From NCBI GenBank assembly GCA_028285465.1, contig JANQPD010000051.1, forward strand, positions 1-64,000: a stretch of DNA of 64,000 nt, in the 5' to 3' direction. This document shows positions 1 to 64,000 of this stretch, one piece after another. The notes under the pieces are model-generated. The model ran no database searches. It was not told where the DNA came from and saw only the letters and a list, made by a program, of their open reading frames with translations. The DNA comes from Owenweeksia sp. Lineage in GTDB: Bacteria > Bacteroidota > Bacteroidia > Flavobacteriales > Schleiferiaceae. The first letter of the stretch is position 1, and each line of letters starts with the position of its first letter. The translations under genes were made by a program, and so were the position numbers.

Positions 1-1
1 G

Positions 2-430
2 CTCATCCTGAAGGGGATCGACCGTACCAATGCGGGAAAGTATCGAACGGTTGAAGTACGTATTTCCGGCAGCAAGCATACTCCACCGGGTGTTTTGCAA
101 CTGGATCGCTTGATGATGGATTATTTCCGGCATTACCAAATGCAAAAACAACAGGTACACCCGGTAATTTTGGCGGCCGGGATGCACGAACGGCTGGTAA
201 GCATTCACCCTTTTGTAGATGGAAACGGCCGTACGGCACGCCTGGTTATGAACCTTATCTTATTGAGCAATGGATACACCATAGCCAGTTTAAAGGGCGA
301 CCATAGCTCCAGGCTGAAATACTACCGTGCGCTTGAAAAAGTGCAGGTAGCAAACACCCCAAAGGAGTTTTACCATTTGGTAATAGACGCCGCCCGGGAA
401 TCATTGGAAGAACATCTGAAAATGGCGTAA
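2..430 (+). CDS. Fic family protein, 3' part (5' end outside window)
   Basis: Open from the first bases of the window without a start codon, so the N-terminus is missing. The reading frame from base 2 contains the Fic active-site motif HPFVDGNGRTAR (about 206-241), with the catalytic His, the anion-binding Asn-Gly-Asn-Gly loop and the terminal Arg. Fic proteins transfer AMP or other phosphate-containing groups onto target hydroxyls. Upstream residues (LDRLMMDYFRHY) fit the helix that precedes the core. No toxin-antitoxin partner is visible because the upstream side is cut off. A strong hairpin follows the stop at once. The family call is safe; the target and regulation cannot be judged. Confidence 0.9.
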   Translation, partial: LILKGIDRTNAGKYRTVEVRISGSKHTPPGVLQLDRLMMDYFRHYQMQKQQVHPVILAAGMHERLVSIHPFVDGNGRTARLVMNLILLSNGYTIASLKGDHSSRLKYYRALEKVQVANTPKEFYHLVIDAARESLEEHLKMA

Positions 431-431
431 G

Positions 432-454
432 CCCCGGTGCCTGAGGCACCGGGG
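432..454. terminator. Strong hairpin between convergent fic and susD-like genes
   Basis: A perfect 10-bp inverted repeat (CCCCGGTGCC / GGCACCGGGG) with a 3-nt loop starts one base after the fic stop codon. The minus-strand SusD-like gene converges on it. There is no clean U-tract, so it may act as a transcription barrier or mRNA 3'-end stabiliser rather than a textbook terminator. Confidence 0.6.
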
Positions 455-496
455 GTATGCTTTCTATACAAGGTAGCTAGGAAAAGGCTACACAAT

Positions 497-1915
497 CTAT
501 TGTTCCCACCAACCTTTGCTGTTGATGTTATCCCCGCCCAAACGGCTAGCCGCTTTGCTGTAGTTTGCATTGTTGGTAGCCTGCTCCGATTCGGGGTAGA
601 GATAGCGCACCGGGTAGCGGTCTTCATTCAGGTTGTCCGGCCCGGGTTCCAGGGCAGGGATACCGGTACGCCTGATGTTAAACCAGGCTTCATGCCCCAC
701 ATTGATCAGGCTGAGCCATTTCTGGGTCAGGATCTTTTCCAGGTTATCGCTCCCATTTAGCGCTATTTCCGGGCGGGTAAAGTAATCGCCCGGCAGGCTT
801 ACGTTATAATATGCAAAACTGGCTTCGATAGCGGCCTGGTAGTATGCTTCCACGCTTCCTGCTATAATGCCTCTTTGCGCGGCCTCGGCCAGTGCGAATT
901 GCAGTTCGGCATACTGCATAAACTGCGCGTCTACTCCATCCGGGACATCTCTGAAAATACTCCCGAAAAGCGATACCGTATCCAGGTCAATGCCTCTATT
1001 GCCAATGGTTTCACGGCTAAGCCCGTTCGGCAGACTGCCAAAGCCTCCCTGGCTATTGGGTTTATACAGAACGTTGATGCGTGGGTCGTTCCAAAGCGTG
1101 AGGATCGAATCCACGGTGCGGGTCATGCGGTGCTCCTGGTACAAGCCCAGGCTTGCAATGCTCATGGGAAACTGGTTTGGTGCCGAGGCCAGGTAGGGCA
1201 ACACTGCATTATCCAGGTTCGACTGCATCAACTGGTTTTCGTTTACCAGGTCCTGTAACGCACTGCTTACGTCCATACGCTTGCTGATGCGCAATAAATA
1301 ACGTACCCGCAGGGAATTGGCAAAGCGGACCCACTTCTGCAGGTCGTTGCCAAACAGCACGTCCCCGTTAACGGAGCTATTGGTATTTTGCAAAATGCCT
1401 ACGGCTTTTTCCAATACGGCCAAAATACCGGTTTGCGGATCGGTATAAATATCCTCCTGCCGGTCGTAAGCCGGGGTGAAGTTGCCTTTGCCGGCTTGCA
1501 AAGCTTCAGAATACGGAACATCGCCCCACATATCCGTCAACTGTGAAAATATGTGACACCGCATGATATCGCCCACAGCCACATAAGCCTCATTGGAACC
1601 TTCCAGGCGCTTCATGGATTCTACATCATTCAGCAAAGTATAGAGTGTGTTCCAATAGCTGCTGTTCGACCCCATCTCGTAGCGGTCGATCCGTTCAAAC
1701 TCTACACTTGCTGCAAACTGCACAAGGTAATTGGCCAGGCGAAACCCCTGCTCGTAGGCGTTCCTGTCGGCCGCCACAGAAATAACATTGGTCAGTAAAA
1801 AAGGAGGGGTGATCTCCTCGGGAGCATTGGGGTTCTTGTTTATCTCGTCAAAATCTTTGGTACACCCCAAAACCAAAAGGCCGAGTATTGCACTGCTGAT
1901 TATTATTCTTTTCAT
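497..1915 (-). CDS. SusD/RagB-family outer-membrane lipoprotein
   Basis: 472 aa. A short signal peptide ends in a lipobox with Cys18 (LLVLGC), so it should be a surface-anchored lipoprotein. The N-terminal FDEINKNPNAPEEITPPFLL and the overall length fit the SusD-like family that binds ligand and caps a SusC channel. It starts 10 bp after the SusC-type gene and is the last gene of the ten-gene operon that begins at 12648. The neighbours contain no glycoside hydrolase, so the ligand is more likely a small molecule such as a nucleoside derivative than a glycan; that is inference. Start: ATG directly at the signal peptide. Confidence 0.92.
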   Translation of the reverse strand: MKRIIISSAILGLLVLGCTKDFDEINKNPNAPEEITPPFLLTNVISVAADRNAYEQGFRLANYLVQFAASVEFERIDRYEMGSNSSYWNTLYTLLNDVESMKRLEGSNEAYVAVGDIMRCHIFSQLTDMWGDVPYSEALQAGKGNFTPAYDRQEDIYTDPQTGILAVLEKAVGILQNTNSSVNGDVLFGNDLQKWVRFANSLRVRYLLRISKRMDVSSALQDLVNENQLMQSNLDNAVLPYLASAPNQFPMSIASLGLYQEHRMTRTVDSILTLWNDPRINVLYKPNSQGGFGSLPNGLSRETIGNRGIDLDTVSLFGSIFRDVPDGVDAQFMQYAELQFALAEAAQRGIIAGSVEAYYQAAIEASFAYYNVSLPGDYFTRPEIALNGSDNLEKILTQKWLSLINVGHEAWFNIRRTGIPALEPGPDNLNEDRYPVRYLYPESEQATNNANYSKAASRLGGDNINSKGWWEQ

Positions 1916-1925
1916 GGGAATGTCT

Positions 1926-4900
1926 TTAAAATTGTGTTTTCAGGCTAAAGCCATAGCTGCGTGTGGAAGGGTAGCTCATGTCTTCTACTCCATAGGTATA
2001 ATTGGTTTCCTGCATGGCGTTGAGTTCCGGATCAAAATGCGGGTTCTCGGTAAACAACAAAAGGTTGCTGCCTACAAAGCCGAACTTTACTTCCTGAAAT
2101 CCGGCTGCTTTGGCCCACGCTTCAGGTAAAGTATAATACAGGCTTAGCTGGCGCAGTTTGATGTATGACGCATCATACAAGGCACTGGCCTCGTTTCCCC
2201 GGTCGTAAAAGTTATTGTAAAACTGGCTGGCTGAAACTACGGTGGTATTGGGTACGTATTCGGGGTTTTCCGGGGTGCCGATGTTCATTACCCCGTCTCC
2301 AACTATGCCCCCCTCGCGGCCTTGCAGTGTTTCTTCCAATACACCCGAGGTACTGCCCAGGGCTTTAGTGCGCGATACAATGGTTCCTCCATAGCGCCAA
2401 TCGAAGAGAATGCCCAGGCTGATGTTTTTATACGAAAACTCGTTGTTAAAGCCCATTAAAAAATCGGGGTTGTAGTTACCGAGTAAACGCAGGGTTCCAT
2501 CCTGTACAGGCAAGCCATTGGAACCATAAAGGATCTGTCCGTCAATCTCTACAAATCCGCTCCCATACATATCGCCTACCCTGCCCCCCTCACGGGCTAT
2601 GTAAAAAACAGTATTGGAACCTCCGGAGCCACCAAATATATTGGCCTGGCCGGTTACATACTGGTCTACCCCCTGTGGTAGTTTGGTTACTACACTTCTG
2701 AAGGTGGAAAAATTTACCGAAGCCAGCCACTGAAAACGCTCTCCTTTAACAATTTTTCCGCTGAGCATGGCCTCAAAACCCCGCGTACGTACTTCCCCAC
2801 CATTTTCAATGATGTTGCTAAAACCGGTGGCGTAGGAAATGGGCCTTCCTATGATCTGGTTGATGCTGGTGTTCTGGTAAACGGAAGCATCAAATTGCAG
2901 ACGATCCTTCAGCAACCAAAACTCAAGGCCTGCTTCATAGGCGTTCAAACGCTCCGGCTTAAGGTTTGCATTCGCCAGGATGGATTCATTGGTGAGGCGA
3001 AAGGAAGACCCATATGTAGTGTTGAACCGGAAGGTATTGATAAGCTGGTAAGGGTCGGTGTCGTTGCCTACACTTGCTGCATTGGCGCGCAGTTTCAGGT
3101 AGGTAATGAATTCCGGCAGATCTATATGATTCGAGAGTACGTAACCTGCACCCAGGGAGTAGTAGGCAAAGGAGTTATTATCGGCCGGGAGTGTACTGCT
3201 CCAGTCATTCCGCAACGTAAGGTCGAGGTATACAATGTTGCGGTATGCTATATTTCCTAAGGCATACACGCTGTTTATCCTCCTTTTGTAAAATTCGCTG
3301 GTACCGGTAAGCGGGGCGCGTGCGTTGGAAAGGCTATAAATATTGGGCACGGCTAATTGATCGGCCTCTGCAAACGTATAGCTGATCTCCTGGTCAAAGC
3401 GGTTTGCACCTATCGAAACATCGTAGGTCCAGGCGGCATTGAGCCGGTCACGGTACGTCAACAATACATCGGTATTGATCTCCCGGAAACGAACGTTGTC
3501 TTCCCGGTAGCCTCCGAACACCTTACGGTTGGTGCTGATGGCCCTTCTGAACTCCCGGGCATCATCCCATATATCCGCCCCGCTACGCAAACGAAAGCTC
3601 AACTTCTCTGTAAGGTCAACGGTTATCGCCCCATTCCCTAATATGCGGTTTTTATTGAAGCTGTTGGTATTCTCAAAAAGGGTGAGGTAGGGATTGGTGA
3701 GCCATAAGTAATTAAAGTCAAAATGCTGTACCCCTTGCTGACCTGCCTGCCAGTAATCCCGTAAGGCAGCTATATCCATCTGGCGACCGGTCCAGTTGAA
3801 GCCGTACATCACGTTTTCATACCCATAGCCCAGGTTGGGGCGGTTTTCGCTGCGCGAATTGATGTAATTGGCAAAAAGGTCTACCCTAACCCGGCTGCCC
3901 ACCTGCTGGTCGAGGCTAAAGGAAAGGCCATCCCGGTTCAGGTCTGTATTGGGCAGGATGCCCTGGTTACGCAAATTGCTGTACGACAAACGGATGCCCG
4001 TGCTTCCATTGTATGAGGTAATAGCAATGTTGTTTTGAGAGGTGAGCCCGGTTTGAAAAAAATTGCGCACGTTATCGGGCCGTGAAACAAAGGGCGTAGG
4101 CGTAATGGGATTTAGGGTGCCATCGGGATTTGTACGGGCCACTACATCTCCCCCGCGTACCGGGTCACCGTTTACGTCAAAAGAAGGCCCGTTAAACTGG
4201 GGCGCCAGGTAGCCCTGGTCCAGCGGCACACCGAAACTCGCCAGCCCTCCATCGGCAATACCCCCGCCTATGCCGTCTTCAAAAGCATATTGCGGCACTC
4301 CCTGGGCATCCAGTGAACCGCTGCCGTATTCATTTTGATACTGCGGGAGGGTAAGCAGGGTTTCAAACGTAAGGATGTTGCTTGTGCTTACGCCAAAGCC
4401 TTTCTTGCGTTGCCCTCGTTTGGTAGTGATCAAAACCACCCCGTTGGCCGCACGGGAACCATACAGGGCTGCTGCTCCGGGGCCTTTTAACACGGTAATC
4501 CCGGCCATATCATCGGGGCTTAGTTCGGAAGCACCGTTCCCATAATCCACCTCTTGCATGGCCCCGTTGTTGGTGAGGTTGCTGCTGATCTGCTGATTGC
4601 GGATCGGAACACCGTCTACCACAAAAAGGGGTTGGTTGTTGCCACTCAGGGAGTTCTCTCCCCGGATAATGATGCGTGAAGAAGAGCCGGTACCCGATGA
4701 ACCATTGGTAACCTGTACCCCGGCTACTTGGCCAGAAAGGCTGTTGACCACGTTGGTGAGCGGCACATCGGTAAGCTGCCGGGCGTCTACTTCGGCAATA
4801 CTGGCTGAAAGGGACTGCCTGTCTTTGCGGATGCCCAGGGCCGTTACCACCGCGTCATCCAGTTGCTCGCTTTTTTGAGACAATAAAACCGATGCGTTTA

Positions 4901-5156
4901 AAAGACTGGCCCGGATCGTTACTTCACTGTATCCCAATGCTGTGATCTTAAGCATGGCCGTGGGAAGTACGGTAATGCTGAAGCTGCCGTCCGCTGCCGA
5001 CACGCTGAAATTTTGCGTGCCTACTTCCACTATGGATGTCCCAGGAATGGGTGCTTTATCCAAAGCATCGAGGACCTTGCTGCTGTAGGTATTTTTTTGC
5101 GCAAGTCCCACCAGGATGCTGCATTGGAGCAACACCACCAAATATATTTTTTTCAT
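1926..5156 (-). CDS. SusC/RagA-family TonB-dependent outer-membrane transporter
   Basis: 1076 aa. Order: signal peptide (residues 1-19), CarboxypepD_reg-like beta-sandwich (about 22-95), TonB-box-like VVTALGI (about 104-110), plug with the typical RGENSLSGNNQPLFVVDGV segment, then a long beta-barrel ending in aromatic F (FSLKTQF). It should import the SusD-bound ligand into the periplasm using TonB energy. It lies 55 bp after the DUF2064 gene and 10 bp before the SusD gene, on the same strand as the ABC importer further up. This gives a complete outer-plus-inner-membrane uptake route in one operon. The length is normal for the family. Confidence 0.95.
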   Translation of the reverse strand: MKKIYLVVLLQCSILVGLAQKNTYSSKVLDALDKAPIPGTSIVEVGTQNFSVSAADGSFSITVLPTAMLKITALGYSEVTIRASLLNASVLLSQKSEQLDDAVVTALGIRKDRQSLSASIAEVDARQLTDVPLTNVVNSLSGQVAGVQVTNGSSGTGSSSRIIIRGENSLSGNNQPLFVVDGVPIRNQQISSNLTNNGAMQEVDYGNGASELSPDDMAGITVLKGPGAAALYGSRAANGVVLITTKRGQRKKGFGVSTSNILTFETLLTLPQYQNEYGSGSLDAQGVPQYAFEDGIGGGIADGGLASFGVPLDQGYLAPQFNGPSFDVNGDPVRGGDVVARTNPDGTLNPITPTPFVSRPDNVRNFFQTGLTSQNNIAITSYNGSTGIRLSYSNLRNQGILPNTDLNRDGLSFSLDQQVGSRVRVDLFANYINSRSENRPNLGYGYENVMYGFNWTGRQMDIAALRDYWQAGQQGVQHFDFNYLWLTNPYLTLFENTNSFNKNRILGNGAITVDLTEKLSFRLRSGADIWDDAREFRRAISTNRKVFGGYREDNVRFREINTDVLLTYRDRLNAAWTYDVSIGANRFDQEISYTFAEADQLAVPNIYSLSNARAPLTGTSEFYKRRINSVYALGNIAYRNIVYLDLTLRNDWSSTLPADNNSFAYYSLGAGYVLSNHIDLPEFITYLKLRANAASVGNDTDPYQLINTFRFNTTYGSSFRLTNESILANANLKPERLNAYEAGLEFWLLKDRLQFDASVYQNTSINQIIGRPISYATGFSNIIENGGEVRTRGFEAMLSGKIVKGERFQWLASVNFSTFRSVVTKLPQGVDQYVTGQANIFGGSGGSNTVFYIAREGGRVGDMYGSGFVEIDGQILYGSNGLPVQDGTLRLLGNYNPDFLMGFNNEFSYKNISLGILFDWRYGGTIVSRTKALGSTSGVLEETLQGREGGIVGDGVMNIGTPENPEYVPNTTVVSASQFYNNFYDRGNEASALYDASYIKLRQLSLYYTLPEAWAKAAGFQEVKFGFVGSNLLLFTENPHFDPELNAMQETNYTYGVEDMSYPSTRSYGFSLKTQF

Positions 5157-5211
5157 AGAATGCGTTAAATGTTATACTGCAACCCGGGTTGAACCGGGTA
5201 AATGGATGTTG

Positions 5212-5937
5212 TTATGCTTGCAGTATATGCGGGGGGCCGCGCAAGGGAGCAGGGCCTCTGTACTCAGGATCTTCAGCAAAAGAAGCCTTTCCTAAGAAGG
5301 GTACTCCCTGAAGTTTGCTGAGCCTTCGTTGTAGGGCCTTGCTCCATAGCTTTTTGCTCTTTCGCAAAAAGGCAAAGAGATCCGATTTATGGTCAATATC
5401 GGATAAGGTATCGAGTACTTCCAGCGCAAAGCCGAATGCTCCTGTTGTGTTCTGCAGGGTTTCGAACAAATGGGCCTGTCGCCAGGGCAGGTGTATTAAA
5501 TCAACTTGCTGAAACTGTTTGCGGTTGAAACCCAGCAGGTAAACGCCTCCGTCCCTGGCCGGGCCCAGCACGAAAGTCTCCTTAGCCAATGCCTTTGCAG
5601 CGCTCTGCATTTTAGCAACCGTGAGCTGCGGGCTGTCGTTTCCGATGATCAACAGGCGTTCGTACCCCCTGGCAAATACATCTCCTGCGGCATTGTGCAG
5701 CCGTTCTCCAAAATTTTTACCGCGCTGTTGCTGCTCATCCATCCAAAAAACGGGCAGATCGAGTTTTTCTACTTCTGAGCGGGTATGTGCGATCAATGCC
5801 TGGCACACGGCTTTGTTCTCTGCATTCCGGCCATGGCCCAATAAGGCCTTTTGCCGCGCTTCGAGTGAAGCAGAACGCGAAAACACCAGAAGGGCCGTAC
5901 GCCCCTGTACATGCTTATGCTGTGTATGGTTTGTAAT
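5212..5937 (-). CDS. DUF2064 / TIGR04282-type GT-A fold protein, probable ATT start
   Basis: The first core strand (TALLVFSRS) resembles the N-terminus of DUF2064 proteins, which have a nucleotidyltransferase-like GT-A fold. LLIIGNDSPQL and GPARDGGVYLLGF match its later conserved blocks (IGSDSP and GxxxDGGYxLxG types). The first usable GTG (5886) would cut inside strand one. Upstream in frame there is no ATG, GTG or TTG, but an ATT (5935-5937) sits 6 nt after AGGAA, so that start is chosen (241 aa). Function in this family is poorly defined; members occur beside radical SAM proteins in putative glycosyl-transfer clusters. Here it sits 70 bp after a radical SAM gene and 55 bp before the SusC gene. 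Confidence 0.75.
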   Translation of the reverse strand: MTNHTQHKHVQGRTALLVFSRSASLEARQKALLGHGRNAENKAVCQALIAHTRSEVEKLDLPVFWMDEQQQRGKNFGERLHNAAGDVFARGYERLLIIGNDSPQLTVAKMQSAAKALAKETFVLGPARDGGVYLLGFNRKQFQQVDLIHLPWRQAHLFETLQNTTGAFGFALEVLDTLSDIDHKSDLFAFLRKSKKLWSKALQRRLSKLQGVPFLGKASFAEDPEYRGPAPLRGPPHILQA

Positions 5938-6007
5938 CAGAAGTTCCTGCGTTTGGTTTGTTAAAGTGTTGTCTATATCCGGAAGTCAACGGCTGTGCTG
6001 CCCCCGT

Positions 6008-7021
6008 TTAATTTGAGAGGTCGCGGTGTATGCTGATCTTGTTCTCCATTTTCCGGGGGATAAACTCCGGGTGCTTTGCTTTATACGCCTTTGCTTCCTG
6101 TTTTTTCATGTCGAAGTACTTGGTAAAAAACTCATCACACCACAGGCATACGTTCTCCAATTCCTGCGAGCGTGCCCGTGCAAACTCTTCGGTAATGCCA
6201 ATGCTCTCCCCCATTTTCCAGGCGTCTCCTTTGTTTAGCATCTGCATAACTTTTGACTTTTCCATACGCCTCATTACTTCAAACACCTTTTCTACCCGCG
6301 CATCTCCCATAGGATCTTTGGTACCCGGGCAGCATGGGTTTATGGCCCACAATTGTATGGAGACCTCCTGTGTAAGATCCGTTTCTTCATTCCCCAGAAA
6401 AGCAATGGCTCCGGAGGGAATGGCGCAAAAGTTATGCAGCCCGTCCCGTTTCCAGATGTTATGCTTCATAGCACGGCCCCGCGCCCAATTTCCGCCCAGC
6501 CACATGTCTTCCGTGGCCCCGAAAAAACCATAGGTGGGGTGCGCCCGCTTATCGTTTTCCAGTTCTGTGCGGGTGAGTTTTGGTTGCCCTTCAATGTACT
6601 CTATGCCGTGGGCCTCGAACATGGTGGCCAGCTCTTCTTTGCGCTCGCCCTGCTTTTTGTGGTATCGGTCGATGCTGGCTATTGAAAAACGATCAACCCC
6701 TTTTTCCAGCAGGATCTTTAGTATTTTGGGGGTAAGCAGGTCTCCGTTGAACTGCAAAGCGATGTACAACTGCTTGCCGTATTTCGCATTGAGCTTATCT
6801 AATATCTTATACAGCAATTTCCTTTCCGCCAGGGGCTCTCCTCCGCTCAGGCTAATGCGGTCGAGTTTATCGGGCATATTGTCAATCACCGCCATACACT
6901 CCGCCTCACTCATCCGCGCTCCATAGGGGCCACTATCGTTGTAGCAATGGTCGCAGTGGTCATTGCACAGCTGTGTGAACACCCAATAGATCCGTTCAAT
7001 GTGGGTAAAGTTGTTTTTCAT
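6008..7021 (-). CDS. Radical SAM protein with extra C-terminal cysteines
   Basis: 337 aa. The CNDHCDHC motif (C19, C23, C26) binds the catalytic 4Fe-4S cluster and SLSGGEP is the SAM-binding GGEP motif. Further cysteines (HNFCAIP, NPCCPG, NVCLWC near the C-terminus) could ligate an auxiliary cluster as in SPASM or Twitch proteins. The substrate is unknown. It lies between a sugar-kinase-like gene (26 bp upstream) and the DUF2064 gene in the salvage-like operon. By analogy with the queuosine salvage pair QueK (nucleoside hydrolase) and QueL (radical SAM lyase) described in Clostridioides, it might act on a base released by the hydrolase; this is inference from neighbourhood only. Confidence 0.88.
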   Translation of the reverse strand: MKNNFTHIERIYWVFTQLCNDHCDHCYNDSGPYGARMSEAECMAVIDNMPDKLDRISLSGGEPLAERKLLYKILDKLNAKYGKQLYIALQFNGDLLTPKILKILLEKGVDRFSIASIDRYHKKQGERKEELATMFEAHGIEYIEGQPKLTRTELENDKRAHPTYGFFGATEDMWLGGNWARGRAMKHNIWKRDGLHNFCAIPSGAIAFLGNEETDLTQEVSIQLWAINPCCPGTKDPMGDARVEKVFEVMRRMEKSKVMQMLNKGDAWKMGESIGITEEFARARSQELENVCLWCDEFFTKYFDMKKQEAKAYKAKHPEFIPRKMENKISIHRDLSN

Positions 7022-7047
7022 GGCTTTTTATGCAGCGGCAAATTGCC

Positions 7048-8037
7048 TTATTCGCGTATAAGTATTTGTCTGGCTTCAGACAAGAGCTGTATTCTTTTTT
7101 CCAAACCTATTTCCAGCGGAAGTTGTGCCAGGCCCAATATCCTACGTATGATCTCTCCGCTCATAAAAGCCTGGCAAAGGGCCTCGTTCAACGGAGCTTT
7201 TGCCCGGTAGGTGGCCCGTGCAAGATCAATAAGTTCGGCCGGTTGATCTGCCATTTTCAAATGCGCCAGGCATACCCCTACTTCAAACTCTGCCGGCCCG
7301 AAAAAGCAAAACTCCGGGTCAATCACCTTAAGCCCCTGACTGGTCTGTAACCAGCTTCCCGGAAAATAATCCCCGTGCAACAGCTTTTCTCCATCGGCCA
7401 GATAGCGCTCCCCTAATGTACGGGCTTTTGCTTTGAGCGGTTCATCCTGTTTATACGCTGAGGCTACTTCCTGCAAACCGGGGAGTACATCGTCCAGGTC
7501 CAGACCATTCTCTTCAAGGTAGGGGTATACATACATATGTTCATGGTTGAGTGCGCGCATCTCCCGGTTGGTAATGGGTTTTGCTACCTCATCTACTGAA
7601 AAAGCGTTATGCAGGGCTGCGGCAAATTCCATCAAGTCAACAAGGTGTGCCTTCTCAATCTGCTGCCCGCTTTTATACAAGTTGGTGAAGTCTGCTCCTT
7701 CTCCCAGGTCTTCCAGCAACAAAACACAATGGACCTTATCCACAGCCAGGAGTTCCGGCATTTTTTGGGCCAGTTGCGTTTTCCCCGCAATCAAGCCGTA
7801 AAATTCGGCTTCGCGCAAAGCCCTCTCCCTCGGGGCTGACACCTGCGGGTACTTCTCCACATACGCCCGGCTTTGCTTCACAATAAAACTGCGCTGGTTT
7901 GTAACAAGCCTCAGGGTGAAGTTCATATTGCCCTCTCCCGGTTTTTCCGCCCGCTCCAGGCTTTCTCCCGGTTTCAGCCACACCTGCGCCTGTAAATACG
8001 CTTCCAGCTCTTTTAAATCGGTTGTGAGTTTTTGCAT
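7048..8037 (-). CDS. APH-fold sugar kinase, similar to methylthioribose kinase
   Basis: 329 aa with an aminoglycoside-phosphotransferase fold. The catalytic block LLHGDYFPGSW followed by VIDPEFCFFGP matches the HGDLHTGS...DPEFAFYGP pattern of methylthioribose kinase (MtnK) rather than antibiotic kinases. MNFTLRL and FIVKQSRAYVEKYP give the nucleotide-binding loop and the Lys strand. MtnK enzymes phosphorylate the anomeric hydroxyl of a ribose-like sugar. Placed 39 bp after a nucleoside hydrolase gene, it would be suited to phosphorylate the free sugar that enzyme releases. No mtnA-type isomerase or other methionine-salvage gene is present nearby, so the substrate may differ from methylthioribose. 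Confidence 0.85.
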   Translation of the reverse strand: MQKLTTDLKELEAYLQAQVWLKPGESLERAEKPGEGNMNFTLRLVTNQRSFIVKQSRAYVEKYPQVSAPRERALREAEFYGLIAGKTQLAQKMPELLAVDKVHCVLLLEDLGEGADFTNLYKSGQQIEKAHLVDLMEFAAALHNAFSVDEVAKPITNREMRALNHEHMYVYPYLEENGLDLDDVLPGLQEVASAYKQDEPLKAKARTLGERYLADGEKLLHGDYFPGSWLQTSQGLKVIDPEFCFFGPAEFEVGVCLAHLKMADQPAELIDLARATYRAKAPLNEALCQAFMSGEIIRRILGLAQLPLEIGLEKRIQLLSEARQILIRE

Positions 8038-8076
8038 TTTCTTTTGTTCATACGTTTTGTTTTCAGTCCTTCCGGT

Positions 8077-8997
8077 CTATTTCAACAAACTATTCATCAG
8101 TTTTTCGTGGTAGCCTTGCACTACATCGTAGCAATACTTTACCGGGTAGCCTGCGGTGGCCCGGTCGCACAATAAAAATTGCTTGTAAACATCTCCCGTG
8201 TTGCCGTCCATATCGTCTTTCAGGTGTGCTTCCAGGCGGGCCTGTAAAGCTTCACTTATGATATCCTGCGGGTGCAATATGTAGTGGCTGGCCAATACGT
8301 CAAAAGGGTTAAAACCACGCTCATCCATCGCCACCCACTGTTGCAACCAGGGCCGAGAATGCCCGGCCAGCCAGCGGCAGGCTTCGTCTCCCTGCTCCAG
8401 GGCATCCAGGTCTTCGGCCTGCAGCCACACTTTATTCGATATTTCAAAGGGGCAGAATACCAGGGGGACCTGGTATTGAAAAAGCACCCTGAAGGCATCG
8501 TTGTCCAGGTCAAAATTGAGGTCGGGGGCAGAAGCCTTCCGGGCCCCGATCGTAAAATGATCGCTTGCTTTTCTCCTGCCTGCAACGAGTACTACTTCCT
8601 CTATCTGCGCTACCAAATGTGGATACAGCAACACCAGCAGACCTATATTGGTAGCCGGGCCAATGGCCATAATGGTGAGTTTTTGCTTTTCCAGCGCGTT
8701 GGCCAGGGCCTCCACCGCTTCATTGGTTTCTATATGGGCCAGCACCATAGGCTGTTCGGCACCCTTGTAAACCGAAATGTTGCCCCCGGCATAGCTGTGG
8801 CTCATGTGCTGGCACAAATGATAGGCATTTTCCAGGGTGGTGTTGCCAAATACCGCACTCATGCCCACCACTTCCGTTTCTTTTGCTTTAAGCAGTTGCA
8901 AAACGGCATACCCATCGTCCACATCGCAATAGTCTTCCCTACCCTGGCGTTTCATGCCCACGGAAAGGTCCGTATCGATCCAAACCTGTTTTTTCAT
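8077..8997 (-). CDS. Nucleoside hydrolase-like protein with altered Ca-loop spacing
   Basis: 306 aa. IDTDL near the N-terminus and DVDDGYAVLQLL about 16 residues later correspond to the calcium-binding DxDxGxDD loop of inosine-uridine nucleoside hydrolases. Here the loop is split by a short insertion (SVGMKRQGREDYC). Further family blocks: VVGMSAVFGN, TIMAIGPATNIG, and a C-terminal Asp-rich region (KDDMDGNTGD). Such enzymes cleave the N-glycosidic bond of ribonucleosides. The changed loop marks a divergent subgroup that may use an unusual nucleoside. It lies 44 bp after the ABC ATPase gene and 39 bp before the kinase gene, in the same operon. Confidence 0.85.
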   Translation of the reverse strand: MKKQVWIDTDLSVGMKRQGREDYCDVDDGYAVLQLLKAKETEVVGMSAVFGNTTLENAYHLCQHMSHSYAGGNISVYKGAEQPMVLAHIETNEAVEALANALEKQKLTIMAIGPATNIGLLVLLYPHLVAQIEEVVLVAGRRKASDHFTIGARKASAPDLNFDLDNDAFRVLFQYQVPLVFCPFEISNKVWLQAEDLDALEQGDEACRWLAGHSRPWLQQWVAMDERGFNPFDVLASHYILHPQDIISEALQARLEAHLKDDMDGNTGDVYKQFLLCDRATAGYPVKYCYDVVQGYHEKLMNSLLK

Positions 8998-9041
8998 TTT
9001 CTTATTTCTTTAAAGTGCATTTTATATCCGTTGCGTTTACT

Positions 9042-9761
9042 TTATTTCAGGTCTTTCCAAAAGCCGATCTCGCTTTGTACCCCCGTTTCCGGGTCTTCAA
9101 TAAAGGCTTGTTTGCTTTTGTATACTTTCAAAACCCCGCTTTTCATAAAGGCGATCTCATCGCCCATTAAAATGGCTTCCTTTAAGTCGTGGGTTACAAA
9201 GAGCGAGGTGATGCTGAATGCACCCGCGATTTTCTTGAACAGCTGCTGCATTCTCTGTCGTGTGCCTGCATCCAGGCTCCCGAAGGGCTCATCCAAAAGC
9301 AATAAGGCCGGGTTGTTGATGATAGCACGGCCAAAGGACACCCTTTGCCGCTGCCCACCCGAAAGCTGGTGGGGCATTTTGCTTTGCTGCCCCTGTAGTT
9401 CCAGGCTTTCTACCATGGTTTCTACTTTTTGCCGTACCTCCTTTGCCGGGTGTTTTTTAAGGCGCAGGCCAAAGGCGATGTTCTCAAATACATTGAGGTG
9501 GGGAAACAACAGGTCTTCCTGGTAGAGGTAAATGATGTTGCGCTGCTCGGGTTTTTTGTGGCTGATCGATGCGCCATCGAGCCGAATGTCTCCCCCATCA
9601 GGCGTTACCAGCCCGCCTAACATTTTGAGCATCGTGGTTTTCCCACATCCCGACTGCCCTAAAATGCTCAGCGTTTTATGCCGCTCCAAAGAAAAAGTCA
9701 GGTCGGTTACCACCTGTTCTTGTCCAAAGCTTTTACGGATCTGCTTTACTTCTAAGAACAT
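9042..9761 (-). CDS. ABC importer ATPase (YnjD-like)
   Basis: 239 aa. Walker A GQSGCGKTT, Q-loop in YLYQEDLLFPH, signature LSGGQRQRVSFGRA, Walker B LLLLDEPFGSLD and switch His in FVTHD are all intact. It powers the two permeases encoded just upstream (overlap at base 9761) and pairs with the YnjB-type binding protein at the head of the operon. The length is short, without the C-terminal regulatory domain found in many Fe(III) or polyamine ATPases. Confidence 0.93.
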   Translation of the reverse strand: MFLEVKQIRKSFGQEQVVTDLTFSLERHKTLSILGQSGCGKTTMLKMLGGLVTPDGGDIRLDGASISHKKPEQRNIIYLYQEDLLFPHLNVFENIAFGLRLKKHPAKEVRQKVETMVESLELQGQQSKMPHQLSGGQRQRVSFGRAIINNPALLLLDEPFGSLDAGTRQRMQQLFKKIAGAFSITSLFVTHDLKEAILMGDEIAFMKSGVLKVYKSKQAFIEDPETGVQSEIGFWKDLK

Positions 9762-10534
9762 TACACCAATTTGTTAAACACATAGCGTTTGTTGATGTAC
9801 AACAAAGCTACGGGCGGGAGTATAAGGAGCACACAACTAAGGGCTCCGTAATAAAAATTTGCCTCTTTGATAAACAGGAATACTTTAATCGTAAGCGTTT
9901 GTACTTTGCCTACCCCAATAATAGACGTTAATCCGTATTCAAACCAACTGATGAGGAACGTTTGAAAAAAACAGACCAGCAACATGCCCCTGGCCATGGG
10001 CAAAAGCACCCGCTGAAAGGTGTGCCAAAGATTGCCCCCGAGCGTGGCTACCAGCTTTTCCAGTTGCTGCGTTTTGCTTCCCCAAAAACTGCCAAAAAAG
10101 ATAAGGGCATAGGGAAAGGCTACCATAAACTGGGCAACGACCACCCCACCGGATTTACCGAAAAGGCCAAGCTTTAAGAAGAAAAAGCTCAGGCAGGCGG
10201 CAAAGACTACCGGGGCCAGGATATACGGAAAGTAGCTGAGCAAGGTAAGCAGGTGTTGTTTGGGATGGTAGTATACCAACCGGCTGATAAAAAAACCGGA
10301 AAAGGTAGCTGCGGTAGCTACCGAAACGGAGATGAGCACAGAAAGCAGGAAGCTCTGCCACAGGCTTGTTTCGGCACTGAGCACGGCATACCAGTTGCGC
10401 AAGCCGATGTAAGCCGGCCACACATCGGGAAAACGCCAGTCGCCGGCTAAAGAAAGCAGACCGAGGTAAGCAAAAGGAAAAAGCACCAGCAGCACCAGCA
10501 GGCTCAGTATGAAGGGTTTTACACTAAAACGCAT
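9761..10534 (-). CDS. ABC importer permease subunit 2
   Basis: 257 aa with about six hydrophobic segments. The segment around LEKLVATLGGNLWHTFQRVLLPMARGML carries the EAA-type loop that contacts the ATPase, as in BPD_transp_1 permeases. It overlaps the preceding permease gene by 11 bp and the ATPase gene by one base, so translation is probably coupled. In E. coli the related YnjC is one double-length permease; here the two halves are separate proteins. Confidence 0.9.
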   Translation of the reverse strand: MRFSVKPFILSLLVLLVLFPFAYLGLLSLAGDWRFPDVWPAYIGLRNWYAVLSAETSLWQSFLLSVLISVSVATAATFSGFFISRLVYYHPKQHLLTLLSYFPYILAPVVFAACLSFFFLKLGLFGKSGGVVVAQFMVAFPYALIFFGSFWGSKTQQLEKLVATLGGNLWHTFQRVLLPMARGMLLVCFFQTFLISWFEYGLTSIIGVGKVQTLTIKVFLFIKEANFYYGALSCVLLILPPVALLYINKRYVFNKLV

Positions 10535-11378
10535 CGGCCGTCTTTTTTTTGCGGTAAAACAGGAGTACCGCAGCTCCCGATACGATGAAGGTGTACAGTA
10601 CCGCTACGGCATAACCCTCGGGGATCTTAGCGAGGTCAAACTGGCGCATCTCGCGTATAATGAGCACGGACAACATTTGCGGAGACTGCTGTCCCAGGAT
10701 CAGCGGCACTTCATAGGCGCCCAGGATAAAGATGAAATAAAGTACGATCAGCGTGCGGGTTTTTGTAAGCAAAATGGGAATGCTTACCCTCCACCTCACC
10801 TGCCTGGGGGTTGCGCCAAGCGAAACGGCCAGGGTTTTCAACTCGCCCAGGCGTTCGTTCTTATACACGTTCATAAAGAGCAGCACGAAAAAGGGAGTTA
10901 CCAGGGAAATGAAGGTAAGCAGTATGCCTACGGCCCAAGGGTCATTTACCAGATCGGGAAACTGGCGTGCCTTATCAATGCCACCGAGTGCGTAGGTGAT
11001 GCGGGCAAAAAACCCCGACTGCGCAAGCAACTGGAAGGTAAAAAAGGCGGCCACCACTCCGGGAATGGCCAACGGGAGGTACAGGACAAAAGAAAGGGCT
11101 TTCTTTTCAAAGTCGCGCCGGTAGCTGAGCACCAGCCAAAGGGCCAAACCTACGGAAACAGCTACGCTCACGGCTGCTATAGCCGCCGAATACCCCAACG
11201 ATTTGAAAAACTCCCCGGAGCGGAAAACCGCTGCCCAAAAGGCGGTGGTATAACTGGTGTTCAGTACCCCCACTGCACCAAAACTATACAGCAAGGCGTA
11301 TACGAAAGCAGCGGCAAAAGGCAGCACGCCTATGGCCAGGAAAAACAAAATGCCAATGTGGGGCGACTTAGTTCTCAA
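10524..11378 (-). CDS. ABC importer permease subunit 1
   Basis: 284 aa with six predicted membrane helices. The EAA-like loop LGELKTLAVSLGATPRQVRWRVSIPILL is clear (A-x-x-L-G-A-x3-Q). It forms the channel with permease 2. It overlaps the binding-protein gene by 11 bp upstream and permease 2 by 11 bp downstream. The C-terminus is rich in Lys (FYRKKKTADAF) and cytoplasmic. Together with the neighbours this forms a complete importer. Confidence 0.92.
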   Translation of the reverse strand: MRTKSPHIGILFFLAIGVLPFAAAFVYALLYSFGAVGVLNTSYTTAFWAAVFRSGEFFKSLGYSAAIAAVSVAVSVGLALWLVLSYRRDFEKKALSFVLYLPLAIPGVVAAFFTFQLLAQSGFFARITYALGGIDKARQFPDLVNDPWAVGILLTFISLVTPFFVLLFMNVYKNERLGELKTLAVSLGATPRQVRWRVSIPILLTKTRTLIVLYFIFILGAYEVPLILGQQSPQMLSVLIIREMRQFDLAKIPEGYAVAVLYTFIVSGAAVLLFYRKKKTADAF

Positions 11379-12648
11379 TTACTTCTGTCCTGAAATCTTC
11401 ATAAATACGGATCATGTATTCGGGAGCGGGCTCCTGTATGGCATAGGGCGCCAGGGCGCTTACCTCCGGACCGTATTTGCGGCCCGGGGCTGCGGCAAAT
11501 TTCTGCTGCCATTCGGCCGGCAGCTTCTCCATGGAAAGAACGGTGTTTGCGTTCATCCGGTTCACATCTGCCTTTTCCAGCTGGGCTTCGGGCGACATCA
11601 GAAAATTAATGACCAGCATAGCCCCGGCCTTGTTCGGGGCATTGGCCGTTATCCCCAGGTAGTTGGCGTTGCGCACGGTTCCGTTTTCCCAGGCGTAGCC
11701 CCGGGTGGTTTCGGGGAAAAGGCCCTGGTGCACCTTCTCCTCTATCCCTCCCTCGCTGAAGCCATAGCTGAGGAGGAGCTCTCCGCTGGCAAACAACTGG
11801 TCCATTTTGGAATGCTCGGTAGGAAAGGTTTCGCCTTCCTTCCAAAAGTATTTTTTGTTGCGGTTGATATACGCCCATAGCCGGGCCGACAGGCGTGCAT
11901 ATTTTTCTTCATCGAAGGGCCCGTCCAGGGAGGTAGGCGCTCCTCCTAGTTCCGCCAGAAAACACTTGAGCAGGGTCATCCCCGTAAAGTCGTTGGAAAT
12001 GGTGAACGTGCCGGGATACGCTTTAATGAAGTGCTCCAGTTCATCGAGCTTTTTAGGGGGTGCGGGCACTTGGGCAGAATCGTACACCAGGGCAAATTGG
12101 CTGATGCCCCAGGGCGCTTCCATATAGTTTACAGGCTGCTGGAAGTCTGTGCTGATGTAGGTATCCTCAAAATCTACGTAAGCCGCATGGGGAAGCTTTT
12201 CCACAAAGGGCCCGTATAAGCCGTTTATCTTCCGCAACTGGAAAAAGGTTTCCCCGTTGATCCATACCATATCCACCTGCCCCTGCGTTATGCCGGCCTG
12301 TTTTTCGCCCATCACCAATTGTACGATCTCGGGCCCCTGCCCTCCGCTGATCTTCAGATCAATGTCGTACAGTTCTTTTACGCGAGGCACTACGTAGTTA
12401 TTGATATAGGCATTGATGATCGGGCTTCCCTGCCACATCATAAACTGTACGGTGGTGCCCTGCCCCGCTTTTTCGATCTCTGTCCAATCCCGTTCGCCTA
12501 AAGTGTCAGGCTCTGTTGTGGAGGTACAGCCCACTACGAGGGCCAGCAGGCAAAGCAAAAAAGCACAACCGCTCGTTTTGCGGAGGCCAAAGAACAGCCG
12601 CTGTATGTCTGCTAAAAAGTGTAAGGAAAGCCTAGTGTGTATATGCAT
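11368..12648 (-). CDS. YnjB-family ABC transporter substrate-binding lipoprotein
   Basis: 426 aa. The signal region is unusually long, ending in lipobox CLLALVVGC (Cys41). The mature part shows the YnjB pattern: TTVQFMMWQGSPIINAYINN, QVDMVWINGETFFQL and YMEAPWGISQFALVYDS. YnjB proteins are class II periplasmic binding proteins whose ligand is not established. This is the first gene of the minus-strand operon. A pair of direct repeats lies 10-47 bp before the start. The long N-terminal stretch before the hydrophobic core suggests a later start is possible, but no better ATG is present. Confidence 0.9.
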   Translation of the reverse strand: MHIHTRLSLHFLADIQRLFFGLRKTSGCAFLLCLLALVVGCTSTTEPDTLGERDWTEIEKAGQGTTVQFMMWQGSPIINAYINNYVVPRVKELYDIDLKISGGQGPEIVQLVMGEKQAGITQGQVDMVWINGETFFQLRKINGLYGPFVEKLPHAAYVDFEDTYISTDFQQPVNYMEAPWGISQFALVYDSAQVPAPPKKLDELEHFIKAYPGTFTISNDFTGMTLLKCFLAELGGAPTSLDGPFDEEKYARLSARLWAYINRNKKYFWKEGETFPTEHSKMDQLFASGELLLSYGFSEGGIEEKVHQGLFPETTRGYAWENGTVRNANYLGITANAPNKAGAMLVINFLMSPEAQLEKADVNRMNANTVLSMEKLPAEWQQKFAAAPGRKYGPEVSALAPYAIQEPAPEYMIRIYEDFRTEVIEN

Positions 12649-12657
12649 TGTAAACCT

Positions 12658-12695
12658 AAAAGCCGGGAGGCAAGTTATCCAAAAGTCGGGAAGCC
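12658..12695 (-). promoter_or_regulatory. Two direct repeats just upstream of the ten-gene operon
   Basis: AAAAGCCGGGAGGC (12658-12671) and AAAAGTCGGGAAGC (12681-12694), written on the plus strand, match at 12 of 14 positions with a 23-bp period, about two helical turns. They end 10 bp before the start codon of the binding-protein gene. Direct repeats at this spacing suit a dimeric AraC-like or response-regulator site. The regulator is unknown, and a role in RNA rather than DNA is also possible. Confidence 0.4.
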
Positions 12696-12810
12696 TTTTC
12701 TTTTGCTGCGTATTTTTATGCAGAAAGCTTCCACAAACTACGGGTTCGGTTGGAGTTTGGATGGCAAGTGGGCGGACAAATACCGGAAAAATACCCGGTC
12801 ATAATTCTGT

Positions 12811-12938
12811 ACGCACATAAACACTAGTATGAAAAAGAGAATTGTCAGTCCTATCAAAAAGCTTACATTGCGTAACATCTAAACCGGAAATAATAGCACC
12901 TTTGATAAGATAGGGTGCTATTATACTGGCGTTATGGC
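12811..12938 (+). repeat. Intergenic repeat, copy 1, ending in an attC-like right end
   Basis: About 128 bp matching 13945-14103: both contain CTTACATTGCGTAAC, then TCTAAAC, then AATAATAGCACCTTT. The 3' part is an inverted structure: ATAATAGCACC (12890-12900) against GGGTGCTATTAT (12913-12924), followed by ACTGG and the right end CGTTATGGC (12930-12938). The next gene starts 24 bp later. It looks like the entry boundary of the accessory region. Confidence 0.6.
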
Positions 12939-12961
12939 TACTAATTTTAATTAATCTAATT

Positions 12962-13375
12962 ATGGGAATAAAAACGTTCCTTCTGACTCTAAGTATGTTT
13001 TCCGCCTTTCAAACTCTTGTTGGACAAGTAGCAAATACCTATACGATTACCATAAATGACGATCAAGACCCTTTACAGGCTGAAGTAGTAAAAAAAGAGA
13101 TCATCGTTACACTAAAACCTGAAGATGTAGTAAACTTTGACTTCAGCGACTTTGCTGATAAAGCAAAGAAATTTGACCTTCAGATTGTTGATTTAGAAAT
13201 GAACAAGATAACCTCAACTAAAACACTTGACATTTCATCAGTAAAAACACTTTCGTTCGACTTAGAAGTTGATGAACTATACCCAGTCAGACTTGTCAAA
13301 GACAAAATTTACCTGATCAAATTAGTCGATGGTGAAAACCAGCAATCCGTCTTTAGATTTAAAATTACGAGTTGA
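12962..13375 (+). CDS. Small secreted protein of unknown function
   Basis: 137 aa. A signal peptide (MGIKTFLLTLSMFSAFQTLVG) ends near residue 21. The mature part is acidic and predicted all-beta, with alternating hydrophobic strands (YTITINDD, KEIIVTLKP, TLSFDLEVDELYPVRL, IYLIKLVDG). No catalytic motif or family was recognised. It is the first gene of the accessory region, starts 24 bp after an attC-like right end, and ends 11 bp before a short palindromic left end. This is the layout expected for a single-gene cassette. Confidence 0.75.
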   Translation: MGIKTFLLTLSMFSAFQTLVGQVANTYTITINDDQDPLQAEVVKKEIIVTLKPEDVVNFDFSDFADKAKKFDLQIVDLEMNKITSTKTLDISSVKTLSFDLEVDELYPVRLVKDKIYLIKLVDGENQQSVFRFKITS

Positions 13376-13386
13376 AGGAGTAAACC

Positions 13387-13410
13387 AGCCACAACAACGG
13401 TAGCCGTTGC
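13387..13410. repeat. Collapsed attC-like palindrome
   Basis: CAACGG-TAG-CCGTTG is a perfect 6-bp inverted repeat in the sequence ACAACAACGGTAGCCGTTGC. It places the conserved left end (ACAAC) and right end (GCCGTTG) of the other sites back to back with almost no loop. It may be a minimal or deleted version of the same site family. It lies 11 bp after the stop of the secreted protein. Confidence 0.5.
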
Positions 13411-13444
13411 ACTACCACCTTCACGGCAGATGAATGAAAAAAAT

Positions 13445-13468
13445 AAAGCCCTCCGCGGGGCTTTTTTT
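13445..13468 (+). terminator. Rho-independent terminator
   Basis: The stem AAAGCCC / GGGGCTTT with a short GC-rich loop is followed by a run of seven T. It ends transcription of the secreted-protein gene about 70 bp after its stop codon. It reads well only in the plus direction. Confidence 0.75.
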
Positions 13469-13944
13469 ATTTGAGGATACCGGATGGGATCAGATTTTCA
13501 GGTGAGTTTGAGGGGCGGAAAAAAGCTTAGAATAAACTGTTGGAGCAGGTTTTTTATAACGTGACTGGCCTTTGCACTATTGGTCACACTTGCGGGGAGC
13601 GGCTCAATCGCAAAACACAAGGATACTTCTTTTGTCTTGAGCACTCGTGGCATGTTAAAACACGCGAAAACAACCCTATCTGCATACAGGGCTCCGGTGA
13701 AATTCCCTTCTTCTTTTGTGTTTAAGTACTTGCAATCATTTTGATTAATGGGTGGTCGTAATTGTATTGCCGTTCATTTTGGCTTAGTTACGCACTTCAT
13801 TTTTATTTCAAAGGAGTTCATGAGCTCGCTCTCAAGGCTCGGTTGACCCAAAACGAACCAACCGAACGAAGGGAGCTCATGAATACCACTAAAATAATTG
13901 CGACATGAATAAAAAGTCAAGCCTGCCTATCGGACAGACAGGGC
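13469..13944. other. Gene-poor stretch with small inverted repeats
   Basis: No convincing gene: a 61-codon frame at 13540-13725 has a TTG start and no recognisable composition. It holds an 11-bp inverted repeat TTCATGAGCTC (13818-13828) / GAGCTCATGAA (13873-13883) enclosing 44 bp, and a palindrome at 13922-13942 (CCTGCCT...AGACAGG) that recurs in inverted form at 27188-27207. It may be debris of lost cassettes. Confidence 0.5.
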
Positions 13945-14103
13945 CTAATTCTATACGCACCACACAGATCTATACGCATGTAAGTACAAGCATATTGAAG
14001 GGGATTGTTAGTCCCATTGAAAAACTTACATTGCGTAACGTCTAAACTAAAAATAATAGCACCTTTAATAAGCTAAGGTGCGTTTATACAAACGTTGTGG
14101 TGC
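13945..14103 (+). repeat. Intergenic repeat, copy 2, ending in an attC-like right end
   Basis: Second copy of the 12811-12938 element, with more divergence and a small insertion in its first third. The hairpin AATAATAGCACC (14053-14064) / AAGGTGCGTTTAT (14075-14087) is followed by ACAAA and the right end CGTTGTGGTGC (14093-14103). The start of the next gene is 17 bp downstream. Confidence 0.6.
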
Positions 14104-14119
14104 ATTTGAAAAAGAGGAC

Positions 14120-14644
14120 ATGATAAAACATAATAGACTTAAAGACATATTAATAAATCATGTTTTTGACCATTGCTATAACGAAGTAGTTCAAAGAATT
14201 GAAAGCCCAGTAGTCAACTTGACCTTTGAAGACCCCAGGGAACTTGAAACTCCCGAAACCAAATATCTGGTCGAACAAGCCAAGAACTCTGGAAGCTTTC
14301 GAAGTTTTTACACGACAAGAAACAAAGAATACTGCAAGGTTCTTATCAATGATAATACAGTCCACAAGGCCTTAATCATTAAATTGACCGCATTAGGATT
14401 TAGTAAAGGGAAAAAGCTTTTTGGTCGAATTAGAAAAGCTCATGACGAATTAGTGGCAACAAGCTATTTAGTCAGAAACAAGCCAGTAGAAAATCAGGTC
14501 AAGCTGACTGAAAAAGGATTGAGACATTATTTAGACGGAAAGTCCTTTGAAGATGAATATGCAGCAAGAAGAAATTCAATTATTGCAATAGGCATAAGTA
14601 TTCTATCGACCCTAATAGCATTAGCAGCACTAATCCTCGATTGA
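14120..14644 (+). CDS. Hypothetical protein with C-terminal membrane helix
   Basis: 174 aa. ATG 14120 is chosen because AGAGGA lies 2-7 bases upstream; an in-frame GTG 42 bp earlier would run through the attC-like end. The N-terminal half is helical and charged, and the middle (LIIKLTALGFSKGKKLFGRIRKAHDELVATSYLV) may be a winged-helix-like fold. Residues about 152-172 (IIAIGISILSTLIALAAL) form one membrane helix at the extreme C-terminus, so it is probably tail-anchored facing the cytoplasm. No family was recognised. AT-rich codon use differs from the flanking 50% GC-like operons. Confidence 0.7.
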   Translation: MIKHNRLKDILINHVFDHCYNEVVQRIESPVVNLTFEDPRELETPETKYLVEQAKNSGSFRSFYTTRNKEYCKVLINDNTVHKALIIKLTALGFSKGKKLFGRIRKAHDELVATSYLVRNKPVENQVKLTEKGLRHYLDGKSFEDEYAARRNSIIAIGISILSTLIALAALILD

Positions 14645-14650
14645 AAAAAC

Positions 14651-14786
14651 GCACCACAACAATGGCTATAAGCCAGCCTGGTGCGAAGTCTCCGTCTATA
14701 GTATTCCGGTTCTTTCACTACCTTTCACTCGGCCGATAAATATTCATCCATAAACCGGCCGACCTTATAGCCGGGCCGTTGTGCAC
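14651..14786 (+). repeat. attC-like recombination-site candidate
   Basis: Left end GCACCACAACAATGGCTATAA (14651-14671) pairs with right end TTATAGCCGGGCCGTTGTGC (14765-14784). The outer boxes are CACAAC / GTTGTG and the inner boxes GGCTATAA / TTATAGCC. Unequal unpaired spacers (AAT against GGGCC) separate them, as in integron attC sites. The loop is about 93 bp. It starts 6 bp after one stop codon and ends 12 bp before the next start. Confidence 0.65.
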
Positions 14787-14796
14787 AATTAAAAAG

Positions 14797-15498
14797 ATGA
14801 CGAGAACTCTTCAATTCATATTTCTGCTGCTTCCGACTTTGACATTCGGGCAGTCATTTATCCAAATGGACACATTGACTAACTACCCAATTGAAATATA
14901 CTCAAAAGTGAAAGGAGAAATTGACAAAGTTTATCAGGTTGACTTCACAGGGGACTCAAGGGGAGATTATATCGTTCAGACTAAAATGGATAAAGAAGGG
15001 AAAATCAAAGAGACTTGGCTGACCTCAGACTTTTTGCTTTTCAATAGAATTTCAAAATATATCCAGGATTATGACTTCATGGGATTCATGAATCTTGACA
15101 ACGACCCCGAGCCCGAATTGTATTCCGCAAGTGGATACTCAGATGGAATTGATTATGCCATTTACGACCTGAACATGAAGACAGGACAACAGGAGCTTCT
15201 CTTTTATTTCAACCCGGTGATTATCGACAATGAAAAGGATTATTGGGGCTATCCATGGGACACGAAAGGCATAATGACTCGGACAGAAGGCGGAATAACG
15301 TTGATTTATTACTCGACTAAGCATGATATTGAAAGAGACGGTGAAATAACAATTCCTGAAAATCAAAAAGTAATGCCTGTGATATTCTTGACAGGACAAT
15401 CAACTCAACCTGACATTCCAGTTGGTGAAGTCCGAAATAGAGAGTGGAAAACAATTGAAGAAATAAAAAAACGTGTGCTAACAATGGCTAAAAACTAA
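14797..15498 (+). CDS. Secreted or periplasmic protein of unknown function
   Basis: 233 aa. The ATG is chosen over a TTG 18 bp earlier, which lies inside the attC-like right end. Signal peptide: MTRTLQFIFLLLPTLTFG. The mature protein is acidic. It contains VDFTGDSRGDYIVQTKMD and NLDNDPEPELYSASGYSDG, Asp-rich repeats like the Ca-binding blades of VCBS/FG-GAP proteins. The stop codon lies within the left end of the next attC-like site. This is a one-gene cassette layout. Confidence 0.75.
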   Translation: MTRTLQFIFLLLPTLTFGQSFIQMDTLTNYPIEIYSKVKGEIDKVYQVDFTGDSRGDYIVQTKMDKEGKIKETWLTSDFLLFNRISKYIQDYDFMGFMNLDNDPEPELYSASGYSDGIDYAIYDLNMKTGQQELLFYFNPVIIDNEKDYWGYPWDTKGIMTRTEGGITLIYYSTKHDIERDGEITIPENQKVMPVIFLTGQSTQPDIPVGEVRNREWKTIEEIKKRVLTMAKN

Positions 15499-15606
15499 TA
15501 CGGCTATCAGGGCTAGTAACCTAAACCATTGAGGTTAGAGAAAATGTCCATCTCTTTAGGAATTATGGGAAAGCCGCACTAGTTTTAGCCGAGCCCGTTA
15601 TGGGCC
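15474..15606 (+). repeat. attC-like recombination-site candidate
   Basis: Left end GTGCTAACAATGGCTAAAA (15474-15492) pairs with right end TTTTAGCCGAGCCCGTTATG (15583-15602). Boxes: CTAAC / GTTAT, and GGCTAAAA / TTTTAGCC. The spacers are unequal (AAT and GAGCCC). The upstream gene stops inside the left end. Confidence 0.65.
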
Positions 15607-15653
15607 ATATAAAGTATCACAATGACTAAAAAAGATAAAAAGAATTAGTTCTT

Positions 15654-16226
15654 ATGAAATCTATGCCAAGTAAAGGTGAAATATTTGAACATTGGAAAAC
15701 ATGGTTAGATAAGAACGGTTTCGACTGGGGAGAGCCAACATGTTGGGCTTGTAGATATGGTTTCAATGGAAAATATGATATCACAGATTTTTATTCTTCA
15801 GATGAAACAATCAAAAAACATTGGAACAAGTCTTCTTTACAAAGATGTCATATCATTCCTAAATCTTTAGGAGGAAACAATCACCCTGAAAATCTCTTTC
15901 TTATGTGTAAGGAATGTCATGATCTTGCACCTAATACTTCCTTTAAGGATGTATTTATGAGATGGGCAGAAAAACAAAATTATTTCGAAAGAATTATGAA
16001 AAGAAATAAAAAGCTATTTGAGGTTTACGGGATTGAATTAAATGATGAAAATTGCGGAAAGATGAATAGTTTTATCCTTACAGAAAAGTTTAGAGATTGG
16101 TTTCGTGATAATTCTGGACTTCACTGGAATCAACAAGGTCTAGGAAATAAATTAACTCCCTCGACATTTGTAGGTCTGATAGTAAAATATTTTGAAGAAT
16201 ATGATACGCCCCATCACAAAAGATAA
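15654..16226 (+). CDS. HNH endonuclease
   Basis: 190 aa. CWACRYG gives the first zinc CxxC. RCHIIPKSLGGNNHPENL, the HNH core with His and Asn residues, is followed by MCKECHD, the second CxxC and terminal His. It is a compact HNH nuclease without a recognisable DNA-specificity domain. The codons are markedly AT-rich. It starts 48 bp after an attC-like right end, and its stop lies inside the next left end. No methyltransferase or immunity gene accompanies it, so a restriction role is not supported. Confidence 0.85.
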   Translation: MKSMPSKGEIFEHWKTWLDKNGFDWGEPTCWACRYGFNGKYDITDFYSSDETIKKHWNKSSLQRCHIIPKSLGGNNHPENLFLMCKECHDLAPNTSFKDVFMRWAEKQNYFERIMKRNKKLFEVYGIELNDENCGKMNSFILTEKFRDWFRDNSGLHWNQQGLGNKLTPSTFVGLIVKYFEEYDTPHHKR

Positions 16227-16330
16227 AGTGAATTTCCCCGTGCTTTCTAGCAAGTTCAGTGGATAATAAGTATTTTGAAGTAGTTAAGTGATAAAGTGAA
16301 GAAACTCACTTTATCCAGACGTTAGGGTGC
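16212..16330 (+). repeat. attC-like recombination-site candidate
   Basis: The left arm AGATAAAGTGAATTTC (16222-16237) pairs with GAAACTCACTTTATC (16301-16315) with a short bulge. The right end is CCAGACGTTAGGGTGC (16315-16330). The outer left box is degenerate (CATCAC). The stop of the HNH gene lies in the left arm. Confidence 0.55.
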
Positions 16331-16369
16331 ATTAATGCCGACCTGCGAGATAAATTTGCGCACTGTTCT

Positions 16370-16741
16370 CTTTTGAGATAACTTTGTGTAATAGTCAGGC
16401 AGATAATTTTTCACGGTGATCACTTCATTGCGTTTTACTAGCAGTAAGACCAAAAAGTAAAGGAGAAGATCCAATATGTGCTTGAATTGATCAAGCAGGT
16501 AGACCGGGTGCCCGAAAAGTTTTTGAAACACCTGAACGGCACTAATGGCTTGTATGAGATTAGGGTTGCTTATCAATCGAACATATACCGGATCTTCTGC
16601 TGTTTTGATGAAGGTAAGCTGGTGGTGCTTTTTAACGGGTTTCAGAAAAAGACTCAAAAGACACCGAAAAAAGAAATCGAAAAGGCCGAAAGATTAATGG
16701 ATGAATACTTTGAGTTAAAAGATCAAGATCATGGAAAATAA
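16370..16741 (+). pseudogene. HigB/RelE-type toxin gene with 5' segment inverted
   Basis: The plus strand encodes VKEKIQYVLELIKQ, then LYEIRVAYQSNIYRIFCCF and NGFQKKTQKTP. These belong to the phage Gp49-like HigB family of mRNA interferases, but the first ~25 residues are absent: an in-frame stop lies at 16445 and the first usable start is GTG 16478. The minus strand over about 16370-16435 reads EVITVKNYLPDYYTKLSQK, which is the expected N-terminus of this family, in opposite orientation. The toxin is therefore probably inactive as read. The 3' end overlaps the antitoxin start by 11 bp, the usual toxin-first order. Confidence 0.65.
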
Positions 16742-17036
16742 GAATTACGAAGGGGTTCAGACTTTTGATGAACTTCTCGAAAAGGAATACGGTGAAATTG
16801 GTTCTCCCAAGCGGAATCGATACGAAGAAAATGCCCAGATGTTTATCACCAGTGAGATGCTCAAGCAAGCTCGCAAAGAAGCCAACCTCACCCAGGAAGA
16901 GCTGGCAAAAAGAGCAGGAACCCGCAAGAGCTATATCTCTAAACTGGAGAACGCTAAAGGGAACATCCAGCTTTCTACACTGATCCGCATTTTCGAGCAA
17001 GGGTTGGGAAGACGCATCGGACTAACCTTTCTCTAA
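16731..17036 (+). CDS. HigA-type antitoxin with XRE helix-turn-helix
   Basis: 101 aa. An N-terminal linker is followed by an HTH_3 domain at about residues 38-92 (LKQARKEANLTQEELAKRAG, then RKSYISKLENAKGNIQLSTL). It overlaps the toxin gene by 11 bp. HigA proteins bind and silence the toxin and repress their own promoter. The coding frame is intact while the partner toxin is rearranged. This can leave an orphan antitoxin that might still neutralise related toxins. Confidence 0.85.
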   Translation: MENKNYEGVQTFDELLEKEYGEIGSPKRNRYEENAQMFITSEMLKQARKEANLTQEELAKRAGTRKSYISKLENAKGNIQLSTLIRIFEQGLGRRIGLTFL

Positions 17037-17089
17037 AATCAGCAGAATATAGAAAAGGCTTACTGAAACTGTACAAACAGTCAGACGAT

Positions 17090-17272
17090 ATGAACCAAAC
17101 CCCGGAAGTGGTTCAAATCAAAAATCAGATCAGGGAATCGCTGTATCACGAATTGAAGATACACTTTTTAGAACTGACGGGAATCGGGCGTGTGATCGGT
17201 TATGATGAACTGCAAAAAGAATTGATGAAAGCCATTGAACTGCTGGAACTTCAAAAAGACGGGAGAACGTAA
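17090..17272 (+). CDS. Small helical protein of unknown function
   Basis: 60 aa, ATG start, entirely helical and charged (EVVQIKNQIRESLYHELKIH, then DELQKELMKAIELLELQKDG). It follows the antitoxin gene by 53 bp and ends 1 bp before an attC-like left end. It may belong to the same cassette as the toxin-antitoxin pair. No family was recognised. Confidence 0.5.
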   Translation: MNQTPEVVQIKNQIRESLYHELKIHFLELTGIGRVIGYDELQKELMKAIELLELQKDGRT

Positions 17273-17273
17273 T

Positions 17274-17471
17274 GCACCTTAACAAGAGCTATACGTAATG
17301 CGGGGTTTGGTGGTACAGGAAAGGCAGCTATTTCATAGCCCGCCAAAGCTGCGCTTAGTCTTTCTTTCGGTAAATTTAAACCCAAAGACACAGCTTTGGC
17401 TACTGTCTGTGCGGCTCGAAAGGTTCATACCTTGAAGTCCCGCACTACGCATAGCCAAGCCGTTGTGTGTC
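17274..17471 (+). repeat. attC-like recombination-site candidate, long loop
   Basis: Left end CTTAACAAGAGCTATACGTA (17278-17297) pairs with right end TACGCATAGCCAAGCCGTTG (17446-17465). Stem continuation is GCGGG / CCCGC. The spacers are unequal (AAG and AAGCC). Loop sequence 17287-17356 recurs with changes at 18301-18370, including CTACAGGAAAGGC-like and CATAGCCCGCCAAAGC blocks. Confidence 0.65.
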
Positions 17472-17480
17472 ATAAAGCGT

Positions 17481-17879
17481 ATGAACCTTAAAATCAGAAA
17501 ATACAATCCAGCTCTTGATTACGAGAACCTAATGAAGCTGGTTCAATCTGAAGGTGAAGAATGGAAGGAGTATTTAAAACCCATCTATCGAAAAGCCCTT
17601 AAAAACTCTATTACATATGTTGCATTGATTGGGGAGGAACTGTGTGGATATTCTCGTTCATTAAGTGATTCTGGATTATTCGTTTGGGTAATTGATTTGC
17701 TCGTAAATAAAAACCGGAGAGGACTTTCGATTGGAAAAAAACTCATGGAGTGTATCTTAACTGATTTCCCAGATATTGATGTATTCGTTATGTCTGATGT
17801 TGATCCCTATTATGATAAGCTTGGCTATGAAAAAGAAGGTTCAATCTTTAGAGTAATACGAACACACAACAAAACCTAA
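17481..17879 (+). CDS. GNAT-family N-acetyltransferase
   Basis: 132 aa. ATG 17481 is preferred over TTG 17463, which lies inside the attC-like end. GNAT fold: VIDLLVNKNRRGLSIGKKLM contains the acetyl-CoA pyrophosphate loop (R-x-x-G-L-S-I-G), and VFVMSDVDPYYDKLGYEKEG is the terminal strand-helix with the common Tyr. The substrate is unknown. It starts 10 bp after one site and its stop lies in the left end of the next. Confidence 0.85.
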   Translation: MNLKIRKYNPALDYENLMKLVQSEGEEWKEYLKPIYRKALKNSITYVALIGEELCGYSRSLSDSGLFVWVIDLLVNKNRRGLSIGKKLMECILTDFPDIDVFVMSDVDPYYDKLGYEKEGSIFRVIRTHNKT

Positions 17880-17921
17880 ACTGCATTAAAACGCAGTTAG
17901 TTTAGCCAAACCGTTAGCAGC
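17862..17921 (+). repeat. Compact attC-like site (60 bp)
   Basis: Left end ACAACAAAACCTAAACTGC (17866-17884) and right end GCAGTTAGTTTAGCCAAACC, then GTTAGC (17893-17918). The stem CTAAACTGC / GCAGTT..TTAG contains extra unpaired bases on one arm only, a key trait of attC sites. Almost the same sequence recurs at 20965-21020. The GNAT stop codon lies inside it. Confidence 0.7.
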
Positions 17922-17930
17922 AATTAAAAA

Positions 17931-18272
17931 ATGAACGAATCGTACATACAAGATAGAATTTGGAGAATTGCCGATGGTGTACCATTGAAGTTAGGTAATA
18001 TGACAATTCGGACAACCGATTCTCAAAAACTACTTGTAACTGGATGGACGAGCACAATTCACTTCGAAAACATTAATAAAAGTTCTGTACTACCAGAATT
18101 AGAAAATCTAAAAGCGTCTTTTAATGACCTGACCGAAACTTATGACGACTTGAACACAATTATTGCTAAGAATAATTTGGAAGTAGAATTTCATATGGCA
18201 TATGATGATGCGGGAAAAGCGGGAATTGGACTCTGTTCAGAATTGAAAGGAGAATTGAATTGGTACTTGTAG
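17931..18272 (+). CDS. Hypothetical protein
   Basis: 113 aa, ATG 10 bp after a compact attC-like site. It is acidic with mixed alpha-beta prediction, and has a helical middle (LPELENLKASFNDLTETYDD). No motif or family was recognised. As a lone small gene between two sites it fits an integron-type cassette. An immunity-protein-like fold is conceivable but unsupported. Confidence 0.65.
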   Translation: MNESYIQDRIWRIADGVPLKLGNMTIRTTDSQKLLVTGWTSTIHFENINKSSVLPELENLKASFNDLTETYDDLNTIIAKNNLEVEFHMAYDDAGKAGIGLCSELKGELNWYL

Positions 18273-18295
18273 AAAAAATTAAAACGTTTGCCATC

Positions 18296-18370
18296 TTAGG
18301 TACGGCTATACATAACGCGGGGGTCAGTGCTACAGGAAAGGCAAATGTTCCATAGCCCGCCAAAGCGCTG
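18296..18370 (+). repeat. Half attC-like site
   Basis: ACGGCTATACATAACGCGGG followed by CTACAGGAAAGGC and CATAGCCCGCCAAAGC matches the left end and loop of 17287-17356. No matching right end with GCCGTT is visible before the next gene at 18521, so the site may have been cut by a past rearrangement. The remaining 150 bp up to that gene show nothing else. Confidence 0.45.
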
Positions 18371-18520
18371 TTTTGACGTTTTTAGAAATAAAGTTTAAAC
18401 CACCACCGGTCTTCAAAAACAACCAATAGTAGTATTGAATCAACGATAGGTAGTCTTCAAAATTTGAATCCGACTTACAGCCCAGCGTAATTTCGTAGCA
18501 TCTAAAAAGACCGGGAAAAA

Positions 18521-19351
18521 ATGATGCTGAAAACAAAATCCGTAGACAATGAAAATCAAACCGATGGCAACCTGGAATGGCGTGGATTTGTACCCATAGA
18601 GGACACAAAGTTATTTGTCCATGATACGGGAGGTGCCGGACAACCCATCATATACTTAAACGGTGCTTACGCCAATAGAAAACATTGGAAGAAAGTAGTA
18701 AATGAATTGGGGGCAAATTACAGGCATATAACCTATGACGAAAGAGCTCGTGGCAAATCCAAAAAGTCAAAGGACTACTCTTTTGATGCCTGTTTACGAG
18801 ATTTGACAGCCGTAATCGAACACCGACAGCTTGAAAAGCCCATCCTGGTAGGTTGGTCATACGGTGGGATCCTGGCAATACATTGGGCTCATGCATATCC
18901 AAAGGGCGCATCAGGGATAGTGGCCGTTGATAGTGCCGTTCCTTACGGGCTAACAGGCGAAAAATCCAGGCAAAGAATTTACACGCTTTTCAACCGCATC
19001 AAATGGATCTTACCGTTAGCCGCACCATTTGGGTTGGCCGCAAGGATGTCGGCTAAGCAACACGCAGAAATCAACATCGAACTCAACGAGATCTCTGCGG
19101 AATTAGAGCCTGTACTTCTTTCCATTAAAATTCCCGTCCGGTACATTTTAGCCTCCGGAGCAAGTCGTGGTGGCGAAGAATACGAATTCGAGGAAATGCG
19201 GGAAAGCATAACACCGCTTCTCTCGAAAAATGACAATTTAAAAATTGAAAAACAGGTAAAGAGCAATCACGAAAAAATACTCGCCAAGGATTACAAAGCC
19301 ATTGCAAATGCGATTGCCCGATTGACTAACGAACTCAACAGCTCAAAATAG
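18521..19351 (+). CDS. Alpha/beta hydrolase
   Basis: 276 aa. Nucleophile elbow GWSYGG (Ser in VGWSYGGILAIHWA), a conserved DERARGKS near the oxyanion side, and His in KSNHEKIL as the probable catalytic base. No signal peptide, so cytoplasmic. The substrate is unknown. Its stop is one base from the start of the next gene, so the two are probably translated from one message. It has no attC-like right end directly upstream. Confidence 0.85.
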   Translation: MMLKTKSVDNENQTDGNLEWRGFVPIEDTKLFVHDTGGAGQPIIYLNGAYANRKHWKKVVNELGANYRHITYDERARGKSKKSKDYSFDACLRDLTAVIEHRQLEKPILVGWSYGGILAIHWAHAYPKGASGIVAVDSAVPYGLTGEKSRQRIYTLFNRIKWILPLAAPFGLAARMSAKQHAEINIELNEISAELEPVLLSIKIPVRYILASGASRGGEEYEFEEMRESITPLLSKNDNLKIEKQVKSNHEKILAKDYKAIANAIARLTNELNSSK

Positions 19352-19352
19352 A

Positions 19353-20222
19353 ATGCAACATTCAAAATCTATCGGCAACAAGATTGCCACGCTAAGAAAG
19401 CAAAACAACCTTTCGCAAGCTGAGCTTGGAAAGAAAGTTTCCATAAGTCCGCAAGCCGTTGGCAAATGGGAGCGTGGTGAATCCCTACCCGACATAACGA
19501 CCATACAACGGCTGGCCGAAATCTTTGGCGTTGACCTGAACCATTTTTCAACGTCATTCGGAATCAGCGAAAAAACCAAAAACCAACCTACATATCCTGT
19601 GAAATCACCGGAACTTGCTTGGGATATGTCATCCGCAACCTGGTGTGATGCCGATTTTTCCGGGGTCAGCAACCCAGCGGAAAAAATCAATGAATGCAAC
19701 CTAAAAAACTGCAAATTCATTGGTGCTGAGCTTTCCAAGCTCAAACTCAAATCCAATAACATTGCGGATTGCGATTTTACCCACGCCATAATGAAGCGCT
19801 GCAAAGTCCGAACATCAACTATTTCCAAGGGTGTGTTTATGGGTTGTTCTCTTGAAAATGCCGAATTCAAAAAAAGCAGTCTCGAAAATTGCGACCTTAC
19901 ACAGTCTAATTTAACCGGAGCGAACTTTTTAGATGTTGCCTTTCAAGCTAACCTCATAAAGCAAGCGGTTTGGAATAAAACTTCTTTTAAGAATACGAGC
20001 GTATCAAACACCGCCTTTGACGGAATATTAGATGGTTGCTTTTTTGAAAACTGCTCCTTTAAAAACGTAAAGTTTCAAAATGTTACCATGAGAAATACAT
20101 TCTTTAAACACAATCGAGCACTCAACCAGGTCCAATTCGAAAATTGTGGGGTCGATAAAGCGACCTACGCATTTTTGAAAAACGATGGGGCAAATCTGGA
20201 GGGGGTAAAGTTGTTGGATTGA
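19353..20222 (+). CDS. XRE-type HTH protein with pentapeptide repeats
   Basis: 289 aa. Residues about 5-60 form an HTH_3 DNA-binding domain (IATLRKQNNLSQAELGKKVS, then WERGESLPDITTIQRLAEIF). From about residue 105 to the end it is a right-handed pentapeptide helix with A/C-[DN]-[LF]-x-x units (CDLTQSNLTGANFLDVAF, CFFENCSFKNVKF). The combination suggests a regulator with a DNA-mimic or interaction surface; function inferred only. It directly follows the hydrolase gene (1 bp) and ends 24 bp before an attC-like left end. Confidence 0.85.
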   Translation: MQHSKSIGNKIATLRKQNNLSQAELGKKVSISPQAVGKWERGESLPDITTIQRLAEIFGVDLNHFSTSFGISEKTKNQPTYPVKSPELAWDMSSATWCDADFSGVSNPAEKINECNLKNCKFIGAELSKLKLKSNNIADCDFTHAIMKRCKVRTSTISKGVFMGCSLENAEFKKSSLENCDLTQSNLTGANFLDVAFQANLIKQAVWNKTSFKNTSVSNTAFDGILDGCFFENCSFKNVKFQNVTMRNTFFKHNRALNQVQFENCGVDKATYAFLKNDGANLEGVKLLD

Positions 20223-20246
20223 AAGGCGTGTAGAAAATACAGCTGG

Positions 20247-20375
20247 TAACAATGTATAATCGCAATAGCGATTTGCGTGCTAACCCGAACCGCTATTGCG
20301 TTTATTGGGGTATCTTTCTATCCGAAAACAAAACATCCTAAATTGGCTATCATGCTGGCACAAAAACGTTGATAC
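20247..20375 (+). repeat. attC-like site candidate
   Basis: Left end TAACAATGTATAATCGCAA (20247-20265). CGCAATAGCG (20261-20270) is inversely repeated at 20291-20300 (CGCTATTGCG). Right end GGCACAAAAACGTTGATACC (20357-20376) carries the GTT box. Pairing of the outer boxes is weaker than in the other sites. Confidence 0.45.
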
Positions 20376-20387
20376 CAATTAGAAAAC

Positions 20388-20993
20388 GTGAGGGAAATAT
20401 TTTTCATATTGGCTTATTTGATAATGGTTTATCCTGTGCTTGGACAGAAACCAAATCAAATAATACTTACAACAATTGAAAAGACTGATAGGACATTTCA
20501 CAAAAAAGGCGAGCTGTTCCTGGAAAACAATGTGACAAGGAATGAAATTGTCTACACTTTCGACTCCACCACTCAATCCTACACTACAAAAAACTACCTG
20601 GTTGAAACCTATTTCAATATTTGGAACGGTGATACCCTAATAAAAGAGAGACTGAAGACTAAGTATAAAAGGTGGTCAAACCGCATGGACACTATGAGCT
20701 CGAAGGATTTAGTGGTTTCACTAAACACAGATATAGATACGCTTGAAAAGAACATGAGTGTTTTACATACTTCCCACCACTATCTAACGATTTATATTCA
20801 CCTGGTAACAGGGAACGACACAATCCGTTACTACAAAACGAAACCATTTGAATATTCGACACCCTGGTTCTCCGATGGAGTTAGCAGCGTCTTGAACCCC
20901 AACATTGACAAACAACTAATTGCAATTCTTCCGGATAAGTTTATTGGAAGAGAAAAATTAAAACGGGTGCCAACAAAATCTAAACCGCATTGA
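20388..20993 (+). CDS. Secreted protein of unknown function
   Basis: 201 aa from a GTG start, 12 bp after the attC-like right end. A signal peptide (MREIFFILAYLIMVYPVLG) ends near residue 19. The mature part has regular strand-like segments and many Thr and Lys. No motif or family was recognised. The stop lies inside the next compact site, so it fits the one-gene-per-cassette pattern. Confidence 0.7.
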   Translation: MREIFFILAYLIMVYPVLGQKPNQIILTTIEKTDRTFHKKGELFLENNVTRNEIVYTFDSTTQSYTTKNYLVETYFNIWNGDTLIKERLKTKYKRWSNRMDTMSSKDLVVSLNTDIDTLEKNMSVLHTSHHYLTIYIHLVTGNDTIRYYKTKPFEYSTPWFSDGVSSVLNPNIDKQLIAILPDKFIGREKLKRVPTKSKPH

Positions 20994-21020
20994 AACGCAG
21001 TTTCGCCAAACCGTTGACGC
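20965..21020 (+). repeat. Compact attC-like site (56 bp)
   Basis: Left end CCAACAAAATCTAAACCGC (20970-20988) and right end GCAGTTTCGCCAAACCGTTG (20997-21016). It is a near copy of 17862-17921, sharing AACAAAA-CTAAAC-GCATT-AAACGCAGTT and GCCAAACCGTT, though the flanking genes are unrelated. Confidence 0.7.
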
Positions 21021-21032
21021 TAATTATACAAA

Positions 21033-21599
21033 ATGAAAAAAATTGAGCAAGCCTGGATAGAAACCGGTTACCGTTGTTTTGCCTGCGAAGGGCCTTCGGC
21101 ATTGCGCGTTGAGCGTATTTCGAGAGAAGTGGGCAAGAACAAGTCTTCCTTTTACCATTTGTTTGCGGATATGGAAGTATTCATAGACCGGTTATTGGGG
21201 CATCACCTAAACCAGGCAAAGGCCATGACGAGAAAAGAAGCAAACGCCAAGCATGAAGCAGACCTGATCAAAGTGCTTATGGCACACAAAACGGACTTGC
21301 TCTTTAACCGGCAGCTTAGAGTATACCGGGAAAATTCAAACTTTGAAAAATGCTTTGTCCAAACCAATCAACTTTCACTACCTGCCCTGCTTCCGGTTTG
21401 GAAAAAGGTAATTGGCCTATCCGAAAACACCTACCTGGCGCAAATGGTGTTGCAGCTTAGTCTGGAAAACTTTTACCTGCAAATAACCGACGAAACACTA
21501 ACAGAGCCCTGGCTTAGGGAGTACTTTGCGAATATCCGCCAGATGGTCAATCACTTTAAAAAGTCCAATGCGATTGGAGCTGTAGACGGTAGCGTCTAA
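21033..21599 (+). CDS. TetR-family-like transcriptional regulator
   Basis: 188 aa, ATG 12 bp after a compact attC-like site. The N-terminal HTH (LRVERISREVGKNKSSFYHLFADMEVF) has the TetR recognition helix layout ending in SSFYHLF and F. The C-terminal part is all-helical and would bind a ligand or dimerise. The start is shorter than usual before the HTH (about 20 residues). It may regulate the membrane-protein gene 44 bp downstream; no operator was identified. Confidence 0.75.
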   Translation: MKKIEQAWIETGYRCFACEGPSALRVERISREVGKNKSSFYHLFADMEVFIDRLLGHHLNQAKAMTRKEANAKHEADLIKVLMAHKTDLLFNRQLRVYRENSNFEKCFVQTNQLSLPALLPVWKKVIGLSENTYLAQMVLQLSLENFYLQITDETLTEPWLREYFANIRQMVNHFKKSNAIGAVDGSV

Positions 21600-21643
21600 A
21601 AGCCAAGATCCGGGCGCATTACGTTTGCAAAAACGTATGGCGT

Positions 21644-22018
21644 ATGGAATCGAATAAAAAGCACACCTTCCTTAAAGGGCTATTAATCATCCAGACTATT
21701 GGATTATTACTGTACACGGTAATCGCAATACAGCATGATGGGGGTAATTTTTTAGCCCGGGCTCAGGAGTTCGTAGTTTCAATGAAGTGGATTGGGCAAT
21801 TTACCCTTGATTTTAGCTGCTACCTGATGCTCTCAGCCCTATGGATCGCCTGGCGAAATAAGTTTTCAGGTCAATCAATTGCCTTAGCCATTATGGCCAT
21901 GACCTTTGGGATACTTGTTTTCGCCCCTTATATATTGTATCTGCTCGCGATAGAAAAAGGTGACTTGAAAGGCGTTCTGATCGGGCGCAGAAATAATACG
22001 ACCGCCCACCAGGAATAA
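21644..22018 (+). CDS. Small membrane protein
   Basis: 124 aa with three probable membrane helices (LIIQTIGLLLYTVIAI; LDFSCYLMLSALWIAW; LAIMAMTFGILVFAPYILYL). Conserved-looking polar residues in the second helix are followed by WRNKFS. It is probably in the inner membrane. Function unknown. It lies 44 bp after the TetR-like gene, possibly its target. Confidence 0.75.
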   Translation: MESNKKHTFLKGLLIIQTIGLLLYTVIAIQHDGGNFLARAQEFVVSMKWIGQFTLDFSCYLMLSALWIAWRNKFSGQSIALAIMAMTFGILVFAPYILYLLAIEKGDLKGVLIGRRNNTTAHQE

Positions 22019-22135
22019 AAGCCGCTGCACCGGCAATGCAAAGCGTTTTCCCCTTTGGTTAACAATACGCCTTTTAACCCGCTACAGCTTTCATCCAAAC
22101 GGTTGTTGTACTTTAGACAAACAGAATATCCAGAG

Positions 22136-22528
22136 ATGACAAACTACATAGACGGTTTCGTTCTTCCGGTTCCCCGCGTGCACCTGGATGAATACAAAAG
22201 GGTGGCGGAAAAAGTAGCCGGGATTTGGAAAGAATACGGGGCACTTGAATACTTTGAGTACATTGGAGAAGATTTGAAATTGGAAGGCACGCGCTCTTTC
22301 ACGGAAGTAATGGATGTAAAAGAAGATGAGGCTATTGTATTCGGGTGGGTGCTGTTCCCCTCTAAAGAAACGCGTGAATCGGCAAACAAACAAGTTCCCC
22401 ACGACCCGAGAATGGTTGAGTTGGTTACGCCTTTGACCGAATCTTCGAAATTGATCTTTGATGCCAGCCGGATGGTTTACGGCGGGTTCCAACCGTTGGT
22501 TCAGTCGAATAGGAATGAAGCGGGTTAA
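22136..22528 (+). CDS. DUF1428 family protein (YbaA-like)
   Basis: 130 aa. ATG 22136 is chosen because the family starts with MxxYxDGFVLPVP, seen here as MTNYIDGFVLPVPRVHLDEY. The later block VFGWVLFPSKETRESANKQV is also typical. It adopts a ferredoxin-like dimeric alpha-beta fold; biochemical function is not known. An in-frame extension of 27 codons upstream is unlikely to be real. Confidence 0.88.
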   Translation: MTNYIDGFVLPVPRVHLDEYKRVAEKVAGIWKEYGALEYFEYIGEDLKLEGTRSFTEVMDVKEDEAIVFGWVLFPSKETRESANKQVPHDPRMVELVTPLTESSKLIFDASRMVYGGFQPLVQSNRNEAG

Positions 22529-22532
22529 ACCA

Positions 22533-22650
22533 GGCACAACAACCGCCAAAAGATCCATAGGTGTACTATTTGCAAGGGGGTATGGAATCCGCTATGTTTA
22601 AAGAAATTTAAAAAGCCCAACTTACGGATGATAGTTGGGTGTTGTAGCCA
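22533..22650 (+). repeat. Weak attC-like site or terminator
   Basis: Left-type end GGCACAACAACCGCC (22533-22547) and a right-type TGTTGTAGCC near 22640-22649 are complementary in their outer bases. Between them CCCAAC / GTTGGG forms a hairpin (22617-22641). A simple terminator of the upstream gene is an alternative. Confidence 0.35.
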
Positions 22651-22665
22651 ATTTGAGAAAGCAAC

Positions 22666-23496
22666 ATGACGCCAGATGATCAACTATACCTGCGTGCACG
22701 GCATCCCGATTTTCAGTATTTTTTGGACATCAACGAAAACGAATCCGAAAGGGTACGAAGAAGTTACCCTTGCCATTTAGATGAAAAGTATGGAGAAGCT
22801 CCGCTGCAAACTGTAGACATATTTCCATCGAACATCCCTGGTTCGCCCATTGTAATCTTTATACACGGAGGCTATTGGCGTGCATTGGATAAGAAGAGCT
22901 ATAGCTTTGTAGCCGCGCCTTTTTTGAAAAACAACTTGAGTGCCTGTATGGTGAACTACCGGCTTATGCCCACGGCAAACATGGAAATAGTCTTAAGCGA
23001 TATTGCCGCCTCCATACGTTGGATCCAAAAAGAAGCATCGGGTTACAATGGCAATCCAAACGCGCTTATACTCTGCGGACATTCGGCAGGAGGACACCTC
23101 GCTTTAATGACTTATTTAATGCATGATCATTTGAGATCAAGCATACAGGCCATTTGTAGCCTCAGCGGCCTATTCGATTTAGGGCCCATAAAAAACAGTT
23201 ACCTCAATAAGATTTTGCAATTGAAAGATGACGATGTAGAATTGTATAGCGTTTCAAATAAGGATCTGTCTGCCTTGAAATGCCCGGTTTTACTTAGCGT
23301 TGGCTCTAATGAAACCGACTTTTTTATTGAACAATCCAAAAAGCTGTATGCGGAAAACAGCTCGGAAGCTCCGATAGAATACTATGAATATCCGGAACTG
23401 AACCACTATCAAATAGTGCATACATTGGGACAGGAAAACAGCCCTTTGGTAAATTTCATGCTGGAAAAAACCAAAAAAGGCGATAACAAAAAATAA
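22666..23496 (+). CDS. Alpha/beta hydrolase, kynurenine-formamidase-like
   Basis: 276 aa. Oxyanion motif HGGYWRALDK, nucleophile GHSAGGHLA, Asp in SNETDFF and His in ELNHYQ complete the triad. The HGGYW and GHSAGG arrangement is that of arylformamidase / kynurenine formamidase-type esterases. No tryptophan-catabolism genes are nearby, so the true substrate is open. Cytoplasmic. 58 bp separate it from the next secreted-protein gene. Confidence 0.85.
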   Translation: MTPDDQLYLRARHPDFQYFLDINENESERVRRSYPCHLDEKYGEAPLQTVDIFPSNIPGSPIVIFIHGGYWRALDKKSYSFVAAPFLKNNLSACMVNYRLMPTANMEIVLSDIAASIRWIQKEASGYNGNPNALILCGHSAGGHLALMTYLMHDHLRSSIQAICSLSGLFDLGPIKNSYLNKILQLKDDDVELYSVSNKDLSALKCPVLLSVGSNETDFFIEQSKKLYAENSSEAPIEYYEYPELNHYQIVHTLGQENSPLVNFMLEKTKKGDNKK

Positions 23497-23554
23497 AGGC
23501 CAATAAAACAGCCGTTTTTTCAAGCCATTGTAACCACTTAAAAACAAGAATAAT

Positions 23555-24088
23555 ATGCCAGTACGCAGCCTAAAATTGACAAAGAAAATGCTGTTCGCCT
23601 TATCCGGGCTTTTGCTGTTGATTCCGGAAACCTCGGTAGCGCAGCTATCGGAATCCGACAGCATAGCCCTGTCAAAAGTGATCACTGACTTTAAAGAATC
23701 CATTGCACAAAAAGACAGTATCCGCTTCCATGGTCTGTTTTTTAGTGAGTCTGTGGATTTTACGGGGATCATGTCAAAGAAAACCGAATGGTCCATCAAA
23801 AAGGACTATCCGGACTTTCAGGGGATTGCCGTCTCCAACCATAAAAGGTTCATAAGAGATATCTGTAAAACCCCTAAAAAACAGGAAGAGAAGTTTTACA
23901 ACACCTCCCTTTCCTCTGATGGCACCATAGGGGCTATTTCGTTTGATTATGCGTTTTTCTCCGGAGGAAAAATGATACAGTGGGGTAATGAAAAATGGAA
24001 CCTTGCCAGAGATGGCGAAAAATGGCTTATTACAGATGTTGTGTACTCCATACATTTTCCTGATATTGAAGCTTTTCCATTTAAATAA
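23555..24088 (+). CDS. Secreted NTF2/SnoaL-like protein
   Basis: 177 aa. A signal peptide with core MLFALSGLLLLIPETSVA is cleaved near residue 29. The mature domain has the cone-shaped NTF2-like layout: an N-terminal helix (ALSKVITDFKESIAQKD) and C-terminal strands (GAISFDYAFFSGGK, EKWLITDVVYSIHF). Such domains bind small hydrophobic ligands or act as simple enzymes. The specific role is unknown. Confidence 0.75.
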   Translation: MPVRSLKLTKKMLFALSGLLLLIPETSVAQLSESDSIALSKVITDFKESIAQKDSIRFHGLFFSESVDFTGIMSKKTEWSIKKDYPDFQGIAVSNHKRFIRDICKTPKKQEEKFYNTSLSSDGTIGAISFDYAFFSGGKMIQWGNEKWNLARDGEKWLITDVVYSIHFPDIEAFPFK

Positions 24089-24192
24089 ACAAAAACGGAC
24101 CGCACTAAAAGCCGTAAGCCCTGGTGCCCAAAACCTTGGGGGTAGTTTAAGCATTTGGGAAAACGGGTACTTGGACGATTAATCTGACAAAC

Positions 24193-24531
24193 ATGCCCAT
24201 AGCAATTTGTACTATCAAGAACAAGGCAATACCCAATGAGGTACTTGAACCACTCGTGTCACAATGGGCTGATAAAATCGGGGTTCATATTCGTGATGTA
24301 TCCATAACCTTTGTTCCGGATTGTATCCGGTTTGGGCAACAATACGATATACTATGTAACCTCTACCTGCCTTCCTTGTGGGAAAAGGAAAACGTAAACC
24401 TCGTTCAGCATGAATTGTTGGTTATCCTTGCGGATGCTTTTAACATCCGGGCTGAAAACATTTTCATCATAACCAATATTGTCCAATCGGGGAATGTGGT
24501 GGAAAATGGAAAAACCGTAGAATGGAATTAA
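24193..24531 (+). CDS. Tautomerase/MIF-superfamily-like protein
   Basis: 112 aa. Begins MPIAICTI, leaving an N-terminal Pro after Met removal, the catalytic residue of tautomerases. The C-terminal part (ILADAFNIRAENIFIITN, then GNVVENGKTVEW) resembles the last helix and strands of MIF-type proteins. The residues between are divergent, so the assignment is from fold pattern and not strong motif identity. Confidence 0.55.
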   Translation: MPIAICTIKNKAIPNEVLEPLVSQWADKIGVHIRDVSITFVPDCIRFGQQYDILCNLYLPSLWEKENVNLVQHELLVILADAFNIRAENIFIITNIVQSGNVVENGKTVEWN

Positions 24532-24667
24532 AAACTACCGCCCATAGGATGTATGGTGGATACCCTTTGGGACATGCACCATACCAAATTCGTTGGGGTT
24601 AAAGCAAAAAAGAAAAACAAGCCAATAAGCAATAGACCTAATTTCAATTTTTTAAACTTCACACTTT

Positions 24668-25060
24668 ATGAGAACGTTGGTTTTCCTACTCATCTATGTT
24701 TCGATTGTGGGATTTTTAACTTCCTGCGAGAAAGAAGAGAATACACCAAACATGAGCGGGCAATTTCAACTGGAAATTGAAAGCAGTAAAAATCTTAAGA
24801 ACCTCTCTCTTCAGCGTAGAACACTTAGTCCGGTAGAAGCCCCCTCAGCCGATATCGAGTTCAAGTGGGAAGAGATCAGGAATGACGGGAACTTCAAAGT
24901 ATTCCGATCAACTAATATTCTAATGGGTCATTATTACTTTGAATTCACGGTTAAATACCTTGAGGAAAATGGAAATTATAGCTACGGGCCTACCCAGTAC
25001 CATACCATTCAAATTATTCCGGGAGAAGTGACCAAAGTTTCCAATATTTACTATCCATAG
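24668..25060 (+). CDS. Small lipoprotein of unknown function
   Basis: 130 aa with a lipobox ending at Cys20 (FLTSCEKEEN). The mature part is about 110 residues and probably a beta-sandwich (GQFQLEIESS, HYYFEFTVKYL, YHTIQIIPGEVTKVSNIYY), similar in look to small Ig-like or transthyretin-like Bacteroidota lipoproteins. No firm family. It lies 42 bp before an attC-like left end. Confidence 0.75.
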   Translation: MRTLVFLLIYVSIVGFLTSCEKEENTPNMSGQFQLEIESSKNLKNLSLQRRTLSPVEAPSADIEFKWEEIRNDGNFKVFRSTNILMGHYYFEFTVKYLEENGNYSYGPTQYHTIQIIPGEVTKVSNIYYP

Positions 25061-25101
25061 CAACCGCTGCGCAGGAAATAAATGGAAAAAAGAAAGTACC
25101 A

Positions 25102-25122
25102 GCCTAACAAACACTATACGCC
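25102..25122 (+). repeat. attC-like left end
   Basis: GCCTAACAAACACTATACGCC begins with a perfect match to the attC R'' consensus RYYYAAC. No complementary right end was found before the DinB gene at 25176, so it is listed as a half site. Confidence 0.4.
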
Positions 25123-25175
25123 AGGCGGTAATTCCCAAACAATTGATGCGTTCTACCCTGAAAAATTCAGACTAA

Positions 25176-25676
25176 ATGGAAATTATTACAATCGGTGGTT
25201 TTTTGAAATACCACGCCCGAATAAAGGAAAGAACCAAAAGATTATTTGATTATATCCCTCCCGATAAAATCGAGTGGAGCTATCAAGAAGGAAAGTTCAC
25301 CATAGGTGATCTTATTCGGCATATTGCCAATATTGAGCGGTACCTGTATGCCGAAACGATACAATTTAAAGAGAGCCAATACTCGGGTTGTGGAAAGGAG
25401 TTTGGTGACGGCCTGGAGAACACCATCATGCACTATACAAGTATGCATCAGGAATCCGTGGAAATATTCGGACGGTTGAGTGATACAGATTTACAAAAAA
25501 AGTGCAGAACACCCCTTGGTGCTGAAATAAGCATTTGGAAATGGTTGCGTGCATTGGTGGAACACGAAATACACCACCGCGGACAATTGTATCTATACTT
25601 AGCCATGTTAGACGTAAAAACCCCACCGGTCTTTGGCCTTACCTCAGAAGAAGTCATTGAAAAGAGTAAGAAATAA
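25176..25676 (+). CDS. DinB-superfamily protein
   Basis: 166 aa four-helix bundle. Metal ligands are suggested by His in IRHIANIERYL and the EHEIHHRGQLYLYL block, the hallmark of DinB/YfiT-like metal-dependent enzymes. Some members act as thiol S-transferases; the substrate here is unknown. It converges with the minus-strand AraC fragment that ends 40 bp downstream. Confidence 0.85.
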   Translation: MEIITIGGFLKYHARIKERTKRLFDYIPPDKIEWSYQEGKFTIGDLIRHIANIERYLYAETIQFKESQYSGCGKEFGDGLENTIMHYTSMHQESVEIFGRLSDTDLQKKCRTPLGAEISIWKWLRALVEHEIHHRGQLYLYLAMLDVKTPPVFGLTSEEVIEKSKK

Positions 25677-25716
25677 AGGGTAAGATGGATGAATAGAAAA
25701 GAGGGAGCCTTTCTGC

Positions 25717-26043
25717 TCATGGTAAAGCAACTTCATCCCTCCAGCGTTTCACCGCATGCAGATATGCACTCGGTTCTGAGTAAGCTAGGACATAGGCAAT
25801 CTCTTTCGTTTTCATTTTGTCTCCCGAGCTCAGATACATAGAGCGTTCTTTCTTAATGTCATCAGCAATGCTTCTATACGACCAACCCTCCTGTATCAGC
25901 TTCCGTTGTATAGATCGCTCACTAAAGGGAAACTGTTTAGATACCTGTCCGAAAGATGGTAGTTCAGGACGGCACATGTTTAAGATCATCTTCCTAACCT
26001 GATCAGAGAAGCTACCGCATTTTATGCTCTGTATTTCAGGCAT
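25717..26043 (-). pseudogene. AraC-type regulator, C-terminal fragment
   Basis: 108 aa containing both HTH motifs of an AraC domain (FGQVSKQFPFSERSIQRKLI and TKEIAYVLAYSEPSAYLHAV, then KRWR) but only about 20 residues before them. Full-length relatives have an N-terminal sensor domain of about 200 residues, absent here. Upstream sequence contains no frame continuing that domain. It could be a truncated relic or a minimal standalone DNA-binding protein. An ATACCG-gtttg-CGGTAT palindrome lies 19 bp before the start. Confidence 0.6.
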
Positions 26044-26061
26044 TTTTTGAGATTGTAGACC

Positions 26062-26078
26062 ATACCGGTTTGCGGTAT
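26062..26078. promoter_or_regulatory. 17-bp palindrome, operator candidate
   Basis: Perfect 6-bp inverted repeat ATACCG / CGGTAT with a 5-bp spacer, just upstream of the AraC fragment. Its position fits autoregulation or control by another factor. No second copy was found nearby. Confidence 0.35.
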
Positions 26079-26390
26079 ATACTACAATAAGTTAACCTAT
26101 ACACAACATGGCGCATCCAGCTCCTTAAGCTATCTTTATCAGCAGCGTTGCGCAATAGGTACAATGGGTATAAAACATAGAGCAGACAGTGCTTTCCGCG
26201 AGTTTCGGGTTATGGGCAAATGCAGACTCGGTAGAGGGGTACGCAGCTCTCCTTCGACAAACTCCAATGCCTTGGGTTTCATACCCGAGACCTTTGTAGC
26301 CCATTAAAATCAGGACTACAATCAGCAACGTATTATGGACAAGCTGAACACCATTTTACAAAGTAGGCAACATCTTAAATAAATAGAAAC
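26079..26390. other. Gene-poor stretch
   Basis: No supported gene; a short minus-strand frame at 26125-26328 lacks any recognisable composition. ACACAACATGGCGC (26101-26114) and AGCAGCGTTGCGC (26141-26153) resemble attC-like outer ends but share no inner stem. No terminator is obvious. Confidence 0.4.
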
Positions 26391-26981
26391 ATGTTCAAAA
26401 CACCCGTACTCATTTCACTATCGGCAATAGCATTACTCTCTTGTAATCAGGTAGATAATCAACCAAAACAAGAAAGCAATGAAGAACAAACCGTCAAACT
26501 TTATTCATCAGAATGTATCACAGAAGCTGAAGTAGTAGCAGCTCAAGGACAATGGGGTGCCGGAATTGTGAAAATTGGAAAAGTATATTCCGAAGGAGGT
26601 GACTATAAACAAGCCGCCACAGCGCATATTCAAAATCTATACGGGTATGATCTAGGTTCGGTGCTCTTTAAACCAACTTTGGCATCTGAGGATCAGTTTA
26701 GGGAAACTTTTGATGCTGCCCTGTCTTATTTTGTTGGCGGAAACGAAACCTACCCTGAAGACAAGGGATTTGCGATAGCCCCATACACAAAAGTTCGTTG
26801 GGAAAATAGTGGAATAATCAATAATGTGTGTAATATGGCCATTGCGATGGGAAACTATTACTTCACCACGAAAACCGGAGACGAAATTAAAGTCGAGTAT
26901 ACTTTGGGGTATGTGAAAGATGCCAACGGAGCGTTGCGGATTGTTGTGCATAAATCAGCTTTACCTTACCGCCCGGAATAA
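26391..26981 (+). CDS. NTF2-like lipoprotein
   Basis: 196 aa. Lipobox LSAIALLSC (Cys18), then a Gln/Glu-rich linker. The core (ITEAEVVAAQGQWGAGIVKI, later AIAMGNYYFTTKTGD and EYTLGYVKDANGALRIVVH) has the helix-then-strands pattern of SnoaL / CaMKII-association-like domains. Related proteins are sometimes labelled phosphoribosyl-AMP cyclohydrolase, which the sequence does not support. Function unknown; probably anchored in a membrane facing the periplasm. Confidence 0.7.
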   Translation: MFKTPVLISLSAIALLSCNQVDNQPKQESNEEQTVKLYSSECITEAEVVAAQGQWGAGIVKIGKVYSEGGDYKQAATAHIQNLYGYDLGSVLFKPTLASEDQFRETFDAALSYFVGGNETYPEDKGFAIAPYTKVRWENSGIINNVCNMAIAMGNYYFTTKTGDEIKVEYTLGYVKDANGALRIVVHKSALPYRPE

Positions 26982-27187
26982 ACCAAAGCGCAAACAGGCT
27001 AAAAGAAAAAGCCGGCTACCACCGCAAATAAACGCAAGTCGGCCTTCATCCTGCTCCGGTTGGGGCTTCGTGCCTGCCCCACTAATTACGGGGGTCGACA
27101 GGGGAACATCACTTTCCTGTGCGGACAGCGGTTTCTGCAAGATCCGAGAGCTTAGCTACCTGGATGAACAGGTTTACAGCTTCGAAA

Positions 27188-27207
27188 CCTGTCTGCCGCC
27201 AGGCAGG
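27188..27207. repeat. Short palindromic repeat, second copy of 13922-13942
   Basis: CCTGTCTG-CCGCC-AGGCAGG here and, in inverted orientation, CCTGTCTG-TCCGAT-AGGCAGG at 13922-13942. Both lie in intergenic DNA of the accessory region, so they resemble REP-type elements. Confidence 0.45.
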
Positions 27208-27267
27208 CGGGTATCCTACGTTTCATCTCCAATGCCGCTGTACGCAAGCCCAAAAAACACAACAGAA

Positions 27268-27953
27268 ATGAAATACGGAAGAATAGTAATTTTTGGCGGA
27301 AGCAGTGGAATTGGATTAGCTACTGCCGAATATTTAAAGGACAAATGCGAAGAGCTTATTACGCTCTCACGTAGAACAGCACCATTTGGAAATTGGATAA
27401 AAATTGACATTACCAACCCAACCGAAATAGAAAATACCGCTAGGGAAATTGGGAACAAAAGAATTGACGGACTGCTTTATCTTGGCGGTACTTGGGAAGA
27501 ACACGCTTTTACCGATGAATACTCGTTTGAAAATTGTTCAGACAGAGATTTACAAAACGTTTTAGATGTAAACTTACTTGGTCCAATGAGATTGATTCAG
27601 AAATTATTACCCAACCTTCGGCTTTCTGAAAATCCTAAGATAATTATCACAGGGGTTGCAATTGCCGACTTAAGTCTTGGTGGCGGAAAAGAAATGGCAA
27701 ATACTTCATCTATGATAGGGTTAAAGGTTTGATTCTGTCTTTAAGAGAAAACCTCAAAGAAGACCGAATCGGAGTTACATTGTTAAAACCAGGATATATA
27801 GCAACACCTGAAGTAATTAAGGACTTTGAAGAAACAAATACGCCAGTGGACTATGCCATTCCTTTAACGGGTATTTTTACAATCATTGAAAGTATTTTCA
27901 AATTGTCTAACAGGGCGAACATAAATGAATTGGAAATCCCAACCATGTTATAA
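27268..27953 (+). pseudogene. Short-chain dehydrogenase, frameshifted
   Basis: The Rossmann start is MKYGRIVIFGGSSGIGLATA (GGxxGIG). The first frame runs to a stop at 27730, just after MANTSSMIGLK. The second frame (from about 27729) continues ILSLRENLKEDRIGVTLLKP, then GYIATP, as expected for the C-terminal half. One G missing in the AAGG-TTTG stretch near 27727 would explain the break. The usual YxxxK appears as MxxxK, so even an intact version lacks the catalytic Tyr. It may be a sequencing error or a true pseudogene. Confidence 0.75.
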
Positions 27954-27976
27954 AAAAGCCCGCATACAACATAGTA

Positions 27977-28162
27977 CTAAGCTATCAAATGGCTCTTATC
28001 GCCTGGATTATAAGGTGTTCCGTTTTGTATTACCCCAAAACGCTGTTTGATCAACTTATTGCGCACAGCGATCAGGGCCAGCTTTTTGCTTTTGCCTTTA
28101 GCTACTGATTTATCAAAATAACGCCATGCACGGAGGCTTGTATGCAGGCAGTGAAGCCGCAC
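27977..28162 (-). mobile_element. IS110-family transposase remnant
   Basis: 61 codons ending VAKGKSKKLALIAVRNKLIK, then QRFGVIQNGTPYNP, which match the C-terminus of IS110/IS1111 transposases. The upstream sequence is shifted in frame and no DEDD domain or element ends are visible, so this is a dead fragment. It marks past insertion activity at the right border of the accessory region. The rest of the 27954-28340 gap shows no gene. Confidence 0.6.
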
Positions 28163-28340
28163 ATAAACGTAAGTGCCCCTCTATGGCCTACAGCGCGTGT
28201 ATATCCCACCTACTTTGTTTACCTTAGAGAGTTTACGCGAGCTCCCGTATACCATCATCCCCTCTCCGGAATAAGTATGCGTGAGTCACCTGTCGAAGAT
28301 TGAACTTTGAATAATAAGTTGTGAACCAAAATTTACCATT

Positions 28341-29228
28341 ATGTTATTCAAAGCGATAGGAAAAAAAATAGGAGACACTTTCCTCTATCCCGCCAAACAA
28401 CCTTTTCCGAAAACTCCAAAAGAGTATGGGCATGCATACAGAGATGTAACCTTCAAGACCAGAGACGAGGTATTGCTTTCCGGCTGGTTGCTCAATGAAG
28501 GAGGCCATGCAACTGTGATCATGACACACTTTGGCTACAGGGCAAATAGATACGGCTATCAGCCAAAGCTGCAACCTCTCCTTACCAAGCCTTATAAAAA
28601 AGAAATTGAATTCGTGAAGGTAGCCGGAAGATTGATCGAGCAGGGCTATACCGTACTTATGTATGACCTGAGAAATCATGGGGAAAGCGGCCAGAGTAAA
28701 CTGGCTTCCGGGACAGGCGGGTACGATGAGCGTTTTGATGTCCTGGCAGCCATTGAGTTCATTGGTACAAATGAAAGCACCAAGGGGAAAAACATTGGCC
28801 TTCTCAGCTACTGCATGGGATTAAACGCTACTTTTTATGCCTTTGAGGAAGATCAGGACGTATTTACAAAGCATAAGGTCAAAGGGCTAGTCGGGATGCA
28901 GCCGCTTGGAAATGGAGACTTTTTGAAGGCGTATGGTATAAAAGGCGCGATCTACAAACATGCGGATACACACTACAAGGAACACACAAAGATTCCTTTG
29001 GATTATCCGATTGTGCCTGCTGTGAAACATGCGAATGTACCCACACTGCTCTGTCAGGGAAGAAAAGACCCCTGGACAAACCTGGCTTTTATCAATGAAG
29101 TATTCGAAACGCTACCTGTTAAAAAAGAAATGTATTGGATGGAGGAACCTACCCACCGGTTTGACGGGTACAATTGGTTTTATGATCATCCGGAAAAGAT
29201 GACAGCCTGGTTCAGGAAACTTTTGTAA
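28341..29228 (+). CDS. Alpha/beta hydrolase
   Basis: 295 aa. It has lid-less layout with DLRNHGESG, a nucleophile region LLSYCMGLNATF where Cys occupies the usual Ser place (S-Y-C-M-G), Asp in GRKDPWTN and His in PTHRFDGY. The elbow is thus G/S-x-C-x-G, as in dienelactone hydrolase. No signal peptide is obvious; the N-terminus is amphipathic. The gene is followed after 15 bp by an AraC-type regulator, probably in one transcript. Confidence 0.8.
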   Translation: MLFKAIGKKIGDTFLYPAKQPFPKTPKEYGHAYRDVTFKTRDEVLLSGWLLNEGGHATVIMTHFGYRANRYGYQPKLQPLLTKPYKKEIEFVKVAGRLIEQGYTVLMYDLRNHGESGQSKLASGTGGYDERFDVLAAIEFIGTNESTKGKNIGLLSYCMGLNATFYAFEEDQDVFTKHKVKGLVGMQPLGNGDFLKAYGIKGAIYKHADTHYKEHTKIPLDYPIVPAVKHANVPTLLCQGRKDPWTNLAFINEVFETLPVKKEMYWMEEPTHRFDGYNWFYDHPEKMTAWFRKLL

Positions 29229-29243
29229 ATTGGACAGAGGCAG

Positions 29244-30155
29244 ATGAGAACCTTCATTGAGGTCAACAATATTACAGAGGCACATAGGATGCTCGGACTG
29301 GCCAAGCCTGTTCATCCGATGATCTCTATTTTCAGCCCTCTGGAAATGAATCTGAACAAAGAGGTTTTGAAAGAGGTCAAGGTCAGCGTAAACCTCTATC
29401 AGATCTGGATGAATGATGGAGTAAGTGGCTCAGTGGGTTACGGACGGAGTGCTTATGATTTCCACGAGGGTACGCTTGTTTTTTTCCAGCCCGGTCAGGT
29501 ATTATCCTATCATGAAAAGCACATTGTGCCTGATGCCGAGGCGTGGGCCCTGTTGTTCCACCCTGATCTTATCAGAAAATCGGCACTCGGACGCAACATT
29601 GAGAATTACCGTTTTTTCGATTATGAACTCAACGAAGCTTTACACATCTCAGAAGCTGAAAAGAAGACATTGACCGGCATCAGAGTTAAAATCGAGGAAG
29701 AGTACACCCAAAACATAGATAAGCATAGTCAAAAACTGATCGTATCGAACATTGCACTCCTATTGGATTATTGCACGCGGTTCTATGACAGGCAATTTTA
29801 TACCCGCTCAAATCTCAACAGGGATTTCGTCTCGAATTTTGACAGGACCCTCAAGAATTATTTCCAGGGTGCACGACCCATGGAGGAGGGAATTCCCACC
29901 GTGCAGTTTTTTGGAAGTAAAATGAACATGTCAGCCAATTACCTGAGTGACCTTCTAAAAAAAGAAACAGGTAAAGGTGCACAAGAACACATCCACCAGT
30001 GCATTATGGAGCGCGCAAAAACCCGACTTCTGGGAACCAATGATCCCGTTAGTCAAATCGCTTATTCTTTAGGATTCGAATACCCTCAACATTTCAGTAA
30101 ACTCTTCAAAACAAAGACCGGGCTGAGCCCCGTGGAATTTCGTGGACGTAACTGA
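29244..30155 (+). CDS. AraC-family transcriptional regulator
   Basis: 303 aa. The N-terminal cupin-like sensor region includes FHEGTLVFFQPGQVLSYHE. The C-terminal HTH_18 domain has first HTH around MNMSANYLSDLLKKETGKGA and second around DPVSQIAYSLGFEYPQHFSK, then LFKTKTGLSPVEFR. It probably controls the hydrolase gene 15 bp upstream, since similar hydrolase-AraC pairs are common; that is inference. Confidence 0.92.
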   Translation: MRTFIEVNNITEAHRMLGLAKPVHPMISIFSPLEMNLNKEVLKEVKVSVNLYQIWMNDGVSGSVGYGRSAYDFHEGTLVFFQPGQVLSYHEKHIVPDAEAWALLFHPDLIRKSALGRNIENYRFFDYELNEALHISEAEKKTLTGIRVKIEEEYTQNIDKHSQKLIVSNIALLLDYCTRFYDRQFYTRSNLNRDFVSNFDRTLKNYFQGARPMEEGIPTVQFFGSKMNMSANYLSDLLKKETGKGAQEHIHQCIMERAKTRLLGTNDPVSQIAYSLGFEYPQHFSKLFKTKTGLSPVEFRGRN

Positions 30156-30300
30156 CAGGGGCCTTACAAAAGATATGGCACATACCGCTACCAGGTCGCT
30201 TAATGATGCCATGCAAAACAGATGCTTTAGCAGTTACTAAATAAATGCATAGGCATGTGCCCTACCAGAGTCCGTGCTTTTTGAGCAAAGCGCCAACCGC

Positions 30301-30957
30301 CTATTTCTTACCCTCTCCATAAAAGCTTACATCCGCGTCCTTATTGTTCATTTTAACCAGGTTAGAAGTATCGCCTAACACTTCATCGATAAATCCAAAG
30401 GACTTTGCCTCAAGGGCATTCATAAACCGGTCCCGGCGAAAGAGTGCTTCGATCTCCTGCCAGGAGTGTCCGCTGTTTTTGCCCATAATGTGAAACAATT
30501 GCGTTTGCAGCCTTTCCTGTTCGCGGGTCGCGATCCGAATATCCTCTGTATAGCCTTTTGCTCCCCCGCTGGTGGGGTGTTGATGCACGGTAGCCTGGGC
30601 TAGCGCATAACGCTTGCCCTTTGCGCCCGAAGTAAGCAGGGCCGTGCCCATGCTCCCGGAAAAACCGACTGCTACCGTAGACACAGGGGCGGATATCATT
30701 TGCATGGCATCATAGATCGCCAGGCCGCCATACACAGACCCGCCGGGAGACTGGATGTACAGGTCAATTTGTTGCGTTTTACTTTGGCTATCGAGGTACA
30801 GCAATTGCGCTACGACCAAATTGGCCACCTGCTCATCAATGGCTGAGCCCAGGAAGACAATACGCTCCTTGAGCAAAAGACTATAAATATCATAAGCCCT
30901 TTCTCCCCGACTGGTCTGGTCTATGACCATAGGGATTACGTTTGATTGAATCGCCAT
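30301..30957 (-). CDS. ClpP-like serine protease paralogue
   Basis: 218 aa from the ATG at [11 protein letters not shown]; a 44-codon upstream extension overlaps the neighbouring gene and is rejected. Catalytic Ser lies in [11 protein letters not shown], His in [10 protein letters not shown] and Asp in [21 protein letters not shown], all as in Clp[19 protein letters not shown] is the substrate-channel region. It differs from housekeeping ClpP by QHP after the His and by its context, five bases after a small protein gene in a sigma-factor operon. Needs a ClpX/ClpA partner from elsewhere. Confidence 0.88.
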
Positions 30958-30961
30958 AAGG

Positions 30962-31231
30962 TTAGTGTTTGAATATTGCGCGTATCCGGTTTTGAAACGA
31001 CCTGTGTTTTGAAGAGTGAAAAAGGCGGTATTCAACCGCTCTGATCTCCTGAAAAAGCTTTTCACGGCCATATTGGTGTATGGCCTCATAGGAGGCGGAT
31101 TGCAAGTGCACTTTCTCCTTCAGGTCGGGGCTGCACAGGATCTTCGCCTCGGTAAGCAAGCGGCCCTGTGGGTTGCCCCGCTTTAACAACCAGTTTTCTA
31201 TTTGCGCAATTTCAACTAAGGAAGTCCTCAT
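30962..31231 (-). CDS. Small protein downstream of sigma factor
   Basis: 89 aa. ATG 31231 overlaps the sigma-factor 3' end by 20 bp, suggesting translational coupling. It is basic and helical ([20 protein letters not shown], later [18 protein letters not shown]). The pattern resembles the N-terminal helical part of Bacteroidota proteins encoded just after ECF sigma factors (IExxL...YxxIRxxGRxxLxxEI), which may be anti-sigma-like. No membrane segment, so any anti-sigma role would be cytoplasmic. Confidence 0.65.
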
Positions 31232-31745
31232 AACACATTGCTTTGCGTTTAACCTGCTCGCGTACTTTTTCCAAACACTTATACTTCTGCACGGTAGCAG
31301 AGCGCGCGCTTTTAAAACCAAACCGGCCCGCCAATTGCTCCATGGTGAGGTTTTCATAATAAAAAGCCTGCAGTACATCCAGGCATTTTTTACCTGATTG
31401 CTCCAGGTAGTGCAATAGCTTCCGGGGGATAGGTTCTCTCTCCTTTTCTTCGGCAATGTCTATATGGCTTATGCCTTCCCGGCCCCGGTTCCTGGCACAG
31501 TACCGGAACCATCTTTTCTTGGCAAGCCCAAGTAGGTAGGCTTCATTCGTCTTCTCCGGGCTGAAACCGGACAAAGCCAGTTTTTCGTAGTATAGGACAA
31601 TCGCTTCCTGGAAGGTCTCCTTAGCCTCTTCCAGGCTCCCTCCCCTTCTCTGAATGTAAGCGGCTAGCGGTGGAAATACCTTTACATACCATTCCGTTAT
31701 GCTCTCGCTGCGGGAACGTGCACTTAACTCGTCAACACGGGTCAT
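31212..31745 (-). CDS. ECF-type sigma-70 family factor
   Basis: 177 aa. Region 2-like helices (SITEWYVKVFPPLAAYIQRRG, then EEAKETFQEAIVLYYEKL) and region 4 (CLDVLQAFYYENLTMEQLAG, then RFGFKSARSATVQKYKCLEK). The linker fits a two-domain ECF factor. It is the first gene of a three-gene operon with the small protein and the ClpP paralogue. An ATTGTT / AACAAT repeat lies 20 bp upstream of the start. Confidence 0.88.
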   Translation of the reverse strand: MTRVDELSARSRSESITEWYVKVFPPLAAYIQRRGGSLEEAKETFQEAIVLYYEKLALSGFSPEKTNEAYLLGLAKKRWFRYCARNRGREGISHIDIAEEKEREPIPRKLLHYLEQSGKKCLDVLQAFYYENLTMEQLAGRFGFKSARSATVQKYKCLEKVREQVKRKAMCYEDFLS

Positions 31746-31764
31746 ATTCTTAATGGTTTACCTT

Positions 31765-31787
31765 ATTGTTCGATTTTACCCAACAAT
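31765..31787. promoter_or_regulatory. Inverted repeat upstream of sigma-factor gene
   Basis: ATTGTT (31765-31770) and AACAAT (31782-31787) with an 11-bp spacer, 20 bp before the sigma start. Weak operator candidate. The arms are short and AT-rich, so chance is possible. Confidence 0.25.
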
Positions 31788-31916
31788 ATCACCCAAAAAA
31801 TTCATTTTTACCTGTTTCTCACTTCAGCCGGCAGGTAAAAGAAATGGGGATACAAATGCTAAAACACACAAAACGAGCCCAAAACCATATAAGCGAGTGC
31901 TGCTCAGCTTCAGAAC

Positions 31917-32222
31917 ATGGAGTGGTTCCTGGAGTATGTGTCTGTACTGGACATAAACCACCATGAGGACCTGCTGTCAAGCCTGAGAGAAATTCAGGCT
32001 GCAATCCGCAAAGAAAATTATGAAGATTACAAGAATGGCTTTCACCGGTATGTTAAGAGCACCGGTAAGCTTAAGGAGAAAGACGAGAAGCTATTAAATA
32101 CCCGGGTAAAAAATACGTCTCACCACAAAAACCAATTGGTTTACAATGCTTTGTGCGTTCGCGTTGTGGCGCTCATCGAACACGTTCGAGATTTACCGGT
32201 ATCTTGTAACCCTGAGCCTTAA
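31917..32222 (+). CDS. Hypothetical small protein
   Basis: 101 aa, helical and charged (EDLLSSLREIQAAIRKENYE, then KSTGKLKEKDEKLLNTRVKN), with several His in the linker. No motif or family was recognised. It is divergent from the sigma-factor operon. The intergenic 171 bp contains the inverted repeat at 31765-31787. Confidence 0.55.
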   Translation: MEWFLEYVSVLDINHHEDLLSSLREIQAAIRKENYEDYKNGFHRYVKSTGKLKEKDEKLLNTRVKNTSHHKNQLVYNALCVRVVALIEHVRDLPVSCNPEP

Positions 32223-32335
32223 ACAAAGCTGTTTGCAAATATTTATGGAAACTTAAACAGCACAATAACACCCTATATGCCGCAACTGAAAGTCAACCCC
32301 TATGATCCACCCATAAATTCTATACCTTCGCCCGC

Positions 32336-33169
32336 ATGCAAATAGGCAGGTACCACCAACTAAGGGCCACGCGTTTTACCGACTTTGGCGTTTTCCTGGA
32401 AAACGAGGAAAAAGAAGACGTCTTGCTTCCCCGAAAATTCGTTCCCCAAAGCCTGAAAACCGGGGAGGAAGTAAGGGTATTTGTATACCTCGACAATGAG
32501 GAACGTCTTACGGCTACTACCCAGGAACCCAGGATGCAGTTGGGAGAATTTGCCCATTTGCCGGTAGCCCAGGTGAGCCGTATCGGGGCCTTTGTGGATT
32601 GGGGCCTTGACAAGCAACTGCTGGTGCCTTTTATAGAGCAAAAAGAACGCATGCAGGAGGGCAAATACTATATGATCTACCTGTATGAAGATAAACTCAC
32701 CCATCGCCTGGCCGGCTCTTCAAAAGTGAAGCAATTTTTACAAGCCCCTCCGGAAACCCTTAAGGCCAACCAGGAAACGGAAGGCCTGGTGTACCGGCAT
32801 ACCGAGCTCGGGGTAGAAGTTATTGTGGCGCATTCTTTTTTAGGTTTGCTCTACCACAATGAACTTCTCAGGAAGTTGGAAGTGGGGGAAAAACTCAAGG
32901 TGTATGTTAAAAAAGTACGGGAAGACGGCAAAGTAGACCTGAGCCTTAAACCGGGAGGGTATCAAAACCACATTGATGCAGATTGCGCGCTTCTCCTCCG
33001 CACACTGGAGGCAAACGCAGGTTTTCTCGATCTGCACGACAAAAGCGACCCGGACGAGATTGCCACAAGGCTGCACCTGAGCAAAAAAGCGTTTAAAAAA
33101 GCCGTTGGGAAATTATACCGGGAAAAACGCATCCGCCTGGAAGAGACGGGCATCCGTCTAAATCACTAA
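32336..33169 (+). CDS. S1 RNA-binding protein, CvfB/YitL-like
   Basis: 277 aa. Tandem S1-type OB folds: FTDFGVFLENEEKEDVLLPR (about 14-33), VSRIGAFVDWGLDKQLLVPF (about 80-99), and a third near LLYHNELLRKLEVGEKLKVY. A C-terminal winged helix (DEIATRLHLSKKAFKKAVGKL) completes the CvfB layout. CvfB-type proteins bind RNA and affect expression of varied genes. The start is ATG after TTCGCCCGC. Its last 12 bp overlap the end of the convergent PPTase gene. Confidence 0.9.
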   Translation: MQIGRYHQLRATRFTDFGVFLENEEKEDVLLPRKFVPQSLKTGEEVRVFVYLDNEERLTATTQEPRMQLGEFAHLPVAQVSRIGAFVDWGLDKQLLVPFIEQKERMQEGKYYMIYLYEDKLTHRLAGSSKVKQFLQAPPETLKANQETEGLVYRHTELGVEVIVAHSFLGLLYHNELLRKLEVGEKLKVYVKKVREDGKVDLSLKPGGYQNHIDADCALLLRTLEANAGFLDLHDKSDPDEIATRLHLSKKAFKKAVGKLYREKRIRLEETGIRLNH

Positions 33170-33715
33170 AAAGGCCAGGGCTTGCAAGGGCCCGTCATGA
33201 CTTACGGAGGTACTGGCCTTTGCCCTACCATCAGCGGTAAAAGCTTCGGGAATACCCCGTGTATTGTTTTTGAAATGCAGCTTTCCAAGAACAGGGTGTT
33301 GCATGCTGCGCGCCTCTTTTTTGGTTCGCGGGCTAATTTGCGTGTACACTTCTGTAAGCATGCTTTGATCCGGGCAGGCAATGGTATGCAGGTAATCTGC
33401 GTGTACTTCGCTGGTAAAAGCATAGCGCTGCTCCTGGTAATGTACTTCTCCTGTTGCCGATGTACGTTCTACCCTGGCTATAAAAACCTCGAACTTTTTA
33501 GGAGCATAGAAACGCTCCTGCAAGGGGTGTTGCTGCATAAACACTTTAAAGGCCGCCTCTTTAGCGCTCCATATAAGCGCCTGCATAAATGCAAAACGGG
33601 AAGCCTTGAGGACTTCCCGTTCTTGTGCTGTAAAGGTCTTTGCCAAAAAACGCGTTAACCTGGTCTCTTTGTGTTGTGTGCGTGTGTTAAAAAAAACAAG
33701 GTCATTTCCTACCAA
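33158..33715 (-). CDS. 4'-phosphopantetheinyl transferase
   Basis: 185 aa from TTG 33715, placed 4 bp after the ACP stop with GGAAGAGG upstream; the family core begins VGNDLVFFNT right after. IWSAKEAAFKVF is the W-[AS]-x-KE-A-x-x-K motif that binds Mg and CoA, and GNDL holds the other acidic ligand. It attaches the phosphopantetheine arm to the ACP Ser. Being the last gene of the lipid operon next to its ACP, it probably serves that ACP. A longer TTG start at 33766 would overlap acpP-like coding and adds nothing conserved. Confidence 0.88.
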   Translation of the reverse strand: MVGNDLVFFNTRTQHKETRLTRFLAKTFTAQEREVLKASRFAFMQALIWSAKEAAFKVFMQQHPLQERFYAPKKFEVFIARVERTSATGEVHYQEQRYAFTSEVHADYLHTIACPDQSMLTEVYTQISPRTKKEARSMQHPVLGKLHFKNNTRGIPEAFTADGRAKASTSVSHDGPLQALAFLVI

Positions 33716-33719
33716 ACCA

Positions 33720-33974
33720 CTAATCCTCTTCCAGGAGTTTTTCAGATATATCAAGTGCCTGCCCAATGGTCATCATGCGCTCGGCATTCTCATCGTCAAT
33801 TTCAATATCAAAAGCTTCCTCCATATCCAGGATAATGTCTACAAGGTGAGCCGAGTTAATTTCCAGATCTAGCAGTAAGCTTGTTTCTTCGGTGGCATTT
33901 TCAAGAGCTTCTTTGTTTTGCACGTAAGGCTCAATGATCTCTTTGAGCTTTGCTTTTAATTCCTCCCGATTCAT
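33720..33974 (-). CDS. Acyl carrier protein
   Basis: 84 aa, acidic four-helix ACP. The attachment Ser lies in LEINSAHLVDIILDMEEAF, with NS replacing the canonical DS of housekeeping ACPs. This and the flanking genes indicate a pathway-specific carrier. Its start overlaps the ketosynthase stop (ATGA type, 4 bp) and its stop lies 4 bp before the PPTase start. Confidence 0.92.
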   Translation of the reverse strand: MNREELKAKLKEIIEPYVQNKEALENATEETSLLLDLEINSAHLVDIILDMEEAFDIEIDDENAERMMTIGQALDISEKLLEED

Positions 33975-35254
33975 GCTGGGTATTTTTTAAAGATTAGACA
34001 ACTGTTTACATCGCCAAAGCCAAAGCTTGACTTGGCAATAATATTAATTTCTTGTTTCTCAAAGCCACGTACCACGCAGCTTTCATCAATGTTTTTCAAA
34101 ATTTCCGGGTGTATCTCCTCCACGTTTAAACTGGGGTGTATAAACCCTTCCTCCAATTGCATGAAGCTGGCAATGCTTTCTATTGCGCCTGCGGCACTCA
34201 GGCAATGGCCGGTCATTGATTTAAGAGAGTTGATCATGGGAAAATCTTTTTTGCCAAGCCCCAGCGCCTTGCTCCAGTTGTTTACCTCCAATACATCGCC
34301 CATGGTAGACGTAAGGTGGCCTGAGATCAAATCGATCTCTTCTACGCGTACACCTGCAATTTCTATGGCTTCTTTGATGCAGCGTTGCGTACCTGCTTCG
34401 TTGGGGGCCGTCATGGTTCCGGTACCGCGCTGCCCCCCGGAATTGGTAAACCCGGCTATGATCTCCCCGTAAATATGGGCGCCTCGTTCCAGGGCACTTT
34501 CCAGCGACTCCAATACCAGTGCGCCTCCTCCGCTTCCCGGCACAAAACCGGATGCAGTGGCGCTCATCGGGCGCGAGGCTTTTTGCGGTTCATCGTTGTG
34601 TTTATAACAAAGTACACGCATCGCATCAAAGCCACCCCATACATAAGGTCCTCCCCCATCGCATCCACCCGCCAACATTATTTTGGCCTTACCGGCTTGT
34701 ATGCGTTCGTAACACATAATAATGGATTCTGAGCCAGTGCTGCAAGCCGAGGCATTGCTGCTTACCTGGTTCCCCAAACCAAAACGCCCGCCCAAAAAGG
34801 CGCTGATGCCGCTTGGCATGGTTTGTTCTACGATCGTAGTCCCGAGTTTACGCACTTTGAGGTCATCGGTCTTATAAAAAGCATCACGGGCCGTATCCAT
34901 AGCGCACATTCCCGTCCCGAAAATGGTCCCGGCATCCCAAAGGGGTTCCGCATCATGGCTGGCATTTACTTCCAAACCGGCATCGTTCCAGGCTTCCATA
35001 CCCGCTATAATCCCATAAATAACCCCACTGGCCGTAAGGCGCTTTAGCTCTAGTTCGGTAAAGGTACGGGCCATCAGCTCTTCTTCTATCCTGGGTGTGC
35101 CTCCGATGGTACACCGGAACTTCAGGCGTTCCAACTCTTCGTAGTGCTCTATGCCGGATTTCCCTGTTTTTATTGCTTCTTTGAACGCCGGCAAGCCCAC
35201 CCCGTTAGGGGATACTACGCCCATTCCTGTTACCACTACTCTATTTCGCCCCAT
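33971..35254 (-). CDS. Beta-ketoacyl-ACP synthase (KAS II-like)
   Basis: 427 aa thiolase fold. The nucleophile Cys lies in SSNASACSTGSESI. The His residues lie in SGHLTSTMGD (replacing the common AHGTGT) and KSMTGHCLSAAGAIE. The FGFGDVNS C-terminal block is also present. It condenses malonyl-ACP with an acyl chain, presumably to build the starter for the type III PKS encoded upstream. The HLTST variant separates it from housekeeping FabF. It is located between the dehydratase gene (12 bp) and ACP gene (overlap). Confidence 0.92.
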   Translation of the reverse strand: MGRNRVVVTGMGVVSPNGVGLPAFKEAIKTGKSGIEHYEELERLKFRCTIGGTPRIEEELMARTFTELELKRLTASGVIYGIIAGMEAWNDAGLEVNASHDAEPLWDAGTIFGTGMCAMDTARDAFYKTDDLKVRKLGTTIVEQTMPSGISAFLGGRFGLGNQVSSNASACSTGSESIIMCYERIQAGKAKIMLAGGCDGGGPYVWGGFDAMRVLCYKHNDEPQKASRPMSATASGFVPGSGGGALVLESLESALERGAHIYGEIIAGFTNSGGQRGTGTMTAPNEAGTQRCIKEAIEIAGVRVEEIDLISGHLTSTMGDVLEVNNWSKALGLGKKDFPMINSLKSMTGHCLSAAGAIESIASFMQLEEGFIHPSLNVEEIHPEILKNIDESCVVRGFEKQEINIIAKSSFGFGDVNSCLIFKKYPA

Positions 35255-35266
35255 CTTATCTCTGTG

Positions 35267-35734
35267 CTATCCAGTTTTGTTTATCATTCCTGCCAGGGTA
35301 CCCCGTGCTACTTCTTCCTGGTCTTCGTTATACATCCGTGCCTCACACTTAAGCTTGCCGAGGCGCCAAAAGGTACGCTCGGCCATTACTTTCACTTTTG
35401 TGTTGGGCAATACAGGTTTTAAAAACCGCATATTGGCCTCTGCGAAAGCTACGGAGAGATTATCTTGCACAAGGTGATTTCCCTTCAAATGCAACAAGTA
35501 AATGCCCAGGCATACCAGGCCAATCTGTGCCATGCATTCCGTAAGGATCACCCCGGGCGTAACCGGTCTTTCCTTAAAGTGCCCTTTATAAAAATATTCC
35601 GAGCTAAGAAAAGTGTAATGCCCCACCACTCGTTCTTCTGACAGTTCACTGAGCGTATCCACAAAGAGGAAAGGCTTTTGGTAGGGTAAAAGTTTTAAAA
35701 CCTCCTCGAAACTAAGCAATTGATTCGCCTCCAT
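35267..35734 (-). CDS. 3-hydroxyacyl-ACP dehydratase-like hotdog protein
   Basis: 155 aa hotdog fold. LLPYQKPFLFVDTL and GHFKERPVTPGVILTECMAQ match FabZ-type dehydratases: PGVxLxE supplies the Glu, though the upstream His of HFPG appears as GHFKERP. It removes water from 3-hydroxyacyl-ACP. It overlaps the SDR gene by 23 bp. The N-terminus resembles the AMP-binding-associated dehydratases of aryl-polyene-type clusters. Confidence 0.85.
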   Translation of the reverse strand: MEANQLLSFEEVLKLLPYQKPFLFVDTLSELSEERVVGHYTFLSSEYFYKGHFKERPVTPGVILTECMAQIGLVCLGIYLLHLKGNHLVQDNLSVAFAEANMRFLKPVLPNTKVKVMAERTFWRLGKLKCEARMYNEDQEEVARGTLAGMINKTG

Positions 35735-36554
35735 CTACCGGTATTATCGCACCATTTATCCAGGCTGCCTCAGGTCTGCTGAGTAAATATACGGCATTGC
35801 CCACATCTTCCGGCCGGGTAAGCCTGCCAAAGGGATTGCGCAAAAGGCTCTGTTCTTTCATAAGGGTGTTTCCTTTTATCTTCCTTAGGGCGACCGTATC
35901 GGTTACACCCGCCTGTATTACATTGCTGCGGATGCCATAAGGCGCAAACTCCAGCGCCATGTTACGTGAGATGGCTTCCAAGGTAGCTTTGGCCGCTGAA
36001 ACGGCCGCGTAATTGCGCCAGGCTCTTCGCCCTCCTTCGCTGGTCAAGGTAAGTAAAGAGGTCCCTTCCCTGATCAAACCGGCATCAAAAAGTGCTTTGG
36101 CCCAAGTGTAATAGGAAGTGCCCATCGCCTCTATGGTAAGGGCAAAATCAGCACTTTGCAAAAAGTGTTGTTCTTCGCTGAACTCTTCTTTTAATACCTC
36201 TACACTCATGGCCGAGAGATCGGTACGCGGGGAGACTTCTTTATACGGAACCATCAGCTTTAGATTCCCTTTGGCAATGCTGTGCAGCATTACGCCCAGT
36301 TTTTCTCCCTGCAGCAGGCGGGCCGTCTCCGTCAACATTTCATTTACTACCTCTGCCTTGAGGGCATCTTTATTGTAACCATAACAAGCCACACCCATCT
36401 TGCGGATGCTTTCAAATTCTTCTTCCGCCCGTTCGGCACCTGCTTTCCGGTCGCGGTAAAGGATAATAAGATTATAGCCTTCTTTTCCCAGCTTTTTTGC
36501 CGAAGCCAGGCCCAGGCCTGTACTGCCTCCTAATATGAGTGCCCATTTTTTCAT
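35712..36554 (-). CDS. SDR reductase, probably enoyl-ACP reductase (FabI/FabL-like)
   Basis: 280 aa. The cofactor loop LILGGSTGLGLASAKKLG is of classical SDR type. VMLHSIAKG (as in FabI HSIA), LTLTSEGGRRAWRNYAAVSA, then AKATLEA with the catalytic Lys, and VIQAGVTDT point to an enoyl reductase of the FabL/FabI group rather than FabG. With the ketosynthase and dehydratase it would give a nearly complete elongation cycle; a FabG would be borrowed from central metabolism. It lies 104 bp after the PKS gene. Confidence 0.8.
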   Translation of the reverse strand: MKKWALILGGSTGLGLASAKKLGKEGYNLIILYRDRKAGAERAEEEFESIRKMGVACYGYNKDALKAEVVNEMLTETARLLQGEKLGVMLHSIAKGNLKLMVPYKEVSPRTDLSAMSVEVLKEEFSEEQHFLQSADFALTIEAMGTSYYTWAKALFDAGLIREGTSLLTLTSEGGRRAWRNYAAVSAAKATLEAISRNMALEFAPYGIRSNVIQAGVTDTVALRKIKGNTLMKEQSLLRNPFGRLTRPEDVGNAVYLLSRPEAAWINGAIIPVDGGESIA

Positions 36555-36658
36555 CCCTTATCCCAACTTTGTTTAATTGGTCTACCTATTTCTGTACCTG
36601 GCAAGATGCAGCCTTCTTTATGTACATAAACAATCTCTATCAACCGGAGACTATAAAC

Positions 36659-37720
36659 TCAGCGCCATTCCAGCAATAGCCTTTGTGCAGAAAAGCCCGG
36701 GCCAAAACTAAGCATAAGCCCTTTTTCACCCGCCTTTATATCTTTCTCAAGATAGGCCTCTAATACATACAACACGGTGGCGCTGCTCATGTTCCCATAC
36801 TTCCTGAGTACTTTTTTGGTTTCATCAATATGTTTCCCGAAACTACGTAAAATTTCTTCCACCATCTGCACGATTTTTTTTCCGCCCGGATGAAAAATGA
36901 AATGCTGTATGTCTTCCAGGCGCAAATTGTTCCGTTCTACAAAAGGTGGTATGATCTGCGGAAAGTGCTCCCGTATCTGCTCCGGTACGCTTGGGTCGAG
37001 TACCATTTGTAAGCCACTGTTTTTCAAGTCGAACCCCATCATGCGCAAGGCATCATAGAAATGATACATGCCCGAATCCACGATTACCGGTTTTACCTGA
37101 TCCGGAGCCGGCCCCATTAAAGTACAGGCCACCCCATCTCCGAAAATAGCAGCACTCACTACGTTTGTCATGCTCACATCTTCATGCTGAAAAGTGCTGG
37201 TAGGGCTTTCCAGGGCAATAATTGCAGCCCGTTTCCCCGGATTTGCCGCCAAAAGATGCTGGGCGTAGATCAAAGCACTGGTACCTCCGGCACACCCCAT
37301 TTCCGTAACGGGTAAGCGCATAACGTCCTGCCGCATACGCAGGCGGTTGATCAGGTACGCGTCTACCGAAGGGATCATAATGCCGGTGCAACTGGTCGTA
37401 ATAAGGATATCAATATCCTTTGGAAGTAAAGCAGCCTTGTCCAGGGCTTTTTGCAAGGCTGCTTCGGCCAGCAGGGTCATTTCCCGGATGAAGTAATCGT
37501 TCTTTTCTTCGAAAGACGTTTTGGTAAAGACCTCCCCTACTTCCATGATGCTGTAGCGCTTATCTACTTCTGCGTATTTAAAAATGCGTAAAGCCTTTTC
37601 GCGAAAACGTTCCTCTTTGCCTTCCAGCCACTGTTCTACATAGGGTAAAATCTCTTCGGTGGTACGGGAATACTTTGGCAGAGCTTTGGCTGTGGCCAGG
37701 ATCTTTGCGTGGGGTGTCAA
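36659..37720 (-). CDS. Type III polyketide synthase
   Basis: 353 aa from a TTG that overlaps the methyltransferase stop as TTGA; family members begin shortly before ILATAKALPKYS, so the longer frame to 37783 is not used. Catalytic triad: Cys in VTEMGCAGGTSALI, His in FIFHPGGKKI, Asn in RKYGNMSSATVL. CTGIMIPSVDAYLI and SFGPGFSAQRLLLEW are typical of the chalcone-synthase-like bacterial clade. It probably extends a fatty acyl starter into an alkylpyrone or alkylresorcinol. Gene order PKS, methyltransferase, flavin enzyme resembles srsA-srsB-srsC. Confidence 0.93.
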   Translation of the reverse strand: MTPHAKILATAKALPKYSRTTEEILPYVEQWLEGKEERFREKALRIFKYAEVDKRYSIMEVGEVFTKTSFEEKNDYFIREMTLLAEAALQKALDKAALLPKDIDILITTSCTGIMIPSVDAYLINRLRMRQDVMRLPVTEMGCAGGTSALIYAQHLLAANPGKRAAIIALESPTSTFQHEDVSMTNVVSAAIFGDGVACTLMGPAPDQVKPVIVDSGMYHFYDALRMMGFDLKNSGLQMVLDPSVPEQIREHFPQIIPPFVERNNLRLEDIQHFIFHPGGKKIVQMVEEILRSFGKHIDETKKVLRKYGNMSSATVLYVLEAYLEKDIKAGEKGLMLSFGPGFSAQRLLLEWR

Positions 37721-38439
37721 GTTTTTGATGATGTAATGTTTCTTGCGGGCACTAAAACTAGGTATCGGAAGGCCCATTTCCAAGTGATGCTGAAATGGGT
37801 TATCCCGGCTTTCTTCAACATCCGTTGCCAGTCTTTCCTGGTGAATGATTTTTTTACCGACAGCTTTCCATCATGCCGGCTGATGTGGCTAAACCCAAGT
37901 AACCTGGAAACCAGGCGAAAAAGCTGATAAGCCATTTTAGACCGCTGCAAGTCGTTGATTAAGATTGCGGTATTTGCCGCGTGGAAATGCTTTAAAAATA
38001 AGACGATCTCTTCTTCTTTAAAATGGTGCAAAAAGAGGTTCAGGCTTACGACATCTGCCTCAAGTGCCGTAAACTCTCCTGAAAAAACATCAAACACGTA
38101 GTAGTGTATAGGCAGCCCCTGCGACTGTTCCCGGGCAAAAGCAATGGCCTTGTGATTGGCATCTACGCCACAGAGGTGTAAACACCACGTATTGCGCTCT
38201 GACCAACGATATAGATAACGCAAGGTATCTCCTCCTCCGCAACCTACATCTATAAGGCGTATGGGCTTATCCCGATCAAGCTCAAGGAGCTTACATAACC
38301 CATCGCGCACAATACGGTATCCCCCCAAATGCCGGTTAACCCTTTCCAGCTCGCGGAGGTTCTGCCTTAGGTCTTGCCCCTCTAAGGCAAAGTCGTCCAA
38401 TATTTCAGGCTCTGCCGAGCGTGTTTTAAAGTACAGCAT
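37717..38439 (-). CDS. Class I SAM methyltransferase
   Basis: 240 aa. The start ATG overlaps the oxidoreductase stop as TAATG; a 102-codon longer frame is only a shadow of that gene. Motif I LIDVGCGGGDTLRYL binds SAM, LCGVDANHKAIAFAR gives the acidic residue at the end of strand two, and DVVSLNLFLHHF is motif II-like. It probably methylates a phenolic OH or ring carbon of the type III PKS product. It is translationally coupled to the genes on both sides. Confidence 0.9.
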   Translation of the reverse strand: MLYFKTRSAEPEILDDFALEGQDLRQNLRELERVNRHLGGYRIVRDGLCKLLELDRDKPIRLIDVGCGGGDTLRYLYRWSERNTWCLHLCGVDANHKAIAFAREQSQGLPIHYYVFDVFSGEFTALEADVVSLNLFLHHFKEEEIVLFLKHFHAANTAILINDLQRSKMAYQLFRLVSRLLGFSHISRHDGKLSVKKSFTRKDWQRMLKKAGITHFSITWKWAFRYLVLVPARNITSSKT

Positions 38440-39560
38440 TATAGATATGTTCCATGCGCGTGTGTTACTGCTTGCCGCAAAGCGAGGGGAAATGCTCTTC
38501 CGAGACCCACGGCAGGTGCTAAAAAAGTATTGCGCTCCAGGAGCCATTGGGCAAGGTGGCCAAACCTGAGTCTTTTTGCAAAAGCACTTTGCCACTTGGC
38601 CCTGTACATCTGCTCCATCTGGTCGCGGGGGATCTTTCCTTCTAAAAACAAAGTTATACAGGCAACCGCTATTTTGGCAGAATGAATGGCCATCGCCATG
38701 CCGTTTCCGCAAAGCGGGTGGATCAGGCCGGCGGCATCCCCGCACATAAGCACATGTTGTGCTACCCGTTCGTGCATGCCAAAGTTTACCTGGCTAATCA
38801 CCAGGGGAGCAAAGACCTGTTTTGCGTTTGAGAAAAAAGCCGCTAAATGTGGGTTTTGTCCCAGCAAGCGCATTTCTACTTCTTCGATAGAGCTATATTG
38901 TTTAAACACTTCATTGGTGGTAAGGAAACAGAGATTCACATGGCCACTTTCTACCTTGGATAATCCACAGTATCCCCCTTTAAAATTGTGTAAGGCCACC
39001 AGGTCTTCCGGGAAATCCGCTGCTTCAAAGTGATGCTTAACCCCAATATAGGCACTGCGCCTTTTGGCAGAGGCACGGTTAAGGGTATAATTGAGTTTGC
39101 TGCGTTTTCCATAAGCGCCCAGCACTACCTTAGCCACGTAAATATCTCCTTCCTGCGTTACTACGCAATGTGCGTTATCCCTAAAGGAAATATCCGTTGC
39201 CTTGCTTTTCGTACAAAGCTCCACCCCTTCTTCCCGCGCTCTTTGTGCTAAAAAAGCATCAAAGGCATAGCGGCTGATCCCAAAGCCCCCCATTTTCATT
39301 GCACAACCTGCTTTTTTTCCGGAAGGAGAGGAGAGCTCAAAATGCCTGATCTTTTTAGGTCCCAGTGCTGCAGGAAAGGCATCCAGGCGCTCGAGGTACG
39401 GGCGCACTTCGTTGGATACATATTCTCCGCATACTTTGTGGTACGGGTACTCCTTCTGTTCCAGTAATTTCACGGAGAACCCCTGACGGGCCAGGGCAAT
39501 GCTGCCTACCAAACCCGCCAAACCACCGCCTATGATAAGAATGTCAGAAGTTGATTTAAT
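38439..39560 (-). CDS. FAD-dependent oxidoreductase (geranylgeranyl-reductase-like), probable ATT start
   Basis: 373 aa if started at ATT 39560. The FAD-binding motif DILIIGGGLAGLVGSIALA needs residues upstream of the first TTG, and an in-frame stop lies four codons before this ATT. AAAGG is 6 nt upstream. CGEYVSNEV (flavin contact) and CGDAAGLIHPLCGNGMAMA (second FAD motif) confirm the family of aromatic hydroxylases and polyprenyl reductases. It may hydroxylate the ring to a hydroquinone, as SrsC does, or reduce a chain. First gene of the lipid operon, 38 bp after the M48 peptidase gene. Confidence 0.85.
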   Translation of the reverse strand: MKSTSDILIIGGGLAGLVGSIALARQGFSVKLLEQKEYPYHKVCGEYVSNEVRPYLERLDAFPAALGPKKIRHFELSSPSGKKAGCAMKMGGFGISRYAFDAFLAQRAREEGVELCTKSKATDISFRDNAHCVVTQEGDIYVAKVVLGAYGKRSKLNYTLNRASAKRRSAYIGVKHHFEAADFPEDLVALHNFKGGYCGLSKVESGHVNLCFLTTNEVFKQYSSIEEVEMRLLGQNPHLAAFFSNAKQVFAPLVISQVNFGMHERVAQHVLMCGDAAGLIHPLCGNGMAMAIHSAKIAVACITLFLEGKIPRDQMEQMYRAKWQSAFAKRLRFGHLAQWLLERNTFLAPAVGLGRAFPLALRQAVTHAHGTYL

Positions 39561-39598
39561 ACAATACCTTTAATTTTATTAAAGCTTATGCCAAAGTG

Positions 39599-43504
<3,906 letters not shown>

Positions 43505-43506
43505 GC

Positions 43507-43962
43507 ATGGATCCCTCTTTTAAACAAAAGCTACACACACATTGCATTGCCCTGCTCCACGAAAGGGCAAAGGACCTGGAAAAGACCTTAAGGAGTTTAA
43601 GGCAAGACCTGCAGAGCGAGCGCAAAAGTTCTGCAGGAGACAAGCACGAAACCGGAAGGGCCATGCTGCAGTTGGAAATGGAAAAACTGGGAAAACAGCT
43701 CATCGCTCTTCAAAAGAGCCAGGCCCTCCTGCAAAGGATAAACAGCCAGAGTCCCTGCGAAAAAGTGGAAAGCGGGAGCTTGTTCAACACCAATAAGCAA
43801 TGGTATTTTGTAAGTATAGGTCTGGGCCCGGTTACTCTCGAAGAAAAAACCGTCTTTTGTATAGCTCCGGGCGCTCCACTGGCCCAGTCGGTGCTGGGTA
43901 AACGGGTGGGAGATGCGGCCTCTTTCCAGGGCAAAGTATTGCGTATAGAGCAACTCTTTTAA
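43507..43962 (+). CDS. GreA/GreB-like protein
   Basis: 151 aa. A long N-terminal coiled coil (residues about 10-80) is followed by a small beta domain with GLGPVTLEEKTVFCIAPGAP, LAQSVLGKRVGDAASFQGK, as in the FKBP-like C-terminal domain of Gre transcript-cleavage factors. The acidic finger tip of GreA is not evident, so it may bind polymerase without cleavage activity. It follows the ABC-F gene by 2 bp, probably cotranscribed. Confidence 0.7.
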   Translation: MDPSFKQKLHTHCIALLHERAKDLEKTLRSLRQDLQSERKSSAGDKHETGRAMLQLEMEKLGKQLIALQKSQALLQRINSQSPCEKVESGSLFNTNKQWYFVSIGLGPVTLEEKTVFCIAPGAPLAQSVLGKRVGDAASFQGKVLRIEQLF

Positions 43963-45455
43963 ACTACACTGACCTTTCCGTTGCCCAGGGGACGAAGGTC
44001 TTTCGGCAGGAATTCGACCGTTCCCAGTGCCTTTTCATTTTTTACAAAGGCGAGCCGGAACGTTTGTATCTTGCCATTAAGCAAGTGGTGCCGAAACCTC
44101 GCCGGACATACAATCAACTGATACCCCAACGGCTTCCAACGCTCCGGAAAATGTGTCGAGGTGAAATAGTACCAATTGAAATTGCCTTCTACCACTACTC
44201 TCTTGCTCAGCACACCTTCAATGGGCAGCTCACTTTTCAATAATTCTATGGCCTTGCTCGTAGTATTATAGCCGGCTGCGTCCAGTTTTACGGTAAGCTC
44301 AAGGTAGTTGGGGTAGCGGTTGATCAAAGGCAGCAGTAAGCTCCTGGGGTTACCCCATTGCATGAGGTGCCCATGCACAATGTTTAAGCTTGTAAGGCTC
44401 ACCACCAGATACACCAGCGTGTAGGATTGCCAGAAGGCCGTGTCGGCTGCAAAGCGCATGGCTAATTCAGGTGATTTGGTAAAGAGGATATAGAGAAAAC
44501 CCGCTGCGCATAAGAGCAACAGGTAGGCGGTAAGGTAAAATTTATACTTGGCTGCCCTGAGCCGCCTTTCAGGCTTAAAGTAAGGTGAAATATTCAGCGT
44601 ATTATTGATCATCATGGTGAGGAAATGGATGCTCGCCAGGAAGAAAAAGATGGTGATCAAAGGAAGGTTGAAACTATCGGAAATCAGCCAAAAGTCATAA
44701 AAGCCGTGCGCCAGCGCGGCAATACCAAAGCCTTTTAAAAAAGCCAGCACCTGGTTTTTCCCCTTGTAATGCGCTATAGCCAGCGTATAGGCGATGATGG
44801 ACGTGTCAAACACATGGGCAACACTGGCATAAAACGCCCTACCGGTGAGGGCAAACATACTGGACTCTGTAAGGTAAAGTACATTCTCAACGAAGGCAAA
44901 CCCCAAGGCGCACGCTCCTCCGTACAGGATGTAATCATAGGGTTCATTGATGTGTTTGCTAAAGCGCAGCATCAGCAAAAAGGGTATGATCTTAACCAAT
45001 TCCTCCGGCACGCCTATCCCCAATACACAATATGCAAAGTCACTTAAAAAGCTCCCATCTAACGCTAACCCCAGGTCACTTAGAAAGGCACTGATGGGAA
45101 AAACGAGAAAGGGTGTACTACAGGCCATTACAAATGTGAGCAGTATGGGTGCCCATTTCTCGCGTTCAAAAATGTCGAGCGCCCGAAAAAAGACAAACCA
45201 GAAATACGAGATGGCGAAAGCGAAGACTACCGTTAGGCTTAAGCGTACTACATTCCCTTTAAAAAAAGAAAGCATATCGGCATAGTAAGGATAGGTGCGA
45301 TACAAAATCCAGGAAAGAAATAGTACTCCCCCTACGCTCAGCAAAGCAATGCCCTGATACCGCAGTGCTTTCTTGTTCTTCGTTTCCTTCGCTTCCCTGT
45401 AGTCTCCGTAAGCCAGGTAACCAAAAAGCAACAATGAAAAACCAAGGAGCACCAT
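43959..45455 (-). CDS. PrsW-family intramembrane protease
   Basis: 498 aa with about nine membrane helices. Motifs in order: GVPEELVKIIPF (EExxK with the glutamates), LGFAFVENVLYL (F-x-x-x-E-N), SVAHVFDTSII (His) and IAALAHGFYDFWL (H-x-x-x-D). These are the four PrsW blocks. A C-terminal soluble domain of about 150 residues is extra. PrsW proteases cleave membrane substrates such as anti-sigma factors. No anti-sigma gene is adjacent here. It converges with the GreA-like gene (4 bp overlap). Confidence 0.88.
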   Translation of the reverse strand: MVLLGFSLLLFGYLAYGDYREAKETKNKKALRYQGIALLSVGGVLFLSWILYRTYPYYADMLSFFKGNVVRLSLTVVFAFAISYFWFVFFRALDIFEREKWAPILLTFVMACSTPFLVFPISAFLSDLGLALDGSFLSDFAYCVLGIGVPEELVKIIPFLLMLRFSKHINEPYDYILYGGACALGFAFVENVLYLTESSMFALTGRAFYASVAHVFDTSIIAYTLAIAHYKGKNQVLAFLKGFGIAALAHGFYDFWLISDSFNLPLITIFFFLASIHFLTMMINNTLNISPYFKPERRLRAAKYKFYLTAYLLLLCAAGFLYILFTKSPELAMRFAADTAFWQSYTLVYLVVSLTSLNIVHGHLMQWGNPRSLLLPLINRYPNYLELTVKLDAAGYNTTSKAIELLKSELPIEGVLSKRVVVEGNFNWYYFTSTHFPERWKPLGYQLIVCPARFRHHLLNGKIQTFRLAFVKNEKALGTVEFLPKDLRPLGNGKVSVV

Positions 45456-45571
45456 CCCGATCGCTGTTTAAAAAGAGGTTTGTTTTGGCGAATTACCGCA
45501 AAATCAGAGAAAATGCGAATATGTTTTTAAAAACTTATACGTTTATTTGGGCTCCAAATACAATAACTTCT

Positions 45572-48500
45572 ATGCGGTCCACTTATTTTTACCTGCTGAT
45601 ATTCAATATCATACCTCTAATTTCCTTTGCACAAACCAAAAAAGAGTACCAGGGCCTGCTTTGGGAGATCTCAGGCAACGGCCTTGCGGAGCCCTCCTAC
45701 CTTTATGGCACTATGCATGTAAGCAACCGGGTTGCCTTCCACTTAAGTGAAGACTTTTTTAAAGCGCTCTACAGTGCAGATGTAATTGCTTTGGAAACCA
45801 ATCCTGAAAGATGGATCAATCACTTTAGTGAATCCGTTCTTTTCCAGGATTTTTATACCATGGGCTACCGCTACAACACCGGCATAAATCCCCTGTACCA
45901 GTCCTTTATCCCTACACAACCCAGGCAAAATGAGCTGGGCTTTTACATAGGACATGACCAGGACCTGCTCAACCGTTTTCTTTACCGGCTAACCTCTGGA
46001 AACCAGGATTTTGAAGAAGACACTTTCCTTGATTTGTTTATTTTTCAGGCAGGGAAAAAGCAAAATAAAAAAGTAGTGGCCTTGGAAGATTTTGAGGAGT
46101 CTTTCCTTTCAGTAACGCTTTCCGGAAAATACGATAAGGATGCCAAGCGCATAAGTGAGCGGCAGGCCGAGGATATACTGGGCGATTACGACAATTGGGG
46201 CGAACTTCAGGAAGACGCCTACCGGAGAGGAGACCTGGACCTGCTGGATACAATGACCAGCGCCTTAAACCCCGGAAAGTATTACCGCAAAAATATGCTG
46301 GACGTGCGGAACCGCATTATGGCAGACGGTATGGACAGCCTGATGAAAAGCGGGAATACCCTGTTTACCGGAGTAGGTGCCGCTCACCTGCCGGGCAAAA
46401 AGGGAGTTATTAATATGCTGCGTCAAATGGGCTATGCGGTTGTTGCAAAAAAACGCACCATCACCGCACAAAGCATCGAAAAGAAAGAAGCGATAGACCA
46501 GATTATTTACCAGCACGACAGCACGCTATACCAAACCGAAGATGGCTTCATCAGCATGGTTGCCCCCGCTCCGCTAACCAAGCTTGTTTCTACCCCTTAC
46601 CAGGAATATATTTACGCAGATATGGCCAACGGAGCTTTTTACTCCATCCGCAGGATCAACACCTTTGGCGCACTTTATGGAACTGGCACAGAGGCCTATA
46701 TGGCAAAAGTGGATAGCTTGTTGTTTGAAAATATCCCCGGGAAGATCAACAGCAAAAAAGAGATCATCCTTGATGGATACAAAGCCTATGACATACGGAA
46801 TACCACTAAGAAAGGGGATCAACAACGCTACCACATCGTGTTTACGCCATTGGAGTTGATCATTTTAAAAGCAAGCGGGCATAAAGCTTTTGTAGAAAGT
46901 GCTCAGCCCAAACGTTTTTTTCAGAGCCTTAAGCTGGGCAAGGTGCACAAAAAACAGCAGTACATCCCCGCAAACGGTGGGTTTACCGTAAAACTTCCAA
47001 ATGCTTTACGCATAGAACACTACGAAAGCATTTTTTACAATCCAAACGCTACCTTCTGGGTACAAGCCATGGATGAAGAAGGGCATTACTATGCCGTAGG
47101 TGAACGGCAGTTTTATGACATGAGCTATATAGAAGAGGATGCCTTTGAACTGAGGTACCTGGTGGAACGGATTGTTAAGGAAGAAAAACTGGATCTGGAT
47201 ACCCTGTACATAGTGCGTAACCCGGCAAACGAAGCCCCGCTGTACGGGCAGTTTGTATTAAAGAACAAAAAGGGCGGCAAAATTTACGGCCAAACCCATC
47301 TGTCAGGCGGACAGTACGTTATGCTGTATACCAACCACGCCGATAAAGCGGTACAAAATGATTTTTTTGAAAGCTTTGCCTTCACCGATTACCTCTATGA
47401 AAACGGATTTGAAACCTATACGGACACCAACTTTTACGTTCAGTTGCGCTTACCCAAGGATCCGAATAACTATGAGACTTTCCTGAACAATGTATATACC
47501 CGTAGTTATTACAGCGAAGCGGAAAAGCCCTATAGAGGCTTTAACCGTACAAAAATCATAGGGTATCCGCCAACGGGAGAGGAATTGCACGTGAATACCA
47601 TTAAGTTCAATAAATACCGCTCGTATAAGAACGAAGACGAGCTGTGGAATGACTTCTCTCCCATAGAAGACCACAGCTTGCAATTGGAAAAAGACAGTTT
47701 GCTTTATTCCCTTAACCGGGATTCCACCTATTACAGTGCTGCAAAAGAGTTTTGGTATAGCGACACCAACAGCACACGGGTAATCAGGGTGAAATCGATC
47801 ATTGAAAACGGAGCTGCTTACTCGCTTTATGCAAACTACGATAAAGAGGCCAAGCCCTCCCGCTTTATTACGGAAGCCTTTAACACCTTCACCACCAGTG
47901 GAGATACCCTTTTTGGGGCTTCACCGCTCTATTCAAAAGCACCCCTGTTGTTCCAGGACCTGGCCAGTGGTGACAGTACGCGTATTTATGCCGCTAAAAA
48001 ATCTTTTCTGAAAGTAGACTACCGGGAACGGGACGGAGAAACCATTATTGACTTTGTAGAGAACTATACAAACGTGGAGTTTGAAAGGGAGAACCGGCTT
48101 AACTTGCTGAACCGCCTGGCCTTTACGGGAAGTAAAAAATACCTGCCTTACTTAAGGGAAGCCTATTACAAAAACCTGGACAGCTCTGCTTACCAATTTA
48201 AAATACTGGAAACCATACTGGACCACAACTCCAAAGAGAGCAACAAGCTTTTCAAGAAACTGATCCTGGATGAAACGCCTTTCAGTTCTAAAAGCTATAC
48301 CTATGGCAACCTTTTCCGGGAATTTCAGGACAGCCTGGAGATAGCCGATCTGGTGTTCCCTGATATCCTGGAACTAACGGATTTCGAAGACTATAAAAGC
48401 GCGGTGTACAACCTACTGGAAGACCTTGTTGACAGCAATTTCATTAAACCCAAAGCCTATAAAACAAAGGCCAACACCATATTGCGGTACGCCAAGGTAG

Positions 48501-49144
48501 AATACAAAAAACAGCGGGCCAAGGACGAAGGCAGCAGTACGGCTTCCAATAATTATTTACTAAACCGCTACAACCTGCTGTTACGCCCGTTCGGCCATAA
48601 AAAGGAGGTAAAGGAACATTACCGGAACGTACTATACATCAAAAATAAATCCATTGTAACTTCTCAATTGCCGCACATATACGACCACATAAAAGTTCCG
48701 GACTCCATATACGATTACCTGGCAGACGATGACCGCGCCCGTACAGCCGTATATGATTTCCTGAACAAAAAGGGGAAGCTGAGCCTGCTCAGTACAGAAA
48801 ACAGGAGCCAGTCTGAACTCAACAAAAGCATGGTCCAGGATTTGAATTACAAAGGGTACGACAGCCTGGTATACATCGGCAACGGCCATATTGAGAACAA
48901 ACTCGGGCCGCTTCAGGTGTATTTTTACAAAGTACAGAACGAAAACGATAAGCTTTGGCAATTTGCCTACGTAGCCGTAGTGAAAGATGCACAGGAACCT
49001 GTTACGCAAACGCGCATTTCTGCGCTTGGAGAGAAGTTCAATGACGAATACGACAATATTGAAGAAATAAAAAAAGACGCACTTAAGGAAATAAAAGTGT
49101 TTGAACGGGAGCGTGTACAGCAGGAAAACGAAAACTATTATTGA
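45572..49144 (+). CDS. Very large TraB/GumN-domain secreted protein
   Basis: 1190 aa from ATG 45572 at the signal peptide (MRSTYFYLLIFNIIPLISFA). Residues about 25-300 are a TraB/GumN domain: LYGTMHVSNRVAFHLS, ALETNPERW, GVGAAHLPGKKGVINML. TraB proteins form a putative metalloprotease-like fold. The following ~890 residues (several repeated Tyr-rich beta segments, then a long helical C-terminal part) match no family recognised here. Ordinary TraB/GumN proteins are about 300 aa, so this is a large fusion. No lipobox or T9SS signal was seen. Confidence 0.8.
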   Translation: MRSTYFYLLIFNIIPLISFAQTKKEYQGLLWEISGNGLAEPSYLYGTMHVSNRVAFHLSEDFFKALYSADVIALETNPERWINHFSESVLFQDFYTMGYRYNTGINPLYQSFIPTQPRQNELGFYIGHDQDLLNRFLYRLTSGNQDFEEDTFLDLFIFQAGKKQNKKVVALEDFEESFLSVTLSGKYDKDAKRISERQAEDILGDYDNWGELQEDAYRRGDLDLLDTMTSALNPGKYYRKNMLDVRNRIMADGMDSLMKSGNTLFTGVGAAHLPGKKGVINMLRQMGYAVVAKKRTITAQSIEKKEAIDQIIYQHDSTLYQTEDGFISMVAPAPLTKLVSTPYQEYIYADMANGAFYSIRRINTFGALYGTGTEAYMAKVDSLLFENIPGKINSKKEIILDGYKAYDIRNTTKKGDQQRYHIVFTPLELIILKASGHKAFVESAQPKRFFQSLKLGKVHKKQQYIPANGGFTVKLPNALRIEHYESIFYNPNATFWVQAMDEEGHYYAVGERQFYDMSYIEEDAFELRYLVERIVKEEKLDLDTLYIVRNPANEAPLYGQFVLKNKKGGKIYGQTHLSGGQYVMLYTNHADKAVQNDFFESFAFTDYLYENGFETYTDTNFYVQLRLPKDPNNYETFLNNVYTRSYYSEAEKPYRGFNRTKIIGYPPTGEELHVNTIKFNKYRSYKNEDELWNDFSPIEDHSLQLEKDSLLYSLNRDSTYYSAAKEFWYSDTNSTRVIRVKSIIENGAAYSLYANYDKEAKPSRFITEAFNTFTTSGDTLFGASPLYSKAPLLFQDLASGDSTRIYAAKKSFLKVDYRERDGETIIDFVENYTNVEFERENRLNLLNRLAFTGSKKYLPYLREAYYKNLDSSAYQFKILETILDHNSKESNKLFKKLILDETPFSSKSYTYGNLFREFQDSLEIADLVFPDILELTDFEDYKSAVYNLLEDLVDSNFIKPKAYKTKANTILRYAKVEYKKQRAKDEGSSTASNNYLLNRYNLLLRPFGHKKEVKEHYRNVLYIKNKSIVTSQLPHIYDHIKVPDSIYDYLADDDRARTAVYDFLNKKGKLSLLSTENRSQSELNKSMVQDLNYKGYDSLVYIGNGHIENKLGPLQVYFYKVQNENDKLWQFAYVAVVKDAQEPVTQTRISALGEKFNDEYDNIEEIKKDALKEIKVFERERVQQENENYY

Positions 49145-49266
49145 AACAACTTTTCCCCAAAGCAAAAGGAAAGAACCCCGTATAGCCTTCAGGTAAGGGT
49201 ATACACCTTAAGCTTGCAATCAATACCGCCCTCAGGTAAAAGTGCAAAGACTTGTAATTCCCTCTT

Positions 49267-50814
49267 CTATGCGCTTACAGAAGCTTTTTCCCTTTGCGCT
49301 AGTTTTTCCAATGACCGTTCTATATCCGCCTTTATGGTTTTATAGGTGCCGTACATCTGCACCATCATCAAGCCATAAAGAAGGGCTTTATCCAGGTACT
49401 TGCGGTTGTACAAAAGCGTCCAGAAAAACAAGCGCCAAAAATAGCGGCGCTGAGGCGATTTGACACCTATCCGGTAAAGGCTGGACAGCGCAATGCCCGT
49501 ATCCCGCCAGGAAAAATCTGTTGGAATGGGCAAGTTGTTCTTTGGAAATTGGTAGGTCTTGAAAAAGCGCTTAATGCGTTTCAGCGCATGCGCTGGTTTA
49601 TAGGTAGCATCAATTACCCGCAGGTAACCTTCCAGCAGGGCACGTTCGCCCATAGCTGGAATGATGTTGGTATCCCCTTCGGCAAAGGCAAAAGCTTTAC
49701 TCAACCGCCCCTCTTTCTCCATACGTTCATGTAACTCGGTACCCGGGGGCGCCTTTAGAATGTTTACGATCGGCAAGGGTATGCCGCTTTCTCTCAAAAA
49801 GCGGATCTGTCGATCGAAGGTATGCTCGTCATCCGTATCAAAGCCTACGATAAAACCACCCCAAATCACAAAACCTTTGCTGTGTAACAACAAAATGTTG
49901 TCCATGATGTTACGCCTCAGGTTTTGATTCTTGCGCGACACTTTTAAACTTGCTTCATCCGGTGTTTCAATACCGATGAAAATATGCCGGAAACCAGCGT
50001 CAATCAGCAGCTGCATCAACTCCTCGTCATCAGCGAGGTTTATGGTAAGTTGGGTAGCAAAAAACACACTGGGTTTGGTGCGCTTGCGCCATTCAATGAG
50101 TGCGGGCAAAAGCTCCTTTTTTACCAGTTTCTTGTTGCCGATCAAATTGTCGTCCGCAAACAGCACCAGCGATCCGGCATCCGCCTGTGCACAAATGGCA
50201 TCCAGCTCTTTTAAGATCTGCGTGGTGGTCTTCACACGGGGCCTACGTCCGAACAAGGCCGTCACATCGCAAAAATCGCACATATAAGGGCAGCCCCTGG
50301 AGTATTGAATGATGGAATAGATATAGTCTTTCATATCCACCAATTCAAAAGCAGGCACAGGCGATTCTTCAACATTGGCAAATGCACTGCTGCTATAAAT
50401 GCGCTGCACATTACCTGCTTCCCAATCTTTTAAAAACATGGGTAAGGTAAGTTCAGCTTCATTGAGCACAAAGTGATCTACCTCCGGAAAGCGCTCATGC
50501 TCATGCGTAAAGAGTGTGCCACCTCCCACTACCGTAATACCGGCTTGTTTAGCTATAGACAAAACCTCCCGTACGGAGTACTCCTGCACATTCATGGCCG
50601 AAAGAAACAGCAGGTCTCCCCATTGCAGGTCATCTGTAGTCAGCGCACGGACATTGAGGTCTACTACCCGTTTGTTCCAATCGCCCGGTAGCATAGCCGC
50701 TACGGTAAGCAAGCCCAAGGGCGGGTAAGAACCTTTTTTACCCACCATCTTAAGCGCGTGGCGCATAGCATAAATGGTATCGGGCATTTCGGGATATACC
50801 AGCAGTACGTTCAT
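49267..50814 (-). CDS. B12-binding-domain radical SAM protein
   Basis: 515 aa. An N-terminal B12-binding-like Rossmann domain (MNVLLVYPEMP, then LLFLSAMN and GGGTLFTHEHERF) precedes the radical SAM core with CPYMCDFC and ADDNLIGNKKLVKKELLPAL. The C-terminal DUF4070-like region (residues about 360-500) matches the layout of class B radical SAM methyltransferase relatives such as HpnJ and HpnR. The B12 domain may have lost the His ligand, which is common. The substrate is unknown; methylation of a lipid is one option. It is divergent from the SGNH gene. Confidence 0.88.
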   Translation of the reverse strand: MNVLLVYPEMPDTIYAMRHALKMVGKKGSYPPLGLLTVAAMLPGDWNKRVVDLNVRALTTDDLQWGDLLFLSAMNVQEYSVREVLSIAKQAGITVVGGGTLFTHEHERFPEVDHFVLNEAELTLPMFLKDWEAGNVQRIYSSSAFANVEESPVPAFELVDMKDYIYSIIQYSRGCPYMCDFCDVTALFGRRPRVKTTTQILKELDAICAQADAGSLVLFADDNLIGNKKLVKKELLPALIEWRKRTKPSVFFATQLTINLADDEELMQLLIDAGFRHIFIGIETPDEASLKVSRKNQNLRRNIMDNILLLHSKGFVIWGGFIVGFDTDDEHTFDRQIRFLRESGIPLPIVNILKAPPGTELHERMEKEGRLSKAFAFAEGDTNIIPAMGERALLEGYLRVIDATYKPAHALKRIKRFFKTYQFPKNNLPIPTDFSWRDTGIALSSLYRIGVKSPQRRYFWRLFFWTLLYNRKYLDKALLYGLMMVQMYGTYKTIKADIERSLEKLAQREKASVSA

Positions 50815-50926
50815 TGTGGTAAATTATAATGGGAGCAAGATAGAAAACTTACCTATGTCCAAAAAGGCTTTACTCCTCTTTACCCCTTCCTGGGTGCGGC
50901 TGTACAAGATTTATTACTTTGCACAA

Positions 50927-52180
50927 ATGAAAAAAGTCTTTCTGATCGGTTTAGTGCTTAGCTTTTCCTGTATGCAGGCTCAACAAATCAAGAGAGTGTT
51001 GTTTTTGGGCAACAGTTATACTGCCTATAATAACCTGCCGGCCCTCGTGGCAGGCATTGCCCGGTCTCACGGAGATACCTTGATCTACGACAGCCATACT
51101 CCGGGGGGGTATACCCTGGAAGGCCACAGCAACAATGCAACGTCTATTGCCAAAATAAACCAAGGCAATTGGGATTATGTGGTTTTGCAGGAGCAAAGCC
51201 AGAAACCCTCTTTTGATTCCGCTTACGTATACAACAATGTGTGGGCCTTCGGCAAAAAGCTTGACAGCATTATCAACACTTCTGACAGCTGCACCCAAAC
51301 CATGTTCTATATGACCTGGGGGCGCAAAAACGGGGACCAAAGCAATTGTGTTTTTTTCCCCTGGGTATGTACTTATTCTGGTATGCAGGGCCAACTTCGC
51401 TACAGTTATGTCAACATGTCCACACAGAATTCGGCCGTAGTTTCCCCGGTAGGCATCGCATGGAGAGATACCCGCCAACATAACCCCGGTATAGAGCTTT
51501 ATACACCCGATGAGAGCCACCCTTCTCTTGCCGGAAGTTACCTGGCGGCCTGCACCTTTTATGCCTCCATTTTCCATGCGTCACCTATCGGAAGCACTTA
51601 CCCGGGTGGTTTAACCAAAGACGTGGCCGATACGCTACAACTCCGGGCTCACCGGGCGGTATTTGACAGCCTGCCGGTTTGGAATATAGATACCGGCCGG
51701 TTGTTTACAAATTTTAGCTATGCCATTACATCCAATGATTCCGTGCTCTTTGACGGCACGGTTAGAGGAGCAGATACTGCCTGGTGGGACTTTGGCGATG
51801 GCTCTGTTGCCGCTTTTAAGGACACAAGTAAATGGTATGCCGGATCAGGGGATTTTACCGTGAAACTCATTGCCCGAAAAGGCTGTATGTATGATACTTC
51901 TTTGGCCATTGTCTCCTATTACCCCCACTTTGCACTGCCGCAATACCTCCTGGCAGAACCAAGGGTATATGCTTGTGGCGCATTTCTATGCGTAGACGGG
52001 GCCTGGCTGAATCAAGCGATCCTGGAGGTTTGGCATGTAAACGGCCAAAAGATGTTTGCTCAAACCTTATCTGCATCAGAAAACAAAATACCCCTGACTG
52101 TTTATGCCAGGGGTATGTACCTTGTTTCGATCCGGAAAAACGGCTATCGCTTCACCCAAAAGATAATGCTTGAAGGCTAA
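50927..52180 (+). CDS. Secreted SGNH esterase with PKD domain and T9SS sorting domain
   Basis: 417 aa. ATG 50927 starts the signal peptide (MKKVFLIGLVLSFSCMQA). SGNH hydrolase: LFLGNSYTAYNNLP (Ser), LQEQSQ, and DESHPSLAGSYLA (Asp-His). A PKD domain follows (AWWDFGDGSVAAF). The last ~70 residues (ILEVWHVNGQKMFAQTLS, then YARGMYLVSIRKNGYRFTQK) form a type A T9SS C-terminal domain, so the protein should be exported and surface-attached or released. Probably deacylates a polysaccharide or lipid. TACTTTG lies 8 bp before the start. Confidence 0.88.
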   Translation: MKKVFLIGLVLSFSCMQAQQIKRVLFLGNSYTAYNNLPALVAGIARSHGDTLIYDSHTPGGYTLEGHSNNATSIAKINQGNWDYVVLQEQSQKPSFDSAYVYNNVWAFGKKLDSIINTSDSCTQTMFYMTWGRKNGDQSNCVFFPWVCTYSGMQGQLRYSYVNMSTQNSAVVSPVGIAWRDTRQHNPGIELYTPDESHPSLAGSYLAACTFYASIFHASPIGSTYPGGLTKDVADTLQLRAHRAVFDSLPVWNIDTGRLFTNFSYAITSNDSVLFDGTVRGADTAWWDFGDGSVAAFKDTSKWYAGSGDFTVKLIARKGCMYDTSLAIVSYYPHFALPQYLLAEPRVYACGAFLCVDGAWLNQAILEVWHVNGQKMFAQTLSASENKIPLTVYARGMYLVSIRKNGYRFTQKIMLEG

Positions 52181-52245
52181 CTTTCCTTTATCAGCTTTTT
52201 GTAGCACTTACGCTTAGGTTCAACATTAGCCGGGCGTTTCCGTTC
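52177..52245 (-). pseudogene. Diverged second copy of the ettA 3' end
   Basis: The minus strand encodes ERKRPANVEPKRKCYKKLIK before a stop at 52177, against the true EttA C-terminus KRKRLGDVEPKRVRYKKLIK. Only about 21 codons match; upstream the similarity stops. It overlaps the last bases of the SGNH gene. The lipoprotein gene 52322-52711 lies between the two copies. It may be a scar of gene replacement or insertion. Confidence 0.6.
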
Positions 52246-52321
52246 GCATGGCAAATGTTTTCTTTTACATCCAAAATCAAGGTAAAGGGAGCTATTCATT
52301 CCCTCCCTTATCCGGCAAGGC

Positions 52322-52711
52322 TTATTTTTCGTACCGGGCAATACAAGGCTCAATACAAGGATAGTACACTTCCATTACGTTGCCTTTTATTTTGTAGTGT
52401 ATGTTCCTAACGGTAACGGCACATCCTGGCGCTGTTATGGTAGAGTCAGTGTTCGAGTATGTACCGGTGGTGGGTGTTGAACTATCGCTACTTAAACTAC
52501 ACAAATCCCCGTTAGAACCCACGGTACCATCCGCATAAAAAATAATATGCTTGTTGCTGTTTACCGGTTGGAAAGTACCACTTCCATCCCCCGGGTCAGC
52601 TAAAACCGCTTTAAGCTTCCAGGTATCTGGTGCTTTTTCGCTTGTTGCCTCCTCTTTTTGGCAAGCTAGCAAGCTGCTTAGGAACAGCCCGAATAAAAAC
52701 ATCTTTTTCAT
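52322..52711 (-). CDS. Small lipocalin-like lipoprotein
   Basis: 129 aa with lipobox FLSSLLACQ (Cys17). The mature part has WKLKAVLADPGDG, FQPVNSNKHIIFYADGTVGS, and GTYSNTDSTITAPGC, a short beta-barrel pattern seen in Bacteroidota lipocalin-like domain proteins. Paired Cys near the C-terminus (YYPCIEPCIARYEK) may form a disulfide. Function unknown. It is located between the real ettA and its 3' remnant. Confidence 0.75.
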   Translation of the reverse strand: MKKMFLFGLFLSSLLACQKEEATSEKAPDTWKLKAVLADPGDGSGTFQPVNSNKHIIFYADGTVGSNGDLCSLSSDSSTPTTGTYSNTDSTITAPGCAVTVRNIHYKIKGNVMEVYYPCIEPCIARYEK

Positions 52712-52840
52712 GATCGCATTTGTTTAACCATATAGATGCTTTTGCGAAGGAAAGGGTTGCTAAGGCAAACCCAATGTAAAGCGAAGTCTTCTGAAGATGA
52801 GATATTTAAAAAACTTAAATGGGTATTTGCTTTTCATCAA

Positions 52841-54529
52841 CTATTTTATAAGTTTCTTATAGCGTACCCGTTTAGGTTCAACATCTCCCAGGCGTTTTCT
52901 TTTGTTTTCCTCGTAATCGGAGAAGCCTCCTTCAAAATAATACACCTGGCTATCGCCCTCAAAGGCCAGTATATGGGTACAGATCCTGTCGAGGAACCAG
53001 CGGTCGTGGCTGATGATCACCGCACAGCCCGCAAAATTCTCCAAACCCTCTTCCAAAGCACGCAATGTATTTACATCCAGGTCGTTCGTAGGTTCATCCA
53101 AGAGAAGTACATTGCCCCCTTCTTTTAAGGCCATGGCCAGGTGCAGGCGGTTGCGCTCTCCCCCTGAAAGTACGCCCACCTTTTTGTTTTGGTCGCTACC
53201 TGCAAAGTTGAAGCGGCTCAGGTAAGCCCTGGCGTTTATCTTTTGCCCGCCAATTTCTATCTCTTCATTTCCCTCCGAAATGATTTCGTAAATGCTCTTC
53301 TCTGGTTTCAGGCTTTCGTGCGATTGATCTACATACGAGATCTTTACGGTCTCCCCCACTTCAAAATTGCCCGCATCGGGCTCTTGCTGTCCCATGATCA
53401 TCCGAAAAATAGTGGATTTACCTGCCCCGTTGGGACCAATAATACCCACTATGCCCGCAGGGGGCAATGAGAAATTCAGGTCTTCATACAGCAGCTTGTC
53501 GCCAAAGGCTTTCTTCACATGTTTGGCTTCGATTACATTACTTCCAAGGCGGGGCCCGTTGGGAATGAATATCTCCAGTTTTTCTTCCTGCTCCTTTTGC
53601 TCCTGGTTCAACATGGCCTGGTAATTATTCAAACGCGCTTTGCCTTTGGCCTGTCGCCCTTTGGCACCCATGCGCACCCATTCCAGCTCCCGCTCCAGCG
53701 TTTTCCTCCGTTTGCTGGCCGCTTTTTCTTCCTGCGCCAGGCGTTTGCTTTTCTGATCTAACCAGCTGCTGTAATTTCCCTTCCAGGGAATGCCCTCTCC
53801 CCGGTCCAGTTCCAGGATCCAACCGGCCACGTTATCCAGGAAATAGCGGTCGTGGGTAACCGCTATTACGGTGCCTTTGTATTGCTTGAGGTGCTGTTCC
53901 AGCCAGTGCACTGATTCTGCATCAAGGTGGTTGGTAGGTTCATCCAGCAACAGGATGTCGGGCTGCTTTAACAGCAAACGGCATAGGGCTACCCTCCTTC
54001 GTTCTCCCCCGGAAAGTACGCGGATAGGAGTTTCAGGCTCGGGACAACGCAAAGCATCCATGGCCCGGTTGAGCATGGTGTCCAGTTCCCAGGCATTGGT
54101 AGCGTCAATCCTGTCCTGCAACTCAGCCTGCCGGGCCATCAACTTCTCCATTTTATCGGGGTTTTCATACACCTCAGGCAAGCCAAAATCGTCATTGATC
54201 TTATTGTATTCATCCAGGATGTCCACAATTTGCTGGGCGCCCTCTTTCACCACTTCCAATACGGTTTTGCTCTCGTCAAGCTCTGGTTCCTGCTCCAGGT
54301 AACCTACGCTGTAACCGGGAGAAAAAACTACATTCCCCTGGTAATTAGACTCGATGCCCGCAATGATCTTGAGCAAAGTGGATTTACCGCTCCCATTAAG
54401 CCCCAATATGCCAATCTTAGCTCCATAGAAAAAGCTCAGGTAAATGTCTTTTAGTACGGTTTTGTTGTTTGAGGAATAGGTTTTGCTTACCCCGCTCATA
54501 GAGAAGATCACCTTTTTATCGTCTGACAT
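52841..54529 (-). CDS. ettA: Energy-dependent translational throttle protein EttA
   Basis: 562 aa from the ATG at MSDDKKVIFSM; an 18-codon upstream extension lacks conservation. Two ABC domains: GLNGSGKSTLLKIIAG with LSGGERRRVALCRLLL and [11 protein letters not shown], and GPNGAGKSTIFRMIMG with LSGGERNRLHLAMALK and [11 protein letters not shown]. The linker has the helical PtIM motif region (LEWVRMGAKGRQAKGKARL). EttA binds the ribosomal E site and gates entry into elongation according to ADP/ATP ratio. The C-terminal end is partly repeated at 52177-52245. Confidence 0.95.
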   Translation of the reverse strand: MSDDKKVIFSMSGVSKTYSSNNKTVLKDIYLSFFYGAKIGILGLNGSGKSTLLKIIAGIESNYQGNVVFSPGYSVGYLEQEPELDESKTVLEVVKEGAQQIVDILDEYNKINDDFGLPEVYENPDKMEKLMARQAELQDRIDATNAWELDTMLNRAMDALRCPEPETPIRVLSGGERRRVALCRLLLKQPDILLLDEPTNHLDAESVHWLEQHLKQYKGTVIAVTHDRYFLDNVAGWILELDRGEGIPWKGNYSSWLDQKSKRLAQEEKAASKRRKTLERELEWVRMGAKGRQAKGKARLNNYQAMLNQEQKEQEEKLEIFIPNGPRLGSNVIEAKHVKKAFGDKLLYEDLNFSLPPAGIVGIIGPNGAGKSTIFRMIMGQQEPDAGNFEVGETVKISYVDQSHESLKPEKSIYEIISEGNEEIEIGGQKINARAYLSRFNFAGSDQNKKVGVLSGGERNRLHLAMALKEGGNVLLLDEPTNDLDVNTLRALEEGLENFAGCAVIISHDRWFLDRICTHILAFEGDSQVYYFEGGFSDYEENKRKRLGDVEPKRVRYKKLIK

Positions 54530-54594
54530 AGGTTTATATTTGTTTTGTGAGTTATTTAGAAAATTTCGCGTAAAGCGCTCCAAAGATACTTGTA

Positions 54595-55338
54595 ATGCCC
54601 AAAGCCTCTTTGCTTCTTTTTGTCTTTTGTTTCTTTTGCTGTAAAGGCTTTGGGCAGGATCAGAAACTGGAAGGAAAAGTTATCGATAAACAAAGCAGGA
54701 AGGGCATTGGCCAATGCCACGTAGTAAACAAACGCACTTTAAGAGGCACGCTGAGCGGAGAAGACGGAACTTTTAAGCTTACCATAGCCCTGGGGGATAC
54801 GGTAGTATTCTCAAACATAGCGTATAAATACTTCTATTTCATTTATGCCGATAGCGCCACCGCAATAAAAGATGTATTTGTTGAAATGGAAGAACAAAAC
54901 TACTTATTGCACGAAGTCAGCATCTTTAGTTATGAGCTCACTTCGAACAATGAAAAGGAAATGGTATTGAACGAGCCAAGAGACCCCAAACCCGAGGAAC
55001 TTGGGGATGGCCGCATTGTAGAGGCCGGTTTTGACAACCCGGCAGAGTTTTTATACAACCTGTTTGGTTCAAAACCACGTCAGTTGAGGATGCTGGCCAA
55101 GCTTAAGGCCGATGATGCCTATCGCGAAAAACTCAAAGAAAACAACAACCGCGAAATTGTTGTAGAACTAACCGGCCTGAGCAGAGACGAGCTGGAGGCC
55201 TTTATGTTTTATTGTAAGTTCAGTTCGGTGCGGATGCAAACGCTTAATGATTATGATTTCCTGCTTTCCGTACAGCGCTGTTATCGTCAATATGTAAGGG
55301 AAAAAGAACTCAGCGAGTTCCTGGATCAATTTGACTAA
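54595..55338 (+). CDS. Secreted CarboxypepD_reg-like protein
   Basis: 247 aa. Signal peptide MPKASLLLFVFCFFCCKGFG, then a carboxypeptidase-regulatory-like beta-sandwich at about residues 22-100 (LEGKVIDKQSRKGIGQCHVV, FKLTIALGDTVVFSNIAYKY). A helical C-terminal half (ADDAYREKLKENNNREIVVE, LSRDELEAFMFYCKF) follows. Bacteroidota carry many such proteins of unknown role in the envelope. It is divergent from ettA by 65 bp. Confidence 0.82.
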   Translation: MPKASLLLFVFCFFCCKGFGQDQKLEGKVIDKQSRKGIGQCHVVNKRTLRGTLSGEDGTFKLTIALGDTVVFSNIAYKYFYFIYADSATAIKDVFVEMEEQNYLLHEVSIFSYELTSNNEKEMVLNEPRDPKPEELGDGRIVEAGFDNPAEFLYNLFGSKPRQLRMLAKLKADDAYREKLKENNNREIVVELTGLSRDELEAFMFYCKFSSVRMQTLNDYDFLLSVQRCYRQYVREKELSEFLDQFD

Positions 55339-55429
55339 AAAAATCCTACCACTCACTAAAAAAATCTACCGTTTCCTTTAGTCGCAATACGCGCCCCGCT
55401 AATATTGAGGTGTAATTAAGTATTGCGTA

Positions 55430-55750
55430 ATGACTGCAACCGGTTTATTCCAACATACCCTGCAGAAATGCAAAGCGACTTTAGAAAAGCCTGGCTTTAG
55501 TAAAAAGGATGAAATCCAGTTACTGAAGGCTATAGGGCAATGTATAGAAAGTTATGAAAATGTGGATGAACGCAGAAAAATTGCAAATGATCTGCTTGAC
55601 CGGGTAAAGGAATTCCTCCTGATCAAGAAGTATAGGATCATTTATAAACAAGCTGTAAATGACGGAGCAGACTTCTTCGACAGTACCAGCTTGCTGGAAA
55701 AGTTTAGGGAGACCTCCGCGAAATACCAGATAAATGATGTGTTAAAATAG
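55430..55750 (+). CDS. Hypothetical helical protein
   Basis: 106 aa, all helical, basic and acidic residues evenly mixed (IQLLKAIGQCIESYENVDER, RKIANDLLDRVKEFLLIKKY). No family was recognised. A good terminator follows 25 bp after its stop, so it is probably a single-gene transcript. Confidence 0.6.
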   Translation: MTATGLFQHTLQKCKATLEKPGFSKKDEIQLLKAIGQCIESYENVDERRKIANDLLDRVKEFLLIKKYRIIYKQAVNDGADFFDSTSLLEKFRETSAKYQINDVLK

Positions 55751-55774
55751 TATTCCTTTATGTGTTGTGTGATG

Positions 55775-55809
55775 GCCCTTCGGTGTTCTGCCGGGGGCTT
55801 TCTTTTTTT
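55775..55809 (+). terminator. Rho-independent terminator
   Basis: GCCCTTCGG and CCGGGGGC form the stem (GCCC/GGGC and CGG/CCG) around an 8-9 nt loop, followed by TTTCTTTTTTT. It closes the small helical protein gene. Confidence 0.7.
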
Positions 55810-55835
55810 ATAGCTTAGCAATAAATTCATTTTCT

Positions 55836-57368
55836 TTGCCAACCACTCCACAAGCACAGAAGCTTATTCTGACCTCTGCTATACTGGCTTCCAGTATGGC
55901 TTTTATTGACAGTACTGCCCTCAACGTAGCTATGCCCGCTTTACAACGCAGCCTAAGCCTGAGCGGGAGTGAATTGCTTTGGGTGGTGAACGGGTATACC
56001 CTCTTTTTAGCTGCCCTTATATTATTAGGAGGTTCCTTAGGCGATATTTATGGGAAAAAACGCGTGTTTGTTTTTGGCATTGTGCTCTTTACCTTGTTCA
56101 GTGCGCTTTGTGGCTTTGCGCCAAGCGGGGAATGGCTCATTATAAGCCGGGCTCTGCAGGGGGTAGGAGGCGCCTTCATGATTCCCGGCAGCCTTTCTAT
56201 CATATCAGCAGCTTTTCCACAAAAAACAAGGGGTACGGCCATCGGTACCTGGAGCATGTTCAGTGCTTTCACTACTCTTTTCGGTCCTGTACTAGGGGGG
56301 TATCTGGCTAGCCAGGGACTTTGGCGATACATTTTTTTCATCAATATACCCCTTGGCATCCTATCTATGTTTTTGTTGAGCCGGGTAAAGGAACCTGCTG
56401 CTACTACCGGTCAGAAAACGGATTGGCTGGGCGGAACGCTCATCACCCTGAGTTTAAGCCTGCTCACATACGGATTCATTGAGGCCAGTGAACAAGGCTT
56501 TGGCGAAATGGCGATCATTTCTTCTATTGGCTTAGGTGCCCTATTGCTTGTTGCTTTTGTGTTTATCGAGTTACGGGTTAAAATGCCCATGCTCCCCATG
56601 CGCCTCTTTCAGTCGCCTACTTTCTCGGCCGCCAACGCCCTTACTTTCCTCGTATACGGTGCTTTAGGGGCGGTTTTGTTTTTTCTGCCTCTCAACCTGG
56701 TACAGATACAAGGCTACCGGGAAGATATGGCCGGGTTTGCCCTGCTACCTTTTGCCGGATTGATCGCCTTGCTGGCGCGTATTTCGGGCCGGTGGACAGA
56801 TAAAATAGGCGCTAAAATACCCTTGGTAGTGGGACCCGTTATTACGGGTGTGGCCTTTTACAGTTTTTCCTTTATTGGTATCACTAACGGGCCTGCTGCT
56901 TATTGGGGTAGTTTTTTTGTGCCTCTACTAGTAGCAGGTGTAGGGATGGGTTTAACGGTAGTTCCGCTTACCACCGCCGTTATGAATTGCGTAGATGATA
57001 AAAGCACGGGGGTAGCCAGCGGGGTCAACAATACCATTACCCGTTTTGCCAATGTGATGACCCTGGCTGTTTTGGGTAGTTTTATGCTTCTGACTTTTAA
57101 AGCTTCTTTTATGGAGAGCCTGGCCTCCGGCGATTTTGATCAACAGGAACTGACCGCTCTTGAAAAGCAGGCAGATAGACTGGCGGAAGCGGCTGCCCCT
57201 GGGGATTGGCCTTCTGAAAAACAACAAGTGGTAAAGGAAAAAGTGCAAAGCAGTTTCCTGGAAGCTTATCACACCATTTGCCGTATAGCGGGCATATGTT
57301 GCGCCTTATCCGCTCTGCTTTCTTACTTTTTTATTAAAACCAATCCCCGTACGGTAAAACTCGAATAA
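55836..57368 (+). CDS. MFS exporter, DHA2 (14-TM) type
   Basis: 510 aa from a TTG start; no ATG occurs before the first helix. FIDSTALNVAMPAL is the D1-like motif after helix one, LGDIYGKKRVFVFG the motif A loop, and TLFGPVLGGYLASQG the antiporter motif C of helix five. Fourteen helices are predicted from the hydrophobicity. It probably exports small hydrophobic compounds using the proton gradient. CTTTGCC at the start could double as a -7 box, making the exact start uncertain. Confidence 0.9.
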   Translation: MPTTPQAQKLILTSAILASSMAFIDSTALNVAMPALQRSLSLSGSELLWVVNGYTLFLAALILLGGSLGDIYGKKRVFVFGIVLFTLFSALCGFAPSGEWLIISRALQGVGGAFMIPGSLSIISAAFPQKTRGTAIGTWSMFSAFTTLFGPVLGGYLASQGLWRYIFFINIPLGILSMFLLSRVKEPAATTGQKTDWLGGTLITLSLSLLTYGFIEASEQGFGEMAIISSIGLGALLLVAFVFIELRVKMPMLPMRLFQSPTFSAANALTFLVYGALGAVLFFLPLNLVQIQGYREDMAGFALLPFAGLIALLARISGRWTDKIGAKIPLVVGPVITGVAFYSFSFIGITNGPAAYWGSFFVPLLVAGVGMGLTVVPLTTAVMNCVDDKSTGVASGVNNTITRFANVMTLAVLGSFMLLTFKASFMESLASGDFDQQELTALEKQADRLAEAAAPGDWPSEKQQVVKEKVQSSFLEAYHTICRIAGICCALSALLSYFFIKTNPRTVKLE

Positions 57369-57374
57369 GCCCCC

Positions 57375-57382
57375 TACTTTTG
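57375..57382 (+). promoter_or_regulatory. -7 promoter box almost touching the ribD start
   Basis: TACTTTTG matches TAnnTTTG and ends 4 bp before the ribD ATG. Transcription would start at or within a few bases of the ATG, giving a leaderless message. No clear -33 TTTG was seen. Confidence 0.4.
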
Positions 57383-57386
57383 CGGC

Positions 57387-58418
57387 ATGGAGGATGCTTT
57401 ATACATGCAACGCTGCATAGAACTGGCGCGATCAGGTAAACATACCGCCGCGCCAAATCCTTTGGTAGGCTGTGTAATTACGTATCAGAACAACATTATC
57501 GGAGAGGGCTGGCATCATAAGGCAGGTGATGCGCATGCAGAGGTAAATGCCATACGGTCCGTAAAAGAAAAAGCTTTGCTGAAGAAAGCAAGCTTATATG
57601 TGAGCCTGGAACCCTGTGCACATTACGGTTCTACCCCCCCCTGCGCAGACCTCATTGTTTCCCATAAATTGAAAAGGGTAGTGATCGGTTGCCAGGACCC
57701 TTTTTCCAAGGTAAACGGTGCGGGTATTGCCCGGCTAAACGCAGCGGGTATAGAAACGGAGACAGGTATACTTGAAAATGAATGCCTGGCTTTAAACAAG
57801 CATTTCTTCACCTTCCACAAAAAGAAACGGCCGTACATTGCTTTAAAATGGGCACAAACGCTTGATGGATTTTTCGATGCCCCCCGGAAAGCAGGTGAAA
57901 AAGGGAGTCGCTGGATCAGTGGTCCTCAGGCCAAAACTTTTGTCCACAACCTACGCGCCGAACATACAGCCATATTAATAGGAAGCAGAACGGCCATTCA
58001 TGACAATCCGCAATTGACCACCCGGCTGGTTAAGGGACCTTCGCCTTTACGCCTGTTGTTGGACAGAGAGAACAAGGTTCCCGTAAACAGCAAACTGTTC
58101 CAGGATGGGGCACCTACCGTGTTGTTTACCTCAAAACCCCGCACACTTCCCCGTGCTGTTTCTCAGGTCTTGGTAAAGCGCTCTCCACTAACCGAAATAC
58201 TCGACTACTGCCGCGAGCAGAACAAGCTAAGCCTGCTTGTAGAAGGAGGTGCACACCTGCATCAACACTTCATACACGCCGGGCTTTGGGATGAAGCTTT
58301 CGTTTTGATTGGCCCAAAAGAATTTAAAGAGGGTATACCCGCACCGCAGATCCCCGGCACTGCCTCGAAGCAGTATATGCTGGGGGCAGACCTGCTGCTC
58401 AATTACACAAACGCATGA
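57387..58418 (+). CDS. ribD: RibD, riboflavin deaminase/reductase
   Basis: 343 aa. Deaminase domain: GDAHAEVNAI (zinc His and Glu) and EPCAHYGSTPPCADL (two zinc Cys). Reductase domain from about residue 145: ALKWAQTLDGFF, AEHTAILIGSRTAIHDNPQL and LVEGGAHLHQHFI. It converts the first pyrimidine intermediate of riboflavin synthesis in two steps. Other rib genes are not in the window. The stop overlaps the EamA start by 4 bp. Confidence 0.95.
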   Translation: MEDALYMQRCIELARSGKHTAAPNPLVGCVITYQNNIIGEGWHHKAGDAHAEVNAIRSVKEKALLKKASLYVSLEPCAHYGSTPPCADLIVSHKLKRVVIGCQDPFSKVNGAGIARLNAAGIETETGILENECLALNKHFFTFHKKKRPYIALKWAQTLDGFFDAPRKAGEKGSRWISGPQAKTFVHNLRAEHTAILIGSRTAIHDNPQLTTRLVKGPSPLRLLLDRENKVPVNSKLFQDGAPTVLFTSKPRTLPRAVSQVLVKRSPLTEILDYCREQNKLSLLVEGGAHLHQHFIHAGLWDEAFVLIGPKEFKEGIPAPQIPGTASKQYMLGADLLLNYTNA

Positions 58419-59281
58419 TCTACCTGCTACTCAGCATTGGATGCTCCACGCTGATATTTGCCGTGTTCAAGCTTTTTGCGCGTTACCAGATCCGAAACCT
58501 GCCGGCCATTGTCGTAAATTATGCCGTGGCAGGAGCTTTGGGTTTTTCTACTGCGAGTAATGGGTTTTCTCCCGCACGGATCATCCAAAGCGAATGGTTT
58601 ACAGGAGCGCTCTTTTTGAGTTTTATGTTCATCGTACTCTTCCAGGTGATGGCCTGGGTATCGCAAAAAATTGGCATTGCGGTGGTAAGCGTAGCTGTAA
58701 AAATGTCTGTAGTCATACCCGTACTTTTCGGTATTCTTTACTACGGAGAATCCACGGGCTGGGTAAAACTGCTTGGCATAGGCCTGGCCATAGTGGCCGT
58801 ATACCTGGCTACAAAAAAACCTATGACCGTGAAGCGTTCCTTTCAATACCTTCTGTTGCCGGTTTTGCTCTTTGTGGGCAGTGGTTTTCTGGACGTCTGC
58901 ATCAAATACCTGCAAGCCAATGTGGTACCCTCCGGAGAACAAGCGCTTTTTGTATCGAGTACTTTTTGGGCTGCCGCATCCTTAGGTATTTTCTATTGGG
59001 TTTACCGTTATTTCAGATTTCAGGAAAAGGCGGGTTTTAAAGATTTTGTGGGTGGGATCGCCCTTGGTATTCCAAACTATGGCTCCATCTACTTTTTGTT
59101 TAAAGCACTGGAATACAAAGGATTGGAAAGCTCAATAGTTTTCCCGATAAACAATGTCGGGATCGTTGTGTCTTCCGCCCTGGTTGCGCTCTTTGTATTC
59201 AAAGAGAAGCTAAGCCTGGATAATATATCGGGCATTGTATTGGCGCTTCTTGCCATTGTATTGATCACATTTAGTTTATAA
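58415..59281 (+). CDS. EamA/DMT-family transporter
   Basis: 288 aa with about ten short hydrophobic helices in two halves, e.g. WVKLLGIGLAIVAVYLATKK and SIVFPINNVGIVVSSALVAL. The first half has VSVAVKMSVVIPVLFGILYYGE, the usual Pro-bearing helix before the loop. The substrate is unknown. It overlaps ribD by 4 bp and is followed by yigZ after 2 bp. Confidence 0.85.
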   Translation: MIYLLLSIGCSTLIFAVFKLFARYQIRNLPAIVVNYAVAGALGFSTASNGFSPARIIQSEWFTGALFLSFMFIVLFQVMAWVSQKIGIAVVSVAVKMSVVIPVLFGILYYGESTGWVKLLGIGLAIVAVYLATKKPMTVKRSFQYLLLPVLLFVGSGFLDVCIKYLQANVVPSGEQALFVSSTFWAAASLGIFYWVYRYFRFQEKAGFKDFVGGIALGIPNYGSIYFLFKALEYKGLESSIVFPINNVGIVVSSALVALFVFKEKLSLDNISGIVLALLAIVLITFSL

Positions 59282-59283
59282 GC

Positions 59284-59910
59284 ATGCAGCAAACAGAGGC
59301 CATTAAGGGAGATTCCTTTTATGCCGTAGTACGCCCTGGTGAAAGCCTGTATAAAGAAAAAGGTTCTAAGTTCATCGGTTTTGCCTTTCCCGTATACTCA
59401 TTGGAAGAAGTAAACCAGCAGCTCGGAAAGCTGCGCAAGCAATACCACGATGCCCGGCATGTATGCTATGCCTTTCGGCTGAACCCTACACAACCGGAGG
59501 TTCGTGCAAGTGACGATGGAGAGCCTGGCAATAGTGCCGGCATTCCTATTTACAACCAGTTGCTTTCTTATGAAGTATGGAACAGCCTGGTAGCGGTAGT
59601 GCGCTATTTCGGAGGCACCAAGCTTGGAGTGGGCGGCTTGGTACAAGCATACAAGCAGACGGCTCAGGAAGCTTTGGCAAATGCGGTTATTGAAAAGCAA
59701 TTTTTGTGGAGTGAATTTAGCGTAACCTATCCCTACGCACTTACCTCCGAGGTTATGCACCTCATAAAGGAGCATTCGTTACGCATTATAGAAGAACAAA
59801 TGACCGAGCAGGGCGGTTACAAATTGGCGGTTAGGCTGTCGCTCAAAACCGCTATATTTGAAGAGTTTGAGAAACTCTATGGATTAAAATTAACTGCTCA
59901 TGAACCTTAA
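59284..59910 (+). CDS. YigZ/IMPACT-family protein
   Basis: 208 aa. ARHVCYAFRLNP, RASDDGEPGNSAGIPIYNQL and VRYFGGTKLGVGGLVQAYKQ are the UPF0029 signature, followed by the C-terminal DUF1949 ferredoxin-like domain. Function is not settled, though eukaryotic IMPACT inhibits GCN2. It overlaps the next gene by 11 bp. Confidence 0.93.
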   Translation: MQQTEAIKGDSFYAVVRPGESLYKEKGSKFIGFAFPVYSLEEVNQQLGKLRKQYHDARHVCYAFRLNPTQPEVRASDDGEPGNSAGIPIYNQLLSYEVWNSLVAVVRYFGGTKLGVGGLVQAYKQTAQEALANAVIEKQFLWSEFSVTYPYALTSEVMHLIKEHSLRIIEEQMTEQGGYKLAVRLSLKTAIFEEFEKLYGLKLTAHEP

Positions 59911-61723
59911 AAAAGCTTCCTTTCTTCTGCTCATACTTCCGGTACTTACCGTTGCACAAAAGGTACATTCGCCAGAAAGCTATGCAAACTTTGGCGTACC
60001 CGAGCTAAAGGAGGAAATCTTTTACCCCGAGCAGGTCTACCTCAATGAGTCCGGTGAGGCTGCTGCTCAATTAGCCAACCTGCTGACCTTACCCGAAGGT
60101 TTTAGCCTCAAACTGAGAAAAGTATACCCTAGTTTAGCGAGTGACCACTACCGCTTTACCCTTTTGTATAACGAAAGAGAAGTTTTCTTAGGGGAGTATC
60201 ACTTTGCCGTAAGCAAAAAAAGCGGTGCCGTTTCGTTGGCCAGCCACCCGCGTATCCCCTTTGCGATTGAGGAAACACTTGCGGAAGGGCAAAGTATACC
60301 CCTCCCGTCAAATGCCCTTTCTTCAAACGAGCGTTTGCTTCGTCAAAAGCAGGTGTATTTTCCACAGGGAAGTAAATTGATCCCGGCTGTTCTGATCGAG
60401 CTTACCGATGAAAACCAGGCGCACTTAGCCCGGGCCTTTACCCAAAACGAATGGATCTATCAGCACGACCTGCGGCAATACCACCACGCGCACGGTCCTA
60501 ACGATACCACCATAGAAGCATATGTCTTTAACCCAGACCCACTTACCAGTGCTTTTACCTCGTATGCTGCGCCTTATATAGATGGGAATGACGGTATGGT
60601 ACCCGCCATAGAAGCCGAACGCGTACTCAAAAACGTAACGGTTACTAAAGATAATGCCGGCTCGCTCTTATTTGAAAACGACGCTTGCGTATTACAGGAT
60701 TTTGCCCCTCCATTTTCAGGGGTTACCCAGGCCGGACAACAGCAAAACTATCTATTTAGCCGCAGTGAAGGAGGCTTTGAAGATATGAATGTCCTATACC
60801 ACCTGCATCAACAATTCCTTCATTTGCAGGCGCTTGGTTTTACAAATTATCCCGGTTATAGAGTACCGATCGACCCTCATGGCGCAAGTGGAGCGGACAA
60901 TTCTTTTTTCAGCTTTATAAGTACGCCTCCAACCATAGAGTTTGGAGAAGGGGGGGTAGACGATGCAGAGGATGCAGATGTGATCGTGCATGAATACAAC
61001 CACGCCTTACAGTTTAGTTTTACCGGTACCAGCCCTGTTGGAAATGAGCGCAAAACAATAGAAGAAGGCCTGGCAGATTATTTTACCGTTAGTTATTCTA
61101 AAAGCATTAATCCCTTTAATGCCGATAAAGTGTTCTCCTGGGATGGCCACAATGAATTCTGGCCTGGTCGGGAAGGAAGCTCTACCAAGAATTACAAGGA
61201 CCTCAATTTCACCCCTGCCTTTTACCAGCATACGGATTTTGTGGCAGCTGTAATGGGCGAGATAATGGACTCCCTGGATAGGAATACAGCAGATCAATTG
61301 ATCTGGGAAGCTATGTTTGGCCTGGGTGCAAATACTAACATGCCCCAGTTTGCAGCGATGGTGCTTCAGGCAGATGTAGACCTGAATGCAGGAGTGCACT
61401 TCCAGCTTATTAAGAGGATATTCGTACGGAGAGGCATACTGTCTGATACCTTTGACCTAAAGGAGGTTCGCGACCCTTTAAGGGCCAGGGTTTACGCAAT
61501 GGAAGCTTTTTCCAAGGGCGGCAAAGCACGGTTTACCATGCCCGAGGCGGGCACGGTTGAGTTGTACGATTTAAGTGGAAAGCGCCTGCAAAGCTGGAAA
61601 TATACCCTTGCCCATGAAGTTATGGAAATAGATGGAGCGCAATTGAAACCGGGCGTATACATCTTAAAGGCTTCAAATTCCAAGGGCAGCAAAACCGAAT
61701 CTTATAAGTTGATCAGGCTGTAA
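59900..61723 (+). CDS. Secreted gluzincin metallopeptidase with T9SS sorting domain
   Basis: 607 aa. Signal peptide KKASFLLLILPVLTVA. Propeptide-like region to about residue 230. Zinc site VIVHEYNHALQFS (HExxH) and IEEGLADYFTVSYS (third ligand Glu and Asp), as in M36/M4-like peptidases. The last ~80 residues (VELYDLSGKRLQSW, then LKPGVYILKASNSKG) form a T9SS type A C-terminal domain. So it should be exported and act outside the cell. Converges with the thioesterase gene (3 bp apart). Confidence 0.88.
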   Translation: MNLKKASFLLLILPVLTVAQKVHSPESYANFGVPELKEEIFYPEQVYLNESGEAAAQLANLLTLPEGFSLKLRKVYPSLASDHYRFTLLYNEREVFLGEYHFAVSKKSGAVSLASHPRIPFAIEETLAEGQSIPLPSNALSSNERLLRQKQVYFPQGSKLIPAVLIELTDENQAHLARAFTQNEWIYQHDLRQYHHAHGPNDTTIEAYVFNPDPLTSAFTSYAAPYIDGNDGMVPAIEAERVLKNVTVTKDNAGSLLFENDACVLQDFAPPFSGVTQAGQQQNYLFSRSEGGFEDMNVLYHLHQQFLHLQALGFTNYPGYRVPIDPHGASGADNSFFSFISTPPTIEFGEGGVDDAEDADVIVHEYNHALQFSFTGTSPVGNERKTIEEGLADYFTVSYSKSINPFNADKVFSWDGHNEFWPGREGSSTKNYKDLNFTPAFYQHTDFVAAVMGEIMDSLDRNTADQLIWEAMFGLGANTNMPQFAAMVLQADVDLNAGVHFQLIKRIFVRRGILSDTFDLKEVRDPLRARVYAMEAFSKGGKARFTMPEAGTVELYDLSGKRLQSWKYTLAHEVMEIDGAQLKPGVYILKASNSKGSKTESYKLIRL

Positions 61724-61726
61724 ATG

Positions 61727-62155
61727 CTACTCCTCTTTATCGAAGAAGGGAAGCAGGCCATCCAAAAAACGCTGCGGTGGCCGACAAGGCTTCTTTGTGT
61801 CTTTGTTTACAAATACGAGTTGTACCATACCCAGCGTAAGTAGTCTTCCCTGCTCGTTATGTACCTCATGGTAAAAAGTAAAACGCGAGGTGGGCAATGC
61901 TTTAATACAACTCGTGATCGTAAGTAAATCATCATACCTGGCCGGATGTACATACTTTGTCTCGAGTTTTAATACGGGAAGCATAATTCCGCTTTCTTCC
62001 ATTTCTTTGTAGCTCATACCCAGTGTTCTCAGTGCTTCTACCCGCCCAACCTCAAAGTATTGTGGATAATTCCCGTAATACACCACTCCCATCTGGTCGG
62101 TTTCTGCGTAGCGAACCCGTAGTAATGTTTTCTTTACAAACATAAAATTATTCAA
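61727..62155 (-). CDS. Acyl-CoA thioesterase, YbgC-like
   Basis: 142 aa hotdog. VRYAETDQMGVVYYGNYPQY contains the catalytic Asp and the Y-x-N-Y motif of 4HBT/YbgC thioesterases. GRVEALRTLG forms the central helix. Substrate probably short acyl-CoA or acyl-ACP. It is the gene immediately upstream of and divergent from dnaA. Confidence 0.9.
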   Translation of the reverse strand: MNNFMFVKKTLLRVRYAETDQMGVVYYGNYPQYFEVGRVEALRTLGMSYKEMEESGIMLPVLKLETKYVHPARYDDLLTITSCIKALPTSRFTFYHEVHNEQGRLLTLGMVQLVFVNKDTKKPCRPPQRFLDGLLPFFDKEE

Positions 62156-62270
62156 CTGATTATTAAGCGCTTTCCACCGTAGAATGCGGGATGCAGCGGC
62201 TTAACACTGGCTTAAGGTTGGAAAAAAAAACTGGAAATTCAACAGGCATTCCATTTTTTTAGGAACTTTT

Positions 62271-62279
62271 TTATCTACA
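62271..62279 (+). promoter_or_regulatory. Single DnaA-box-like 9-mer before dnaA
   Basis: TTATCTACA differs by one base from the DnaA box TTATCCACA. It lies 88 bp before the dnaA start and adjoins CACTTTTG, a one-mismatch -7 box. One box alone does not make an origin; autoregulation is possible. Confidence 0.3.
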
Positions 62280-62367
62280 CTTTTGCCCTCTGTCTGAGCC
62301 GAGGTTCTTCATGCCCAAAGACCATGCGAACACGGCAAAACTAACTAAGATCAAAACAAAAGTATTA

Positions 62368-63798
62368 ATGGAACTCACTGCAAAAACGGTTTGGGATAGG
62401 TGTCTTGATTATATCAAAGACAACATTCCTTCACAAAGTTTTAAAACGTGGTTCTTGCCCATTAAGCCTCTGAAGTTAAAAGATCACGTACTCAGCATCC
62501 AGGTGCCCAGCAAGTTTTTTTATGAATGGCTGGAAGAAAACTACATTAAGCTGCTGAAGAGTGCCATTACCAGGGAGCTTGGTGAAGATGGGAAGCTGGT
62601 GTATAGTATAGTGATGGAAAACACCTATGGCAACACCAATCCCTACACGGTAAAAATACCGAGCAGCAACCGTGGGCCCATCAAGAACCCGAAGGTAAAC
62701 ATGCCGATAGAGCTGGGGGAAAAGGGAGTAAAGAACCCCTTCGTTATTCCCGGTCTGCGGAAGGTACATGTGGAATCCCAGTTAAACCCCAACTACACCT
62801 TTGACAACTTTGTAGAAGGCGATTGCAACCGCCTGGCGCGCTCGGCAGGCTTTGCCGTAGCAAACAAACCGGGCGGCACTTCTTTTAACCCCTTGCTCGT
62901 ATACGGGGGCAATGGATTGGGCAAGACACACCTGGCACACGCTATTGGGATCGAAATAAAGGATAAGTACCCCGAAAAGACGGTGCTCTACGTATCTGCA
63001 GAAAAATTTACCCAGCAGTTTATTGACGCCATCCGAAACAACACTAAAAACGACTTTGTACACTTCTATCAAATGATAGATGTGCTGATCATGGATGACG
63101 TACATTCTTTTGCCGGGAAAGAAAAAACACAGGACGTATTCTTCGAGATCTTCAATCACCTGCACCAACACGGCAAACAGGTAATTCTTACCTCCGACCG
63201 TGCTCCTGTAGACCTGCAGGGAGTTGAGCAGCGTTTACTCTCCCGTTTTAAATGGGGACTTTCGGCCGACCTGCAAGTGCCCGACCTGGAAACACGCATC
63301 GCCATATTACATCAGAAACTCTATAACGATGGAGTGGAAATGCCAAAAGATGTGATCGAATACCTGGCGTACAGTATCAACAGCAATGTACGTGAATTGG
63401 AAGGCGCCCTTATTTCTTTGCTCGCGCAATCATCACTCAACAAGAAAAAAATTACAGTAGAACTTGCCAAGCAAATGATTGACAAGTTCGTAAAAAACAC
63501 CACGCGCGAGATCTCCATCGACTATATACAGAAGGTTGTATGCGACTATTTTGATATGCCGATCGACCTCCTGAAGTCACCCACCAGGAAAAGAGAAATT
63601 GTGCAAGCCCGGCAGTTGGCGATGTTCTTCTCCAAACAGTTAACGAAGGCCAGCCTGGCCAGCATTGGCGCACAGTGTGGCAATAAGGACCACGCAACCG
63701 TACTCCATGCCTGCCGCACGGTAAACAACCTTACGGAAACAGATAAGCGTTTTAAAACATACGTGGAAGACATCCGAAAAAAGCTCACTTTGCAATAA
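62368..63798 (+). CDS. dnaA: Chromosomal replication initiator DnaA
   Basis: 476 aa from ATG 62368, where the conserved domain I begins (LTAKTVWDRCLDYIKDNIPS); an in-frame ATG 57 bp earlier would add a non-conserved Lys-rich tail. Walker A YGGNGLGKTHLAHA, Walker B DVLIMDDVHSFAG, sensor arginine region RLLSRFKWGLSADL, and DNA-binding signature GNKDHATVLHACRTV are intact. It opens the replication origin. Neighbours are the thioesterase gene and the phosphatase gene. Confidence 0.97.
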   Translation: MELTAKTVWDRCLDYIKDNIPSQSFKTWFLPIKPLKLKDHVLSIQVPSKFFYEWLEENYIKLLKSAITRELGEDGKLVYSIVMENTYGNTNPYTVKIPSSNRGPIKNPKVNMPIELGEKGVKNPFVIPGLRKVHVESQLNPNYTFDNFVEGDCNRLARSAGFAVANKPGGTSFNPLLVYGGNGLGKTHLAHAIGIEIKDKYPEKTVLYVSAEKFTQQFIDAIRNNTKNDFVHFYQMIDVLIMDDVHSFAGKEKTQDVFFEIFNHLHQHGKQVILTSDRAPVDLQGVEQRLLSRFKWGLSADLQVPDLETRIAILHQKLYNDGVEMPKDVIEYLAYSINSNVRELEGALISLLAQSSLNKKKITVELAKQMIDKFVKNTTREISIDYIQKVVCDYFDMPIDLLKSPTRKREIVQARQLAMFFSKQLTKASLASIGAQCGNKDHATVLHACRTVNNLTETDKRFKTYVEDIRKKLTLQ

Positions 63799-63828
63799 AA
63801 GCAAAGCACCAACCATTAAGATTTGAAG

Positions 63829-63866
63829 ACCGTCTTTGATGCATTTCAAAGGCGGTTTTATATTTT
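63829..63866 (+). terminator. Terminator after dnaA
   Basis: ACCGTCTTTGA and TCAAAGGCGGT pair with one G-T and a 6-nt loop, followed by TTTTATATTTT. It lies 30 bp after the dnaA stop and 20 bp before the phosphatase start. Confidence 0.65.
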
Positions 63867-63886
63867 AGCCTAAATCGCATTTACTT

Positions 63887-64000
63887 ATGAAGATCCTTAT
63901 GGTTTGCCTCGGCAACATTTGCCGCTCTCCCCTTGCAGAAGGTATTTTAAAACACAAAGTGGAGCACCTGAACGTAGAAATAGACAGCGCAGGCACAGCC
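63887..64000 (+). CDS. Low-molecular-weight protein-tyrosine phosphatase, 5' part
   Basis: 38 codons, cut by the window end. MKILMVCLGNICRSPLAEGI carries the CX5R active-site loop (Cys-Leu-Gly-Asn-Ile-Cys-Arg). VEIDSAGTA is the next conserved strand. The pairing of dnaA with this phosphatase gene is common in Bacteroidota. The catalytic Asp lies beyond the window. Confidence 0.93.
   Translation, partial: MKILMVCLGNICRSPLAEGILKHKVEHLNVEIDSAGTA

Follow-up and report, generated by a model that had tools for sequence, protein, structure and literature searches.

A putative translational-arrest leader derived from a DUF2064 pseudoenzyme in a probable riboside-import operon of Owenweeksia sp.

It is well established that ribosomes arrest at the tetrapeptides RAPP and RGPP, most robustly at RGPP; the motif by itself is insufficient for arrest, and its Arg proved irreplaceable in arrest assays in B. 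subtilis and E. coli (PMC12992588). In ApdA, ApdP, ApcA and SecM, a RAPP, RGPP or RAGP core lies at the C terminus behind an unconserved N-terminal context, and these secretory or membrane proteins monitor the Sec/YidC machinery (PMC12992588, PMC10951233). A related design controls a TonB receptor in Bordetella pertussis: CruR (DUF2946), a copper-responsive upstream ORF directly ahead of the transporter gene, carries RAPP a few residues before its stop codon, and its sensing site and the motif are kept 45 residues apart. CruR is small and exported, senses copper by a CXXC motif and works through Rho (PMC9426467). Of the RAPP leaders known to precede TonB receptors, nearly all are secretory; a signal peptide or transmembrane segment is usual in RAPP-type leaders, although it does not strictly define them. 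Here we describe a gene family that resembles CruR in lying directly upstream of importer genes, in ending on such a motif and in keeping a constant distance to it, but in which the upstream product is a cytosolic GT-A-fold domain from an enzyme family, with no metal site, a motif that is often RGPP, possible anti-RBS pairing and a different pathway. Literature searches returned no paper on arrest leaders with enzyme domains, and nothing on DUF2064 or on the function of YnjB.

The locus lies in a 64,000-nucleotide stretch of an Owenweeksia sp. contig (the window). A check of its ORFs, together with matches to profile families, bore out the first-pass annotation of ten co-directional operon genes, all on the minus strand, to which all coordinates below refer. 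The first gene at the 5' end (11368-12648) encodes a periplasmic solute-binding lipoprotein of YnjB type, scoring 372 bits against NF008633 (PRK11622), the family that holds YnjB (cut-off 203). It is followed by two ABC permeases (10524-11378 and 9761-10534) and an ABC ATPase in the YnjD position (9042-9761), all three recognized by profile. This composition is that of E. coli YnjBCD, from which the window set differs in its association with an outer-membrane TonB/SusCD step and with riboside enzymes. A sequence search for solved relatives of the binding protein returned none, and a fold search led to generic PotD/FutA/AfuA-type binders that are uninformative on the ligand. Next comes a nucleoside hydrolase of IU type (8077-8997; IU_nuc_hydro, 106.5 bits, gathering threshold 34.2) with the DxD/DD calcium ligands and an insertion between them. 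Residues D8, D10, D27, D28 and D233 are invariant among nine relatives; the leaving-group His is absent, and PFD stands where typical members carry HD. The kinase gene (7048-8037) encodes an APH-fold relative of methylthioribose kinase that keeps the MtnK-like HGDxxxGS and IDPEF motifs; its sole NCBIfam match, the MTRK model TIGR01767, scores 108 bits, below the equivalog cut-off of 275. An unnamed radical SAM protein (6008-7021; PF04055) has a CX3CX2C motif and further conserved cysteines (C199, C230-C231 and C292xxC295). It scores above the cut-off of no NCBIfam model, which sets it apart from named maturases, including ArsS (TIGR04167; 21 bits, G000:C34, against a cut-off of 300). A contig search with this single protein as query gave six loci. 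The last three genes are the DUF2064-like gene (5212-5940, start uncertain), a SusC/RagA-type TonB-dependent outer-membrane transporter (1926-5156; TIGR04056, 568 bits) and a SusD-like surface lipoprotein (497-1915; SusD-like_2).

The first-pass annotation took the DUF2064 protein for a GT-A enzyme and overlooked its tail. The last nine residues of the frame are RGPPHILQA, with RGPP (codons CGC GGC CCC CCG, 5230-5241) five residues ahead of the stop and the transporter gene directly behind; no other ORF in the window ends in this way. These codons are the predicted ribosome-arrest site, RGPP having known arrest activity (PMC12992588). Across 44 related loci, R[AG]PP or a close variant ends the product in 42, usually two to five residues before the stop: RAPP in 15, RGPP in 11, KGSP in 9, KAPP in 5 and HAPP or RGSP in the remainder. 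One leader (L011) has no motif, and another (L015) carries RAPP solely in another frame. The strict motif occurs in 26 of the 44 leaders and in none of 532 other ORFs from the same loci; by the broad definition the counts are 42/44 and 1/532. The motif follows an invariant Asp at a distance of 53.2 +/- 1.8 residues, yet the linker in between is only 13% identical across leaders, compared with 33% for the domain and 66% for the motif. In close pairs, the motif codons show 13 synonymous and 1 non-synonymous changes, as against 51 and 86 in the linker (p=6e-5), which shows selection at the level of codons. The canonical DUF2064 proteins inspected do not have the tail. Counting against an arrest function is the K or H at the first motif position in 15/44 loci, because Arg could not be replaced in the published assays (PMC12992588).

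These data bear on whether the protein is instead an ordinary glycosyl- or nucleotidyltransferase that accepts the kinase product, its tail serving for docking or stability. The GT-A fold speaks for a transferase, as do the invariance of some pocket residues (D164, W220 and D250) and the presence of canonical relatives in arsenosugar-type clusters. However, the leaders have lost the GxxKTRL NTP loop, which is invariant in 20 canonical DUF2064 proteins, and 15/44 also lack the DGG Asp; moreover, the C-terminal motif is an established arrest motif, its spacing is constant over an unconserved linker, and in nearly all loci the gene lies directly upstream of an importer gene. We consider a transferase unlikely and a regulatory arrest leader the better reading. 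The window protein shares fold and family with the TIGR04282/DUF2064 glycosyltransferases of arsenosugar biosynthesis, a canonical copy of which occurs in the same genome (L018), but it scores 102 bits against TIGR04282 (cut-off 134), lacks GxxKTRL and carries the linker and putative arrest tail. Among solved structures, the closest folds belong to a DUF2064-type protein (3cgx) and to CofC-like transferases, and the predicted fold is confident for residues 1-182 and disordered in the tail. There is no CXXC, which separates it from CruR/DUF2946, and no signal peptide: the protein opens directly with the GT-A domain's first strand. Upstream of that conserved strand, the frame contains no ATG, GTG or TTG; initiation at GTG 5886, the earliest canonical codon, would open a 121-bp gap and truncate beta-1; thus, translation probably begins at a non-AUG codon, CTG 5940 or ATT 5937.

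Newly conserved residues in the leader's pocket (E/D in place of the former Gly, K in place of the former Thr, F139, W220 and D250) suggest that ligand binding has been retained. This conservation weighs against a second possibility, that arrest is relieved when a partner binds, for instance a second protein of the operon, or simply as the domain folds during translation, so that importer synthesis is tuned without small-molecule sensing. Tail, spacing and RNA data would fit that scheme equally, and the RAPP leaders of the Sec/YidC systems monitor machinery rather than metabolites (PMC12992588); we regard it as doubtful, but the most plausible of the alternatives.

The RNA offers a candidate route from arrest to the importer. 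The codons immediately after RGPP contain a 5' arm, TATACTGCA (5219-5227), predicted by RNA folding to pair with a 3' arm, TGCAGTATA (5173-5181), some 16 nt ahead of the ATG of susC. Across loci, pairing between post-motif codons and the leader of the next gene averages 5.2 versus 2.9 (0/200 shuffles); roughly half the loci lack it, and for the window alone it is not significant (P 0.125). We infer from these features both that arrest occurs and in which direction it acts. The nascent product would begin with a cytosolic domain of GT-A fold, lacking the NTP-binding loop that its enzymatic relatives possess, and continue through a linker of about 40 residues, roughly the length of the ribosome tunnel, to the C-terminal RGPP motif. 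A ribosome stalled at RGPP would mask the codons that could otherwise pair with the susC leader, keeping susC/D open to translation. Folding of the domain outside the tunnel, or its binding of a ligand or partner, would exert a pull that frees the arrest, whereupon the hairpin would close and the importer be turned down. The leader would probably serve as a sensor on which production of the outer-membrane importer, encoded by the following gene, depends. The scheme is similar to those of SecM and CruR, except that the leader would sense a metabolite.

Comparison of gene neighbourhoods identified the DUF2064 gene as the constant element of the related loci. It stands almost always directly ahead of an importer or an ArsS operon, with 20-170 bp to a TonB receptor, SusC, solute-binding protein or TIGR04169 gene in nearly all loci. 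The other modules (YnjBCD, nucleoside hydrolase with MtnK-like kinase, the unnamed radical SAM protein, and SusCD or another TonB receptor) are mixed, and the full ten-gene set, previously proposed as a conserved unit, is found only in the window and G111. What did hold up is the coupling of import to enzymes for cleaving a riboside and phosphorylating a 5-substituted ribose: the hydrolase and kinase, or an MTAP-like phosphorylase and MTRK-like kinase in their stead, recur behind YnjBCD and an outer-membrane importer. This recurrence, including the functional replacement of the pair, is also what favours the original model, in which the operon scavenges a modified nucleoside or a nucleoside-type cofactor, queuosine for example, and the DUF2064 protein is catalytic. 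That model is now improbable, since the radical SAM and hydrolase/kinase modules separate freely, most loci having the radical SAM gene without the hydrolase/kinase pair, and the leader's neighbours are ArsS, ArsM and TIGR04169, with no Que genes. Nor did the window match any Rfam riboswitch family, and with arsenosugar genes as the family's neighbours a queuosine, thiamine or methionine-salvage (MTA) cargo gains no support.

MtnK acts on 5-substituted riboses, and radical SAM enzymes release 5'-deoxyadenosine. The hydrolase and kinase might then do no more than recycle 5'-deoxyadenosine or methylthioadenosine of cellular origin, formed for instance by the radical SAM protein, the imported cargo being something else. 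Substrate type and by-product would suit such recycling, which nevertheless seems unlikely: L042-L044, L110, L114 and L120 have the pair behind leader and importer with no radical SAM gene in the operon, and in L103 the hydrolase sits inside the importer operon itself. In our preferred reading, a 5'-substituted riboside would enter via SusCD and YnjBCD, the hydrolase would cleave it, and the kinase would phosphorylate C1 of the freed 5-substituted ribose. We assign a probability of roughly 0.6 to this reading as a whole, that is, to a cis-acting translational-arrest leader with a GT-A pseudoenzyme sensor in an operon importing a 5'-substituted riboside.

The identity of the cargo we infer from the genomes. 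In 11 of 12 ArsS-bearing genomes, no more than about 10 kb separates the leader from arsS, and in several genomes the leader adjoins or directly precedes TIGR04169-ArsS-ArsM; genomes with the import/cleavage modules, by contrast, lack ArsS, and the window genome has import and cleavage genes in place of ArsS and arsenosugar-type ArsM, neither of which it contains. Because of this distribution, the likeliest cargo is an arsenosugar-type riboside with a 5' substituent, either an arsenosugar or a nucleoside precursor of dimethylarsinoyl-adenosine type. The arsenic link is one of gene neighbourhood. The name of TIGR04282 may not itself imply arsenic, since canonical members are far commoner than ArsS. 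More tentatively, and at somewhat less than even odds, the nascent pseudoenzyme could bind an arsenosugar intermediate just outside the tunnel, opening the RGPP stall by its pull and so controlling either the importer of the outer membrane or the arsS operon.

PMC12992588 raises the question of whether processes other than protein export use force to release RAPP arrest, and of where that force would come from. The family described here makes this question directly testable: in more than 40 loci, a soluble folded domain stands at a near-constant distance from the motif, about the length of the tunnel, and the downstream target is defined. Through the same family, the orphan YnjBCD importer, an MtnK-like kinase and a nucleoside hydrolase become connected with chemistry of arsenosugar type, which suggests that compounds made with ArsS by some Bacteroidota are imported by others. 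It is also a caution that a DUF2064 protein annotated as a glycosyltransferase may in fact be a regulatory leader. If the proposal is true, a metabolite-sensing arrest leader derived from a glycosyltransferase paralogue would be a protein counterpart of the riboswitch.

Within an ordinary-looking import operon, the window appears to hold a leader gene whose sequence bears the marks of the RAPP arrest class, and in an unusual form, in which a cytosolic pseudoenzyme domain would serve as the part outside the tunnel. We put the probability that this DUF2064-like gene (5212-5940, minus strand), directly upstream of susC (1926-5156, minus strand), is an arrest leader at about 0.75. Near a C-terminus, RAPP and RGPP are established arrest motifs, RGPP being the most robust; their arrest requires supporting N-terminal context, and the Arg was irreplaceable in the arrest peptides tested (PMC12992588). 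In Bordetella, CruR is a RAPP-tailed ORF controlling the next gene, a TonB receptor, and the spacing of 45 residues from its copper site to RAPP is kept to one or two residues (PMC9426467). Almost every RAPP/RGPP leader so far listed for a TonB receptor is secretory; unlike these, the window leader opens directly with the first GT-A strand.

The window DUF2064 frame ends in RGPPHILQA, and no such tail motif was found in other window ORFs. Profile A2 cleanly splits the DUF2064 proteins into full-length matches (model 2-230), which carry a C-terminal extension, and canonical proteins, which end near model position 180-200 and whose genes, where read, mostly have a purine nucleoside phosphorylase gene directly downstream. 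RAPP, RGPP, KGSP, KAPP, HAPP or RGSP lies among the last residues of 42 of the 44 extended proteins, mostly 2-5 residues ahead of the stop; 532 other ORFs from the same loci yielded the strict motif in none and the broad motif in one. Across leaders, the motif follows an invariant Asp at 53.2 ± 1.8 residues, although the linker between the two has a pairwise identity of just 13% (33% in the domain and 66% in the motif). Seven close pairs show 13 synonymous against 1 non-synonymous codon changes in the motif and 51 against 86 in the linker (p = 6e-5; Fisher values overstate independent events because the loci are related), indicating that the motif is selected as protein. Divergence is deep despite this kinship, since linker identity is low. 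Nine leaders (L012, L043, L044, L096, L097, L099, L100, L105 and L122) have KGSP where R[AG]PP would otherwise stand; because Arg is thought irreplaceable, we single it out as possibly a lineage-specific arrest motif. In L015 (genome G082), the leader frame (ending 17567, minus strand) is cut short, and a little way downstream another frame encodes RAPP followed by YLGITQAIS; frameshift, sequencing error and decay are candidate causes.

In an AlphaFold model, leader residues 1-182 are of high confidence and the tail is disordered; among solved structures, its fold comes closest to a DUF2064-type putative transferase (3cgx) and to CofC-like transferases. We compared enzyme residues in 44 leaders and 20 canonical relatives; the canonical proteins keep the NTP-loop residues G-K-T-R-L with little or no variation. 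Leaders have Glu/Asp at the Gly position in 42/44 and Lys at the Thr position in 43/44, their K and R are not conserved, and the Asp of DGG is missing in 15/44, making NTP use doubtful. Alignment columns D164, W220 and D250 are still invariant, so a binding pocket may remain. That the leader senses a ligand rather than a partner falls just short of an even chance.

In the window, the post-RGPP codons (TATACTGCA, 5227-5219) pair perfectly in the RNA fold with TGCAGTATA (5181-5173), just ahead of the susC start. With a ribosome halted at RGPP, the first hairpin arm would be covered, and the stall would keep the importer on. Over 30 loci, pairs between the post-motif codons and the region ahead of the next gene average 5.2, versus 2.9 with shuffled intergenic sequence (0 of 200 shuffles reach 5.2); for the window alone, P = 0.125, and about half of the loci have no such pairing. 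The hairpin model is plausible but not general, and loci without pairing may use Rho-type control like that of CruR. Three leaders, the window's included, lack any ATG, GTG or TTG around the position where translation should begin.

All ten reading frames of the first-pass annotation were found on the minus strand, each with a family-level assignment backed by Pfam and NCBIfam: a YnjB-family binding protein, two permeases, an ATPase, an IU-type nucleoside hydrolase (NH), an APH-fold kinase, a radical SAM (rSAM) protein, the DUF2064 protein, SusC and SusD. The sole NCBIfam match of the kinase is methylthioribose kinase, below cut-off; the DUF2064 protein scores below the TIGR04282 cut-off (134), the rSAM has no named family, with no NCBIfam model above cut-off, and the Rfam comparison of the window matched no family. 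An insertion between calcium ligands of the NH (8077-8997), with NPFD at the usual HD position, suggests an unusual leaving group. The rSAM (6008-7021) and its counterparts in L016 and L017 belong to an unnamed radical SAM family in which NPCCPGT and C292xxC295 are invariant; in those two loci a TonB receptor is the sole partner and there is no leader. Elsewhere, a Fic-like C-terminal fragment (HPFVDGNGRTARL) lies at the contig edge (95-430, plus strand), and the translation start (NVLLVYPEMPDTIYAMRHAL) of 49267-50814 (minus strand) resembles a B12-binding radical SAM protein.

The proposal that these genes form a conserved ten-gene unit was not borne out: loci gathered via the rSAM, kinase and DUF2064 protein show separate modules. 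In module A, an Oar-like TonB receptor is followed by YnjBCD and rSAM (L009-L013, L015, L028, L030). Module B joins NH and MtnK-like kinase to YnjBCD and SusCD (L110, L114, L120), to SusCD only (L042), or places them behind an Oar-like receptor (L043, L044). Module C has an MTAP-like phosphorylase and MTRK-like kinase with YnjBCD (L098, L101, L102, L109) or without it (L116-L119); other loci hold SusCD, a sodium-symporter-like protein and a phosphoesterase (L099, L100, L105, L106, L121-L123). The window and L014 (genome G111) combine A and B. Common to all these loci, in a gene-order tally of 44, is a DUF2064 gene directly ahead of the importer gene; in L104, L107 and L113 it is directly ahead of TIGR04169-arsS.

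Proteins adjoining the L099 leader pass curated cut-offs for ArsS (TIGR04167, 443 bits), arsenosugar-type ArsM (NF038099, 571 bits) and TIGR04169 (190 bits); the ArsS of L107 scores 445 bits. ArsS is present in 12 of 35 leader-bearing genomes, and in 11 of the 12 no more than about 10 kb separates it from the leader. YnjBCD, NH/kinase, MTAP-like or rSAM modules occur in the leader operon of 0/12 ArsS genomes versus 20/23 ArsS-less ones (p = 5e-7, uncorrected for phylogeny; a single genus, g19, includes both states). Neither ArsS nor arsenosugar-type ArsM was found in the window genome, and its contig 28 (L018; G000:C28:23000-34000, 4473-6691, minus strand) carries TIGR04282, TIGR04283 and purine nucleoside phosphorylase together, all above cut-offs, so these late-step genes may have a role wider than arsenic. 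In G133, the importer operon (L103) includes NH, and the neighbours of the kinase (L045) are TIGR04282, phosphorylase and TIGR04283, a split that joins the importer and TIGR04282 clusters functionally. L045, L046 and L047 have the MtnK-like kinase beside a glycohydrolase-like gene near canonical TIGR04282; this gene, an ADP-ribosylglycohydrolase in L045, apparently replaces NH.

The enzymology of the MtnK and MTAP families is established. Applied to the leader operons, we infer that a 5'-substituted adenosine would be converted to 5-substituted ribose 1-phosphate by NH and kinase or by the MTAP-like phosphorylase. In oxo-arsenosugar biosynthesis, ArsS adenosylates arsenic (reviewed in PMC12159101). 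We tentatively consider a cargo of arsenosugar type, at somewhat less than even odds; ArsS genomes would then make the compound, and window-type genomes would import it or a relative.
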